Source: a virus. Taken from it: a DNA stretch of 49,086 nt. Positions 1 through 49,086 of this stretch are shown in pieces. The notes beneath the pieces were generated by a model, which was given only the letters and a program-made list of their open reading frames with translations, searched no databases and was not told where the DNA came from. The position numbers and the translations under genes are program-made. The stretch covers positions 1 through 49,086 of the IMG/VR virus record IMGVR_UViG_3300006735_000054. One strand, 5' to 3'. Every line of letters begins with the position of its first letter. The stretch's first letter is position 1.

Positions 1-660
1 AAGGGGGACTATGCGCTCACTGATGATAACTATGTTGGAGAAATCATACAAAAGAAGTGTTATACAGGAGATAATGGCGTTGATAGTTATTATGTTCGTA
101 TGCCTTTTGGCTATGCCTTTCATTCTCCTAAGTATCCTAGTCAAAAGCTTAAAGCAGATGGTAGAGTATCTAATCATACGTTGTCTGGCAAGCCTCAGCT
201 CGAAGTACGTAAAGGCACCCAGGAATGGAAAAACCTCGCAATGGTCTATAGCGTCGTATTTGATATGGATTTGGCTATCGATACTGTCATTAGTAACCCT
301 ACTGATAATAAGCGGCGTACTGTAAAAAGATGGATGAGAACACAGGAGTTTAAATCAATGGTAAAAGATGAATTAAAAGAAGTATTAGCAGAAAAAGGTC
401 ATAATAGGTCAAAAACGATTGACTTACTAGATCAAGCTTTAGAAATGGCTAAAGAAAAGAAAGATATAACAAACTTTCTTAGAGTTGTAGAGAATATACA
501 GGATATGTTGGGCATGAAAGACAAGACTGTAACTAAAACAACTACTCAATTAGAGGCTACAGCTACAAGAAAGCTTTTAGATGAGATAAATGAAGAAGAA
601 CAGCATTTAAAGGGCACCCAAACTAAAATAGAGGCTAAGACATCTACAGATGAAACCTAA
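1..660 (+). CDS. Terminase small subunit (probable), 5' end outside window
   Basis: The frame is open from base 1, so the gene starts upstream; the first in-window ATG is at 100 but lies inside continuous coding sequence. At least 219 residues are present. The C-terminal half is charged and helical, with a KRWMRTQEFKSMVKDEL-like segment and a LDQALEMAKEKKDITNFLRVVENIQ helix region, as in phage small terminases that bind DNA and load the large subunit. The call rests mainly on its position directly before the large terminase, separated only by a 56-residue gene. The N-terminal 100 residues are not recognised. It could be another packaging accessory protein. Confidence 0.6.
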   Translation, partial: KGDYALTDDNYVGEIIQKKCYTGDNGVDSYYVRMPFGYAFHSPKYPSQKLKADGRVSNHTLSGKPQLEVRKGTQEWKNLAMVYSVVFDMDLAIDTVISNPTDNKRRTVKRWMRTQEFKSMVKDELKEVLAEKGHNRSKTIDLLDQALEMAKEKKDITNFLRVVENIQDMLGMKDKTVTKTTTQLEATATRKLLDEINEEEQHLKGTQTKIEAKTSTDET

Positions 661-820
661 AAAACCTACAATGAAACAAGTTTCAGAGCATATTTATAAA
701 ACAGATGTGCTTATTGCTAGTATGATGCTAAAGATTCAAGAGTTAGAAAAGAAAGCTCATGAACCTAGAGACTTTGTATGTTGTGGTAAGTGCGGATGCA
801 AGTTAAAAAAAGATGAATGA
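650..820 (+). CDS. Small cysteine-rich protein between the terminase genes
   Basis: A 56-residue ORF beginning at an ATG that overlaps the upstream stop by 11 bases and ending 8 bases inside the large terminase gene. This tight coupling argues that it is translated. It has a helical middle and a C-terminal cluster CCGKCGC (residues 44-50) that could bind a metal ion. Function unknown; because it lies inside the packaging operon it might be a terminase accessory or regulatory peptide. Confidence 0.55.
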   Translation: MKPKKPTMKQVSEHIYKTDVLIASMMLKIQELEKKAHEPRDFVCCGKCGCKLKKDE

Positions 821-2306
821 TTTCGAAGAAATCTATGCTAAGAAACAGGCTCTTAAAAAGTTATTTAAAAATATTGCCTTATTTGGTCGCACTTGTTTTC
901 CTACAGCTCTTCGGAAAGCCACTCCACCATTTCATCATGAGATTTATTCCAATTTAAGAGACAGGAGTAAGAAAAGAGTATTAATAGCAGCGCCTCGTGG
1001 TACAGCTAAATCTACAGTAACATCACTTCTACTACCACTGCATCGCATAGCCTTTAAACACGAAGACGACGAAGAGTTTATCGTGATCATATCTGAATCA
1101 CAGGCGCAGTCTATTAACTTCTTGTCTCGTATTAAATACCATTTAACTCATAGCCAAAGGTTTAAAGACTTATTTGGAGATATGGGACCTAATACTGCTA
1201 AAAGATGGACAGCTACAGATGTAGTAACTGCCAATGGAGTGCGTATAGTGGCCGTAGGTACTGGACAAAGAGTTAGGGGTTTTATTGAAGGAGATACAAG
1301 ACCAACATTAATTATTGTAGATGACTTCGAATCAGAATTAAACGCGTTTACGCAAGAAGCGAGAGCTAAAAATAGAAAGTGGATGACAGAAGCCGTGATA
1401 CCATCATTATCCGATGAGGGTCGTATTGTTATGATTGGTACAGTAATATCAGAAGATTGTTTCTTATATTGGGCTAAAGATTCTCCAGCATGGAATACTC
1501 TATGGTATTCTATCATAAATGATGATGGCTCTCCAATATGGCCCGAAAGATTTCCTAAAGAAAGAATTGATGGTATAAAAGAAGAATATGCATCTGTAGG
1601 TAATATAAATGGATTCTATCAAGAGTACATGAATATAGCTCAATCCCCAGATGAAGCTCCTTTTAAACCAGAATGGATAAAATTACATCAATATGATTTT
1701 GAGCGAATAGAAGGACAACCTTGTTTGGTAAAAGAGACGGGAAGTGGTAAAGAAACTATCCCGATAGAGGTCTATGGAGGAGTAGACCCTGCATCTTCAT
1801 TATCAGCAAGAGCTGACTTTTTTGTTATAGCTACAATTGGTATTGATCATGCTGGTAATAAATATGTTTTAGATATATATAGAAAGCATATATCCCCAGC
1901 AGAGCAGCCTGATTTAATAATAGAAAAGTTTAAAAAGTATCGACATAAAAAAATGAAGATAGAAACAGTTGCATATCAGGAAGCTTTAAGAGCAGCATGT
2001 AAAAAAAGAATGCTAGAAGAAAATCTGTATATTCCAGGGCTTGAAAAAGGTGTAAAGCCACGTACTCGTAAATCTGAGCGACTTTTATCTTTAGTCCCTA
2101 TGTTTGCTAAAGGTGAATTTTTCTTTAGAAGTCAAGATACTGAAGCGCAAGCTGAGTTTTTATCTTATCCAAAAGGTAAACATGACGATGTTATGGATGC
2201 AATATGGACTTCGTTGGAAGGAGCAAGACCAGCAAAGCTAAAATCACTTAATGCTGAAGATAAAGGCAGTAAGTTAAAGAAAGTTCTTGATTGGATGACC
2301 CTATAG
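813..2306 (+). CDS. terL: Terminase large subunit
   Basis: This is the packaging motor ATPase and headful nuclease that translocates DNA into the prohead. The Walker A segment APRGTAKST is at residues 60-68, the Walker B LIIVDD at 166-171, and the GTGQRVRG segment typical of terminases is at 150-157. The RNase H-like nuclease domain follows, with the first acidic residue in GGVDPA (about 322-327) and the last in KHDDVMDA (about 456-463). The length of 497 residues is normal. It overlaps the small upstream gene by 8 bases and precedes the portal gene after a 52-base gap that contains a promoter-like sequence. Confidence 0.95.
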   Translation: MNDFEEIYAKKQALKKLFKNIALFGRTCFPTALRKATPPFHHEIYSNLRDRSKKRVLIAAPRGTAKSTVTSLLLPLHRIAFKHEDDEEFIVIISESQAQSINFLSRIKYHLTHSQRFKDLFGDMGPNTAKRWTATDVVTANGVRIVAVGTGQRVRGFIEGDTRPTLIIVDDFESELNAFTQEARAKNRKWMTEAVIPSLSDEGRIVMIGTVISEDCFLYWAKDSPAWNTLWYSIINDDGSPIWPERFPKERIDGIKEEYASVGNINGFYQEYMNIAQSPDEAPFKPEWIKLHQYDFERIEGQPCLVKETGSGKETIPIEVYGGVDPASSLSARADFFVIATIGIDHAGNKYVLDIYRKHISPAEQPDLIIEKFKKYRHKKMKIETVAYQEALRAACKKRMLEENLYIPGLEKGVKPRTRKSERLLSLVPMFAKGEFFFRSQDTEAQAEFLSYPKGKHDDVMDAIWTSLEGARPAKLKSLNAEDKGSKLKKVLDWMTL

Positions 2307-2316
2307 TGCTTATATT
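2287..2316 (+). promoter_or_regulatory. Sigma70-like promoter before the portal gene
   Basis: TTGATT (2287-2292), an 18-base spacer and TATATT (2311-2316), which continues as TATATTATGATG. The -35 hexamer overlaps the end of the large terminase gene. The same architecture, with TATATTATAATG, occurs at 21773-21808. Both sites are followed, 33-39 bases after the start of the -10 box, by GGGGGTATT near the start codon. It probably drives the head and tail unit. Confidence 0.6.
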
Positions 2317-2358
2317 ATGATGCATACGACTATGCAATAATATGGGGGTATTAAGTTA

Positions 2359-4725
2359 GTGGCAGATTACGACGGTCCAGAAAACCAAGAGTCGATAGCA
2401 GATTCAACCAAGCGTTTATTTGATTTATACAAGAGAAAAAGAGATGTCTGGGAAACTCAAGCTAGAGAAGACCAAGAATACAGACTTGGTAAACAATGGA
2501 CAACGGAACAGATTAAGGTACTAGAAGGCAGAGGTCAAGCCCCTGTTGTTGTTAATCGTATACATCCTGCTGTAGAAACAGCAAAAGCTTTACTAACTGC
2601 AAACAGACCTTCATTTAAAGTATCCCCTAGAGAAGATAGTGATACAAAAGTTGCTAATGTTCTCAATAATTTACTTACTTATATGTATGACCAATCAGAT
2701 GGTAGGACTCAAATAAGACAAGCTATTGATGATTATTATGTTACGGGATTAGGTTATTTACAAGTATATCAAGACCCTTTAAAAGACGATGGAAAGGGTG
2801 ATGTTTGTTTTAATAATGTAGATCCAATGGACGTCTATGTTGATCCTAATTCTAGAGATCCATTTTTTGATGATGCAGAAAATATTATTATATCTAGAAA
2901 CTTCACAAAAGAACAGGCCAAATCTTTATATCCCCAATATAAACAAGCAATTGATGCAGCCTCTAGTTCTTATGATAGTGATAGTATAATAACAGGTCGT
3001 AGCGACGATACAGGAGTAACATTTCCTGGAGATATTGATACATTAGCAGAAGGTGACCATGAATATGTAAGAGGTTATGAACGTTATTACAAAGTGCAAA
3101 TTAATATGTACAGGGTTCATGAGACATATACTGGCAAAGAATACCGATTTAATGAAGAAGAGTTTCAACAATACATTGGTCAAGAAGTAGGTGTTCTTAA
3201 TGGAAAAATCATAGAAGGTTCTGATAATATAAAGAAATTAGAAGAGCAGCAGTCTCAAATGAAACAAGAGATGCTTGATAAAAACCTTAAAATGATTGAA
3301 GAAGATATACATCGTATGTCAGAAGAACTTGAAGTTCAGTATATGGAACAAGAAAAGCAGTTTATGGAGCAAGTTCAAGTAGGCAATATGCTTCCTGACA
3401 GAATGGAATTAGAACTTGGCAATTTAAGAGAGGCTATAGATAAGCAAATCTCAGACGCTAAAGAGAATGCAATGATTCAAGCAGGACAAGTTGTAAATAT
3501 TCCAGGTATTGAAATCACATCTAAAGCTGGTTTAATAGCACAAAAGATGATTGAGGCAGTACCAGTTCAAATAAAGCAAGTAAAGCAATGCGTAGTAATG
3601 GGAGACACTCATATCTACTCAAGGATATTACCAACTAGTAATTATCCTATAGTACCAATTGTTAATCTTCACACTAGAACACCATATCCTATGTCAGATG
3701 TAAGAATGGTAAAAGGTTTACAAGATTATATAAACAAAACTAGGTCATTAATCATAGCTCATGCTACAACAGCAACTAATATGAAGGTTTTAGTTCCTTC
3801 TGGTTCTGTAGATATGCGTGAATTTGAAGAAAAATGGGCACAACCTGGTGTTGGTATTGAGGTAGATTTTGACTTGGGGCAACCAGTAGTTGCTAGTCCA
3901 GCTCCTCTTCCTAACGAGTTGTACAATAACGAGCAGACGGCCAAAAACGACATAGATCACCAGCTTGGACTCTACGAAATGATGATGGGTAACTCTCAGG
4001 CTGCCCCACAAACTTATAAAGCCACTATATCACTTGATGAATTTGGTCAAAGAAAGATTAAATCAAAACTAGCTGATATAGAAGGTTCTTTGCAAAGAGT
4101 AGCAAAAGTAGCTATTCAAATGATGCAAGAGTTATATCAAGAAGAAAAAATATTTAGAGTTGTTAACCCTAATAACTCATTAACAGAATTTGCAGTAAAT
4201 AAAAAGCTATATGATGACAAAACTAATGAAATCAAGATAGCAAACGATATTACCGTAGGCAAATATGATGTTGTATACGTATCAGGTTCGACACTTCCAA
4301 GTAATAGATATGCGGAACTCGAATTTTATATGGATGCATACAGTAAAGGTATTATCGATAAAGCAGAAGTGCTTAAGAAAACAGAAGTTTTCGATATGGA
4401 GGGCGTACTTAAAAGAACAGATACAATCGAACAACTTACTTCACAAGTTGAACAACTTGGTAAACAGCTCAAGAAGATGGGTGGAGACATGCAGACTCTT
4501 GAAAGAGAGAATGTTCACCTTAAACAGAAAGTTGAAGTCGAGAAGTTTAAATCTGATTTAGACCAAGTTAAGAACAAGTCTAAAATGGCTGGTACTTTAT
4601 TTGAAAAAAGATTAGATGACAACTTATCTATGTTAAGAAAAGACGCTCAAGATGCAATTAAAGACAAACAAAAAGACTCACCTTCTTCCGCATCTAAGAA
4701 GCAGTCTAAAAGTAAGAGGAAATAA
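2359..4725 (+). CDS. Portal protein, P22-type
   Basis: The dodecameric head-vertex portal through which DNA is packaged and ejected. The length of 788 residues and the N-terminal pattern (QAREDQEYRLGKQW, then a V-V-N-RIHP segment, then a YYVTGLGYLQVY strand and DPMDVYVDPNSRDPF) match large podoviral portals of the P22 group. A long charged coiled-coil insertion lies around residues 290-385, and the C-terminal 130 residues are another coiled coil ending in a basic, serine-rich tail. The start is GTG at 2359, with GGGGGT as ribosome binding site about 10 bases upstream. It lies directly between terminase and scaffold, which supports the call. Confidence 0.88.
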   Translation: MADYDGPENQESIADSTKRLFDLYKRKRDVWETQAREDQEYRLGKQWTTEQIKVLEGRGQAPVVVNRIHPAVETAKALLTANRPSFKVSPREDSDTKVANVLNNLLTYMYDQSDGRTQIRQAIDDYYVTGLGYLQVYQDPLKDDGKGDVCFNNVDPMDVYVDPNSRDPFFDDAENIIISRNFTKEQAKSLYPQYKQAIDAASSSYDSDSIITGRSDDTGVTFPGDIDTLAEGDHEYVRGYERYYKVQINMYRVHETYTGKEYRFNEEEFQQYIGQEVGVLNGKIIEGSDNIKKLEEQQSQMKQEMLDKNLKMIEEDIHRMSEELEVQYMEQEKQFMEQVQVGNMLPDRMELELGNLREAIDKQISDAKENAMIQAGQVVNIPGIEITSKAGLIAQKMIEAVPVQIKQVKQCVVMGDTHIYSRILPTSNYPIVPIVNLHTRTPYPMSDVRMVKGLQDYINKTRSLIIAHATTATNMKVLVPSGSVDMREFEEKWAQPGVGIEVDFDLGQPVVASPAPLPNELYNNEQTAKNDIDHQLGLYEMMMGNSQAAPQTYKATISLDEFGQRKIKSKLADIEGSLQRVAKVAIQMMQELYQEEKIFRVVNPNNSLTEFAVNKKLYDDKTNEIKIANDITVGKYDVVYVSGSTLPSNRYAELEFYMDAYSKGIIDKAEVLKKTEVFDMEGVLKRTDTIEQLTSQVEQLGKQLKKMGGDMQTLERENVHLKQKVEVEKFKSDLDQVKNKSKMAGTLFEKRLDDNLSMLRKDAQDAIKDKQKDSPSSASKKQSKSKRK

Positions 4726-4727
4726 TA

Positions 4728-5708
4728 ATGGAAGCTAATGAGAATATGGCTCCACAAGCCCCTGCATTTGAGCAGGAAATAGTGGACACCCAAGAATCGT
4801 TACAAAACGCTGATAACTCATTTGAACAAGCAATGGGATTACCTGTAATGGACAAAGATGTTGTACCTCAAGAAAATGAAGCACCATCACCTACCGTTTC
4901 AGCTCCTAATCAGGATTTTACTCAAAATGAAGTAACTCCTGATAATAATGAACAAGTAAGGTATCAGTATTGGCAGTCAGAAGCTGCTAAACTTAAAAAT
5001 CAGTTAGATGAGGTTAAACAATACCAACCTATGGTTGACTATTTAAGATCTAACCCAGAGGCCGTGCAAAGTATAACGCCAGGTGGTAAGGCACCAGCGG
5101 AAGCTGCACCAACAAGTCAGGAGCAAGAGGAGTTTCCTCCTCCACCTGCTAAACCTGAGCAACCTAGGGGTTTCTCGAGAGATGAGGCGATAGCTGATCC
5201 TACTTCAGATAGCGCAAAGTTTTTAGATGATGTTGAAAAGTGGAGAGATGATATGATGCAATATAATTCTCTTGCTTCTCAATATGAGATAGCTACAATG
5301 CGCGAATCGTATAACAAAAAGTTAGAAAAGTTAGAGAATATAGAGGAAGATAGACAAAAAGCAGTAGCTCAACAGCAAGAGATGAACAATGTTAGGCAAT
5401 ATGTTGGCTCTAATTATGATTTAGGAGAAAACTTAGACGATTTTATTACGACTATGAACGACCCTAAATCTATAAATATGGATGATTTAGTAGGTTATTA
5501 TAAATGGAAAAAAGGTGTAGCAAATGTTCAACAAGCTGCTCCTCAAAAGACAGTTCCTGCTAGTAATTCATTTAGACAAGTACAACGTGCTCAATCAGTT
5601 CCTCAACCTATGGGAGTTCAACCTGCTCAGTCTAATGCCCCTTCTGATCCAACGGATAACTTTATGGATGCGATTGTAAACTCAGATAACAATACAAACA
5701 TTCTCTAG
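4728..5708 (+). CDS. Capsid scaffolding protein (probable)
   Basis: A 326-residue, acidic, Gln/Pro-rich protein of low complexity with a central charged helical stretch (residues about 165-220, including MRESYNKKLEKLENIEEDRQ) and disordered ends. These properties and the location between portal and coat are those of a head scaffold, which guides coat assembly and is removed from the prohead. No protease motif is seen in it or nearby, so release without cleavage, as in P22, is more likely than proteolysis. The gene begins 2 bases after the portal stop codon. Confidence 0.75.
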   Translation: MEANENMAPQAPAFEQEIVDTQESLQNADNSFEQAMGLPVMDKDVVPQENEAPSPTVSAPNQDFTQNEVTPDNNEQVRYQYWQSEAAKLKNQLDEVKQYQPMVDYLRSNPEAVQSITPGGKAPAEAAPTSQEQEEFPPPPAKPEQPRGFSRDEAIADPTSDSAKFLDDVEKWRDDMMQYNSLASQYEIATMRESYNKKLEKLENIEEDRQKAVAQQQEMNNVRQYVGSNYDLGENLDDFITTMNDPKSINMDDLVGYYKWKKGVANVQQAAPQKTVPASNSFRQVQRAQSVPQPMGVQPAQSNAPSDPTDNFMDAIVNSDNNTNIL

Positions 5709-5720
5709 GAGGGAATAATA

Positions 5721-7187
5721 ATGGCAGAATATCCTAATGGATTAATAAAGACTCAGACAGCTGGCCAAACATGGACAGGTGATGTGAGCATAGATAATGT
5801 CAGAAGAACGTTTGGAATTGGTGATAAAGTAGCAGAATTAGCTCCTCAAGAATCAATTTTCTTCTCTTATTTATCTAAAATCGGTAAAAAACCTATCGAT
5901 GAAACAGTTTGGAAGCCTTTGGAATATCGTAACCAATGGCAAAGACGTAACTTCTCATTTATGGTAGAAGCTGCAACAAGTGCTACAGGCGATGAATCTG
6001 TAGATGAAGCAGAAACAGCAGGTCTTAAAATATGGTGTGATTACAATAAAATGGGTCAGCAAGATAGCGCTAAGCAATATGCTCCTATTTTTCTTGTACC
6101 AGGTCAAATCTTAAGACTAAATGGTGTAGCGTATAAGTTTGAAGGCGCTGCTTCTGATGTAAGTTATTACACAGAGTCAGCAACTGATCACGAGATTGCT
6201 TCAACATTAGCAGCTGCTTCAACTACTGACAAAGGTTACGCAAAAATACCTTTAGCTAAGATAGTAAAAGTAGAAGATTTTTCTACTGCTTATACTGGAA
6301 CAGCTGATGAAGTATTAAAAGGTCAAGTAATTGGATCACAATGGGCTGAGGCATCTGGTGCTCCTGATGGATTCAGAGATGAACTTACTAACGTTGAGTT
6401 CTTTTCTCAGATATTCAAAACAGCAGTTCCTTTAATGTCTGGTTCAACAATGGCTACTAAGTACAGAGGTTATGCTAATGAGTGGAAACGTATTTACGCA
6501 GAACACTTAAAAGCTCACAAAATGGACTTAGAGCACGCTTTCTTATTCGGTTATGGTAAATATAATACACAAGATGAAAGAACATCTTGGGGTGCTATAC
6601 CATTCATCGAAAATAAAGGTGGTAAACGTTATAAGTTAGATTTCACAGCTGGTAGTTCAGTTGACGGAGCTAACGGTGTTTATGACTATGAAGGTGATTT
6701 CACATATGATGGACTTACTAACGTAATGGATGATTTCATGAGTTATGAGTCTGGAAATAGTGGACAGAAGTTATGTTTAACATCTAGAAAAGTAATCAAT
6801 CAGTTACACAAAATGGGTTCTGGTGGATTCTTGGACAAATCTCTAAGTGGAAATCTTAAAGATGTGTTTAGTGCTAACCTAGACGTGAAAACATCTAGCT
6901 TTATGCCAATTGATGTGACATCTATATCAACTTCTTGGGGTTCTATGAATTTCGTAGCTCACCCATTAATGAGACACGATATGGAAGATAAAGCAGTATG
7001 TATCGACCTATCTAACGTTTCATTAAGACCATTAGCAGGTAACGGAATCTCTAGAGATACATTCGTTGAAACTAATGTTCAAGAAAATGACATTGATGGT
7101 AGAAAAGATATGATTATCACTGAAGCAGGTCTTGAGGTATTATTACCTGAGACTCACGCTGTTATTGATTTTCACACATCTTCATAA
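5721..7187 (+). CDS. Major capsid protein
   Basis: A 488-residue soluble mixed alpha/beta protein preceded by a strong ribosome binding site (AGGAGGG at 5708-5714). It lies after the scaffold and before the connectors, the normal place for the coat gene. The N-terminal half is rich in Trp and Arg (WKPLEYRNQWQRRNF) and the C-terminal half contains VAHPLMRH and ITEAGLEVLLPETHAVIDFH. I cannot prove the HK97 fold from sequence alone. A stem-loop follows the gene at 7207-7232. Confidence 0.8.
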   Translation: MAEYPNGLIKTQTAGQTWTGDVSIDNVRRTFGIGDKVAELAPQESIFFSYLSKIGKKPIDETVWKPLEYRNQWQRRNFSFMVEAATSATGDESVDEAETAGLKIWCDYNKMGQQDSAKQYAPIFLVPGQILRLNGVAYKFEGAASDVSYYTESATDHEIASTLAAASTTDKGYAKIPLAKIVKVEDFSTAYTGTADEVLKGQVIGSQWAEASGAPDGFRDELTNVEFFSQIFKTAVPLMSGSTMATKYRGYANEWKRIYAEHLKAHKMDLEHAFLFGYGKYNTQDERTSWGAIPFIENKGGKRYKLDFTAGSSVDGANGVYDYEGDFTYDGLTNVMDDFMSYESGNSGQKLCLTSRKVINQLHKMGSGGFLDKSLSGNLKDVFSANLDVKTSSFMPIDVTSISTSWGSMNFVAHPLMRHDMEDKAVCIDLSNVSLRPLAGNGISRDTFVETNVQENDIDGRKDMIITEAGLEVLLPETHAVIDFHTSS

Positions 7188-7206
7188 TCAATAAGGTCTA
7201 AACAAT

Positions 7207-7232
7207 GTGCCCCTGGTTAACGCTGGGGGCAC
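7207..7232 (+). other. Stem-loop downstream of the coat gene
   Basis: GTGCCCC (7207-7213) pairs perfectly with GGGGCAC (7226-7232) around a 12-base loop. No run of T follows, so it is not a classical intrinsic terminator. It may protect or trim the 3' end of the coat message or reduce read-through into the connector genes. Its position in the only gap between 5.7 and 9.1 kb supports a role in setting relative expression. Confidence 0.5.
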
Positions 7233-7247
7233 CATTAAAGAGGAAAA

Positions 7248-8063
7248 ATGAATTTAAAGCAAAGAGTATTATCACAACTAGGACAAGACAACGCTACGTT
7301 TTTAGACGGCATTAGTAACCCAGAAGACGTATTCTCAAGAGGATACTGGGAAGCTTTGTCTTTATTACCACCTAGGTTAATACTTTCAAATTTACATCCT
7401 CCTATCAACCCAGAATCGTTAGTAACAAACACTGATCCTGATACATCTTTACCAGCAGATTTTAATCTTGATGAAAAAAGAGAGTTATTAGTGTTTAGAA
7501 CTGCAGCTAATCATATTATGGACGGGGCTACTTTAAGTACAGTAAGGTTTATAACAAAACCATGCAAAAGAATTAGTTTAGAAAATAGTAAAAGATCTTT
7601 AGATACAGAAAGCATATACTTTGCAACAGATAATAGTCCAGTGTATTGGTATGAAAATGTAGCAGGAATTCAGTTAATCAAAACTGCTCCTATCACAACT
7701 GGATGGACAAATACTGGGGCAGATGCTTATATGCCCAATGGAAGTAGTGCATTACAAGTTTATGCAATTAAAAGGCATATATTTACATCAACGGAAGTAG
7801 GTACTGGAACTGGAGCTTTAGAGGATTTCCCATTACCTGATTCTTACGGGGTACAACAGACTCATAAAACTTTACCTGAAGAGCTAGAAGGATTAGTAAT
7901 TAAAAAAATAGCTCATTCATTTTTAGTTGAAATAATTGCTAATGCAGCAGTCCAAGAAGAAGATAGTGAATTAGTGACAGTACTAAGTAGCGAAGCTCAA
8001 ATTCTCTCTGAAATGATTCAGACTGAAGTTGGTCAATTAAGTGAAAAATTTGGAGAGAACTAG
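7248..8063 (+). CDS. Structural protein after coat (head completion or adaptor candidate)
   Basis: A 271-residue soluble protein with ribosome binding site AGAGGAAAA before the ATG. It begins MNLKQRVLSQLGQ and has a C-terminal helical part (residues about 200-271). No family is recognised. Its place between coat and the split connector gene, with a 2-base gap to the next gene, suggests a head-completion or minor head protein. It could instead be a capsid decoration protein. Confidence 0.6.
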   Translation: MNLKQRVLSQLGQDNATFLDGISNPEDVFSRGYWEALSLLPPRLILSNLHPPINPESLVTNTDPDTSLPADFNLDEKRELLVFRTAANHIMDGATLSTVRFITKPCKRISLENSKRSLDTESIYFATDNSPVYWYENVAGIQLIKTAPITTGWTNTGADAYMPNGSSALQVYAIKRHIFTSTEVGTGTGALEDFPLPDSYGVQQTHKTLPEELEGLVIKKIAHSFLVEIIANAAVQEEDSELVTVLSSEAQILSEMIQTEVGQLSEKFGEN

Positions 8064-8065
8064 TA

Positions 8066-8338
8066 ATGACACAAAAAGAATTAATAGAGACAATACAACA
8101 ACATCATTCACACGCTGGAGAAACACAAATAAGAAAAGCTTTAAATAGAGCGCAAGATGACTTTGCAGCAAAAACTAAAATTATTCATGTAGGTTCTGAT
8201 AATACAGATACATTGGTTGCAGGTCAAAGATATTATAGTTTACCTCCAGAAGTGTTAGAAATTAAAAGAGTTGAAGTTAATGAGGTGGAAATTAGAAGAA
8301 TGATAGATAGGCCAAAGAAAGGAGACTTTAGTGGTTAA
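8066..8338 (+). CDS. Head-tail connector, N-terminal part
   Basis: A 90-residue protein: a helical start (KELIETIQQHHSHAGETQIRKALNRAQDDFAAKT) and a strand-rich end with YYSLPPEVLEIKRVEVNEVEI. The Y-x-LP-x-x-x-L-x-I-x-R-V pattern is common in the first half of podoviral head-tail adaptor proteins. The frame closes at 8336-8338, inside the start of the next ORF, which looks like the second half of the same kind of protein. Either the adaptor is made as two chains or the two are joined by a +1 frameshift. Confidence 0.6.
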   Translation: MTQKELIETIQQHHSHAGETQIRKALNRAQDDFAAKTKIIHVGSDNTDTLVAGQRYYSLPPEVLEIKRVEVNEVEIRRMIDRPKKGDFSG

Positions 8339-8720
8339 TATAAATGAAACTATAGATAAGTTTTTTTGGTTTGTTAATGGGAATAGGATTGGAATTGTTG
8401 AAAAGAATGAGTCCAATATAGATGGAACTGATAAATATATTTCCCCCAGCATTAGTGGAGCTACGCTTAGACTTGAATATACATCAAGACCTATACCATT
8501 TGATCCAGATTTAACTAAATCAAGTGAACTTCCAGATCAATTTCATGAAGCATTAGGATTTAAAGTTATAGCAGAACTTTATAGGCTTCCAGGAGATGGA
8601 TTTAATTTACAATTAGCACAATATTATGACGCATTATATGCTGAACAAGTAAGAGAAGGTAAAAAGTACGCTTCTCGAAACAAAGTATCTGGCGGATATA
8701 TTAAACCAGTGGATTATTAA
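8331..8720 (+). CDS. Head-tail connector, C-terminal part
   Basis: A 129-residue protein starting at GTG 8331, 8 bases inside the previous gene, with AAAGGAG (8318-8324) six bases before the start. LRLEYTSRPIPFDPDL, ELPDQFHEALGFKVIAELYRL and a Tyr-rich terminal helix (AQYYDALYAEQVREGKKYAS) are the features seen in the second half of single-chain connectors of short-tailed phages. Its separate ribosome binding site favours a genuine second gene over an assembly error. It ends in a one-base overlap with the next ATG. Confidence 0.6.
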   Translation: MVNINETIDKFFWFVNGNRIGIVEKNESNIDGTDKYISPSISGATLRLEYTSRPIPFDPDLTKSSELPDQFHEALGFKVIAELYRLPGDGFNLQLAQYYDALYAEQVREGKKYASRNKVSGGYIKPVDY

Positions 8721-9082
8721 TGGCATTTACCAGAGATAATATAGGACAAACAACATCATTTACTAGAAGTGGGGCAACAACTTTTCAGTCAACGCCTAAC
8801 TTTCAAATATTTAATGTTACAGATACTACGTCAAATTTTTCGTTAAACAATAAATGGACTATTTCTACTATCGGAGGGACTAGTGCCAGTTTAACCTTTA
8901 AGTACAACAATACAACAATGTTAGAGCTCACTGAAAATGGGGTTGGAAGCCTAGTTATGCCTGCTTTGAAATTGAATAATCTAGGTGGGCTACCAAACTT
9001 TGCAGGATATGCAATAGGTGATATTGTGAAAACTGGTGGAGAGCTTTACGTGTTGATTGATAATGAAAACCCGACACCCTAA
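8720..9082 (+). CDS. Small virion protein, beta-rich
   Basis: A 120-residue Thr/Ser/Asn-rich protein with no recognised domain. The C-terminal part (GYAIGDIVKTGGELYVLIDNE) resembles the short beta modules found in phage fibre proteins. It sits in the run of small tail or fibre genes and begins at the last base of the connector gene. It may be a fibre base, head decoration or tail accessory protein. Confidence 0.5.
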   Translation: MAFTRDNIGQTTSFTRSGATTFQSTPNFQIFNVTDTTSNFSLNNKWTISTIGGTSASLTFKYNNTTMLELTENGVGSLVMPALKLNNLGGLPNFAGYAIGDIVKTGGELYVLIDNENPTP

Positions 9083-9100
9083 ATAAAAGGAGACTAATAA

Positions 9101-10072
9101 ATGGCTATATGGCAAAAGGTTATTACAGCTGCTGACGATTCTGATTATAAGAATAGTAGCGTTACAGTTGCAGACCTAGGGGGTGGATCAGGTTCAACGT
9201 TTTTAAAAAAAGACGGAACTTGGGCCACTCCGACAGACACAAACACTCAGTTAACAACTGAAGCAGTCCAAGACATAGTTGGTGCTATGTTCTCTGGCAA
9301 TACAGAAACAAGAATAACTGCTACATATCAAGATGGTGATGGTACACTAGATTTAGTTGTAGATGATATGAATGACACAACTCCAACTGGAGATAGTGGT
9401 AATGCTGCAGTTTATGACAATAGTGGTACACCAGCATTAAAAACTGGAATTACAGCTGCAGAAATGAGAACAGTAATTGATGCTCATCAAGCAATAGATT
9501 CAGGAAACAGGTTAAGTGCTACTTTGGTTGGTGGTAATGGAAATGTAAGTAATACAGAATATGGTTACTTAAATGGCGTTACTTCTGGAATACAGCAACA
9601 GCTTGATCAAAGAGCTGCAATCAATGGTGATACACTTGAAGATTTCTCTGCAAAAGATATGGAAATTACAGGTAATCTAACTGTTACTGGTACTATTGAT
9701 ACTGTATCGCAGACAAACTCTAATTTAGTTGATAAAACTATAACACTATCAGTTGGTGCAACTACAGAAGCTGCTTCGGATGGTTCTGGTATAGTAATTA
9801 ATACAGGCCAAACTATTGAGCCTAAACTATATTGGTATGATGATACAGTTAGTACCAACGTTGATGGTAGAATTGGTACTGGTTGGATGGTAGCAACCAC
9901 TGGTGAGGCTCAAAGTGCTGCTAATGATTATCACCTAATGGGATTCAAAACTGGTAATGGTGTTCCAAGTGTAGCAACTAAAGCTGTTGGAGAAGGAACC
10001 TTTTATTGGGATAACAGTGCCGATACACTTTATGTATGTACAAGTTCATACACTAATACTGGTGGAGGCTAG
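9101..10072 (+). CDS. Tail fibre-like protein 1
   Basis: A 323-residue Gly/Thr/Asp-rich protein. Residues 1-21 (W-Q-K-VITAADDSDYKNSSV) are nearly identical to the start of the protein at 10276, suggesting a common anchoring peptide. Later segments such as STFLKKDGTWATP, GNLTVTGTIDTVSQTNSN and LVDKTITLSVGATTEAASDG are typical of repetitive fibre shafts in phages of aquatic bacteria. A strong site, AAAGGAG, precedes the ATG. Likely a trimeric adhesin or fibre part. Confidence 0.7.
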   Translation: MAIWQKVITAADDSDYKNSSVTVADLGGGSGSTFLKKDGTWATPTDTNTQLTTEAVQDIVGAMFSGNTETRITATYQDGDGTLDLVVDDMNDTTPTGDSGNAAVYDNSGTPALKTGITAAEMRTVIDAHQAIDSGNRLSATLVGGNGNVSNTEYGYLNGVTSGIQQQLDQRAAINGDTLEDFSAKDMEITGNLTVTGTIDTVSQTNSNLVDKTITLSVGATTEAASDGSGIVINTGQTIEPKLYWYDDTVSTNVDGRIGTGWMVATTGEAQSAANDYHLMGFKTGNGVPSVATKAVGEGTFYWDNSADTLYVCTSSYTNTGGG

Positions 10073-10075
10073 TAA

Positions 10076-10276
10076 GTGCCGATAATTCAAAACAATGGGA
10101 AAGCGCTTGGGGAAAAACCTGAGCGCATTTCCTTCAACATTGAGGAAACCGATTTCTTGATAAACATATTAAGTAAAATAGAGGTTCCAATAGTCCAAGC
10201 TAAGTTAGCATGGAGCACTATTGAAAAGATTACAAAGTTGCATAAACAGTTAATGGGTAAAACTACCGAGATATAA
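10076..10276 (+). CDS. Small helical protein between fibre genes
   Basis: A 66-residue ORF with a GTG start at 10076 and GGAGG about 7 bases upstream, inside the end of the fibre gene. It ends one base into the next gene. The sequence is mostly helical with FNIEETDFLINILSKIEVP. Its place between two fibre genes with related N-termini suggests an assembly chaperone or spacer protein, but no family is recognised. Confidence 0.5.
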   Translation: MPIIQNNGKALGEKPERISFNIEETDFLINILSKIEVPIVQAKLAWSTIEKITKLHKQLMGKTTEI

Positions 10277-10875
10277 TGGCTAATTGGAAAAAAGTAATAA
10301 CAACAGCAGATGATGCAGATTATAAAAATAGTAATATATCTGGATTAAAACAAAAAGTTGATATGCAATGGAGTATGCGGTGGTATACATCAGCTTATAC
10401 TAGTGCGATAGGTTCTTCAAGAAGAAGATGGTATCATCCAAGTACAACATATGGACCTGCTTATTACAACTGGAATAGTAGTGCAGTTGGTGCAGACTCA
10501 AGAACTATATGGTATGATACTTATAATCCTTGTATAGTGGTTCCAAGAGATATGACTCTTACTGGATATAAGCTTTATGGAAATATGGCTACTACCAATA
10601 GTGGTGATTTAATACTGGATTTAAAGAAAAACACTAACGCAATTACCTGGGACAATGATAACGGTACCCAAGCTATTTCATTAGTTAGTAATCGAGTAAC
10701 AACAGCTTGGACAGGTAACTGCTACAATAGTATGGGTGAATCAGGAATATCTGTTGCTATGAGTGAAGGAGATATATTGATACCTATGATGTGTAGAGAC
10801 TATGCTTTAACAACATCATCACAATATATGATAGAAGGTGTATTTCATTTAGAATTTGAGGAGGACCTAACATAA
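10276..10875 (+). CDS. Tail fibre-like protein 2
   Basis: A 199-residue protein whose first 20 residues (W-K-K-VITTADDADYKNSNI) repeat the start of the fibre protein at 9101. The remainder is different: Tyr/Trp-rich (YTSAYTSAIGSSRRRWYHPS) and beta-rich, ending HLEFEEDLT. It is probably a receptor-binding or host-range tip carried on the same anchor module. Start and stop each overlap neighbouring genes by one base. Confidence 0.65.
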   Translation: MANWKKVITTADDADYKNSNISGLKQKVDMQWSMRWYTSAYTSAIGSSRRRWYHPSTTYGPAYYNWNSSAVGADSRTIWYDTYNPCIVVPRDMTLTGYKLYGNMATTNSGDLILDLKKNTNAITWDNDNGTQAISLVSNRVTTAWTGNCYNSMGESGISVAMSEGDILIPMMCRDYALTTSSQYMIEGVFHLEFEEDLT

Positions 10876-11372
10876 TGGCAGATCAAGATAAACATGATAA
10901 GTCGGTAGATGAAAAAACAGATATGGAGACCACTGTTAATGGTGCAATGATAAAAGAGATATTTGAATCTCTTGATATAGCCATAGATAGAAACAATACA
11001 TCTATAAAAGACTTATCTACATTAACCTCTACTGTAGCAGTAAATACAGCTAAAAAGGGTATAACAAGTAGTCAAGAAAGTGCTATAACTGCAAACACAG
11101 CAAAGACTGGCATAACAACAGCACAAGCAAGTGCAATTACAGCCAATACAGCAAAGACTGGCATATCTACAACTCAAGCAACACAGATAGATAATCTAGT
11201 TGCAGGTAGAGCAACAGGTGTGTATACGAATGTAAATAAAGTCACTGCACAAATTACAAACTCAGTAACTGTTAATTCAAAAACAGGTGCTGCAACATTA
11301 GATACTAGTGTAAGATTGTCAAATGGTGCTATCTACACATTATCTCAAGCGTTAACAAAGGCTAAAAAATGA
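10875..11372 (+). CDS. Repeat-containing fibre or linker protein
   Basis: A 165-residue protein with tandem units of about 15 residues in the middle (AITANTAKTGITTAQAS, AITANTAKTGISTTQATQ, preceded by a degenerate copy). Such T/A-rich heptad-like repeats form triple-stranded shafts in fibres of T4-like and aquatic phages. The N-terminus is acidic and charged (DQDKHDKSVDEKTDMETT). The C-terminus is beta-like (NSKTGAATLDTSVRLSNGAIYTLSQAL). Likely a fibre shaft or fibre-attachment protein. Confidence 0.6.
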   Translation: MADQDKHDKSVDEKTDMETTVNGAMIKEIFESLDIAIDRNNTSIKDLSTLTSTVAVNTAKKGITSSQESAITANTAKTGITTAQASAITANTAKTGISTTQATQIDNLVAGRATGVYTNVNKVTAQITNSVTVNSKTGAATLDTSVRLSNGAIYTLSQALTKAKK

Positions 11373-11527
11373 TAGATACATTAAAAACATCAGCTGTAGG
11401 CATTGCGGGATCCACTACAGCGCAGATGTTACACTGGACAGAATGGGTCCCACCAGTGTTTAGTGCACTTGCAGCACTATCAACATTAGTATTTATGCTT
11501 ATTAAAATATACAAGGAGGTACGATGA
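11369..11527 (+). CDS. Small membrane protein, holin candidate
   Basis: A 52-residue ORF overlapping the previous stop by 4 bases. It has one clear membrane segment (VPPVFSALAALSTLVFMLIK, residues 28-47) followed by the basic end IYKEVR. Small single-segment proteins at this place in phage genomes often are holins or spanin-like lysis factors. Function is inferred from topology and context only. It ends 4 bases into the next small gene. Confidence 0.55.
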   Translation: MIDTLKTSAVGIAGSTTAQMLHWTEWVPPVFSALAALSTLVFMLIKIYKEVR

Positions 11528-11697
11528 AGGAAATTATAGCAGACTACTTATTTAATGACGAAATGAAGGTAAAAATCATTAAAGCATTAAATGACAACGT
11601 TGACATTCCTATTATATCTGAAAAAACAGAAGAAAAGATTCTTACAGCAATCTATGACTCTGTAGAAGATATAGTTAAAGCAGAAATCCTTAAGTAG
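11524..11697 (+). CDS. Small helical protein, unknown
   Basis: A 57-residue ORF with AAGGAGG (11512-11518) before the ATG, overlapping the membrane-protein gene by 4 bases. It is charged and amphipathic (NDEMKVKIIKALNDNVDIP, then EEKILTAIYDSVEDIVKAEI). There is no membrane segment or known motif. It belongs to a chain of tiny overlapping genes that could be the lysis module. Confidence 0.5.
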   Translation: MKEIIADYLFNDEMKVKIIKALNDNVDIPIISEKTEEKILTAIYDSVEDIVKAEILK

Positions 11698-11855
11698 TGT
11701 TAGGGAAATTAATAGCAGGTAAAATACTTAAAAAAGTTATTAGCGAAAAAGTAAAGAAAAAGATAGTAACTGGCCTCGGTGATTTACTTGTTAAGAGTAG
11801 CAAAAACAAACTAGATGATAAAATTTGGGCTAAAGTTAAGAAGGCGCTTAAATAA
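11697..11855 (+). CDS. Small basic amphipathic protein
   Basis: A 52-residue ORF that starts with GTG overlapping the upstream TAG by one base (TAGTG). It is very lysine-rich (GKILKKVISEKVKKKIVTGL) and amphipathic, with no signal peptide. Such peptides can associate with membranes. No family is recognised. No conventional ribosome binding site is seen, so translation would depend on coupling to the upstream gene. Confidence 0.45.
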   Translation: MLGKLIAGKILKKVISEKVKKKIVTGLGDLLVKSSKNKLDDKIWAKVKKALK

Positions 11856-11859
11856 AAAG

Positions 11860-12183
11860 ATGACAGAACCAAAGGTTACAGAGTTTACGGTATATGCTGA
11901 CCTAGTAATACAGGAAGGCAGAAGCCGTTTAGAAGAAATAGGCGTTAATGATAATAAGGTTTACAAAACAATGCCTAAAAAATGTAAACATTGTAAGTCA
12001 GAAAAGTTAGTTAGTATGGATGTGCTTGGATCAGGAGTTGAACCATTGTTTTGGATGTGCGACTCCTGTGAAGCATTATACTTAACCAAGGACAAAGAAG
12101 AAACAGAAATACTACTTGAAATGTGCAGCCAATACTGGACTAATCCAAATGATTGGGGTATAACAGATGGAGAGCTGAATTGA
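11860..12183 (+). CDS. Zinc-ribbon protein
   Basis: A 107-residue protein starting at ATG 11860; the frame stays open upstream to an ATG at 11815, but that start would lie inside the previous gene. CKHC and CDSC pairs about 30 residues apart form a probable zinc ribbon. The rest is acidic and helical. Its role among the structural and lysis genes is unknown. It overlaps the next gene by 4 bases if that gene starts at TTG 12180. Confidence 0.6.
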   Translation: MTEPKVTEFTVYADLVIQEGRSRLEEIGVNDNKVYKTMPKKCKHCKSEKLVSMDVLGSGVEPLFWMCDSCEALYLTKDKEETEILLEMCSQYWTNPNDWGITDGELN

Positions 12184-12932
12184 AGAAATATATAGTAACG
12201 CCAGACAAGCATTTTCCTTTACACGATAAGAAAGCAATTAACGTTGTATGTAAGGCAATAGAAGAAGTAAAGCCTGATGCATATATTGATTTAGGAGACA
12301 GTGGAGAATGGGGAAGTTGTAGTCATTGGCAGTGGAAAAGAAAAATAAAGCCACCTTTAGAGTATTATTTGCCAGATATAATACAAGAGATTGAAGATGT
12401 AAATAAAGGGATGGACCAAATAGATGAATCATTAGATAAAGCTAATGTAAAAGAAAAACACTTTATTACTGGCAATCATGATCAATGGTTAGAGTATTTT
12501 GTAGAAGAATACCCTTATTTAGACCAATATGGGCTAAACAAAGCACTAAAATTGGTAGACCGAGGGTTTGAGGTAAAGGCACTAGGAAAGCTCCTAGAAA
12601 TAGGTGATATGAGCTATTACCACGGTCATAATTATAGCGGAATGAATCATGCTAGTAATCATTGTAGGCAATACAAACAAAACATTATGTATGGTCATCA
12701 TCACGATGTTCAGGTTTACTCAGATAAAAGTGCAAAGGGACCGATTACAGCTTATAGTATAGGCTGTTTAAAAGATTTAAGTCCTGAAGTCAATGGTTTT
12801 GTAGGAGGTCGGCCTATGAACTGGAAACATGCATTTGCTATTGTAACATATCATGGTCCTAATAGTTTTGTAGATATAGTTGAAATAAAAAACGGTAAGG
12901 CAATAGTAGATGGTAAGCTTATCGAAGGGTAG
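12180..12932 (+). CDS. Calcineurin-like metallophosphoesterase
   Basis: Metal-dependent phosphoesterase, active on phosphomonoesters, diesters or nucleic acids depending on family. The motifs are in order: D-x-H in TPDKH (residues 7-11), GD (39-40), GNHD (98-101), then HGHN and YGHHHD (about 148-175), the full set of metal and phosphate ligands. I place the start at TTG 12180 because GGAG (12169-12172) lies seven bases upstream; an in-frame ATG at 12153 is the alternative. There is no signal peptide. It is an unusual gene to find between fibre and nozzle genes; a virion or late-stage role is possible. Confidence 0.85.
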   Translation: MKKYIVTPDKHFPLHDKKAINVVCKAIEEVKPDAYIDLGDSGEWGSCSHWQWKRKIKPPLEYYLPDIIQEIEDVNKGMDQIDESLDKANVKEKHFITGNHDQWLEYFVEEYPYLDQYGLNKALKLVDRGFEVKALGKLLEIGDMSYYHGHNYSGMNHASNHCRQYKQNIMYGHHHDVQVYSDKSAKGPITAYSIGCLKDLSPEVNGFVGGRPMNWKHAFAIVTYHGPNSFVDIVEIKNGKAIVDGKLIEG

Positions 12933-12934
12933 TA

Positions 12935-13192
12935 ATGGATATAATGGCCATAATAGAAACGTTTGGGGTTCCTGTAGCGGTAGCTATAGCGTTCGGCTAT
13001 TTCATATGGAAACAGAACAAGTATATACAAGACGACTTAACAAAAGACATAAATCAGCAGTTTACAAGACTAGAAGGAATAATAATACAATTAATAAACC
13101 AACAAAAGAAATTGCAACTAGAAGTTAAAAAAATGAGTGCTTCTTATGATGCATTGGTTAAAATAGTAACTAACTTATTAAAAAAGAGATAA
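12935..13192 (+). CDS. Membrane-anchored coiled-coil protein (BhlA/UviB-like holin candidate)
   Basis: An 85-residue protein with an N-terminal membrane segment (FGVPVAVAIAFGYFIW, residues 10-25) followed by a charged coiled coil (NKYIQDDLTKDINQQFTRLE and onward) and a basic end. This layout is that of BhlA/UviB-type small holins, but it also fits other phage membrane proteins. It begins two bases after the phosphoesterase stop and ends directly before the next ATG. Confidence 0.55.
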   Translation: MDIMAIIETFGVPVAVAIAFGYFIWKQNKYIQDDLTKDINQQFTRLEGIIIQLINQQKKLQLEVKKMSASYDALVKIVTNLLKKR

Positions 13193-16100
13193 ATGCCAAA
13201 AGAAAGATTAGAATTAAGAAATTTTATTGAGGGAACAAACTCATCGGCTTCTGCTTCAGATGTAGGCAATGAATCGCCTGTATATAGTAAAAATATAGAG
13301 TCTTTAGATGAAGAAGGTAAACTAAAAGGTATCAGAACCAATATACCTCTTAGAAGTGGTGATACTTCTAATCAATACAAAATATACTTAGGGCATGATA
13401 TTGTTTTAAATACAACATTAGTTTATAGTGCTAGTATTTTTGAAGACACAGTAACTAAAGATTGTGGCACTATAGATGGCAACGCTACAGCATTTACACA
13501 AAAGCAATTAAGAAAAAGCTTTGCTAGTAATTTACAAGCTAATAAATACATTGAAAAAGCAGAGCTAAAGTCTGGTTATTATAGTTCAACTACAGGATGG
13601 ACCAGTGGGGCATATATTGATACAGGTGAAGACCTCCCAGCAAATTTAAATACTAGTGAAACAGCTATTGTATTTAGTACTGGAAGCCCAAATCCTGCAC
13701 ATTTTAACACAGAAGATGTTATAAGAATAGGTAACTCAAGCGAAGAATTATTTATAAGTAGTATAGTAGATCCTGAAAACTCAGAAGGCTTTACTTTAAA
13801 TGTAGAAAGAGGTCATAATGGTACTACTGCTACAACACACACTGCTGGAGATGCAATTAAAGCTATTGATAACTGGAATATTATAGAAGTAACATATGTT
13901 TCTCAAGTTGAAAGTCCAGCGAATATTAAATATCATGTTACTATTGGGGGGGCTAAGTCTAATCTTCAGATATTTGACGACTCTAGCTACTTTGAAATTA
14001 ATGGTAGAAATTTTAGTCTAATAGATAGAAAAGATGAGAACTCTACAAAAGTAACAACAGATGTAGCTTTTTATAATAAAGACACTACTATAAACCCTCC
14101 AGAATATAAAATGAAAGTCATTCAAGATTTTTATCAAGAAAATGGTCCTAGAAATATTACAGAACCTGTTAATGGAGGATTTGTAAACTCATCTAATTCT
14201 GGATACCCAGAAAGTGTCTCATTAGGAAAGGGCCCAAATGCAGTATATATTGGAACAGGCTCAACGACTACATCAAAATCACAATGGCTTGGAAGAATAA
14301 ATCATTCTCAATTTGGTACACAAATAGATGGTTATCATTTAGAAGATGCTAGAGTAAAATCTATTGATGATGGAAATGCAATATTTTCCTTATCCTATTT
14401 AGAATTACCTCATTCAGGAGCTTCTAGTAATAGAGAGTCTTTAAAGTTTGCAGTTGCTATATCAAACGACAAAAGACATTTATATGGTGTAAACTTTAGA
14501 CACACATCAAATCAAACTAATGATGGAAAGTTTGTAGGAAAGCAGCATAAAACTGAGAGTTTAGGAGAAATTATTACTGCTGTTGGGTCTTCTAAGCATA
14601 TACATGAACACATGAAAGCTGGAGGAGATCTTAGGCCTATCATAAATAGTTGGGATAGCTCTAATGACAACTCTACATTTGCAGGTCATGATGCAGATTA
14701 CGCTACTTATGTATTAGTAGGAAAAGCTAATAAGCCTAATTCTATAGGCGTTATAGGCCTTTATTATCACTATAATTCAAATGATGAGCCTGAATCTTTC
14801 CTACATCATGATTTTGGTGAAATAGACTTAACTCATTATATAGAAATAGACTCTAAGTTAGCGCAAATTTCGGCATTAGATAGTGGTGATTTAATTAATA
14901 GACCTCCAAAAGGTGGTTCTTATATTAATGATATATACGAAAAAAATGGTCAAGTATATATACAATACGGGCATAACTCTGGTTTTAGTTTTGATGAAGA
15001 GTACTTATATACATTTGACATAGACACTGTATTAAATCAAACAACTACACTTATAGACCAGATTACAGTAAATGCAAAGCCAATTACTCCTCCAGTTGTA
15101 AAATTAAAAAACTTTGGTAATGACTATAGAAATGCAGGCCATGATTGGTATGCCTCTGAAGAATGTTGCGATTTTTCTGGACTATCTAGTGAAAGTTGGA
15201 TAGGGCAAAGCCTTCCTTGGGGTAATTATGCGAATTATATAAAATGGAGAAATATTGATATACTGGGCTTTACAAAAGATAAAAAGCATGGATTATACCC
15301 TAGAGAAATATCAACAGATGGCGGAACTACATGGGAAACTGTTGAACCTGATACAGGAAACTGGAATAAAAATTATGCCGAAAGTACTGGAGGTTTATTA
15401 AGTGGAGGCGATTCTCAGTATACTCCTGGTTACACAAAACTAGGGATATATGGAAATCAAAGAACTAGCACAAATCCTAGAGTTGAAATAAAAAATAGAT
15501 GGGATTCAGCTTTAATAGGTGAAACACATGGTTTTGAAACAGTTGCAATACAAACCATTGTTGGTGGAATTGTAAATCTTGCTGGTGACGAAAACTCTAA
15601 TGGAGAAGTTGGCTGTCAAGTATTTATTGATGGAAAAAGAATAGATAGCAATATAAGAGTCCATAAAAAGAAAAAAGACTACCAAAGTTGGCTTACTTAT
15701 AAAAGAAGGCATTATTACTATAATAAAACAGAACCTGTAATTAAAAACGTATCAGAGATGATGGTATTTTCTACAGATAGACAAACATATGGGGTTGCAC
15801 AAAGATGTGTTCCTTATGAATACGACGCTGGGTGGAATCATAGCTCACATAAAAGAATTGAAGAACTTGATATAAATACAGGAGACTTTAGTACTACAGT
15901 ATTAAATCAATCTACTGGATTTGCATATATTAATGGTGCTGATAATTCTAGCTGGGGAAGCCAATGGGAAACAGATACTATTCAATGGGACGATGCAACT
16001 ACTGTAAAAAGACCAATGAAATTTGCATGGAGATATGGCTGTTATAGTAGTGGGAGAGGCGCAAATTCTTCAACTTATGAGAGTGCTAGGCAATTTGCTA

Positions 16101-18073
16101 TGTATAATAATTTAATGGTTGAATTAGAGACATTATCTTCAGCGTCAACAGACACAAATACTAGCATTACACTAAGGCCTGGCGATATAAATGATAGATT
16201 GAGAGGTCCTGGTAAAAATTATTCAAATACCGACTATTTTGTTACCAGTGCAATAACTGATGAAATGATTCCTACAGACACTTACATAAGTAGATGGAGT
16301 ACGGTTTATGGAGATCGTTCTAAACAAAAGATAATGTATACTGGTGTTAACACTGTTAATCCAGTGAAAGTAAAAGGACTTGGTAGCGCAAGTATTCAAG
16401 ATAAAGACAATAATGGTCAGTATTTTATGGTACCTACAACTACTACAACTAGTTCTGGACTTTTAGATTTAAACCAAGCTCAAAATACGTGGACAACCGC
16501 ATCTTCTGGTGCTGGGTATCAAACAGACAATAACTATGGTACATATTATTTTAAAGCAAATGCAGGAGAATTAGGCTTTGGATTAATTCCTGAATATGCA
16601 GAGCAAGTAACAGAAGAAATTAGTCAAAACCCAACAGTTTATGCGGCAGCTCCATTTATGGCAGGAACTAAATATTATTATAAACTATCAATGCTTTATG
16701 ATGGATTTCAAGAAGGACCTTTATCAAACTTTGAATTTACGTTAGACCCTGAACCAATATATAATCACAAAACTGTGCTTATTAATATAGAAATGAACGT
16801 ACCTCCAAGAAGAGTAAGCGATATAGTATTATACAGAAAGTCTAATGCTAATGAATACTATAAAATGGTACAAGAAATAAGTTTATCTAAAGGATGGGCT
16901 TACGATTCTGATAAAGATGTTTATAAAAAAACTGTTATTGACGAAGGAAACTCTGGAGCTACATACGAAGCAATAAATGGTGTCTCTGAGTTAATAGAAG
17001 ATACTTCTATAAATTACAAGTTATCAACTGTTGCTCAAGGACATTTAGTTGTAGCAGATTGTTATCACAAAGAATTAAAACAAGGTCAAAACTTTATATT
17101 AAAATCTGAACCAGATGCATTTTCAGTATTTAATTGGCCTAAAAACTTTGCAATACTTCCAACTAAACCTACAGCTATTACTTGGTTTTCTGGCAAGATA
17201 TATGCTTTTGATTTAAATAATATGTACAGAATAAGTTTAGATAATTTGGTATTGGAAGATACTTTTGAAGGCATTGGCTGTATCAGTCAAGACTCATTTA
17301 TCGTAACAGATATGGGTCTATTTTTCTGCGATTACCAAGGATTATATTGGCATAATGGACAAAGAGCTGAAAATATAGGGATGCCTATTTTAACAGCTTC
17401 TCAAGCAACTGATGAAACAGATATAATAAATGTAAATGCATTAACAGATCCACAATGGCAGCAACATGCTTGGCAAAATATAAACCACAATGTTCCCCCA
17501 AAAGTTTTATATGACCCAAGAACATTGACTGTATACTATTGCTTTCAAGATAAACATAAAACAGACGATGATTTTCCAGCTTATAATGGTGCTTGGAAAT
17601 TTAATTTGTCTAGAAAAAGATTAGACTTAGTTGATATAAATGAGCCTGTAGGAGTTTTTAGTGGAAACCGAAATGACTCTTATATCAGTGGAGATAATAA
17701 ATTATTTGAAATAGGCAAAGGAGTAGAAAGGTCAAAATGGAGTTGGAAAAGTAAGAAATTTGACTTTAACGCAGCAAGCCAAGATAAAACCTTTTACGCA
17801 GTTCATCTTAAGTGCAATAATGTTCAAGATGCTACAAATTTATATAATGGAATGAAAACTCCTGGAGAAACAATTTTTGGCTTCCTTCAGATATATGTAA
17901 ATGAAAACGGTACTACTGCATCTACTACTTTAAGTATTGAAGATAGTACAGTTAAAATAAAATTAAAAGGTCCATCTAAAAAAGCAAGTTTTATACAATT
18001 AAGTTTAACTAACATGCTTGTAGAACTTGACGCTATTAGTATAATATATAGACCTAGAAGAGTTAAGACGTAA
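13193..18073 (+). CDS. Tail nozzle / hub-like structural protein
   Basis: A 1,626-residue beta-rich protein, free of membrane segments. The N-terminus has NESPVYSKNIESLDEEGKLKGI and the C-terminal third has a run of short strands (GKIYAFDLNNMYRISLDN, GCISQDSFIVTDMGLFFCD, YQGLYWHNG) of the kind seen in the tail nozzle or stabilisation proteins of podoviruses such as P22 gp10 and T7 gp12. It is much longer than these, with a long insertion in the middle of unknown fold. It directly precedes the large fibre gene. Nozzle role is inferred. Confidence 0.6.
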   Translation: MPKERLELRNFIEGTNSSASASDVGNESPVYSKNIESLDEEGKLKGIRTNIPLRSGDTSNQYKIYLGHDIVLNTTLVYSASIFEDTVTKDCGTIDGNATAFTQKQLRKSFASNLQANKYIEKAELKSGYYSSTTGWTSGAYIDTGEDLPANLNTSETAIVFSTGSPNPAHFNTEDVIRIGNSSEELFISSIVDPENSEGFTLNVERGHNGTTATTHTAGDAIKAIDNWNIIEVTYVSQVESPANIKYHVTIGGAKSNLQIFDDSSYFEINGRNFSLIDRKDENSTKVTTDVAFYNKDTTINPPEYKMKVIQDFYQENGPRNITEPVNGGFVNSSNSGYPESVSLGKGPNAVYIGTGSTTTSKSQWLGRINHSQFGTQIDGYHLEDARVKSIDDGNAIFSLSYLELPHSGASSNRESLKFAVAISNDKRHLYGVNFRHTSNQTNDGKFVGKQHKTESLGEIITAVGSSKHIHEHMKAGGDLRPIINSWDSSNDNSTFAGHDADYATYVLVGKANKPNSIGVIGLYYHYNSNDEPESFLHHDFGEIDLTHYIEIDSKLAQISALDSGDLINRPPKGGSYINDIYEKNGQVYIQYGHNSGFSFDEEYLYTFDIDTVLNQTTTLIDQITVNAKPITPPVVKLKNFGNDYRNAGHDWYASEECCDFSGLSSESWIGQSLPWGNYANYIKWRNIDILGFTKDKKHGLYPREISTDGGTTWETVEPDTGNWNKNYAESTGGLLSGGDSQYTPGYTKLGIYGNQRTSTNPRVEIKNRWDSALIGETHGFETVAIQTIVGGIVNLAGDENSNGEVGCQVFIDGKRIDSNIRVHKKKKDYQSWLTYKRRHYYYNKTEPVIKNVSEMMVFSTDRQTYGVAQRCVPYEYDAGWNHSSHKRIEELDINTGDFSTTVLNQSTGFAYINGADNSSWGSQWETDTIQWDDATTVKRPMKFAWRYGCYSSGRGANSSTYESARQFAMYNNLMVELETLSSASTDTNTSITLRPGDINDRLRGPGKNYSNTDYFVTSAITDEMIPTDTYISRWSTVYGDRSKQKIMYTGVNTVNPVKVKGLGSASIQDKDNNGQYFMVPTTTTTSSGLLDLNQAQNTWTTASSGAGYQTDNNYGTYYFKANAGELGFGLIPEYAEQVTEEISQNPTVYAAAPFMAGTKYYYKLSMLYDGFQEGPLSNFEFTLDPEPIYNHKTVLINIEMNVPPRRVSDIVLYRKSNANEYYKMVQEISLSKGWAYDSDKDVYKKTVIDEGNSGATYEAINGVSELIEDTSINYKLSTVAQGHLVVADCYHKELKQGQNFILKSEPDAFSVFNWPKNFAILPTKPTAITWFSGKIYAFDLNNMYRISLDNLVLEDTFEGIGCISQDSFIVTDMGLFFCDYQGLYWHNGQRAENIGMPILTASQATDETDIINVNALTDPQWQQHAWQNINHNVPPKVLYDPRTLTVYYCFQDKHKTDDDFPAYNGAWKFNLSRKRLDLVDINEPVGVFSGNRNDSYISGDNKLFEIGKGVERSKWSWKSKKFDFNAASQDKTFYAVHLKCNNVQDATNLYNGMKTPGETIFGFLQIYVNENGTTASTTLSIEDSTVKIKLKGPSKKASFIQLSLTNMLVELDAISIIYRPRRVKT

Positions 18074-18075
18074 TA

Positions 18076-21000
18076 ATGGCTAGAGATATTTCAAGAAAAA
18101 GAAATGAGATAGGCTCTTCGAATAAAACTGCCCCAAATGTTGAAGACCCTATAGTTCAATCCGCAATAAATAAAGTTTTTGACGAAATTAACGAACTTTA
18201 TAAATCAGTTAATAAAGTACCAATAGCAGCATCAAATACTCCATCTGATGGAAAAGAAGGTGATGTTAGATTATCTCAAAAAACTGCATCAGATGGTTCT
18301 ATAGGTTATTTTATCAGTGGAAAATTTGGAGATAGTTGGGCGTCAGGAAGATTAGGTGTAGATTTAATTGACCCAGAGCTACCAGAGCAAGATCAAGTTG
18401 CTGTTTCTTATGTAGCAGATGGAGGGTCATACATAACTAAAGACGGGGTAACCTTTGAGAATCTTAATAGCAATGGAGATGTAGGAGATTCTGAAAATCA
18501 GGTTGCTGTAGGAAACCATACTCATGTATCATATGAAACCCATATTGCAGATACAAGTATTCACTTTACATTAGCTGATATACCAACTACAGCAACAGTA
18601 AGTAATACCGCTTCACAAGGAGGAGCAACTACAGCAGCCAGGAGCGATCATGTCCATGAATTAAACACTGGAGTAACATATGAGTGGACAGCTAGACAAT
18701 ACTTTAATACAGGTAATGATAATTTAGCTATTGAAGTAAACGGTGATCTTAAAATAACTGGTGATTTAATAGTTGATTATGCTGCAACTGAAGACGGAAA
18801 CGGAAATGCAAATATAGATGGGAATGTAATACTTAATCAAGCCGATACAGGTTCTTTATTTACAGATTCTTATACAACAACTATAAATGGCCTATTAACT
18901 GCAAATAATAATACTATTATAAAACACCCTGGAGGACAGCAATTATCTTTAAGATATAACGATACTAATAAACTGGATATATCTGTAGGTAGTTCAGGAA
19001 CAGCTACATTAACATCAAATGCTGGAATAGTAATTAATGCAAATGGTGTAGATCCAGAAAGTACTATAACTACTGATTTAGGAAGTTTATCTAAAAAATG
19101 GAAAGCTATACATGCTGGAGAGCTTGTAGTAGAAAATCTTGTGGCTCAAGATGTTATGGCTACTATAGGTGGTAGAATAATGGTAGCACCAACTACTAAA
19201 TTATTTTCACAATTAGAACCAGCATCAGTAGGAGAACAGCCCCCACCGCATACAAGCACAATGGATACTGTAGATAATATATTTGACGTAAATGATATAG
19301 CTTTTTTACAAACTGCCCCAGGAGGGATTGCTCAAGTAGAAGCTGTGAAAATTACTCAATATAATGGTCAGACACCTGCAGGAGCATATAGGTATACTGT
19401 TGAAAGAAATACAGATGGTAGTGGTCCAGCAGCTGGTAATACTTGGGAAATTGATACGGCAATAGTAAACCTTGGACACCAACAAGGAGATGGGTTTATT
19501 GATATAACCTCTACTAGTGGAATATATTCTTCCAGTGGACCTCATATAGCAATACATGCTAGAGGTGCTAATGATAGCGGATGGAACATACCTGAAGTAG
19601 TAAGATTAGGGAATTTAAATGGATCTGCAGGTTATACTACAAATAAATATGGTTTAGTTGTTGGTCAAAACATAACAAGTAGTGAAGAGAATTTAACCAC
19701 TCCTTTTAAAGGTATGAAAGCTACAGATGAGGGTATAGGCGTATTTAATACAGCAATAACTCATCAAAAAGGAAGTAGTAAAAAGTTTTTTGTAGGCTCA
19801 GACCCAAGAACTGGATATGACAATGAAGTGGTATTTGCATTAGGAGATGGAATAACCTGGAATAATGATGTTATTCAAAATGCAAACTTAGTATGGCAAA
19901 AAGGTGGTGATGGTAATTATGGATTAACTTTAAGCAATGCTGATATAAACTTACAAATTACTGAGAATGATATACTTGGTGCATTAGATTGGATGACAAA
20001 TGACAATACTCCAAGCAATACAGGGTTCTACGTAACTCCAAACTATTTAGGGTTTTATAGCAGCAATCAATGGAGAGTAAAGTTAGGAGCAGGTACTGGA
20101 GGAACACCTTATTTTTCATTAGGAGATCCTAGCAGTAGTAATTCAGCATCCTTTGAATATGATGGTACAGATTTAACATTAAATAATGTTGATATTAAAA
20201 TAGAAGCCCCTGGCTATGGAAATGATGTAGGTATACATATAGGTCAAAATATTGCTAATCAAGGAACGGCTAGTCAAGACGACATTATAATAGGTTCTTG
20301 GGCAGCACAATCTAATAGTGACCAGGGAGCTTCAGCAGACAGAAAAGGGTTGTTAATTAAACATGGGTGGAATGATTGGACTACGCTAAATCATAATGGA
20401 TTAAGAAGAAGAGGTTCATTAGCTTATCCTAATATCATTTATTCAGGTTTTCATTGGGGAGGCCCTGTTAATCTAAATGGGGTTAATAATGGAAACATCC
20501 AATTTGGAGAAAATTATTTTGATTACGCAGTTCATAGCACATTTGGAAGCAACACTGGTTTAGGGTTCATTACTAAAGAAAATAAAATATCAGTATGGTG
20601 GGGTTATGATAAAACTACTGTTCCATACAATAGAAAATTAATATGGACATTTCAGCCTAATATTTATAAAACAGGTTGGGGTTCAACATCTAACGATGCT
20701 TGGACAAATAACTCTGTAAGGTCGTATCGTTTCTGGGGTGCTGGTGGTGATGCAGACAGTGTTTGGGGCGGTGACGGCGGAGGTGACGAATATCAATATG
20801 ATTTTTGCTTTATTCACTATGAAGACACTTATGATGCAGGATATAATGACCATACATGGGTAGATGATAATTATAACGTAAGAGGTTGGGGAAATACAAG
20901 CAATGATAACCACTACAGGTATAACGGGTATCATATACCATCGTACCTTAAAGGAAATTTAAATAAGTCTGTATCTTTTGGAATAATCCCTCCTGGTACA

Positions 21001-21111
21001 AATGTAAGTAATTTATGGTTGATTGCTGGTAGAGCTGGTAATAGATCAGAGTTAAGTTGGGAATCTCATTGTTTTGGTGGAATTATTCAAATAATGGAAG
21101 TTGACGCATAA
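18076..21111 (+). CDS. Large tail fibre / receptor-binding protein
   Basis: A 1,011-residue Asn/Gly/Thr-rich protein. The N-terminal 60 residues are helical and probably attach to the tail. HxH motifs occur in VGNHTHVS and SDHVHEL (residues about 150-200); in trimeric phage fibres such motifs coordinate iron along the shaft. The C-terminal half is rich in aromatic and glycine residues (WGAGGDADSVWGGDGGG), as in receptor-binding tips. No S74 chaperone is fused to it. It is probably the main adhesin. Confidence 0.75.
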   Translation: MARDISRKRNEIGSSNKTAPNVEDPIVQSAINKVFDEINELYKSVNKVPIAASNTPSDGKEGDVRLSQKTASDGSIGYFISGKFGDSWASGRLGVDLIDPELPEQDQVAVSYVADGGSYITKDGVTFENLNSNGDVGDSENQVAVGNHTHVSYETHIADTSIHFTLADIPTTATVSNTASQGGATTAARSDHVHELNTGVTYEWTARQYFNTGNDNLAIEVNGDLKITGDLIVDYAATEDGNGNANIDGNVILNQADTGSLFTDSYTTTINGLLTANNNTIIKHPGGQQLSLRYNDTNKLDISVGSSGTATLTSNAGIVINANGVDPESTITTDLGSLSKKWKAIHAGELVVENLVAQDVMATIGGRIMVAPTTKLFSQLEPASVGEQPPPHTSTMDTVDNIFDVNDIAFLQTAPGGIAQVEAVKITQYNGQTPAGAYRYTVERNTDGSGPAAGNTWEIDTAIVNLGHQQGDGFIDITSTSGIYSSSGPHIAIHARGANDSGWNIPEVVRLGNLNGSAGYTTNKYGLVVGQNITSSEENLTTPFKGMKATDEGIGVFNTAITHQKGSSKKFFVGSDPRTGYDNEVVFALGDGITWNNDVIQNANLVWQKGGDGNYGLTLSNADINLQITENDILGALDWMTNDNTPSNTGFYVTPNYLGFYSSNQWRVKLGAGTGGTPYFSLGDPSSSNSASFEYDGTDLTLNNVDIKIEAPGYGNDVGIHIGQNIANQGTASQDDIIIGSWAAQSNSDQGASADRKGLLIKHGWNDWTTLNHNGLRRRGSLAYPNIIYSGFHWGGPVNLNGVNNGNIQFGENYFDYAVHSTFGSNTGLGFITKENKISVWWGYDKTTVPYNRKLIWTFQPNIYKTGWGSTSNDAWTNNSVRSYRFWGAGGDADSVWGGDGGGDEYQYDFCFIHYEDTYDAGYNDHTWVDDNYNVRGWGNTSNDNHYRYNGYHIPSYLKGNLNKSVSFGIIPPGTNVSNLWLIAGRAGNRSELSWESHCFGGIIQIMEVDA

Positions 21112-21605
21112 TGGCTTATCTAGATGATATAACATCTCAAATACAAGTGGAAGATTCTAACTTTTCAGGCGACTATAGTAGTACAGATATAGTGGCTATG
21201 AAAAAATACGGATGGGAAGAAGCTTTCAAAGGATTACAAAGCGATCAAGCTACAGGAACTGTAACTGATACCAATATATCAAATGGAGCAGTTGCATCAG
21301 GAACAAACGCTGATTGGGGTTTAGATATATTTAATGCAGATTTAAGAGCATCAATATTAAATGGTAATGCACTATTTCCTTATAAGTGCAATACAGTATT
21401 TAAAAAGGTTTATATACTAGTTTCTGATAGCAAAATATATAAAATCAATACAACTAGTCAGAATTTATTTAACGTAGCTAAAAACGCAAGAAAATGCTAT
21501 GCAGCAGCTAGTTTTTTTACACAAAACAGCTCAGCATATTCAGGCAATCAAGCCGTGAATAGTACAAACGCAGGAAATAACATAATAAATAACGAAAGTG
21601 ATTAG
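21111..21605 (+). CDS. Virion or fibre-accessory protein, unknown
   Basis: A 164-residue protein that starts at the last base of the fibre gene. The N-terminus is acidic; the C-terminal 50 residues are rich in Asn, Ala and Ser. No domain is recognised. Tight coupling to the fibre gene suggests a fibre tip, cap or assembly chaperone. Confidence 0.5.
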   Translation: MAYLDDITSQIQVEDSNFSGDYSSTDIVAMKKYGWEEAFKGLQSDQATGTVTDTNISNGAVASGTNADWGLDIFNADLRASILNGNALFPYKCNTVFKKVYILVSDSKIYKINTTSQNLFNVAKNARKCYAAASFFTQNSSAYSGNQAVNSTNAGNNIINNESD

Positions 21606-21613
21606 GAGAAACT

Positions 21614-21769
21614 ATGTCAGAAATAACAGAAGCACACATTAAAGAAATAAAAGAAAAAATGGAACAGTCTAAAGTGATATACTTAAAGTACGCTGGTGCT
21701 TTAGAAGTACTTGAGAGTATTGTTTCAGTGCCTAAAAAAGATAAAAAAGTTAAAAAAGAGACTAAATAA
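21614..21769 (+). CDS. Small charged helical protein
   Basis: A 51-residue ORF with AGGAGAA just upstream of ATG 21614, ending at 21769. One long amphipathic helix (HIKEIKEKMEQSKVIYLKYAG) is followed by a lysine-rich tail (KKDKKVKKETK). It is the last gene before the promoter of the ejected-protein unit. Unknown function. Confidence 0.5.
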   Translation: MSEITEAHIKEIKEKMEQSKVIYLKYAGALEVLESIVSVPKKDKKVKKETK

Positions 21770-21772
21770 TCC

Positions 21773-21802
21773 TTGTAAATGTAGTTATATCAACACTATA
21801 TT
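21773..21802 (+). promoter_or_regulatory. Sigma70-like promoter before the ejected-protein unit
   Basis: TTGTAA (21773-21778), an 18-base spacer and TATATT (21797-21802), continuing as TATATTATAATG. It has the same layout as the site at 2287-2316, and is followed by GGGGGTATT at 21836-21844 just before ATG 21851. It lies in the only sizeable gap between 13.2 and 36.8 kb. A second reading of the -10 box as TATAAT at 21802-21807 gives a 23-base spacer and is less likely. Confidence 0.6.
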
Positions 21803-21850
21803 ATAATGGTTTAAAGTATCACTTTTAACGTATACGGGGGTATTCGATAC

Positions 21851-22600
21851 ATGCTACTAGGCTTAGCAGCACAATATATGGCAAAACCCAAAGAGATAGA
21901 TCCACAAAAAGTTATGGACATGGGTACGTCTCCACATAATGCAGAACTATATCAACGTTCACAAGACATTATGGATATTAATTCTGACTTTAATCAGGAT
22001 CACTTTAGGAATATGAACTCTGCTGTTCAGGACAACACTTATACAGCAAACAGAATCAATAAAATGAATATGTTAAAGTCTGGTATGGGTGGACAAACAG
22101 GTTTATTAAATGCATCAGTAGCAGATAACCTACAAGATAGTAATGTTAGTCTTCAATCAAACTTTGAAAACTTTGTTAGAAACAACATGTCTACAAGCAA
22201 TAACCTATTAAGCCAAGTTACTACAAACGATATGCAAGTTAGAGACAATGCAGTATCTGCTTATGGTCAAAATATAAACAATAAAAACAACTGGATGGCC
22301 TCTATGGCTGGTAACGTTACTAAAATGGCAGGTATGCCTTTTGAAATGGCGTCAAAAGGAGCTGAAATGGCTCCTGCTGCAATGATGCTTTGTGATGCTA
22401 ATATGAAAGAGAATATTAAGAAGATTGGTACAGCTAAGACTAAAAGTGGTAAATCTGTAGGTATATATAATTACAACTACAAAGGTAGAAATAAAAAGAA
22501 GACTGGAATTATAGCTCAAGATGTTCAAAGAAATCATCCAAATTCAGTTAAAAAAGGTAAGAATGGAAAACTATACGTTAATGTATCGGAGTTATTTTAA
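21851..22600 (+). CDS. Virion protein with C-terminal S74 chaperone-like domain
   Basis: A 249-residue protein. Residues 1-175 are helical and Asn/Met-rich, resembling small internal virion proteins. Residues about 180-249 match the intramolecular chaperone of endosialidase type (peptidase S74): MKENIKKIGT, GIYNYNYKG, GIIAQDVQRNHPNSV and a terminal VNVSELF. In that family a Ser-Asp pair performs self-cleavage at the domain start; here the pair is Cys181-Asp182. It heads a unit of probable ejected proteins rather than being fused to a fibre, which is unusual. Confidence 0.7.
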   Translation: MLLGLAAQYMAKPKEIDPQKVMDMGTSPHNAELYQRSQDIMDINSDFNQDHFRNMNSAVQDNTYTANRINKMNMLKSGMGGQTGLLNASVADNLQDSNVSLQSNFENFVRNNMSTSNNLLSQVTTNDMQVRDNAVSAYGQNINNKNNWMASMAGNVTKMAGMPFEMASKGAEMAPAAMMLCDANMKENIKKIGTAKTKSGKSVGIYNYNYKGRNKKKTGIIAQDVQRNHPNSVKKGKNGKLYVNVSELF

Positions 22601-22992
22601 TGGGCAACTTTTTTAGCGGACTTCTTGGCCTTGGAATGAATAATGAAAATGCGGATATGCAAGCACAAAATGCTATCAATGAAACAAATGATATAACTAT
22701 AGATAGCATGGACCAGAGTGTAGAAGATTACAGTGAAGATACAGTTAAAACTCAACAAGAATTAATTGACCAGGGCTATAGTGTTGGTGATACAGGTGCT
22801 GATGGGCGAATGGGACCAAAGACAAGAATGGCAGTGGCTTTAAGAGATAAAGATAATGCTCGAACACTATTGGAGCAAGAACAACTTTCAAACAAAGAGG
22901 ACTTATTAAGCGAAGGGCGTACAGGAATGACTCAAGACGCAGAAGGCTGGAAAACACCAGTATATTCTTCACCGTTTAATAGATTCGGTTAA
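22600..22992 (+). CDS. Peptidoglycan-binding virion protein 1
   Basis: A 130-residue protein with a PG_binding_1 repeat at about residues 47-88 (QQELIDQGYSVGDTGADGRM, then GPKTRMAVAL). The hydrophobic start is FFSGLLGLGM; the remainder is acidic. It overlaps the S74-type gene by one base and is followed by a second protein with the same repeat. No catalytic cell-wall domain is attached, so it more likely anchors an ejected complex to the wall than digests it. Confidence 0.7.
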   Translation: MGNFFSGLLGLGMNNENADMQAQNAINETNDITIDSMDQSVEDYSEDTVKTQQELIDQGYSVGDTGADGRMGPKTRMAVALRDKDNARTLLEQEQLSNKEDLLSEGRTGMTQDAEGWKTPVYSSPFNRFG

Positions 22993-23002
22993 AGGAGATA
23001 TA

Positions 23003-23647
23003 ATGGCAGAAGATTTAAATTGGTTTCAAAGAGGAATTAAAAATATAACAGGCGCAGGTCCAGGTGAAGGTTACTTCCCTGACAATCAAGGATGGATACC
23101 AGATAAATGGACAGGTGGGGTACCAACTAAAGAAGCTTTAGGTAATGCACAAGAATTTATACAAGATAACCCAATGAGAGTTACTTCAGCAGTTTCTACT
23201 GCTGGTTTATCAGAACATCCTATGTTCGACGATTACTGGGCTGGTAAAGAAGGGTATATTCCTGATGCTTATACTGGTGGCGTTCCTACTAAACAAGCCT
23301 TAGGAAATTTAACAGGCATGGGAAGTGTTACTAATTTCGATATGAATGACCCAGAATCAGTCAAATCTTTGCAAAAAAGATTAGGTGTTAAAGCTGATGG
23401 AATGTTTGGTCCTAAAACTGAACAAGCCTATAGATTAGCTGTTGATGAAGAACGTAAAGCAGCAGATCAAGAGTCTTATGAATATGATTACAATCCTCAA
23501 GTTCAAGAGCAAAAGAAATTTTCACCATTTGGTGGTCTACTTAGAAAAGCTTATTCAGGCGTGGATAAAAAAATGTTTGGTGGAAAACTTCCAGGTGGAT
23601 ATAAAGATTCAAATGTTATGACAGCTGAGGAGTTTTATAACAAGTAA
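23003..23647 (+). CDS. Peptidoglycan-binding virion protein 2 with internal duplication
   Basis: A 214-residue protein. Two related segments lie near the N-terminus: GWIPDKWTGGVPTKEALGNA (about residues 29-48) and GYIPDAYTGGVPTKQALGNL (about 86-105). A PG_binding_1 repeat follows (SVKSLQKRLGVKADGMFGPK, about 119-138). The preceding ribosome binding site is AAAGGAG. It ends one base into the next gene. It likely acts with its neighbour in wall contact during DNA ejection. Confidence 0.65.
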   Translation: MAEDLNWFQRGIKNITGAGPGEGYFPDNQGWIPDKWTGGVPTKEALGNAQEFIQDNPMRVTSAVSTAGLSEHPMFDDYWAGKEGYIPDAYTGGVPTKQALGNLTGMGSVTNFDMNDPESVKSLQKRLGVKADGMFGPKTEQAYRLAVDEERKAADQESYEYDYNPQVQEQKKFSPFGGLLRKAYSGVDKKMFGGKLPGGYKDSNVMTAEEFYNK

Positions 23648-24597
23648 TGGCTAATTTTGGTACATATGAAGGACACAGGATTCTTAGTGATGCTATGGAC
23701 AGCACACTTAATCGTCAACTTGAAGCAGATAAGTTAAAATCTTATAAGAAAAAGGTTGAAGGTGAAGTTGCTTTAAATCAAATCAAAATAGACGAATATA
23801 GAGAAGCAGAAGCTAGGCGTATAGAGAAAGAACGTCAAATAAGGTTTAATGAAACTAGCAGATTAGCTTTAGGCCCTATAACTTCATTTGACCCAGAAGG
23901 CAATCTTGTTGTTAATCAAGGTGTATTAGACAGTTATAATAAAACCTTTGATATGGCAAATATATTAACTGGTGACCAAAACAATATTCTTACTAAAGCA
24001 GATAGAGACGAAATATTAAACTCTGCTACTTCAATAGGTACTGATGATATACTGAATCTAAAGAAACAGTTTATAAGGTCAGGCATGAGTGAAGAAGACA
24101 TAGAATCATTCTTAAAGAATAATCCAAGCCTTAAACAGAGTATGGATATTCACAAACTTCAAACAAATGACCCTCTTTATTCAGGAAAAACACATGCAGA
24201 AGTTTTAGCTGGAACTGAAGACTCTGACCCTGTATTATCTATGTCTAAAGGTTTTGGAGCTGAAGATCATATAGAGTTATCTCAGCATATGCAAAATTGG
24301 GGAGGTGGTATAGAGTTTAAAGGATTAGCTGGTGCAAATTCAACTGATAATAACCAATTAAATATTTTACATCAAGCTCTTATAGCAGGTAAAAATGCTG
24401 AAAAAGGTGATTGGAGTGGAGATAAATCAGACACTATATGGATAGACCAAAATCCAGGTGGAGGATGGACTGTAACTGAAAATGATGCTACAGGTAACGA
24501 TGTTTATGATGTGTATGTTAAAGATGGAAAAGCTTATATCAAATTTGATGGTGAAGACAAATTGTTAAACGAAATGAAGTCTTCGGATTGGGAGTAA
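23647..24597 (+). CDS. Internal or ejected virion protein candidate
   Basis: A 316-residue protein. The N-terminal 70 residues form a strongly charged coiled coil (EVALNQIKIDEYREAEARRI). The rest is mixed, ending in a beta-like segment (GGGWTVTENDATGNDVYDVY). No known family. Membership in the unit between the wall-binding proteins and the giant protein suggests it is packaged and ejected with them. Confidence 0.5.
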   Translation: MANFGTYEGHRILSDAMDSTLNRQLEADKLKSYKKKVEGEVALNQIKIDEYREAEARRIEKERQIRFNETSRLALGPITSFDPEGNLVVNQGVLDSYNKTFDMANILTGDQNNILTKADRDEILNSATSIGTDDILNLKKQFIRSGMSEEDIESFLKNNPSLKQSMDIHKLQTNDPLYSGKTHAEVLAGTEDSDPVLSMSKGFGAEDHIELSQHMQNWGGGIEFKGLAGANSTDNNQLNILHQALIAGKNAEKGDWSGDKSDTIWIDQNPGGGWTVTENDATGNDVYDVYVKDGKAYIKFDGEDKLLNEMKSSDWE

Positions 24598-24598
24598 T

Positions 24599-25807
24599 AT
24601 GGCAATAACTGGAAATTACGGAAGTTCAATGACAGGCGAATCTGCTGAAGTAAAACAACTCAAAGCAGAAAGAAAACGTATACAAAGCTATATTAGAGCG
24701 TATGGTAGAAACCCAAAGAACTGGTCTAATAGTATGGTTATGCAATTAGAGCAAATGGCTGCCCAATATCAAGTGCCTTTTAAAAGAGTAATCCCAGAAG
24801 CCTCTCTTGCTGAACAAGCTCTAGCATTAGGAGGAGGTGTTGCAGACTCTGTTGCTATGGGGTTTATACCAGATAAATTATACACAGATGAATCTACAAG
24901 AACTGCAGCAAATGTTGGTAAAATAGGTGGTTCGTTAGCTCAAATAGCTGCCGCTATTGGTTTAACAATTGCATCAGGCGGTGCAGCAGCCCCTACCATA
25001 GGGAAAGGTGTAGCTAGTTTAGGTTCAGCTATTCAAGGTGCTAGAGGATTAGCAGGTGCTGCAAATGTTGCTAAAGCTGCAGGTAAATTAGCAGTTACTA
25101 TACCAGCTAGAATGCCTGTAGGTCAAATGACAAGTGGAGCTATTAGGCAAGGAGCAAAAGCTTTGGCACCATATGGAGCAGGTAAAGGTTGGAAATGGGC
25201 TAAAGGTATGGAAGCTACTGCTGGAAGATCTGCTACTGCAGCTACATTAAAAGAGGCTACTAGAGCAATAGATAATGCTGGAGATTTAGGTAAAGTAGTT
25301 AAAGGTAAAAACTTAAGTAAAGAACATATTGCTGGTCTTACACGAAAGATTACAAGTAAATATGGTAAAAACTCTAAAGTTACTAAAAATTATTTGGAGC
25401 AATTAAAAAATCACAAATCACTAGAAAGTCTTGATGGCGTAAGTACAAGTCAAATAGTTGATATGGCTAATAAAATGGTCAAAACTCATAATGTTAATTC
25501 AGCTAATGTTAAAAAACTACTTACAAAAGTTGGAGCAAGCGCTAGTGATGATAATGTTAAGCTTATTGTTAGCAAATTAAAAGACGCTAATATAACTAAG
25601 CTTGATGAAAAAGCTGTAGCACAGTTATTAAAATTGGTTAAACAAAAAGCCCCTAAAGGTGAAGTGGGGCTAGGAGACATTGATAAATGGGGAGCTTTAG
25701 GTGCACTTGGTCTTGGAGCAGGAGCAGGTATGAGCCTAATGGATTACACACCTTCTAGGGAAGAATTAGAAAAGCAAGAAGATCCATACGACCCGTATAA
25801 TATGTAA
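24599..25807 (+). CDS. Gly/Ala-rich ejected protein, membrane-active candidate
   Basis: A 402-residue protein. A charged N-terminus is followed by long Ala/Gly-rich hydrophobic stretches (IGGSLAQIAAAIGLTIASGG, about residues 102-121) and a hydrophobic segment near the end (GALGLGAGAGMSL). The segment leading into the first stretch (GFIPDKLYTDESTRTAANVG) resembles the corresponding N-terminal part of the giant protein at 25818. It could build part of the trans-envelope channel for DNA entry, like T7 gp15/gp16 or P22 ejection proteins. Confidence 0.55.
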   Translation: MAITGNYGSSMTGESAEVKQLKAERKRIQSYIRAYGRNPKNWSNSMVMQLEQMAAQYQVPFKRVIPEASLAEQALALGGGVADSVAMGFIPDKLYTDESTRTAANVGKIGGSLAQIAAAIGLTIASGGAAAPTIGKGVASLGSAIQGARGLAGAANVAKAAGKLAVTIPARMPVGQMTSGAIRQGAKALAPYGAGKGWKWAKGMEATAGRSATAATLKEATRAIDNAGDLGKVVKGKNLSKEHIAGLTRKITSKYGKNSKVTKNYLEQLKNHKSLESLDGVSTSQIVDMANKMVKTHNVNSANVKKLLTKVGASASDDNVKLIVSKLKDANITKLDEKAVAQLLKLVKQKAPKGEVGLGDIDKWGALGALGLGAGAGMSLMDYTPSREELEKQEDPYDPYNM

Positions 25808-25817
25808 CGGAGAATAA

Positions 25818-28800
25818 ATGGCGGAGCAAGATAGGTTTGACGAATTAACGGAGTTTAAGCCTTTTTATGATAAGCAAACTACAGAAAGACTTCTGAATGC
25901 TTATAAATTTAAACCTCATACATTTAAGCCTGAGTTAGTATCTCAGCTTAAAGATCATGCAGTTCATCATAAATTAGAAGTACCAGAGCCTCCTACAGGA
26001 AGTCCTAGAGATAGTGACTTTAATCTTATGCGTGGTATCAAGCAAATGGGACAAGGTTTTGTTTCTGGCTTTACTACATTTAACGTAGGCGAACCAACTG
26101 ATAATGAATATGAACGTATAATGCGTTCTTTAGGTTCTCTTGGTGGTTTCTTAGGTTATATACCTTCTGCTCCTTTTAAAGCAATGGGTGCAAAACAACT
26201 AGCTAATATGGCTAGAGCACTTAAAGGTAATTCTGTTCCATTATATCTTTCTAAAAAAGCTACTGAAAAAGTAGGTCCCGTTGTTGCTAAGACTTTAGAA
26301 ACATCTAAAGCAGCTAAAAATGATTCATTTAAAACAGCACTTGATTTTCTAACTACTGATAATGCTAAACATGTAGCCGAAGGTGCATTTAACCTTGGTC
26401 TTGCTAGTAGTATTGGTTCTTGGCAGTTAGGTGTTAATGAAATGCTTAAATCAGGGTTACATGGTGCAGTAACTGGTGGTGCGTTTAGAGGATTCGCAAA
26501 TCTAATAAACAAAGGGGGGATACCTAAACTTGATCAAGAGACAGGCAGATATGTATACACAGCTTCACAGCAAGAAGACAGACTCGTACGTGCTGTCGCG
26601 TCATCGCTCTATGATGGCCTTCAATCAACGTATCGAGGAGAAACGACACCAGAACAAATATATTCATACCTCTTAGGTGCATATTTTGGTGCTAATGAAA
26701 CTACGGCAGGCCAGGCAAGAGCTATGTCTTTTGTTGGTAAAGTTGAAAAAAGAGCTCAAACTAATGCTAAAGAACTTAAAAGATTAGACAAAGATGGTAA
26801 TCCATATGATAAAGATTTAGCAGTATATGACCCTAGATTAGAACCTGGTTGGGATGATTTACCAAAAGATGTTCAAGAATCAGTAATGCATACTGTTGCA
26901 ATGAGACATGGTACATTTGCTGCTCAGGCTGCAATGGCAGGGGAAACATTAGAAGGTATTAAAAAAGCAGTTGATACTGATTTAGCTATTAATGAGGCTA
27001 CAGATGCGGTAAGAGAATCTCAGATAGCTGAAGAGATGACTAAGATTTCTAAAGATGTAGAGAACCCTGATAGCGTTACACCAGAGTTTATGAAGAAAAG
27101 TAAGGATAAAATATTCCTTACAGAGGGTCGTTCTAGAATACTTAAAGCAGAAGATGGAGAGTCTTATCCATTAGCAGTAGATCCTAAAGAAGACAACGTT
27201 ATCAAATTACCATTAAAAGGTATGAACGATGCTAATCTAGAGATTAATGCTAAACTTATTAATGATTCTTTAAAACAAATAGGTGATGACGCTAGAAAAG
27301 TAGTTATACCTAAAGATGTAATGAATAAGTTAGATGATAATGCTCCTGAAACTGCTCAACATTTAAGAAAGAAGTTGGCTGATATAGCGATAGCTAGAAG
27401 TAAAGCAGTAGACAATTTAGTTGATAAAGGTGCTATAGAAAAGAAATCTGAAGCTAATGAATCATTAGATGACTTTGATATAGGACATACTGCAGAAGTA
27501 GAATTAGTTAAAAAGTCTCAAGCCTTTATTAATAAGTACCTTAAATCAGCATTCGACAACTTAACAGATCCTGAAGAAATTGGTGCTCTTAAAAAAGAAT
27601 ATAAAGATAAGCTAATCAATGTATTAGGTGGCAATACTCAGTTAAAACAGTTTAAAGGCTTTATGGAAGATGTTAATAAGAACTTTCCAGAAGTGTTTAG
27701 TAAAAAAGATTTAAGTGATTTGGCTGAAGGAGACTTAAGGCAGTTATTTATAAGACAAGTACAACAAAGACCTAGTCCTCATTATTCATTACAATTCTTT
27801 GGTGGTGGAGATGATAGAACATCATTAATTAAAGTAGGCCCTACTGGACTCAATGCTAAAAATAATCTTAAAGGCGTTGGTGATAGTGTTAAAACAATAG
27901 AGCTAGCATATGAAGATATGATGTATCAGTTGACTGGTCAATTACCTAAAGATAGAGCATATATGGTGTTAGACCATGCTATTACATCTAGAGGTAAAAA
28001 GATTGTTGAAATTGAATTAAAGAAATTAAACAGAAAAGAAAATTATGTAGGTTACTCTGGAAAGAATGCTAAAACTGCTCAAGATACTGCTAATAGGCTT
28101 ATAGGACAAGGTTTAAAATCTGCAGACCAAGATGGTTATTATTATAATGGTGGCAAGGGAGATAGTGGAAAAATGTATTTCTTTAAGCATCATCCAGATG
28201 TAGACAAACTAACGTCTGACAATATTGCGAAAGAAATAACTAAAGCTAAGAAAGTATTTAAAAAATATGACAAGAATGCTGCTAAAGCTTATGACTCTTT
28301 AAGGTCAGAGTTTGTTAAGAAGTATAAAGACAGAAAAGTTGGTAAAAACACATTTAGATCTTTAGGTAGTGCAGATGAAGCTGGTAGATACTTTGATAAA
28401 GCGTTCTTATCTAACATTAAATGGGACGAAACTATATATAGCATCAATCCTAAAAACTTTGAAAAGGGTAAAAACTTTATAGATTGGCTTGCAGAAAACT
28501 CATCTATTAGAGATTCTAAAGGTTTTAATAAAAGAAACCAAATATGGATGACTGATGGTTTTGAGCTAGATGCGGACTATTTTAAAGAGGTTTATGATGA
28601 TATGGGGGGTAGTATACCTGTAGAAAATAATAAGCTAAAATATAGATTATTCGCTGATCCTGGTAAAAATGCTGATTTAACATCTAATTCACCTGCAAGA
28701 TTATATACTGAAATAACAGATGGTGAAATCTTAATGGAACAGACTACTTTAGATGCATTAAATAAAAGTTGGGGACTTCCAGAGTCTGGTCAAAATAAAA

Positions 28801-31800
28801 CATTTATTGTAGATAGTAGCCCTCAAGATGGTGCTTTTCTTGGAAAGATGATGTTCCATAAAGCTAGTGAAGAAGCTAGTAAATGGATGAGAGATAATAA
28901 CGTACACATGTTAGTTCCTGAATCTGCAGCTAAAGAATTTGGTTCTAGAAAAATAGGAGAACTAAATGTAAATAAAGACTTATCTGTAGACTTTGATTAT
29001 AAGGGTGGTTCTGATTATGAGATGAATCTTACATCACTTAAAGGGTCATTATCTGAAAAGCAAACTCAGCATATGTTAGACCCACAACAAATTCCTAAAC
29101 AGCTTATGTCAAGCTTGATTCCACATGCATCTAAAGAATTAGACCAGGAAACTATAGACGAGTTCTTTGATGAGATTATCGGGGAGAGATATATTGGTGA
29201 AGATGTATGGAATGATAGACTGCAAAAAGCACTTGATACAGAAATCATAGGTGATAACGAACAGATAAATATATTAGATAATATAGATAAGCTGGGTTTA
29301 AAGAATATTATAGACGCTATTAAAACAACTGAGCATCCAGATTTTGTATCTAAACTATATCAAAGAGTATTAAGGTCTAATGTAGAAAACTTAACTAGAG
29401 AATATGAGTCTGGTGAAGTATCTAAAGCAGAGTATATGGAAGCCGTTGCAGAAGCTAAAAACTTTACATCTGGTATTAACAGAATGATGGAAATATACCC
29501 TGACCTTGCAGTTTTCCTACATAAAGACGTAAGAAACTACTTACAGGCATCTATGAGAAACTTTGTAGTAAATAAGGTTATTAGGCCTAAATGGGACTAT
29601 AGTATATCTACAAGAATGAGAGGTATAGATCCTTGGTTAAGACAACAATTTGATTTCTTTGATTTAGATATGACGAAAGGTCAAAAAGGTGTTGTTGCTA
29701 ATCGTAAAAGATTAATGGATGAATTTGGTGTAGAAAATCCTGACCAATTATTTATGCTTGATGATATGTATAAAAAAGTAAGCTACGACGTATCCGATTT
29801 ATTGATTGGAGAAAAAAGACTTACTTTAGGTGAATTATGGGACAACTATAGAGATAAAGCATCAGTAAAAGAGTTCTTTAAAACTATATCATTACGTGTT
29901 CCTATGGACTCTATATCTGGTGCACATGAACTTGCTTTTGCGGGATTTACAGGCATTAAAGGTCATGGTGGTGTGTTTCACCCTAGAACTATGAGGGCAT
30001 TAGGTGGTGCAGACCTTGATGGAGATAAAGCATTTGTACTATTTGGAATGAAACAAAAGTACAGAGATATGTATCATAAAAATAAATATGAATACAGGGA
30101 CGATAATTTACAGATTAAGGACAATAAAGAAGCTCCTATATCTGATGAAGGTAAAGCAATATTAAAAGGGTTTTTAAATCCTAAAGACAAACATGAATCC
30201 AGAATAATTGACTTAATAAAGAATGGCAAAGAAGTAACATTCCAAGACTTATTAACATTTACTAATGATGGTGGAACATTTACAGACCAGGCATATAAAT
30301 CATTTATAGGAAAGTTTACACCAGAAGGTAGAAAAGATATAGCAGATAAGGCAGTTGATGGTCGTGATCAATTAGGTCCTGCTGTTATAAGTAAACAAAT
30401 ACTTAACTCAGTATATACAGCTGCAGGTAAAAATGGTCCTAAAAGATATTGGCTAGGTAAAAAGCATATAACGCCTGAACAATATGAAAAATTATCTGAT
30501 GCTCTTAAAAAGAAATACAGAGCAGACAATAGAGAGTCTTTATCAGTAAGTCCTTGGGGAGATGATAAGACATATGAAATATTCTATGAACCTAGAACTA
30601 ATAAAAAAGAATTAGACTTTTCTAGAGAATTATTTAGAGCAGAGATTGGTTTTGGTTCTGACCCATTAGACGAACTTGGATTAACAGGTGGTGCAAAATT
30701 CTTTGATGCAGGCTGGCATTCATTATTTAAAATTGATTGGAATGGTAATCAAAAAGCATTACAGTCAAAATTTAGTCCAAACTTTCATGCTAGACAGGGC
30801 TTGTTTCAAATATATCAAGGTTTTAATAAAGGTTATTTTTCTAAAAATTGGGACCAAAATAGACGTTGGTATGCTCATGAGATAAAAGACTTTTCTAATA
30901 AGATACACCTATTAAATGAAGATCAACGTGGTGATATGTTAGCTAGAATGGTAGAGATATTAGATCCTATTGATTATAGTGATGATATATCCGCTAGAGT
31001 TGATTTAGATTTATTAAACCAAAGATATGATGACTTTAAAGACATTTCTTTAGAGCTTAGAGCTATTAATGATTCATATGAAGGCGTAGAAGGTGGTTTA
31101 TTGGGAAGATTTAGCTTTGATAGTGTTAAGAGTCCAGTTACTACAAAAGTTATCGCAGAAAAGCTATATAATAGAGATAACAGAAAAGTAATGATTGCAA
31201 ATCCTGCAGTATATAAAGATTTCTTTAAAGGATTAGGTGGTCAATGGGATAAAAAAGCGTTTCAAGCTTATTCTTTCCCTTGGGAACATCAAAAATGGTT
31301 TAAATCAGAAGACTTGTATATGCAAGCTGTAGAAAATTCTATGACATATAGAAGTAATATGGTTGATAGAGTTTATAGACAGGGTACAGAGTTCATGCAA
31401 AACGATGCAATGGATAGAGCCTCTGCTCAACAATTAATTAGAGCTATTACTTTAGCTAGGAATGCTGGCGTAAATGATGCTTTTATACATCATATGGCTA
31501 GATTTGTAGATAAAACTAAAGAAATAGATAGAGCACAAAAATTAAAATCAGCTGAATCTAGTGTAGAAGATTATTTAACAGTTACTAATGTTAGTCCAGA
31601 AGGTAAGGTTACATTATCTAGAATATTTAATGTAGACCCAGATATAATGCCTTTTATGAATCAAGAAAGAATTGAAAATAGAATAGCTAATTATAAAACT
31701 AAAAATAAATGGGGTATGGAAAAGGGTGAAGAGGGTAGACCTTTAAGTCCTGAAGAGTCTTACTTATTTGACACTATGATGATGTCTACATATCATAGAG

Positions 31801-34800
31801 GTGATAATTTAGCTAAATACAGTGATCTAAAAGGATTGTCTGCTGAATTAAAGGATATAATTAATCCGTTGCTTAGAGAAATAGAACGTAGTGGTAGTTC
31901 TACATTATTTGAAAAGACAGGGTTAAACGCTGCCTGGACTAGTGATAGAGCTATTAGAGATTTCTTAAAAGTATATTCAGAGCAATTTGATTATAAAACC
32001 AATGAAAAACTTGATATAGATGTTGACCAGGCATTAGACAGTGATTTAAAAGACCCTGATATTGCTAAAGTTGCGCCTAAAGATATATTTGAGTCAGATG
32101 TCGAGGCTATAATACAGGCTAGAGAGCGTTATAAAGAAATGGGTAAAACTAATTTATCAGACTTTGAACGTAAAATGGTCGATGAATTAATTGGGCATGT
32201 TAATTACTATGGTAAAAGTATAGCATCAGCTAAAAACTTAAATCAAATAACTAGAGCATTATTAAGAAAAAACTTTGACGCCCTTGGGGTTGAGGATTAT
32301 AGAGTATTAAACAATTTCTTTCAGGAAATGAGAACTGGTACTTATTGGTCTCAAAGAGGTGCTATTACAAAAGACAACGTTGTTGAACTTGCAAAGCGTC
32401 ACTGGATGTTATTTCCTAAAACGACATCTAGAGAAATGATGGTTAAAGACTTTACTATATTTGAAGAGTCAGGAAGATTTCAAAACTATAAAGGTGAATG
32501 GCGTCAAGGAGATATAGGGACACCTACTCATACTATAGAAAATATACAATTCGTACTTGGTAAAGTTGAAGCTATGGCTCTTAAAACTGATGAAGACGAA
32601 AAAAATAGTTTAGAAGTACTATTAAGAGATAAAACAGGATACGAATCATTACCTGAAGGTATAGGGCAGCATATTGGTGAAGTTGTCACTGCAGAACGTG
32701 CATTAAGGTCTTTTAAAAATAAAAACAAGCATAAGAAAGATAATCAGTACTATATAAAACTTAAAGAATATAAGGCATCATTGGCTGAAGCTAAGGATAT
32801 TGCTAAATGGGACAAGATACAGAAGCAAAGGTTTAGTGTAAATAAAGAAGGTGGAACGTATCCAGAGACTGGTAGACAAATTGCTAACAATATTAATGAC
32901 GCTTTAACACAAAGAGCTATAGAAACATATAGTTGGATTGCTGGTAAGCATTATAAGTATGACCCAGAACTTGGTAAGCATATAAGAGATAATAGCGTAG
33001 AAGACCCAATATTAGAATTTGTACAAAAGAATGCTAAAGGTGAAATAAAATATTGGAACAATAATGAAATGTTACCAATAATCGATAGTAATAAGTTTGT
33101 TAAGTCTATATTAAAAAAGATGAAAGAAGGTCAACCTATTGGTTGGGGCCTTGGTCTTGATAATCTTAGAAAAATATCTAGGTCTATACAGATTGAAAAT
33201 CTTCAAGAGCAAGTTAGGATGACCGAAGATGTCGCTAGTAAAAATCTATACAAAGAATTAATAAGTAATCTATCTTTAGCTAAATATCATAGAACAGGTC
33301 AGTTTAGAGCCAATGATTACCATCCTCAGTTTATACAAGATAAGAAAGTTGCTAGACGTGCAATTGAGGCAGCTATAAAAGAAGTTGAAGCTCGACCAGG
33401 GATGTCAGACAAAGATAAAAAGGTTGAAATTGGTAAACTTATTTTACGATATAAATCTATGGCTGGAGAATGGATTGTAAATGATGTACATGAAAACGAT
33501 TTAATTAATGGTGCATTACAAGAAATAGCGGAAGGACGTAAAGGTGAAAGCTTTAGATACCTCGAAAAAGATCCTGTTGCTGGGAATATGTTATCTCGTT
33601 CTACTGATTTACCTGGTTGGTCGAGGGATTTAGGTTCTTGGGACATATATCAAAAGAATTTAATAGATACATATCATAGGCAAATAGGCCAGATTGTATC
33701 TAAAAAGATGTTGCAAGAGTTTAATAGAAAAGCAATAGACACATGGAACAGTCCTGATCAAGTTGTTGCGTGGAATAATTATATATACGATTATATTACA
33801 CGAGCTATGGGCTTTCCTAGTAAAGTACCAGAAGCGTGGATGGACGGACCTATGGGTGATTTAATGAAGATTAAAGGTACGCCTTATAGTTGGTTTGCAG
33901 ATAATCATGTTAAAGACAAGATTAATAAGATTAGAAAAGCTATTGGTATGAAAGATAGCGAAATGGTTCCTGATAATTTACAAGGTGTAGATGAAATGGA
34001 TATAAGACATTGGTCTAACCTAGAAGCTAAATATCAAATGGCTACACTACTTGCTCACCCTAAATCTGCTGCAGGTAATATATTTGGTGGTACTATACAT
34101 ACTATACAGGCTACTGGATGGAAAAACTGGCGTAATGCTAGAAATGCTGAATATTGGAGAACTCAAATAGCTGGTAAAGCATCTAAGTTTGAGACTAAAA
34201 AAGATATTGAAGAATGGGCGATCAGTCATGGTGTTGTTCCTAACTTTGTATTATATGAGGCAGGATTAAATCCAAACTTTAAATCTGGTAAATATAGAAG
34301 ATTTTTAAGAGATGTAGAGAAACTATTAAAGAAAGACCCAATGGTTAAAGATGAAGGTCTTATTAGTTTAGCTAAAAAGCATCAAATCGATGAAGCTGCT
34401 TTCCAAAAGGCTGCTTGGTTTATGAGGTATCCTGAAAGAGCATTACGTAGAGATGCATTTGCTGCAGGTTACTTGCAAGCTAGAGAATTATATGGTCATG
34501 CCAATATGGATTTAAATGAACCATTCTTAATTGAAATGGCTAAAAAGACTGTAACAGCTACACAATTCTTATATAGTGCTCCATATAGACCAGCATTCAG
34601 TGCTACAGCTCTTGGTAAGGTTATGACAAGATTCCAAACATGGGCTTGGAACTCTGTAAGATTTAGAAATGATGTAAACAGAGAAGCTAGATTACATGGT
34701 TATCGTCCAGGTACTATGGAATATGAAAGATTTAAACGACAAACGATCAGTGATATGTTTGTACTTGGTATGTCAAATGTATTTGCATACTCATTATTTG

Positions 34801-35156
34801 AAACAGCTATGCCTCAGCCTTATTCTTGGTTTCAAGATACAGCTGATTGGTTGTTTGGTAATGAACAAGAAAGAGATAGAGCCTTTTTCGGCAATTGGCC
34901 AACTGCAGTTGCTCCGCTCCAAATGGTTACTCCGCCAGGTTTGCGGTTGGCCCCTGCCGTCTTTAGCTCTATGGTAAATAATGATTATAGTAGACTAACT
35001 GATTATTACCTGTGGACTATGTTTCCTTTTGGCAGGATTGCTAGAGATACTAAAGGTATAATCGATAATCCATTCTACACTATAGAGAAAATGTCAGGGA
35101 TACCATATATACAAATGTCTAGAGAAATGAAAAAGGATTTAACACCAGATGAGTAG
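25818..35156 (+). CDS. Giant virion protein containing a two-barrel RNA polymerase
   Basis: A 3,112-residue protein, the longest in the window. Residues 968-1040 carry DG (968-969), LGKMMFHK with K1010 and K1015, and PESAAKEF with K1039, matching the first double-psi barrel of two-barrel RNA polymerases. A segment from R1360 (RVPMDSISGAHELAFAGF), then FHP, ends in GGADLDGDKAFVLF, whose Asp1399, Asp1401 and Asp1403 match the Mg-binding DxDGD loop of cellular beta' and RNA-dependent polymerases. LGPAVISKQILNSVYTAA follows at about 1518. The N-terminal 180 residues contain Gly-rich hydrophobic stretches; about residue 2940 onwards has FQTWAWNSVRF and hydrophobic helices. It is co-transcribed with ejected proteins, so it is probably packaged in the virion and transcribes early genes after entry. 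Polymerase activity is inferred. Confidence 0.75.
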   Translation: MAEQDRFDELTEFKPFYDKQTTERLLNAYKFKPHTFKPELVSQLKDHAVHHKLEVPEPPTGSPRDSDFNLMRGIKQMGQGFVSGFTTFNVGEPTDNEYERIMRSLGSLGGFLGYIPSAPFKAMGAKQLANMARALKGNSVPLYLSKKATEKVGPVVAKTLETSKAAKNDSFKTALDFLTTDNAKHVAEGAFNLGLASSIGSWQLGVNEMLKSGLHGAVTGGAFRGFANLINKGGIPKLDQETGRYVYTASQQEDRLVRAVASSLYDGLQSTYRGETTPEQIYSYLLGAYFGANETTAGQARAMSFVGKVEKRAQTNAKELKRLDKDGNPYDKDLAVYDPRLEPGWDDLPKDVQESVMHTVAMRHGTFAAQAAMAGETLEGIKKAVDTDLAINEATDAVRESQIAEEMTKISKDVENPDSVTPEFMKKSKDKIFLTEGRSRILKAEDGESYPLAVDPKEDNVIKLPLKGMNDANLEINAKLINDSLKQIGDDARKVVIPKDVMNKLDDNAPETAQHLRKKLADIAIARSKAVDNLVDKGAIEKKSEANESLDDFDIGHTAEVELVKKSQAFINKYLKSAFDNLTDPEEIGALKKEYKDKLINVLGGNTQLKQFKGFMEDVNKNFPEVFSKKDLSDLAEGDLRQLFIRQVQQRPSPHYSLQFFGGGDDRTSLIKVGPTGLNAKNNLKGVGDSVKTIELAYEDMMYQLTGQLPKDRAYMVLDHAITSRGKKIVEIELKKLNRKENYVGYSGKNAKTAQDTANRLIGQGLKSADQDGYYYNGGKGDSGKMYFFKHHPDVDKLTSDNIAKEITKAKKVFKKYDKNAAKAYDSLRSEFVKKYKDRKVGKNTFRSLGSADEAGRYFDKAFLSNIKWDETIYSINPKNFEKGKNFIDWLAENSSIRDSKGFNKRNQIWMTDGFELDADYFKEVYDDMGGSIPVENNKLKYRLFADPGKNADLTSNSPARLYTEITDGEILMEQTTLDALNKSWGLPESGQNKTFIVDSSPQDGAFLGKMMFHKASEEASKWMRDNNVHMLVPESAAKEFGSRKIGELNVNKDLSVDFDYKGGSDYEMNLTSLKGSLSEKQTQHMLDPQQIPKQLMSSLIPHASKELDQETIDEFFDEIIGERYIGEDVWNDRLQKALDTEIIGDNEQINILDNIDKLGLKNIIDAIKTTEHPDFVSKLYQRVLRSNVENLTREYESGEVSKAEYMEAVAEAKNFTSGINRMMEIYPDLAVFLHKDVRNYLQASMRNFVVNKVIRPKWDYSISTRMRGIDPWLRQQFDFFDLDMTKGQKGVVANRKRLMDEFGVENPDQLFMLDDMYKKVSYDVSDLLIGEKRLTLGELWDNYRDKASVKEFFKTISLRVPMDSISGAHELAFAGFTGIKGHGGVFHPRTMRALGGADLDGDKAFVLFGMKQKYRDMYHKNKYEYRDDNLQIKDNKEAPISDEGKAILKGFLNPKDKHESRIIDLIKNGKEVTFQDLLTFTNDGGTFTDQAYKSFIGKFTPEGRKDIADKAVDGRDQLGPAVISKQILNSVYTAAGKNGPKRYWLGKKHITPEQYEKLSDALKKKYRADNRESLSVSPWGDDKTYEIFYEPRTNKKELDFSRELFRAEIGFGSDPLDELGLTGGAKFFDAGWHSLFKIDWNGNQKALQSKFSPNFHARQGLFQIYQGFNKGYFSKNWDQNRRWYAHEIKDFSNKIHLLNEDQRGDMLARMVEILDPIDYSDDISARVDLDLLNQRYDDFKDISLELRAINDSYEGVEGGLLGRFSFDSVKSPVTTKVIAEKLYNRDNRKVMIANPAVYKDFFKGLGGQWDKKAFQAYSFPWEHQKWFKSEDLYMQAVENSMTYRSNMVDRVYRQGTEFMQNDAMDRASAQQLIRAITLARNAGVNDAFIHHMARFVDKTKEIDRAQKLKSAESSVEDYLTVTNVSPEGKVTLSRIFNVDPDIMPFMNQERIENRIANYKTKNKWGMEKGEEGRPLSPEESYLFDTMMMSTYHRGDNLAKYSDLKGLSAELKDIINPLLREIERSGSSTLFEKTGLNAAWTSDRAIRDFLKVYSEQFDYKTNEKLDIDVDQALDSDLKDPDIAKVAPKDIFESDVEAIIQARERYKEMGKTNLSDFERKMVDELIGHVNYYGKSIASAKNLNQITRALLRKNFDALGVEDYRVLNNFFQEMRTGTYWSQRGAITKDNVVELAKRHWMLFPKTTSREMMVKDFTIFEESGRFQNYKGEWRQGDIGTPTHTIENIQFVLGKVEAMALKTDEDEKNSLEVLLRDKTGYESLPEGIGQHIGEVVTAERALRSFKNKNKHKKDNQYYIKLKEYKASLAEAKDIAKWDKIQKQRFSVNKEGGTYPETGRQIANNINDALTQRAIETYSWIAGKHYKYDPELGKHIRDNSVEDPILEFVQKNAKGEIKYWNNNEMLPIIDSNKFVKSILKKMKEGQPIGWGLGLDNLRKISRSIQIENLQEQVRMTEDVASKNLYKELISNLSLAKYHRTGQFRANDYHPQFIQDKKVARRAIEAAIKEVEARPGMSDKDKKVEIGKLILRYKSMAGEWIVNDVHENDLINGALQEIAEGRKGESFRYLEKDPVAGNMLSRSTDLPGWSRDLGSWDIYQKNLIDTYHRQIGQIVSKKMLQEFNRKAIDTWNSPDQVVAWNNYIYDYITRAMGFPSKVPEAWMDGPMGDLMKIKGTPYSWFADNHVKDKINKIRKAIGMKDSEMVPDNLQGVDEMDIRHWSNLEAKYQMATLLAHPKSAAGNIFGGTIHTIQATGWKNWRNARNAEYWRTQIAGKASKFETKKDIEEWAISHGVVPNFVLYEAGLNPNFKSGKYRRFLRDVEKLLKKDPMVKDEGLISLAKKHQIDEAAFQKAAWFMRYPERALRRDAFAAGYLQARELYGHANMDLNEPFLIEMAKKTVTATQFLYSAPYRPAFSATALGKVMTRFQTWAWNSVRFRNDVNREARLHGYRPGTMEYERFKRQTISDMFVLGMSNVFAYSLFETAMPQPYSWFQDTADWLFGNEQERDRAFFGNWPTAVAPLQMVTPPGLRLAPAVFSSMVNNDYSRLTDYYLWTMFPFGRIARDTKGIIDNPFYTIEKMSGIPYIQMSREMKKDLTPDE

Positions 35157-36807
35157 TGCGTTAATAAGACAGGCATCAGCAATAGCTGCTAAGTATATAA
35201 AGAAAAGTCCTATTTCTAAAGCTATCTATAGCCAAACTACTAAGATACCTAGTAATAGTAATATAAGGTTAGAAGGTTTTTATGGTTCAGGTTCTGAAAA
35301 ACTAAATGCATTTTTAACAGGGATAAAAGATAGTACAGGCACTACAGCTATGAACTATATAAATCCAGGTAGGATACGTAGTAACTTTAATTTCAGAGAG
35401 TTTGGTATGGGACATACTACTACTCAAAACATTAAAAAGAATTGGGATATTCAAAACACCATTATAAATGACCCTAAAAGTTGGATTGAAGGTAAGGTTG
35501 GGAAAAAGCATAAATATTTCTTTAAAAGAGGTCCAAAAGCTGAAGCTGGTGAATGGGAATGGAGAACCTTTACCCCAGAGTCCAAACAAAAATTAAGTCA
35601 AATACAAAAAAATACTTGGGGTGAATTTTCTAAACAGTATGCTCTTAATCAAAGAGCTGGTATAACCCCAAAGAATACTGCATTGCATGACCTTGTAGAG
35701 AAGCATATTGGCGAAGTTATAAACCCAGAAGATATAATGAAGCTTGGTATTAGTAAAAATATGAAGAAAAACTTATTAAATACCTGGGCATTAGGTAAAG
35801 ACCCTAAGATTATGCATCTTCATAATAAAAGTCTTAATTCTTTACATAGAGATATACAATATGATGTTAATTTCAGAGATTTAGTTGAGATAATACAGAC
35901 TGATGCACGTCTAAGCAAAGGCGTTAGCCCTAAAGTTGGTGCTTTAAGGATAAAGCAAGGCTTCAGGAAGTTTAAGGATCATGATGAGAAATTGCGTGGC
36001 ACAACCACATATGAAAGGCTTAGAAACAAAATAAAAAGATTTAGGGAAAAAGATAGCCGTAAATCTAGAGACTTATCTAATAGCGTTCAGATTGTTGACG
36101 ATAAAGTTGTAGTAAGCTATAGCCCCACATTTAAATCTAATGAATATACAGGTGGTATTAATGGTAAAGTAATGATTGACCCTAGAGATCCAAATCATGC
36201 TTATTTGCTGCCATCTGACGCTTTTGACTTATATGGTAAAAAGTTTGATTGGCTTTCTAAGAATGTTTTTGGAATGAAGCACGAGCTTTTAAACGTTATG
36301 GGCGTAAAAAAAATACCACTACCTGACCATAGAAGTTGGAAAACTAAAAAATGGTTAAAAGAATATAAAGCTCATAAGTCTGTTAATACAGATAAGGGTA
36401 GGCAAGATATATTGGATAAAGCGAGAGGCTATACGCCTGAAGTTAAAGATGCTTTAAGAAAAGGCTATACAGAAGAAGATTTAATGAGACATGGAGTTAT
36501 GAAACCTCAAGAAACTGTAATACCTGTTGACCAACAATTTAGATATTTAAGAACTACCAAAGGTTATGGGGAAGATGTTCCTAAAACATTAAACGAATTA
36601 AATACAACTCCAATGCCTATTAGTAGATATGCAAAACAGGGTATTACAACAGGCCTATTTGTTACAGGTGCAGGTACAGGTTTATATGCAGGAGCTAAAG
36701 CTTTAAGTAGTAATATTAATAACAATCAAATGGTTAATGAAGATGATGAAGAATACGATAGCTATCACGCTCAAGCCAATACTAAATTACACCGATTCAA
36801 AGAGTAA
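35149..36807 (+). CDS. 552-residue partner of the giant protein, unknown
   Basis: It overlaps the giant gene by 8 bases, so the two are translationally coupled. It is a basic, mainly helical protein with a beta section in the middle (VQIVDDKVVVSYSPTF, then GKVMIDPRDPNHAYLLPSDA) and one hydrophobic segment near the C-terminus (GITTGLFVTGAGTGLYAGAK, about residues 500-519) followed by an acidic tail. No family is recognised. It is probably another ejected protein, perhaps an accessory subunit or membrane anchor for the giant protein. Confidence 0.55.
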   Translation: MSSALIRQASAIAAKYIKKSPISKAIYSQTTKIPSNSNIRLEGFYGSGSEKLNAFLTGIKDSTGTTAMNYINPGRIRSNFNFREFGMGHTTTQNIKKNWDIQNTIINDPKSWIEGKVGKKHKYFFKRGPKAEAGEWEWRTFTPESKQKLSQIQKNTWGEFSKQYALNQRAGITPKNTALHDLVEKHIGEVINPEDIMKLGISKNMKKNLLNTWALGKDPKIMHLHNKSLNSLHRDIQYDVNFRDLVEIIQTDARLSKGVSPKVGALRIKQGFRKFKDHDEKLRGTTTYERLRNKIKRFREKDSRKSRDLSNSVQIVDDKVVVSYSPTFKSNEYTGGINGKVMIDPRDPNHAYLLPSDAFDLYGKKFDWLSKNVFGMKHELLNVMGVKKIPLPDHRSWKTKKWLKEYKAHKSVNTDKGRQDILDKARGYTPEVKDALRKGYTEEDLMRHGVMKPQETVIPVDQQFRYLRTTKGYGEDVPKTLNELNTTPMPISRYAKQGITTGLFVTGAGTGLYAGAKALSSNINNNQMVNEDDEEYDSYHAQANTKLHRFKE

Positions 36808-36889
36808 TCGTACTCCTGATTTAGTTTTCTATTGCGATAAGCGTTACGAATATATAAGTTCAAAAGATAAAAATAATAACCAGAAGTAA

Positions 36890-36935
36890 AGTGCCTCCTA
36901 AGCATTAGATGCAGGTTCGATTCCTGCCGAGGGTA
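36890..36935 (+). other. attP core: 3' half of tRNA-Arg(CCU)
   Basis: AGTGC-CTCCTAA-GCATT (36890-36906) forms a perfect anticodon arm with anticodon CCT. It is followed by a 4-base variable loop, a perfect T arm GCAGG-TTCGATT-CCTGC (36911-36927), the 3' acceptor strand CGAGGGT (36928-36934) and discriminator A. No 5' acceptor or D arm lies upstream, so this is not a working tRNA gene. A tRNA 3' half beside an integrase gene is the usual phage attachment core; on integration it would restore the host gene. Confidence 0.85.
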
Positions 36936-36937
36936 CT

Positions 36938-36960
36938 GTTACTTCGCTACTAGGAGTAAC
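36938..36960 (+). promoter_or_regulatory. Hairpin over the integrase ribosome binding site
   Basis: GTTACT (36938-36943) pairs with AGTAAC (36955-36960). The loop and right arm include AGGAG (36952-36956), the ribosome binding site of the integrase gene starting at 36963. The hairpin would hinder initiation and so could limit integrase synthesis. It begins three bases after the attP tRNA segment, so integration also separates the gene from its upstream DNA. Confidence 0.45.
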
Positions 36961-36962
36961 AT

Positions 36963-37658
36963 ATGTCTTTTGAGCACGTAATCCCATTTAAAGAACAATT
37001 TTTAACAGCTGATCACGGCTGGTCACCCAATACCAAAGGTATATACGAAAAAAGTCTTAATCGTTATGCACTTGATGGTTTTCCTGATACTAACTATAGA
37101 GCTATGATTATAAGATGCCTAAATAGGCTCAGTAAATGGTGTTTAGAGGAAGGATTAACTGATATTCATAAGCCAATGGTAGGTGGTAATAAATTTACCC
37201 GTAAAACCCGTGTTTTCTCTGATGATGAATTAAAAAAAATACTAACACTTATAACCCCACTACATTTTCAAGAAATGGTGAGGTTTATATATTATACTGG
37301 TGCTAGGCAATGTGAGGTACGTTCTTATGACTTCGAAGATCACGGCCATTATATCAAAGCTAAAAGTAAGGGAGGGGATAGGCTTATTAGAACAAATCGC
37401 CAGGCTCAAGAAGTTTTAGAAAGAGGTGAGAAGTGGAAATATACTGCCTGCACAGCAAGTCGTGCTTTTAGAGATAATATGAAAAGGTTGGGGATTAAAG
37501 GCACTTTACATGATCTACGTCGTACTTTTGGATTACGTATGATAAAAAAAATAGGTATATATGAAACATCTAAGCTTTTAGGGCATGCATCAGTTCAAAC
37601 AACTGAAAATCATTATGCTCCTTTATTAGCTATAGATGTTGAGGATTTTGTTTTATAA
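36963..37658 (+). CDS. int: Tyrosine recombinase (integrase)
   Basis: A 231-residue enzyme that catalyses site-specific integration. All catalytic elements of the family are visible: first Arg in YYTGARQCEVR, Lys in KAKSKGGDR, HDLRRTF (His-x-x-Arg), GHASVQTTENHY with the second His and the nucleophile Tyr. It has a short SAM-like N-terminal domain and no large arm-binding domain, so it is compact. It lies directly beside the tRNA-Arg half-site. ATG 36963 has AGGAG six bases upstream. Confidence 0.92.
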   Translation: MSFEHVIPFKEQFLTADHGWSPNTKGIYEKSLNRYALDGFPDTNYRAMIIRCLNRLSKWCLEEGLTDIHKPMVGGNKFTRKTRVFSDDELKKILTLITPLHFQEMVRFIYYTGARQCEVRSYDFEDHGHYIKAKSKGGDRLIRTNRQAQEVLERGEKWKYTACTASRAFRDNMKRLGIKGTLHDLRRTFGLRMIKKIGIYETSKLLGHASVQTTENHYAPLLAIDVEDFVL

Positions 37659-37676
37659 GGGGAGATTTAACTCCCC
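37659..37676. terminator. Terminator hairpin between convergent arms
   Basis: GGGGAG (37659-37664) and CTCCCC (37671-37676) enclose ATTTAA. The stem begins right after the integrase stop. T-rich DNA on the left (ATTTTGTTTTATA) gives a U-tract-poor but AT-rich exit for leftward transcripts; for the rightward direction the following bases are CTATAAAG. It lies between convergent gene arms and probably serves both. Confidence 0.6.
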
Positions 37677-37704
37677 CTATAAAGTATTGCCTCTTGGCTG
37701 AGGT

Positions 37705-37998
37705 CTACTCTGAGTTCGGCTCATTTAACGGTTTATCCAGACCCTCGGGCTTGTATGCCAAAGAGATTTCATAATGGCCTAAACGTAATTTAGAATGGTC
37801 CTGGTTGACATGAATTACTTGAACGTCTGTGCCCTTTTCGGGGCATCCCATCATGTTTTCCAGACTCTCTAATATACGACATCCTATAAGAAATCTCCAA
37901 GCTAAAAAGCCTACGTCTCCGTTTTCTGAGCGAACCACAGCATTGCAATAATCCTCAGCGTTTTTCCAGGGTTTACTCTTCTCTTTCTCCTGTTTCAT
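37705..37998 (-). CDS. Small early protein, unknown
   Basis: A 97-residue protein. I choose ATG 37998 because GGAGGG lies eight bases upstream; an open frame continues to 38094 but lies inside the preceding gene. It contains WKNAEDYCNAVVRSENGDVGF and FLIGCRILESLENMMGCP, with four cysteines or more, and a Pro/Glu-rich tail. No family is recognised. It is the last gene of the leftward operon and overlaps the upstream gene by 26 bases. Confidence 0.5.
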   Translation of the reverse strand: MKQEKEKSKPWKNAEDYCNAVVRSENGDVGFLAWRFLIGCRILESLENMMGCPEKGTDVQVIHVNQDHSKLRLGHYEISLAYKPEGLDKPLNEPNSE

Positions 37999-38437
37999 GG
38001 CTGTAGCCCTCCACTTTGAATCTATTTGGTTCTGGCTTCCATTCACCTTTAAACATTTGCTCTCGCATATGCTTTTCGGCACTAACTGCTTCATCTATTA
38101 ACGAATCTTCATTTTTATGAAATTCATCATTAATATCGTCTTGATCAGCCATTCCCCATAATAAAGTTAAGTAAACTATTATATCAACGATTCGACCCCT
38201 AACGTCTTCACGCTGACTTTTATGTCCTTTTACATACGATTGTATTCCGTCAATATGCTTAAATACATATGTCATTAGAATCGTCTCACGACTTAAGCCT
38301 TGTAAATTTGCAATTCTTTCAAAGTTTGCAAAACAATTGTCTTTGTCGTGAGCGTATTCCTTCTGACCAGCTAATCGTATCTTACGAACTTCATCAAATA
38401 TATCTTCTAGAAGTTCATTATGTTCTGCTAGTCGCAT
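37973..38437 (-). CDS. DUF1599 / Nmad1-like protein
   Basis: A 154-residue, mostly helical protein. The pattern KEYAHDKDNCFANFERIANL, then FKHIDGIQSYV, then a RIVDIIVYLTLLWG helix resembles the nucleotide-modification-associated domain 1 (DUF1599) family found in phages, which is related in layout to MazG-type all-helical NTP pyrophosphohydrolases. Acidic residues typical of these enzymes are present (D and E in RGRIVDII and downstream), but the catalytic set is not fully clear. A role in nucleotide metabolism or base modification is inferred. Confidence 0.6.
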   Translation of the reverse strand: MRLAEHNELLEDIFDEVRKIRLAGQKEYAHDKDNCFANFERIANLQGLSRETILMTYVFKHIDGIQSYVKGHKSQREDVRGRIVDIIVYLTLLWGMADQDDINDEFHKNEDSLIDEAVSAEKHMREQMFKGEWKPEPNRFKVEGYSHETGEREE

Positions 38438-38651
38438 TTGGATCCCTCCATGTTAATTCTCTGAATACCCAGTCATGTACCCACCAACATCTACCATTAT
38501 CTGATGCTAACATAGCAGCTTTTTTAGCTCTAGTTACAACATCAAGACCTTGGTATTCTTTTAGATAATACGCTTTTGGGCCAGAGTTTTTTTTGCTTTC
38601 TGCACGAAGCTTTGCATCTTGTGCATTACTAAGGTTTACCAGTGTAGCCAT
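38418..38651 (-). CDS. Small early protein, unknown
   Basis: A 77-residue protein with a good ribosome binding site (GGGAGGT before the ATG). It overlaps the following gene by 20 bases. The start is polar and basic (SNAQDAKLRAESKKNSGPKA); the C-terminal half has DNGRCWWVHDWVFRELTW, with several tryptophans. No known domain. Its start codon overlaps the stop of a 31-residue ORF upstream (TAATG). Confidence 0.5.
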   Translation of the reverse strand: MATLVNLSNAQDAKLRAESKKNSGPKAYYLKEYQGLDVVTRAKKAAMLASDNGRCWWVHDWVFRELTWRDPNATSRT

Positions 38652-38746
38652 TATACCTCCCGTTGATTAAGGATATTTAGAATAGCCTCTCTAACTCCTA
38701 TTATAGGGCGTAATTCAAGAACCATCCTAATTTCATCCATTTCCAT
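38651..38746 (-). CDS. Micro-ORF of 31 residues
   Basis: A short frame, MEMDEIRMVLELRPIIGVRE then AILNILNQREV, linked at both ends by TAATG overlaps: its ATG overlaps the stop of the SSB-tip protein, and its stop overlaps the ATG of the next gene. This architecture and the amphipathic helical sequence make translation plausible. It could be a peptide or simply a coupling device. Function unknown. Confidence 0.4.
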   Translation of the reverse strand: MEMDEIRMVLELRPIIGVREAILNILNQREV

Positions 38747-38994
38747 TAGAATGGCGTGTCCGACTCCTTGTCATCCGTGTTAATACTAGACAGTTCGTCC
38801 TCTTTGGCTGAAATAGCAAAGAATAATGATTTATCATTACCTTTTTCATTTAACCAACCTGCTAGTCCTATGCTTGCGCCTTTAGGAATATCGTGATCTA
38901 TCGTAATGTTACCTCTAAAATGAGGTTGTCTGTTTTCTTCTGTAGCATCTTTATTAATAAATAAAGTGCTTTTTCCTAACTTAATAAAAGCCAT
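38746..38994 (-). CDS. Small beta-rich protein with SSB-like C-terminal tip
   Basis: An 82-residue protein, ATG 38994 with AAAAGGAGAG nine to ten bases upstream. The core (PHFRGNITIDHDIPKGASIG, then a SLFFAISA strand) resembles small OB-like or DUF736-type phage proteins. The acidic tail ends in ESDTPF, like the protein-docking tip of single-strand DNA-binding proteins (DDDIPF in E. coli). The frame is open upstream to ATG 39147, which also has TGGAG before it, so a basic N-terminal extension of 51 residues may be added. A single-strand DNA role is inferred. Confidence 0.5.
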   Translation of the reverse strand: MAFIKLGKSTLFINKDATEENRQPHFRGNITIDHDIPKGASIGLAGWLNEKGNDKSLFFAISAKEDELSSINTDDKESDTPF

Positions 38995-39199
38995 TTTATA
39001 GCTCTCCTTTTTGTTTATCGTTTTTGTATAAGTCTTCTTCTTATACTGTCTGTTTCGTACCATATTAGCAATCTGTTTCTTGGTCTTTCCTTTTCTAGAA
39101 CCAGCTGCAAATAATATTTGATTACTGCTGTAAATCTTACTTATCATAAAATCTCCAGTTATGTGTTGTTATGTTTGATTTAATTGGGTAGCTTGATGT

Positions 39200-39422
39200 A
39201 CTATTGAGGATGGTGTCGCTATGTTTTACTTGCGTAGGAATTACTAAGGGCCTCAGCCCTTGTACATAGTTTGATTCCTCAATAGTTTCATCTACGCACA
39301 GGGTTATAGAGGCCCTTTTTATTTTTGATATTGCGTCTTGTTCGCAATAAATAAGATTTGGGGGAGTTATCCGTATCGCAGGACTTAGCGACACTAAACT
39401 CCTAAAGTACGATTTCTCCCCC
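39200..39422 (-). ncRNA. Structured RNA candidate with interleaved pairings
   Basis: No gene is convincing between 39148 and 39461. The stretch holds seven perfect complementary pairs: 39416-39422/39360-39366 (GGGGGAG), 39343-39349/39329-39335 (TATTGCG hairpin, 7-base loop), 39309-39317/39246-39254 (9 bp), 39292-39298/39231-39237 (7 bp), 39276-39286/39200-39210 (11 bp), 39264-39269/39219-39224 (6 bp) and 39386-39394/39213-39221 (9 bp). Several cross each other, which means pseudoknots or alternative states. Orientation is taken from the surrounding operon. On the plus strand the 9-bp pair is followed by TTTTTATTTTT, so a rightward terminator is an alternative. Confidence 0.55.
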
Positions 39423-39461
39423 TTAAAGTGTTCGTAACTAAATTTAATAAAGTTTTTTATT

Positions 39462-39629
39462 TTAGTCAATAAATCCACTTGCTTCTTTAAATGTAGCCTC
39501 ATCAAACTTCTCATTATCCTTTTTTAGATGAACTATCAGCGAGTCCATGATCGCTTTCGTTGCTTTCTGATGTAATACGCTGTGGCTTTTCATTACTGCT
39601 GCCATCAATTCGTAATCTTTTTTTGTCAT
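39462..39629 (-). CDS. Small helical early protein
   Basis: A 55-residue protein from ATG 39629 with AAAGGAG upstream; a longer frame to 39707 lies over the preceding gene and lacks such a site. It has the pattern MTKKDYELMAAVMKSH at the start and FDEATFKEASGF at the end, a layout common to small uncharacterised phage proteins. Helical and soluble. Function unknown. Confidence 0.55.
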   Translation of the reverse strand: MTKKDYELMAAVMKSHSVLHQKATKAIMDSLIVHLKKDNEKFDEATFKEASGFID

Positions 39630-39672
39630 TGCCGACTCCTTTAATTTCCTCCAACGGAGGTATAGTTGTATC

Positions 39673-39774
39673 TCAGCCGTCTGTGTATCCACAATAAGGA
39701 CATCCAAAGTTGCATGCTGCAGCTGAAATAAATCTTTGACAAGCAGTGCACTTTGTCATTTTATATTTACTCAT
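39673..39774 (-). CDS. Tiny zinc-ribbon protein
   Basis: A 33-residue ORF with CTACQ and CNFGCPYCGYTDG: five cysteines, arranged C-x2-C and C-x3-C-x2-C, consistent with one bound zinc. Its ATG overlaps the end of the upstream gene by 8 bases; a second in-frame ATG lies five codons in. The ribosome binding site is weak, so it probably relies on coupling. Such micro zinc ribbons are frequent in phage early regions. Function unknown. Confidence 0.5.
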   Translation of the reverse strand: MSKYKMTKCTACQRFISAAACNFGCPYCGYTDG

Positions 39775-39955
39775 TGTAAACAATCCAACCTTCCTTGATA
39801 ATCTTTAAAGCATCATCATCAATTTTTAAGTTTTTTACAAAAGTTCCATCGCCTTTGTGGACGCTTACCATTTTTACTTCTATTGTCATACCATAATTAT
39901 CTGGTACTAACTTTACATTTTTAAGTCTATAAAAAAGACTATCACCTTGCGCCAT
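39767..39955 (-). CDS. Small early protein, unknown
   Basis: A 62-residue beta-rich protein (SLFYRLKNVKLVPDNYGMTI, then EVKMVSVHKGDGTF) with AAAAAGGAG before the ATG. No family is recognised. Its leader contains the element closed by a 12-bp stem at 39971-40110, whose right-hand strand ends about six bases before the ribosome binding site. Confidence 0.55.
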   Translation of the reverse strand: MAQGDSLFYRLKNVKLVPDNYGMTIEVKMVSVHKGDGTFVKNLKIDDDALKIIKEGWIVYNE

Positions 39956-39970
39956 CGTTTCTCCTTTTTT

Positions 39971-40110
39971 TATAGATGCAGGACTTTAGAGTTTTTATGT
40001 TAACCAGGCTTTATTATCCCCTAGTTTAGTGCAACTTCCAGCCACTCAATATCCCGACGAGAAATTCTACTCTATAAGAATAGATACCTTGTATTGTGCC
40101 TGCATCTATA
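39971..40110 (-). ncRNA. Leader element closed by a perfect 12-bp stem
   Basis: TATAGATGCAGG and CCTGCATCTATA (39971-39982 and 40099-40110) are perfect inverted repeats enclosing 116 bases with no ORF of note. Inside, on the leftward strand, ATTCT/AGAAT and AGTT/AACT hairpins and a GGCT/AGCC pair can form. The 3' strand runs directly into AAAAAAAGGAG and the start codon at 39955. It could be a riboswitch-like leader, an RNase III site or a small RNA. On the plus strand the right arm is followed by GTTTTTTT and could end rightward transcripts. Confidence 0.5.
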
Positions 40111-40116
40111 GTTTTT

Positions 40117-40332
40117 TTAAAGACCTATTTCTTTAAGTCTTTTATCTACTTCTTTTTTTATGTCATCAGGTAAATGATCAAAGTGTTCCATTAAATAATT
40201 AAAAGCACTATAGTACTTAAGCGCTCTTGATGATTTAATCTCCAAGTCCTTCTGATAAAACTCTATTTGCGTTATCAGTCTCTCTTTTGACATCTTTGAT
40301 AATTCTTTCCTGATGTTTTTGCTTTTTGACAT
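40117..40332 (-). CDS. Small coiled-coil protein
   Basis: A 71-residue charged helical protein (KSKNIRKELSKMSKERLITQ, then a Tyr-rich middle and DIKKEVDKRLKEIGL). I use ATG 40332, with GGAG six bases upstream; an upstream in-frame GTG at 40344 is the alternative. It shares 98 bases with the 3' end of the next upstream gene in another frame. Function unknown. Confidence 0.5.
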   Translation of the reverse strand: MSKSKNIRKELSKMSKERLITQIEFYQKDLEIKSSRALKYYSAFNYLMEHFDHLPDDIKKEVDKRLKEIGL

Positions 40333-40576
40333 AAGACTCTCCACGTGTTTCGGGATAATGCTGCTGACATTTACGCCTTGACCTTGAAATATTGAATGCG
40401 GATGATATATTTCCGTCTTTCCATTGTTTCATAAGTTCTTTGGCTGTCATCTTAGTCACATCTTTAGATGGTTTGTCATTTTTGAGCTGCCATGCCCATA
40501 TTGCATATATTAATTCAACGTCACTATCCGCCAGTTCAGGTTTAGCTATTATAAACCCCTTTACTATATTTACCAT
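40235..40576 (-). CDS. Early protein with basic RRK-type C-terminus
   Basis: A 113-residue protein from ATG 40576 (GAGAG site upstream; the in-frame start at 40609 would overlap the HNH gene further). The N-terminal part (ADSDVELIYAIWAWQL) is helical; a central SSAFNISRSRRKCQQHYPET segment followed by basic helices is typical of small phage proteins that may bind DNA. It ends inside the following gene by 98 bases. Function unknown. Confidence 0.5.
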   Translation of the reverse strand: MVNIVKGFIIAKPELADSDVELIYAIWAWQLKNDKPSKDVTKMTAKELMKQWKDGNISSAFNISRSRRKCQQHYPETRGESYVKKQKHQERIIKDVKRETDNANRVLSEGLGD

Positions 40577-40577
40577 G

Positions 40578-41063
40578 TTAACTCTCACCGAAGCTATCCC
40601 CCTTTGCAAGTTTGCGTAATACGTAATTCCTCATGTTGTCTGGTTTCTTTTTTAGAAAGTTTAACAGAGAAATATATTCCTTATCTGTAAGGTGTCCTTT
40701 TCTAGTATTACACCTTTTACATATTATGGTGAGATTTCCAGGAGTTGAATCACCACCCAAAGAAAGAGGGTACATATGGTCGCATACAATATTAGATACC
40801 AGCAATACATCAGGGCAATACCTACACTTTTTCCCATAAAATCGTAAAAAAAGTTTTCTGATTTGTTCCAAAGTGATATCAAATACGACTTCATATTCCT
40901 TACTCCTTTTCTTTAATGATGATTTTAACGTAGAGGTCTTTTTCATAAGCCTATGAAAGATTTTTTTGGCGTGTGTGCCGTGGTGTTTTTGTAACACTTT
41001 TGTGAATCGATCTTCCCAATATCTTATCTTTCCTCTATGTTTTATATTCTTATTATAAGCCAC
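40578..41063 (-). CDS. HNH endonuclease
   Basis: A 161-residue protein. The basic N-terminal helices are followed by the HNH core: CRYC, CDHMYPLSLGGDS (D-H pair and P-S-x-GG), then GNLTIICKRCNTRKGH with the Asn, the second Cys pair and the final His. All metal-binding and catalytic positions appear intact. GTG start at 41063 with GGAGGG six bases upstream. It could be a free-standing homing nuclease or a packaging or host-DNA nuclease; its place far from terminase makes the former likelier. Confidence 0.85.
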   Translation of the reverse strand: MAYNKNIKHRGKIRYWEDRFTKVLQKHHGTHAKKIFHRLMKKTSTLKSSLKKRSKEYEVVFDITLEQIRKLFLRFYGKKCRYCPDVLLVSNIVCDHMYPLSLGGDSTPGNLTIICKRCNTRKGHLTDKEYISLLNFLKKKPDNMRNYVLRKLAKGDSFGES

Positions 41064-41074
41064 ATTTAACCCTC

Positions 41075-41233
41075 CTATATCCAGGCCAATGTGAAGAACG
41101 TGTGTATTTTTCCTATGTTTATTGTAAAAGTAATAGACTTTTCATCTTCTGCATTCACTTTAGTATATCCTATACCGAATACCCTAAATAGTGTTAATAA
41201 ACACGCTCCATCATCATAAGTCACCTGTATCAT
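41075..41233 (-). CDS. Small early protein, unknown
   Basis: A 52-residue ORF starting at ATG 41233, overlapping the stop of the Gp157-like gene as TAATG, with TAGGAGG just upstream. It fills the gap before the HNH gene and ends 12 bases before it. The sequence is beta-like (IQVTYDDGACLLTLFRVFGI, then SITFTINIGKIHTFF). No family is recognised. Confidence 0.5.
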   Translation of the reverse strand: MIQVTYDDGACLLTLFRVFGIGYTKVNAEDEKSITFTINIGKIHTFFTLAWI

Positions 41234-41787
41234 TACGACCTCCTAACTCGTTTTACTTTTTGAATAGAGAATCCTGAGATGCCCATGCCGTCTTCTGCAG
41301 CAGTTATCGCATCTTGTCTTGCTTTCTTTTTATCTATTTCAACTTTAAAACGTTTGTAGTTATCGTTAATGGCTTCTTCATCAGTTATTTCAATTGGTCC
41401 CCAGGTCTCAAACATCTTATATCTTGTTGTGTCTGTCTGGAAAACTCCATCATTACCACATGTATCTATAATCATAGGTAATAATTCTTTATTGAAATAT
41501 TCTTCTGTTCTTTTGATTGCGTTTTTTCTGCCACGTAATCTCTTAACCTCATCCATATGCGTCTTTATTTCAGCATCGATAAGATTAGTTTTTTTATTCA
41601 TCGTTACAATAAAATGATCAATACCTGACGTTTTATTGGCGATTTCTTTTTTAACTTCTTCAATAGCATCATCAATTAAAGCTAACGGCCCAGCATTATC
41701 TGGTTCTATTAGCTCTTGATTATCTCTATCTACTTGAAGGTCAATAAGAGTTCCAATTAGATCTCTTGTAGTTGGTTTGTTAGACAT
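41233..41787 (-). CDS. Siphovirus Gp157-like protein
   Basis: A 184-residue protein. A helical N-terminal two-thirds with the pattern of Gp157 proteins (IDAEIKTHMDEVKRLRGRKN, then RTEEYFNKELLPMI) is followed by a beta end with EITDEEAINDNYKRFKVEID, KKKARQDAI and GISGFSIQKVKRV. The family is frequent next to phage recombination and single-strand DNA genes; its biochemical role is unclear. It overlaps the primase-helicase gene by 8 bases. Confidence 0.7.
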   Translation of the reverse strand: MSNKPTTRDLIGTLIDLQVDRDNQELIEPDNAGPLALIDDAIEEVKKEIANKTSGIDHFIVTMNKKTNLIDAEIKTHMDEVKRLRGRKNAIKRTEEYFNKELLPMIIDTCGNDGVFQTDTTRYKMFETWGPIEITDEEAINDNYKRFKVEIDKKKARQDAITAAEDGMGISGFSIQKVKRVRRS

Positions 41788-43594
41788 TTATCCTCCGTAG
41801 TCTGAATGATGGTGTCCATTCAAGCATTGCTTCGAATAACTCTCCATCAGTGTTTTTAAATAACTTGACCTCTTTATTAGGTGAATTGGCTTGCCCATTT
41901 AACCCAATAACTTTTCTTGAAGCGTTTTCAATTGCTCCAGAGCCTTTACCAGCATATAGATCGAGTACTTCGTTTCTGCTGTAGTCTCTACTTACCTGCG
42001 ATACCTGAACAATAATAACGTCATTGTTAACTGCCATGTTCGACAATCCATGGGAAATATATTTAATCTGTTCATATTCTCCTCTCACTGATGGAGGGGT
42101 TTCAACTAAATCAATATAATCCACGATTACCATAGATGGTTGTAGTTCTGTTATTTTTGTTTGTATCTGCTCTAAAGTAGGGGCGACAGTTTGTACATTA
42201 ATATGCTTTACTTTATCAGCTACTAACGGATATATAGATTTATAGTCCGCTGTTACTGCTTCTTTACTCTGATTAGCTGCAATTTGAAGACTTCTTCTAT
42301 GCATATACCAACCTGCCAACTCTAAAGATAAATATAAAGTTGATACTTGAGAATTTTCATCGATTCTATCATTAAAATGGTCGTATCCTAGCGCTATATT
42401 GTGTGCCAATGTGGTCTTACTACTACCTGTAGGGCCAAATATTGTTACTAGGTCGCCTGGATAAAATGTACAATCGACATTAAGTCCAAGTTGTTTAGAA
42501 AAATTATAACTTCTACCTGTAAAGTCAGTTGTTAATCTTTCACTTAGGTTTGCTTGCATATCTTCAGCACTCATTACATCGACTAAATAGTCTTTTCTTT
42601 TATAATGAATACATTTAGGATTACATAGTGATGACATAAGTTCATCATTACATCCATACTTGTAACCCTTGTTATAAGAATATTCGACTTGATCAATTAC
42701 TTCTTGTTCATTTAACTGTCCGTCATTCCATTCTATCATTATAGCTTTCGCTGCTGATGATGGTATTCCGTTTCGTCTATAATGTGAAATCATTCTAAGC
42801 ATTGTCTTGTGTCTTGATCCTTGTTGAGGTCCTTGGCTAAACATAGTTTGTACGCAAGTAGCTATTTTTCTAGGTTCCATTACCTTACCCATCGGTCGGC
42901 TTATGGTTACTTCACTAACTTTTAATTCTTCTAGTTCACCATCTCCAAATAATTCTGTATATGGAAATTCTAATCTAGGAGTCTTTGCTAAGTCGTGAAT
43001 TTTTTGCCACGTGCACCCCATCGTTTCCGAAAAGGTTAATGGAACCTTATATAGTCCTGTCTTTTTATTTATAGTGTGTGCAACTCTATATAATCCAGTT
43101 CTCATATATACCATAGAATCAATCTCTGGAAATAACTTTACCATTGTTTCTTTTACGTGGAAGGGAAGTTCCTCTTGTGGTGTAAAGTTAAAAACTGAAT
43201 TTGGAATAGTAATATGGTAGCCAGAGCCTGAGAAGTATACACGGAAATTATGTTCTTGAAGGTCATAATCGTTTGTAAGTGAGTAGACAATCTGCTGACA
43301 CTTCTTTAATGTGTAATCGTCTGTATTCTGCTCTCTGTCAACATCAATTAAAATGTTGTCAATAGCTCTAGTACCATAATAATTCCTCATACTGTTATTA
43401 TTTGCATCAGCAAAATCAACAGCTTTCTCATCATATCGATACATTGAACGATATAATGGCACATCTCCTATATGAGAAGACAACTCGCTATATGGGATGA
43501 GTACGCCCCGTTTCCGAGGCGTCTCTTTTGCAATTTCTATAAAATTATAGGCTTGCAATATCCAGGTTCCCATTAGCAATACTACCAGTGCCAT
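41780..43594 (-). CDS. Primase-helicase (AEP primase plus DnaB-like helicase)
   Basis: Replication protein with two enzymatic parts. Residues about 75-190 match an archaeo-eukaryotic-type primase: ILIDVD with Asp84 and Asp86, the FSGSGYHI motif (121-128), and LYRVAHTINKKTGLYKVPL with Arg170 and His173. A Cys cluster (C315, C324, C328) may hold a metal. Residues about 375-600 are a RecA-fold helicase: Walker A FGPTGSSKTT (386-395), MVIVDYIDL (488-496), VIIVQVSQVSRDY. The start is uncertain: ATG 43594 or the in-frame ATG 43573, both inside the upstream gene and without a strong ribosome binding site. Confidence 0.85.
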   Translation of the reverse strand: MALVVLLMGTWILQAYNFIEIAKETPRKRGVLIPYSELSSHIGDVPLYRSMYRYDEKAVDFADANNNSMRNYYGTRAIDNILIDVDREQNTDDYTLKKCQQIVYSLTNDYDLQEHNFRVYFSGSGYHITIPNSVFNFTPQEELPFHVKETMVKLFPEIDSMVYMRTGLYRVAHTINKKTGLYKVPLTFSETMGCTWQKIHDLAKTPRLEFPYTELFGDGELEELKVSEVTISRPMGKVMEPRKIATCVQTMFSQGPQQGSRHKTMLRMISHYRRNGIPSSAAKAIMIEWNDGQLNEQEVIDQVEYSYNKGYKYGCNDELMSSLCNPKCIHYKRKDYLVDVMSAEDMQANLSERLTTDFTGRSYNFSKQLGLNVDCTFYPGDLVTIFGPTGSSKTTLAHNIALGYDHFNDRIDENSQVSTLYLSLELAGWYMHRRSLQIAANQSKEAVTADYKSIYPLVADKVKHINVQTVAPTLEQIQTKITELQPSMVIVDYIDLVETPPSVRGEYEQIKYISHGLSNMAVNNDVIIVQVSQVSRDYSRNEVLDLYAGKGSGAIENASRKVIGLNGQANSPNKEVKLFKNTDGELFEAMLEWTPSFRLRRINV

Positions 43595-44144
43595 TCATTT
43601 CTACTTTCTGAGCGGGGTTACTCATGTCTGCAGGTGCTTCTTTTAAGAAACCTTTAGACTTTAGAAAGTTGATATAGCCTGTTAACTCTTCTTCAGATTT
43701 AGCTGATACAGGTAACACTTTATTGTGTACTCTTGTATAAGCTTGGCCATTTTTAGCTAACTCTTTAAATACATAAATAGTTAGTGTTTGGCCTACATAC
43801 TTCTGAAGATGAGCAACAATATCAGATACTGGTTCTTCTGTTTCATTTACCCATGATCCATCTTGATTAGGACCACCCATTTCACCGATTGCATCGAAGA
43901 AATAAGTTATTTTCTTAAGTAGTGAACAGTCTTTAATCATCCCATTAGGCTCTTTATCATAAGAACCTGCTATTTTCATAACTCTAGGATATTCTGAGCC
44001 TTCAACCATAAACTCAACTACTAGATATACATCAGCCCAATCATATTTTGCCGATTCATCAGTTATTTTATTTATAGTTCCAGTTTTTATACCAAGCCAG
44101 TCGCCTCCGCCACCACTCTTGATAGTAGATCTCATAATTGCCAT
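43545..44144 (-). CDS. Replication-associated protein (single-strand DNA protein candidate)
   Basis: A 199-residue protein with AAGGAGGAAAA before the ATG, directly after the RecA-like gene. Beta-rich N-terminal half (WADVYLVVEFMVEGSEYPRV) and a second strand section (YVGQTLTIYVFKELAKNG) suggest an OB-type or related fold, and the C-terminus is a disordered tail. Proteins of this size and place, between a Sak4-like ATPase and a helicase, often bind single-stranded DNA. Family not established. Confidence 0.5.
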   Translation of the reverse strand: MAIMRSTIKSGGGGDWLGIKTGTINKITDESAKYDWADVYLVVEFMVEGSEYPRVMKIAGSYDKEPNGMIKDCSLLKKITYFFDAIGEMGGPNQDGSWVNETEEPVSDIVAHLQKYVGQTLTIYVFKELAKNGQAYTRVHNKVLPVSAKSEEELTGYINFLKSKGFLKEAPADMSNPAQKVEMNGTGSIANGNLDIASL

Positions 44145-45008
44145 CTATTTTTCCTCCTTATAGGATTTTATTTCGTTAATAACCGCTTCATAGTCGAACG
44201 GTAGTTTCTTTTGTGCTAATGGCGCTAATCTGCTACCAACCATACGTTCATCATACCCTTCAAATGATATTTCATAATCTTGAGTAGATTTATTTACGGT
44301 TGCATAGCCGATTACATCTGCTTTAGCACATAATGCTCTCCCTAGACCACTAGGTAGAGAAGGGGATAATTGAGCTTTATCATCAGTCATAGCTGTTTGC
44401 TTTGCATGTGATATAAGAATAAGATTACCGCCTACTTTTTTCATAAAGTCTTGCAACTTTTTGACTATATCTGCGTTCTTTTTCTTTGCTGCTGCCCAAT
44501 CTGCACCCCAGGAGCCGTCACCCATATTTTCAATACCTTGGTCAGCTTTGACAACATCTTCAATCCAAGTATTAACTTGATCTATTGTGTCAATAACCAC
44601 TGTATCGTAAGGGTATTCGTCCCAGTTTTTCATTAAATCAGCTAGTATTTCAGCTAATGAATAAACGTGGCATTGCTTACCTTTATCTGGTCCACCTCTG
44701 TGATAAAATCCTCTCTCATTTGTGGGGACTATCTCTATTACTTCTTGACCATTTTTAGTAACTGCTATACCATCTTTCATTTGCGTACGTACTGGAGGAT
44801 TTAATGCGCAGCAGGTAACTACATTAGCTCTATCTACAAAATCAGCTCCTAAGTCAGTATCTATTACTAGAACTCCTTCGTTACCTTTTTTTGACCATGA
44901 TGCTGCTTGTGTAGTTTTACCTGTCTTTGGTTGCCCAATAAAAAACCAAGTTATACCACCTGGTAAATCATCAGACCATTTTGTACTTACTGTATTTACT
45001 TTTAACAT
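44145..45008 (-). CDS. RecA-like ATPase, Sak4 type
   Basis: A 287-residue single RecA-core protein. Walker A GQPKTGKTT (residues 25-33), VLVIDTD, Walker B DTVVIDTID (135-143), and a sensor region NLILISHAKQ. This matches phage Sak4-like annealing or recombination ATPases (AAA_24 group), which support homologous recombination with single-strand binding proteins. It lacks the extra domains of true RecA. GGAG precedes the ATG at 45008, and its leader contains the inverted repeat at 45023-45078. Confidence 0.82.
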   Translation of the reverse strand: MLKVNTVSTKWSDDLPGGITWFFIGQPKTGKTTQAASWSKKGNEGVLVIDTDLGADFVDRANVVTCCALNPPVRTQMKDGIAVTKNGQEVIEIVPTNERGFYHRGGPDKGKQCHVYSLAEILADLMKNWDEYPYDTVVIDTIDQVNTWIEDVVKADQGIENMGDGSWGADWAAAKKKNADIVKKLQDFMKKVGGNLILISHAKQTAMTDDKAQLSPSLPSGLGRALCAKADVIGYATVNKSTQDYEISFEGYDERMVGSRLAPLAQKKLPFDYEAVINEIKSYKEEK

Positions 45009-45022
45009 ATCACTCCATATTT

Positions 45023-45078
45023 AGAGACACCTATCCCACTGTAAGAGTTGTGGAAAGGTAAGAGAGATAGATGTCTCT
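45023..45078 (-). promoter_or_regulatory. Leader stem-loop before the RecA-like gene
   Basis: AGAGACA and TGTCTCT (45023-45029 and 45072-45078), plus CTATC and GATAG (45031-45035 and 45066-45070), form a 12-bp stem with one mismatch around 30 bases. The stem ends about six bases before the GGAG of the gene starting at 45008. It is of the same kind as stems at 39971, 47941 and 48857 and may set message processing or stability. Confidence 0.5.
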
Positions 45079-45099
45079 GAGTTAATTGCAGGCGTAAAG

Positions 45100-45783
45100 C
45101 TACGCTGCAGTATTTTCTATTTTTTCTGAGGGTTTTACGAGATGTTCTCTACGCAAACTCACAGGACCTAACGACCCCCAAATGTACGCATAATACAATC
45201 TATTTTGCAAGACATTAAATGCCTGTGCTAGGCCAAATGATGCTGCTAATGAGCCACAAAAGATTGTATGTTTTGCTGTACACGGATCGTCAGCGATAGA
45301 AGAGGAGGGGACATAGGATTCCATGAAGAAATCGGACTCACGGGTCACAGTTATTATCTCATAGCCTAATGCTCCCATCCTCATATCTATTAAAAACTCT
45401 CTGTCTGGATTTTGAACCCATTGTTCATAAACATATTTTCTACATTCCATATTATCAGGTGTAAGAAATACTTTATTTTCTAATGGTAATCCAGTTCGCC
45501 AGAATACTGGTTTTGTTTTTACAGATACTTTCTTGTTTAGATTCTTAAGAACAGTTTCTGCAGCTGCTACTTTTGGCATATTTAAGAACTTCTCTGGCCA
45601 TGATGTTGTGGATAAATTATGCTCCTCTAACATATCAGGGTCCCAGACGGTTATTTCTTTAAATCCCATTATTGCAGCGTTCTGGAGTAATGCAGAGCCA
45701 ATACCACCAGCTCCGATTACTGTAATCTTATCTAATCTTGATTGATCGATAAGGTCTTTATTTCGTAAGTAACGGTCTGCCAT
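45100..45783 (-). CDS. E1-like (ThiF-type) adenylyltransferase
   Basis: ATP-dependent activator of ubiquitin-like proteins. The nucleotide-binding GAGGIG (numbered from ATG 45789: residues 26-31), Asp50 and Asp52 in VWDPD, N58 in EEHNLS, K73, and the TPDNMECR segment with D112 and R117 follow the ThiF/E1 pattern. Candidate catalytic cysteines are C170 (DDPCTAK) and C178. There are no paired CxxC zinc motifs. I choose ATG 45783 because AGGAG is nine bases upstream; ATG 45789 has it only three bases away. It overlaps the JAB gene by about 26 bases, and no thiamine or molybdopterin gene is nearby. Confidence 0.85.
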   Translation of the reverse strand: MADRYLRNKDLIDQSRLDKITVIGAGGIGSALLQNAAIMGFKEITVWDPDMLEEHNLSTTSWPEKFLNMPKVAAAETVLKNLNKKVSVKTKPVFWRTGLPLENKVFLTPDNMECRKYVYEQWVQNPDREFLIDMRMGALGYEIITVTRESDFFMESYVPSSSIADDPCTAKHTIFCGSLAASFGLAQAFNVLQNRLYYAYIWGSLGPVSLRREHLVKPSEKIENTAA

Positions 45784-46624
45784 ATTCATCTACTCCTAGT
45801 TTCTTTAGCTTTTTGTCTCTGGTATTTTTTGTTATTTTGCCTTTTTCATATTCTAACTGAATATCATCAAATTCATCAAATAATTGCCAGTCGTACATTG
45901 TTTCTTGTTGTTGACTATTTAAACCATATGAACCATTATAACTAAGCCAATCTATGTGCTCTTCATAGCGTTCTTGTTTGCTTTGTTTTGGTTGGTTTTT
46001 AGGTTGACTTGTTCCAAACAACGTTGCTTGACCTGCATTATTATATTTGCCTCTTTGCCAAAGATTAATACTTGTTGTTTCAGGCTTTTTATTCTTCTTA
46101 ATAAAATCAGCTTGAGTCTTCCATTCTTTATCATATGTAGTATTTTCTTCAACTTCTATGTCTTCAAATTCTACAATATGTATTTGTCCAAACTGATCGG
46201 GGTAAGATACGCCGCAATGTAGCTCTTTACCTGCTTTTGTAGATACTACTAATGAATAATAAAAGTTTTCGTTAGCACCATCTTCGCATTGTTGTATATC
46301 TGTTCCAGAAAAGAATGCACCCATACCATGATGTGAATGTATGTTTCCTTGTACCCAAGATTTGCCTATCTCAGGGTATTTTTTCCTTAATTTAGAATAG
46401 ATTTTCATTAAATCTTCACCGTCCCAGTCAGTGTTACTTGCTGTACCTAAATCGAGAGGGTGGAAGTATTCTAATGTTACTATACTTGGAAATCCATTTT
46501 CATCTTTTACATGGGAATACCAGGCTGGGCCAGACCATTCAACAGACTTAAAGCATTTCAGTAAATAACGTACCTTGTCCATCTGCGTCGATGATATGAC
46601 TAATTTCGGGCTTGTTAAGCTCAT
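45758..46624 (-). CDS. JAB/MPN (JAMM) metalloprotease
   Basis: Zinc isopeptidase-type domain that in related systems trims or removes ubiquitin-like proteins. The JAMM motif is complete: Glu29 in SVEWSG, then NIHSHHGMGAFFSGTD with His96, His98, Ser106 and Asp109. Residues 1-150 form this domain; about 140 further residues are charged and unrecognised. ATG 46624 has AAGGAGG seven bases upstream, which supports it although it lies 77 bases inside the E2-like gene. It is encoded between E2-like and E1-like genes. Confidence 0.88.
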   Translation of the reverse strand: MSLTSPKLVISSTQMDKVRYLLKCFKSVEWSGPAWYSHVKDENGFPSIVTLEYFHPLDLGTASNTDWDGEDLMKIYSKLRKKYPEIGKSWVQGNIHSHHGMGAFFSGTDIQQCEDGANENFYYSLVVSTKAGKELHCGVSYPDQFGQIHIVEFEDIEVEENTTYDKEWKTQADFIKKNKKPETTSINLWQRGKYNNAGQATLFGTSQPKNQPKQSKQERYEEHIDWLSYNGSYGLNSQQQETMYDWQLFDEFDDIQLEYEKGKITKNTRDKKLKKLGVDEYGRPLLTK

Positions 46625-47918
46625 TTATGAACCTCCTTCTTTCTTTGTCTAATGTTGTTAAAGCTGTTGTATAAGCTTCTTTTTTAATTGTATTATACTT
46701 ACCATTGATTGTATCTACATCTACAGCACTTTTTACTTTTTTAAGGTATGTTTTAGCTTTTGCTAGCTGTGGTGATCTCTTTCTTAGAAGTATAATAAAG
46801 TTTGATAAACTGTGTCCTAAATACTTTAGATTTTCAGGGAATCTATCTCTTTCGTTTCTACCACCATAAGGACTAATATAATAATCCTCTACAAGTGGCC
46901 ACAGCTCTCTTGCTGTCTCAATAGAATCTCCTGATGCTCTAACTTGGTATCTATCACTTACTTTAAAGCTTCCGCTTTGCTTAACATCATATATCTTTGA
47001 TGCTAATTTTTTAAGTTTATCCATTGTTGCATGATCCATATTACCTTCATATTGAGCTTGTAAAGACATTAACATAACTCTTACAAATTCAAATGCATGA
47101 TATAATGGTAATTCGCCTATTGTCATAGCTGTTAAAACATAACCAAGAACTTTTCTTTGGTTTATACCAGCATCCCATATTCGATGATAATTATCTTTTA
47201 ATATTGGAAACTCTGAACGTTCTATATATGATTTTATTAACATTCTATTTTGACCTTGCAGCTCTATACTTGTAAAAGCTGTTAAGTCTTTAGGCCAATT
47301 CCATCTCATTGGGTCTTTAGCTATTCCATTTACATCTAGGTACTGATCTTCCTGTTCCTCTGTATGAAACATTTCTTGTACCTCATTAAATGAATGTAAT
47401 TCTCCCCAGAGTTTGGCTTTTTTATAATAAGTACCCCTTGTGTATGTGCTTCTACCGTTATATGCTTGTAGATACGCTTTCATAACACTAAAGAATTGTA
47501 CAAAATTACCATCCCTGAATTGTGTTGCTAAATCACCTTGAAATGTACCTAAACATGGTACACCATTACTTAAATGCGGATGCTGTGCTGGTAACATTTC
47601 TGTCACATCATTTGATTTTTCTATAGGTGCATAAAACTTATAAGTTACCTGTTCATCTGTTACTCGTAAATCAAGCCAATAGTCTCCCATATGGAGATGT
47701 GGTCTATATTTACATATAATATCTTTAAAACATACAAGCGTACGAATTTCTTTTTCTGGACGTGTTTCACCGTCTCTTTCGACATATGTCTCTATTTCGT
47801 GCTCTTGTGTTGTATACTTTTTTAAAAGATATGTGGCTTGATTACGTAAACTCATAGCAGGTGCATGGTCTAAGCTTCGTGGTATTGAGTCATACCATTT
47901 TAATAATAACTGTTCCAT
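46548..47918 (-). CDS. E2-like (UBC-fold) protein with C-terminal extension
   Basis: A 456-residue protein. Residues 113-124 read HPHLSNGVPCLG, closely recalling the HPN...CLD active-site region of E2 enzymes, with Cys122 as the presumed thioester cysteine. Before it, strands HMGDYWLDLRV and YKFYAPIE fit the UBC meander. Residues about 200-456 are helical, a domain I do not recognise. GGAGG is five bases before ATG 47918. The gene follows the ubiquitin-like gene and overlaps the JAB gene by 77 bases, so the call rests on motif plus context. It resembles the arrangement of PRTRC cassettes. Confidence 0.72.
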   Translation of the reverse strand: MEQLLLKWYDSIPRSLDHAPAMSLRNQATYLLKKYTTQEHEIETYVERDGETRPEKEIRTLVCFKDIICKYRPHLHMGDYWLDLRVTDEQVTYKFYAPIEKSNDVTEMLPAQHPHLSNGVPCLGTFQGDLATQFRDGNFVQFFSVMKAYLQAYNGRSTYTRGTYYKKAKLWGELHSFNEVQEMFHTEEQEDQYLDVNGIAKDPMRWNWPKDLTAFTSIELQGQNRMLIKSYIERSEFPILKDNYHRIWDAGINQRKVLGYVLTAMTIGELPLYHAFEFVRVMLMSLQAQYEGNMDHATMDKLKKLASKIYDVKQSGSFKVSDRYQVRASGDSIETARELWPLVEDYYISPYGGRNERDRFPENLKYLGHSLSNFIILLRKRSPQLAKAKTYLKKVKSAVDVDTINGKYNTIKKEAYTTALTTLDKERRRFINELNKPEISHIIDADGQGTLFTEML

Positions 47919-47940
47919 TTAACCTCCATAGTTAGAGAAG

Positions 47941-48013
47941 GGGAGTAGTGCGCTAGATGTCTTAGTAGGGATATAAGGTCGTTAAGTCCTCATATAATAC
48001 CCATACTACTCCC
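47941..48013 (-). promoter_or_regulatory. Stem-loop between ubiquitin-like and E2-like genes
   Basis: GGGAGTAGT and ACTACTCCC (47941-47949 and 48005-48013) are a perfect 9-bp inverted repeat enclosing 55 bases. On the leftward strand, ATATGAGG and CCTTATAT inside form a second stem around ACTTAACGA. The outer stem ends 16 bases before the E2-like ribosome binding site. It may control the ratio of the ubiquitin-like protein to its enzymes. Confidence 0.5.
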
Positions 48014-48036
48014 GTTCTGATTAATTACTTAGCCGA

Positions 48037-48276
48037 CTATATTCCAGATTTGTTCTTAGCCTTCATGATTACAATAGTATCACCTTCTTGTAAGTTCATT
48101 GCAGCTGTAACTCTTCTTTCTTCGCCGTCATCTCCAGTAACCTCTACAATAGCTTCGCCCTGATCTACTTGATACTCTCTAAGTACATCTGCTAACTTTG
48201 CGAATGTTCCTGATTCAAATGTACCACCTCTTGTGTATGATGATACTTCTACGTTTACTCCATTATTTGCTGGCAT
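48037..48276 (-). CDS. Ubiquitin-like (beta-grasp) protein candidate
   Basis: A 79-residue protein. The predicted order is strand-strand-helix-strand-strand: VNVEVSSYTRGGTFESGTF, the helix AKLADVLREYQV, EAIVEVTGDD, RRVTAAM, then GDTIVIMKAK. The helix followed by L-x-x-GD-x-I is the pattern of MoaD/ThiS and PRTRC-type ubiquitin-like proteins. The C-terminus is KSGI, with one glycine and no diglycine, so a processing step or another attachment mode is needed. AAGGAGAG precedes the ATG. It is the first gene of the conjugation cassette. Confidence 0.68.
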   Translation of the reverse strand: MPANNGVNVEVSSYTRGGTFESGTFAKLADVLREYQVDQGEAIVEVTGDDGEERRVTAAMNLQEGDTIVIMKAKNKSGI

Positions 48277-48297
48277 AATATGCTCTCCTTATAACTG

Positions 48298-48525
48298 TTA
48301 TAGGTTTAAGTCCTTCTTGGACGGTTTTACTTTCATCAACTTGTATCCTTCCATCACTGTTTTTAGGAAGTTTACTTGCTTGCCAAAACCATTGTTGATC
48401 TCTATGGCTTCCTTATTATCATAGTGCAAGTCTTTGTTAATCAACGATTTAAGGACAATTCTGTGTGCTTTGGCCATTTCGTTGAAATCTTTATAATCTG
48501 TATTATCTGACTTTTTATCTGTCAT
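48298..48525 (-). CDS. Small early protein, unknown
   Basis: A 75-residue charged helical protein (NEMAKAHRIVLKSLINKDLH). The ATG overlaps the stop of the upstream gene (TAATG) and has AAAGGAGG before it. No family is recognised. It precedes the ubiquitin-like gene by 22 bases and may share its transcript. Confidence 0.5.
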   Translation of the reverse strand: MTDKKSDNTDYKDFNEMAKAHRIVLKSLINKDLHYDNKEAIEINNGFGKQVNFLKTVMEGYKLMKVKPSKKDLNL

Positions 48526-48839
48526 TACTCCTCCTTTAATAATTTCTTCATTTGTAAATGCTGTCTTTTAGCATCTGTTAATTCCTCTGGTATATCACTA
48601 GGCAATAAATCACTGCTATCTGCTAATAATCGATTGATATATTGGTGATCTAGATTATCTCTATACCTTTGTTGTATTTTTTTATAATAGCCACTACGTG
48701 ACTTATATCTTTGTCTTGCCCTTGTTAAACTATCATCACAATCACTACATATAGTATAGTTAGCAAGATGAGATAGCATATCTGGTAGGCTGTGCTCTAT
48801 TGTCGTAGAGTCTTTTTTAAAACATTTTAAACAAGTCAT
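48525..48839 (-). CDS. Small zinc-binding protein
   Basis: A 104-residue protein with CLKC (residues 3-6) and CSDC (about 31-34), a probable zinc site, followed by a basic helical part (LTRARQRYKSRSGYYKKIQQ). GGAGG precedes the ATG. It may bind nucleic acid, although no named family is recognised. Its leader includes the hairpin at 48857-48893. Confidence 0.5.
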   Translation of the reverse strand: MTCLKCFKKDSTTIEHSLPDMLSHLANYTICSDCDDSLTRARQRYKSRSGYYKKIQQRYRDNLDHQYINRLLADSSDLLPSDIPEELTDAKRQHLQMKKLLKEE

Positions 48840-48856
48840 ACTACCTCCAAAATTGT

Positions 48857-48893
48857 GGGGAGCCTCTCTAGCGCTACTAGACTCTCACTCCCC
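48857..48893 (-). promoter_or_regulatory. Leader hairpin before the zinc-binding gene
   Basis: GGGGAG and CTCCCC (48857-48862 and 48888-48893) form the outer stem; TCTAG and CTAGA (48866-48870 and 48876-48880) form the inner stem around CGCTA. On the leftward strand it ends 8 bases before GGAGG of the gene starting at 48839. It shares the element CTAGCG/CGCTAG with the stem-loop at 47941-48013. Confidence 0.5.
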
Positions 48894-48991
48894 GTGGTTA
48901 ACCAATTATAAATAGACTACATACAGGACATTCTCCTGGTTACCTAATCTCACACCAACCATCTCTGGTATATCTCCAGAACCTCGTCTAT

Positions 48992-49086
48992 TTAATTTGT
49001 GGCATACTTTGGTTTGACATAGATGGTTAATCCATCAGACGCCTCTGCAGAGCTTATATCCGCCTCACCTGAGGTATGCCAGCCAG
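48992..49086 (-). CDS. C-terminal end of an upstream gene, cut by the window edge
   Basis: The leftward frame is open from the right edge to the stop at 48992-48994 and encodes at least 30 residues, ending ASDGLTIYVKPKYATN. It is the plausible tail of a protein whose start lies outside the window. The rest of 48900-48991 shows no convincing gene on this strand. Too short for a family call. Confidence 0.4.
   Translation of the reverse strand, partial: GWHTSGEADISSAEASDGLTIYVKPKYATN

Follow-up and report, generated by a model that had tools for sequence, protein, structure and literature searches.

The window analysed here, a linear IMG/VR virus record of 49,086 bases, is dominated by one giant gene (25818-35156, plus strand). 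This gene starts with ATG, encodes a protein of 3,112 aa and occupies roughly a fifth of the genome. Also on the plus strand are genes for a terminase, a P22-type portal (2359..4725; Pfam PF16510, E 3.5e-65), a major head protein and fibre-like and peptidoglycan-binding proteins, all in front of the giant gene, and behind it a gene for a 552-aa protein and an integrase gene. The minus strand carries genes for a DnaB-like helicase, a Sak4-like annealing protein, an HNH endonuclease and others. The giant gene stands at the end of the late structural module and apart from the replication genes. In all 25 long contigs compared, the P22-type portal gene lies on the same strand as the giant gene. 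Just upstream of the latter are the two genes with weak peptidoglycan-binding matches (22600..23647, plus strand), and at its other end the gene for the 552-aa protein (35149..36807, plus strand; homologues in 6 of 80 loci) overlaps its stop codon.

A short protein with a Peptidase_S74 (chaperone of endosialidase) domain is encoded after two large fibre-like proteins (21851-22600, plus strand). Just downstream of the polymerase region lies the tyrosine integrase gene (36963-37658, plus strand). Among the 25 related long contigs only the window has it, with close copies in L039 and L011, and some members of the family may be temperate. Of 80 related loci, 60 have a homologue of the HNH endonuclease gene (40578-41063, minus strand), which lies towards the polymerase end of the genome. 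Within the early module a ThiF/E1-like gene (PF00899, E 2.5e-16) overlaps a gene for a JAB-like protease, which matches PF14464 just below the cut-off (45100-46624 for the two, minus strand). The best PADLOC matches of the ThiF/E1-like gene are E1-E2 systems. In other words, this is a phage-carried E1 plus JAB pair. The direct repeats of the early module yielded no convincing shared promoter motif, and the early region has about as many sigma-70-like sites as chance would give (55, with 47.3 +/- 6.5 expected).

Layout and relatives of the giant protein

Three modules can be distinguished within the 3,112 residues: an N-terminal module, a two-barrel RNA polymerase core and a helical C-terminal module. 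The coordinates of their coding segments all refer to the plus strand. The N-terminal module (residues 1-350; 25818..26867) is rich in glycine and moderately conserved, with invariant glycines at G194, G205, G216, G220, G287 and G291 of the homologue alignments. It is followed by a variable linker (residues 351-689; 26868..27884) in which no aligned position reaches at least 97% conservation. The polymerase core was modelled as residues 690-1800 (27885..31217). The sequence-only reading had looked for the fold in about residues 850-1650, and the catalytic core is now corrected to about 1,100 of the 3,112 residues, in the middle third of the protein. The C-terminal module (residues 1913-3112; 31554..35153) is mostly helical in a moderately confident model with a pLDDT of 72.7.

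Relatives are numerous in uncultivated virus sequences. A search of IMG/VR with a 63-residue block around the DLDGD motif returned 150 relatives, 80 of which were fetched, and another search, started from a divergent relative, returned 101, overlapping the first set. The full-length homologues span 2,782-3,591 residues. The homologue at L083:5285-10114 has a core about 500 residues longer than those of the other homologues (1,610 vs ~1,100 residues), which suggests that it carries an insertion. The six contigs measured for base composition have a GC content of 33-35%. From the metagenome identifiers and general knowledge, we take the phage group to be marine.

A translated search of 50,697 GenBank phage records, with the window protein and two divergent relatives as queries, gave no match. 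Bacterial and archaeal genomes gave 593 pattern matches, none of them confirmed as a family member. Sequence searches of Pfam, PHROGs, NCBIfam and the PDB with the giant protein turned up no polymerase, and its sequence profile likewise finds nothing in the PDB. A literature search found no paper describing this polymerase family, the supplementary tables of a published two-barrel survey lying outside its reach.

Catalytic motifs and predicted fold of the core

The first suggestion of a polymerase came from short motifs, and all of those named in the sequence-only reading were located where it had put them: GGADLDGD at 1396-1403, R1360-V-P1362, FHP at 1387, K1010, and PESAAK1039 starting at 1034. 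How well are they kept? The conservation set consisted of 53 non-redundant full-length homologues with cores 27-61% identical to that of the window protein. The prediction that the three aspartates and the two lysines would be invariant is borne out, because D1399, D1401, D1403, K1010 and K1039 do not vary in any of the 53, and neither do R1360, P1362, G1005 and G1397. S1036, H1388 and G1402 are kept in 52 of 53. Spacing is kept as well. The distance from R1360 to D1399 is 39 residues in every homologue, and K1010 and K1039 are 29 residues apart in all homologues except one. Two elements stood only in part. In the proposed Asp-Gly element Gly1005 is invariant, but Asp1004 occurs in 2 of 53 homologues, so the upstream block is better written GxxxGK...SxxK(xxGxR). 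In FHP, the histidine is conserved, whereas P1389 is found in only 34 of 53. Judged from these alignments, motif conservation rules out chance occurrence.

The acidic motif was also tallied across the fetched motif matches, counting overlapping contigs more than once. It reads GGADLDGD 149 times and GGADLDAD twice, and the three aspartates never vary. The Gly to Ala change between the second and third aspartates is found in L044, whose homologue is otherwise intact, and in one further match. Near-invariant positions peak at residues 1341-1425 (35 per 100). There is a second peak in the C-terminal 500 residues (15 per 100), and most other segments have 2-5 per 100.

These motifs can be placed on two probable double-psi beta-barrels (DPBBs). 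The first, DPBB-B, is a probable beta-like barrel at residues ~930-1060 (28605..28997) that contains the GxxxGK1010 and SxxK1039 elements (Lys1010 codon 28845..28847; Lys1039 codon 28932..28934). Its borders are inferred from predicted strands. The second, DPBB-A, is a probable beta'-like barrel at residues ~1353-1412 (29874..30053) with R-x-P, GH and GGADLDGD, and it is the most conserved block of the protein. Within it, D1399-L-D1401-G-D1403 (30012..30026) is the predicted Mg2+-binding catalytic triad. Further downstream, the model has two helices (residues 1502-1516 and 1519-1537; 30321..30428 for the whole 1502-1537 segment) with invariant R1505 and R1516, which are candidates for the bridge helix/trigger-loop region.

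An AlphaFold2 model of residues 690-1800, built from the 53 homologues with no templates, has a pLDDT of 89.9 and a pTM of 0.87. A Foldseek search of the whole PDB gave a sole match at E <= 0.001, namely 6VR4 (E 1.7e-9, probability 1.00), which is the DNA-dependent RNA polymerase packaged in the virions of crAss-like phage phi14:2. Each of the next 49 PDB matches listed is an RNA polymerase or a complex that includes one, mostly bacterial, with phage gp64-type polymerases (8F72, 8F5M) and bacterial beta' chains coming directly after 6VR4. Foldseek TM-scores are modest (0.39/0.22) over a long gapped whole-chain alignment, because multi-domain proteins were aligned whole. In the viral library BFVD, the two closest proteins are unnamed (45% and 22% identical) and probably belong to the same polymerase family. 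They are followed by named crAss-like phage proteins, and the BFVD matches include phi14:2 and P23-45 proteins. The structural prediction of the sequence-only reading has therefore held up: the model is confident, and both its best PDB match and its more distant BFVD matches are crAss-like two-barrel polymerases. In the model, one polypeptide carries the two-barrel RNA polymerase core fold, and the fold match to 6VR4 together with the invariant aspartates and lysines supports reading the protein as a two-barrel RNA polymerase of crAss-like fold.

Relation to known virion polymerases

Few phage groups are known to carry a two-barrel polymerase in the virion, namely the crAss-like phages, the jumbo phages, and P23-45 with its relatives. 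The phi14:2 enzyme is a natural point of comparison. This 2,180-aa homologue (KC821624 gp077; gp66 of Drobysheva) has been found in virions by mass spectrometry, and a profile was made for it by adding 15 IMG/VR relatives. Profile comparison places residues 1352-1410 of the giant protein on gp66 1314-1372 without gaps, with DLDGDK on DFDIDK, R1360-V-P on R1322-I-P, and D1399 on D1361 of D1361-F-D-I-D. The distance from R-x-P to the first aspartate is the same 39 residues in gp66 (R1322-D1361). The profile-profile E-value is weak (0.03-0.12) and covers only the DxDxD block, and in a whole-length comparison two other segments scored slightly above that block. When the DxDxD half was compared, the score in the catalytic register was 26.7, against a maximum of 23.0 in 100 column shuffles and 13.4 for the reversed profile.

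The likeness may extend beyond the aspartates. Relatives of gp66 keep K1027 and K1065, and both families share the conserved order K...K...K...RxP...DxDxD...G(K/R). Read from sequence, the residues common to both would be K1010/K1027, K1039/K1065, R1360/R1322, D1399/D1361 and G1515-R1516/G1543-K1544, where the lysine equivalences are set by residue order and predicted strands. At the candidate bridge/trigger region the two profiles do not align; the conserved gp66 residues to compare there are G1543-K1544. Both proteins are single chains with DxDxD and paired upstream lysines, encoded among virion proteins. They also differ. Identity outside the DxDxD block is at background level, the motif is DLDGD here and DFDID there, and the giant protein has its core in the middle of a longer chain with an unrelated C-terminal module. 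Membership of the crAss-like gp66 family was rejected, the profile-profile E-value not being significant alone. Membership of Crassvirales was rejected also. The contigs are 40-56 kb long, and the window, a linear record, may lack part of its genome. With genomes of about 50 kb, these phages are unlike the crAss-like phages with about 100 kb, and they have a P22-type portal. The crAss likeness, then, is one of fold and mechanism, not of Crassvirales membership.

Another parallel is found in P23-45, where the tail protein gp96, a tail-tape fusion, carries an active virion RNA polymerase (PMC10770324). Here too the polymerase is embedded in a giant protein, probably of the particle, and the P23-45 motif is DFDGD. 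However, P23-45 is a long-tailed phage with its polymerase at the N-terminus of the tape measure, and profile comparison with gp96 gave no detectable sequence match. A tape-measure-fused polymerase of the P23-45 type was rejected for this reason and because of the core position at 690-1800 and the P22-type portal.

What of polymerases with a different fold? The N4 virion RNA polymerase has a T7-like fold within a giant injected protein of a short-tailed phage. The presumed strategy, in which a short-tailed phage ejects a giant polymerase, is the same, but the fold is unrelated. The T7-like polymerase domain PF00940 was found in none of the 25 contigs (the window phage and 24 relatives), whereas T7 itself, the positive control, was found at E 9.9e-110, and a T7/N4-type polymerase was accordingly rejected as an alternative. 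Finally, the conserved C-terminus of the giant protein (residues 2857-2947; 34386..34658) has a weak match, common to 33 of 40 homologues, to the PLxRFG family of giant phage proteins (NF032893), whose definition includes no polymerase. Membership was rejected, since the score of 21.4 bits is far below the curated cut-off of 100. The C-terminal module also has weak fold matches to polyvalent proteins and to a "protein inside capsid" of a Marinomonas phage. A role of the modelled C-terminal module in packaging or ejection is a lead.

Proposed role and competing explanations

Very probably, the giant protein is a single-chain two-barrel DNA-dependent RNA polymerase that is made late, packaged, ejected and used to transcribe the early module. 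D1399, D1401 and D1403 of one barrel would bind the catalytic magnesium ions, and K1010 and K1039 of the other barrel would face them and contact the RNA and the incoming nucleotide. Produced late, like the proteins of the particle, the giant protein would be packaged by means of its flanking modules and ejected with the DNA through the portal and tail. While the genome is entering, its core would transcribe the early (replication) module, which has the opposite orientation; for P23-45, too, it has been proposed that transcription goes along with DNA entry (PMC10770324). Catalysis, packaging, ejection, early-gene transcription and promoter choice are all inferred here. The position and strand of the gene speak for a virion protein, and with the gene context they make packaging and ejection the most likely fate of the enzyme.

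Could such a polymerase be used inside the cell and never ejected, for example to transcribe middle or late genes? There is a precedent in gp64, the non-virion polymerase of P23-45 (PMC10770324). Yet the giant gene ends the structural module on the portal strand, distant from the replication genes, and its large fused modules, one with the weak PLxRFG match, are needless for a purely cytoplasmic polymerase. In addition, no second polymerase of the T7/N4 type was found that could make the early transcripts, although the host enzyme could serve. An enzyme confined to the cytoplasm is thus unlikely.

Two further explanations are each very improbable. One is that the two-barrel fold does not polymerize in trans and belongs to an ejection protein whose role is structural or DNA-translocating, gripping the DNA and pulling it in. 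Size and position would fit, and the roles may overlap, given that transcription is proposed to occur during DNA entry in P23-45 (PMC10770324). But none of the catalytic aspartates and neither of the lysines varies at 27-61% identity while most of the protein drifts, and a role in structure alone would not preserve them. The other is a different two-barrel enzyme, either an RNA-dependent RNA polymerase like QDE-1 or a DNA polymerase like PolD. Both share the fold, and "RNA dependent RNA polymerase" is among the BFVD names (rank 26). However, neither QDE-1 nor PolD is among the best 50 PDB matches, of which the first is DNA-dependent and the others listed are bacterial or phage RNA polymerases. 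That the motifs are a coincidence in an ordinary large structural or polyvalent protein, which the failure to match a polymerase by sequence in Pfam, PHROG or the PDB might favour, is scarcely credible, being contradicted by the confident fold match, the strict invariance and the in-register profile alignment.

If the giant protein is a packaged and ejected polymerase, what is new about it? Two-barrel polymerases inside giant virion proteins were already known, whereas the family, the phage group and the architecture appear undescribed in the literature searched. On balance, we favour a separate two-barrel clade, widespread in uncultivated marine phages of about 50 kb with P22-type portals, with a mid-protein core that passes through a short tail and early transcription coupled to DNA entry. 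This adds a large marine group with ~50-kb genomes that is absent from the cultured phages searched, Pfam and PHROGs, and it extends the range of sequences known for the superfamily to which cellular RNA polymerase belongs. The core of about 1,100 residues, with its confident model and seven named invariant residues, is directly testable by expression and assay. Because the core fold is related to the crAss virion polymerase and the gene lies among particle genes, these phages probably inject their own transcription enzyme, which implies that infection can start without reliance on host transcription.
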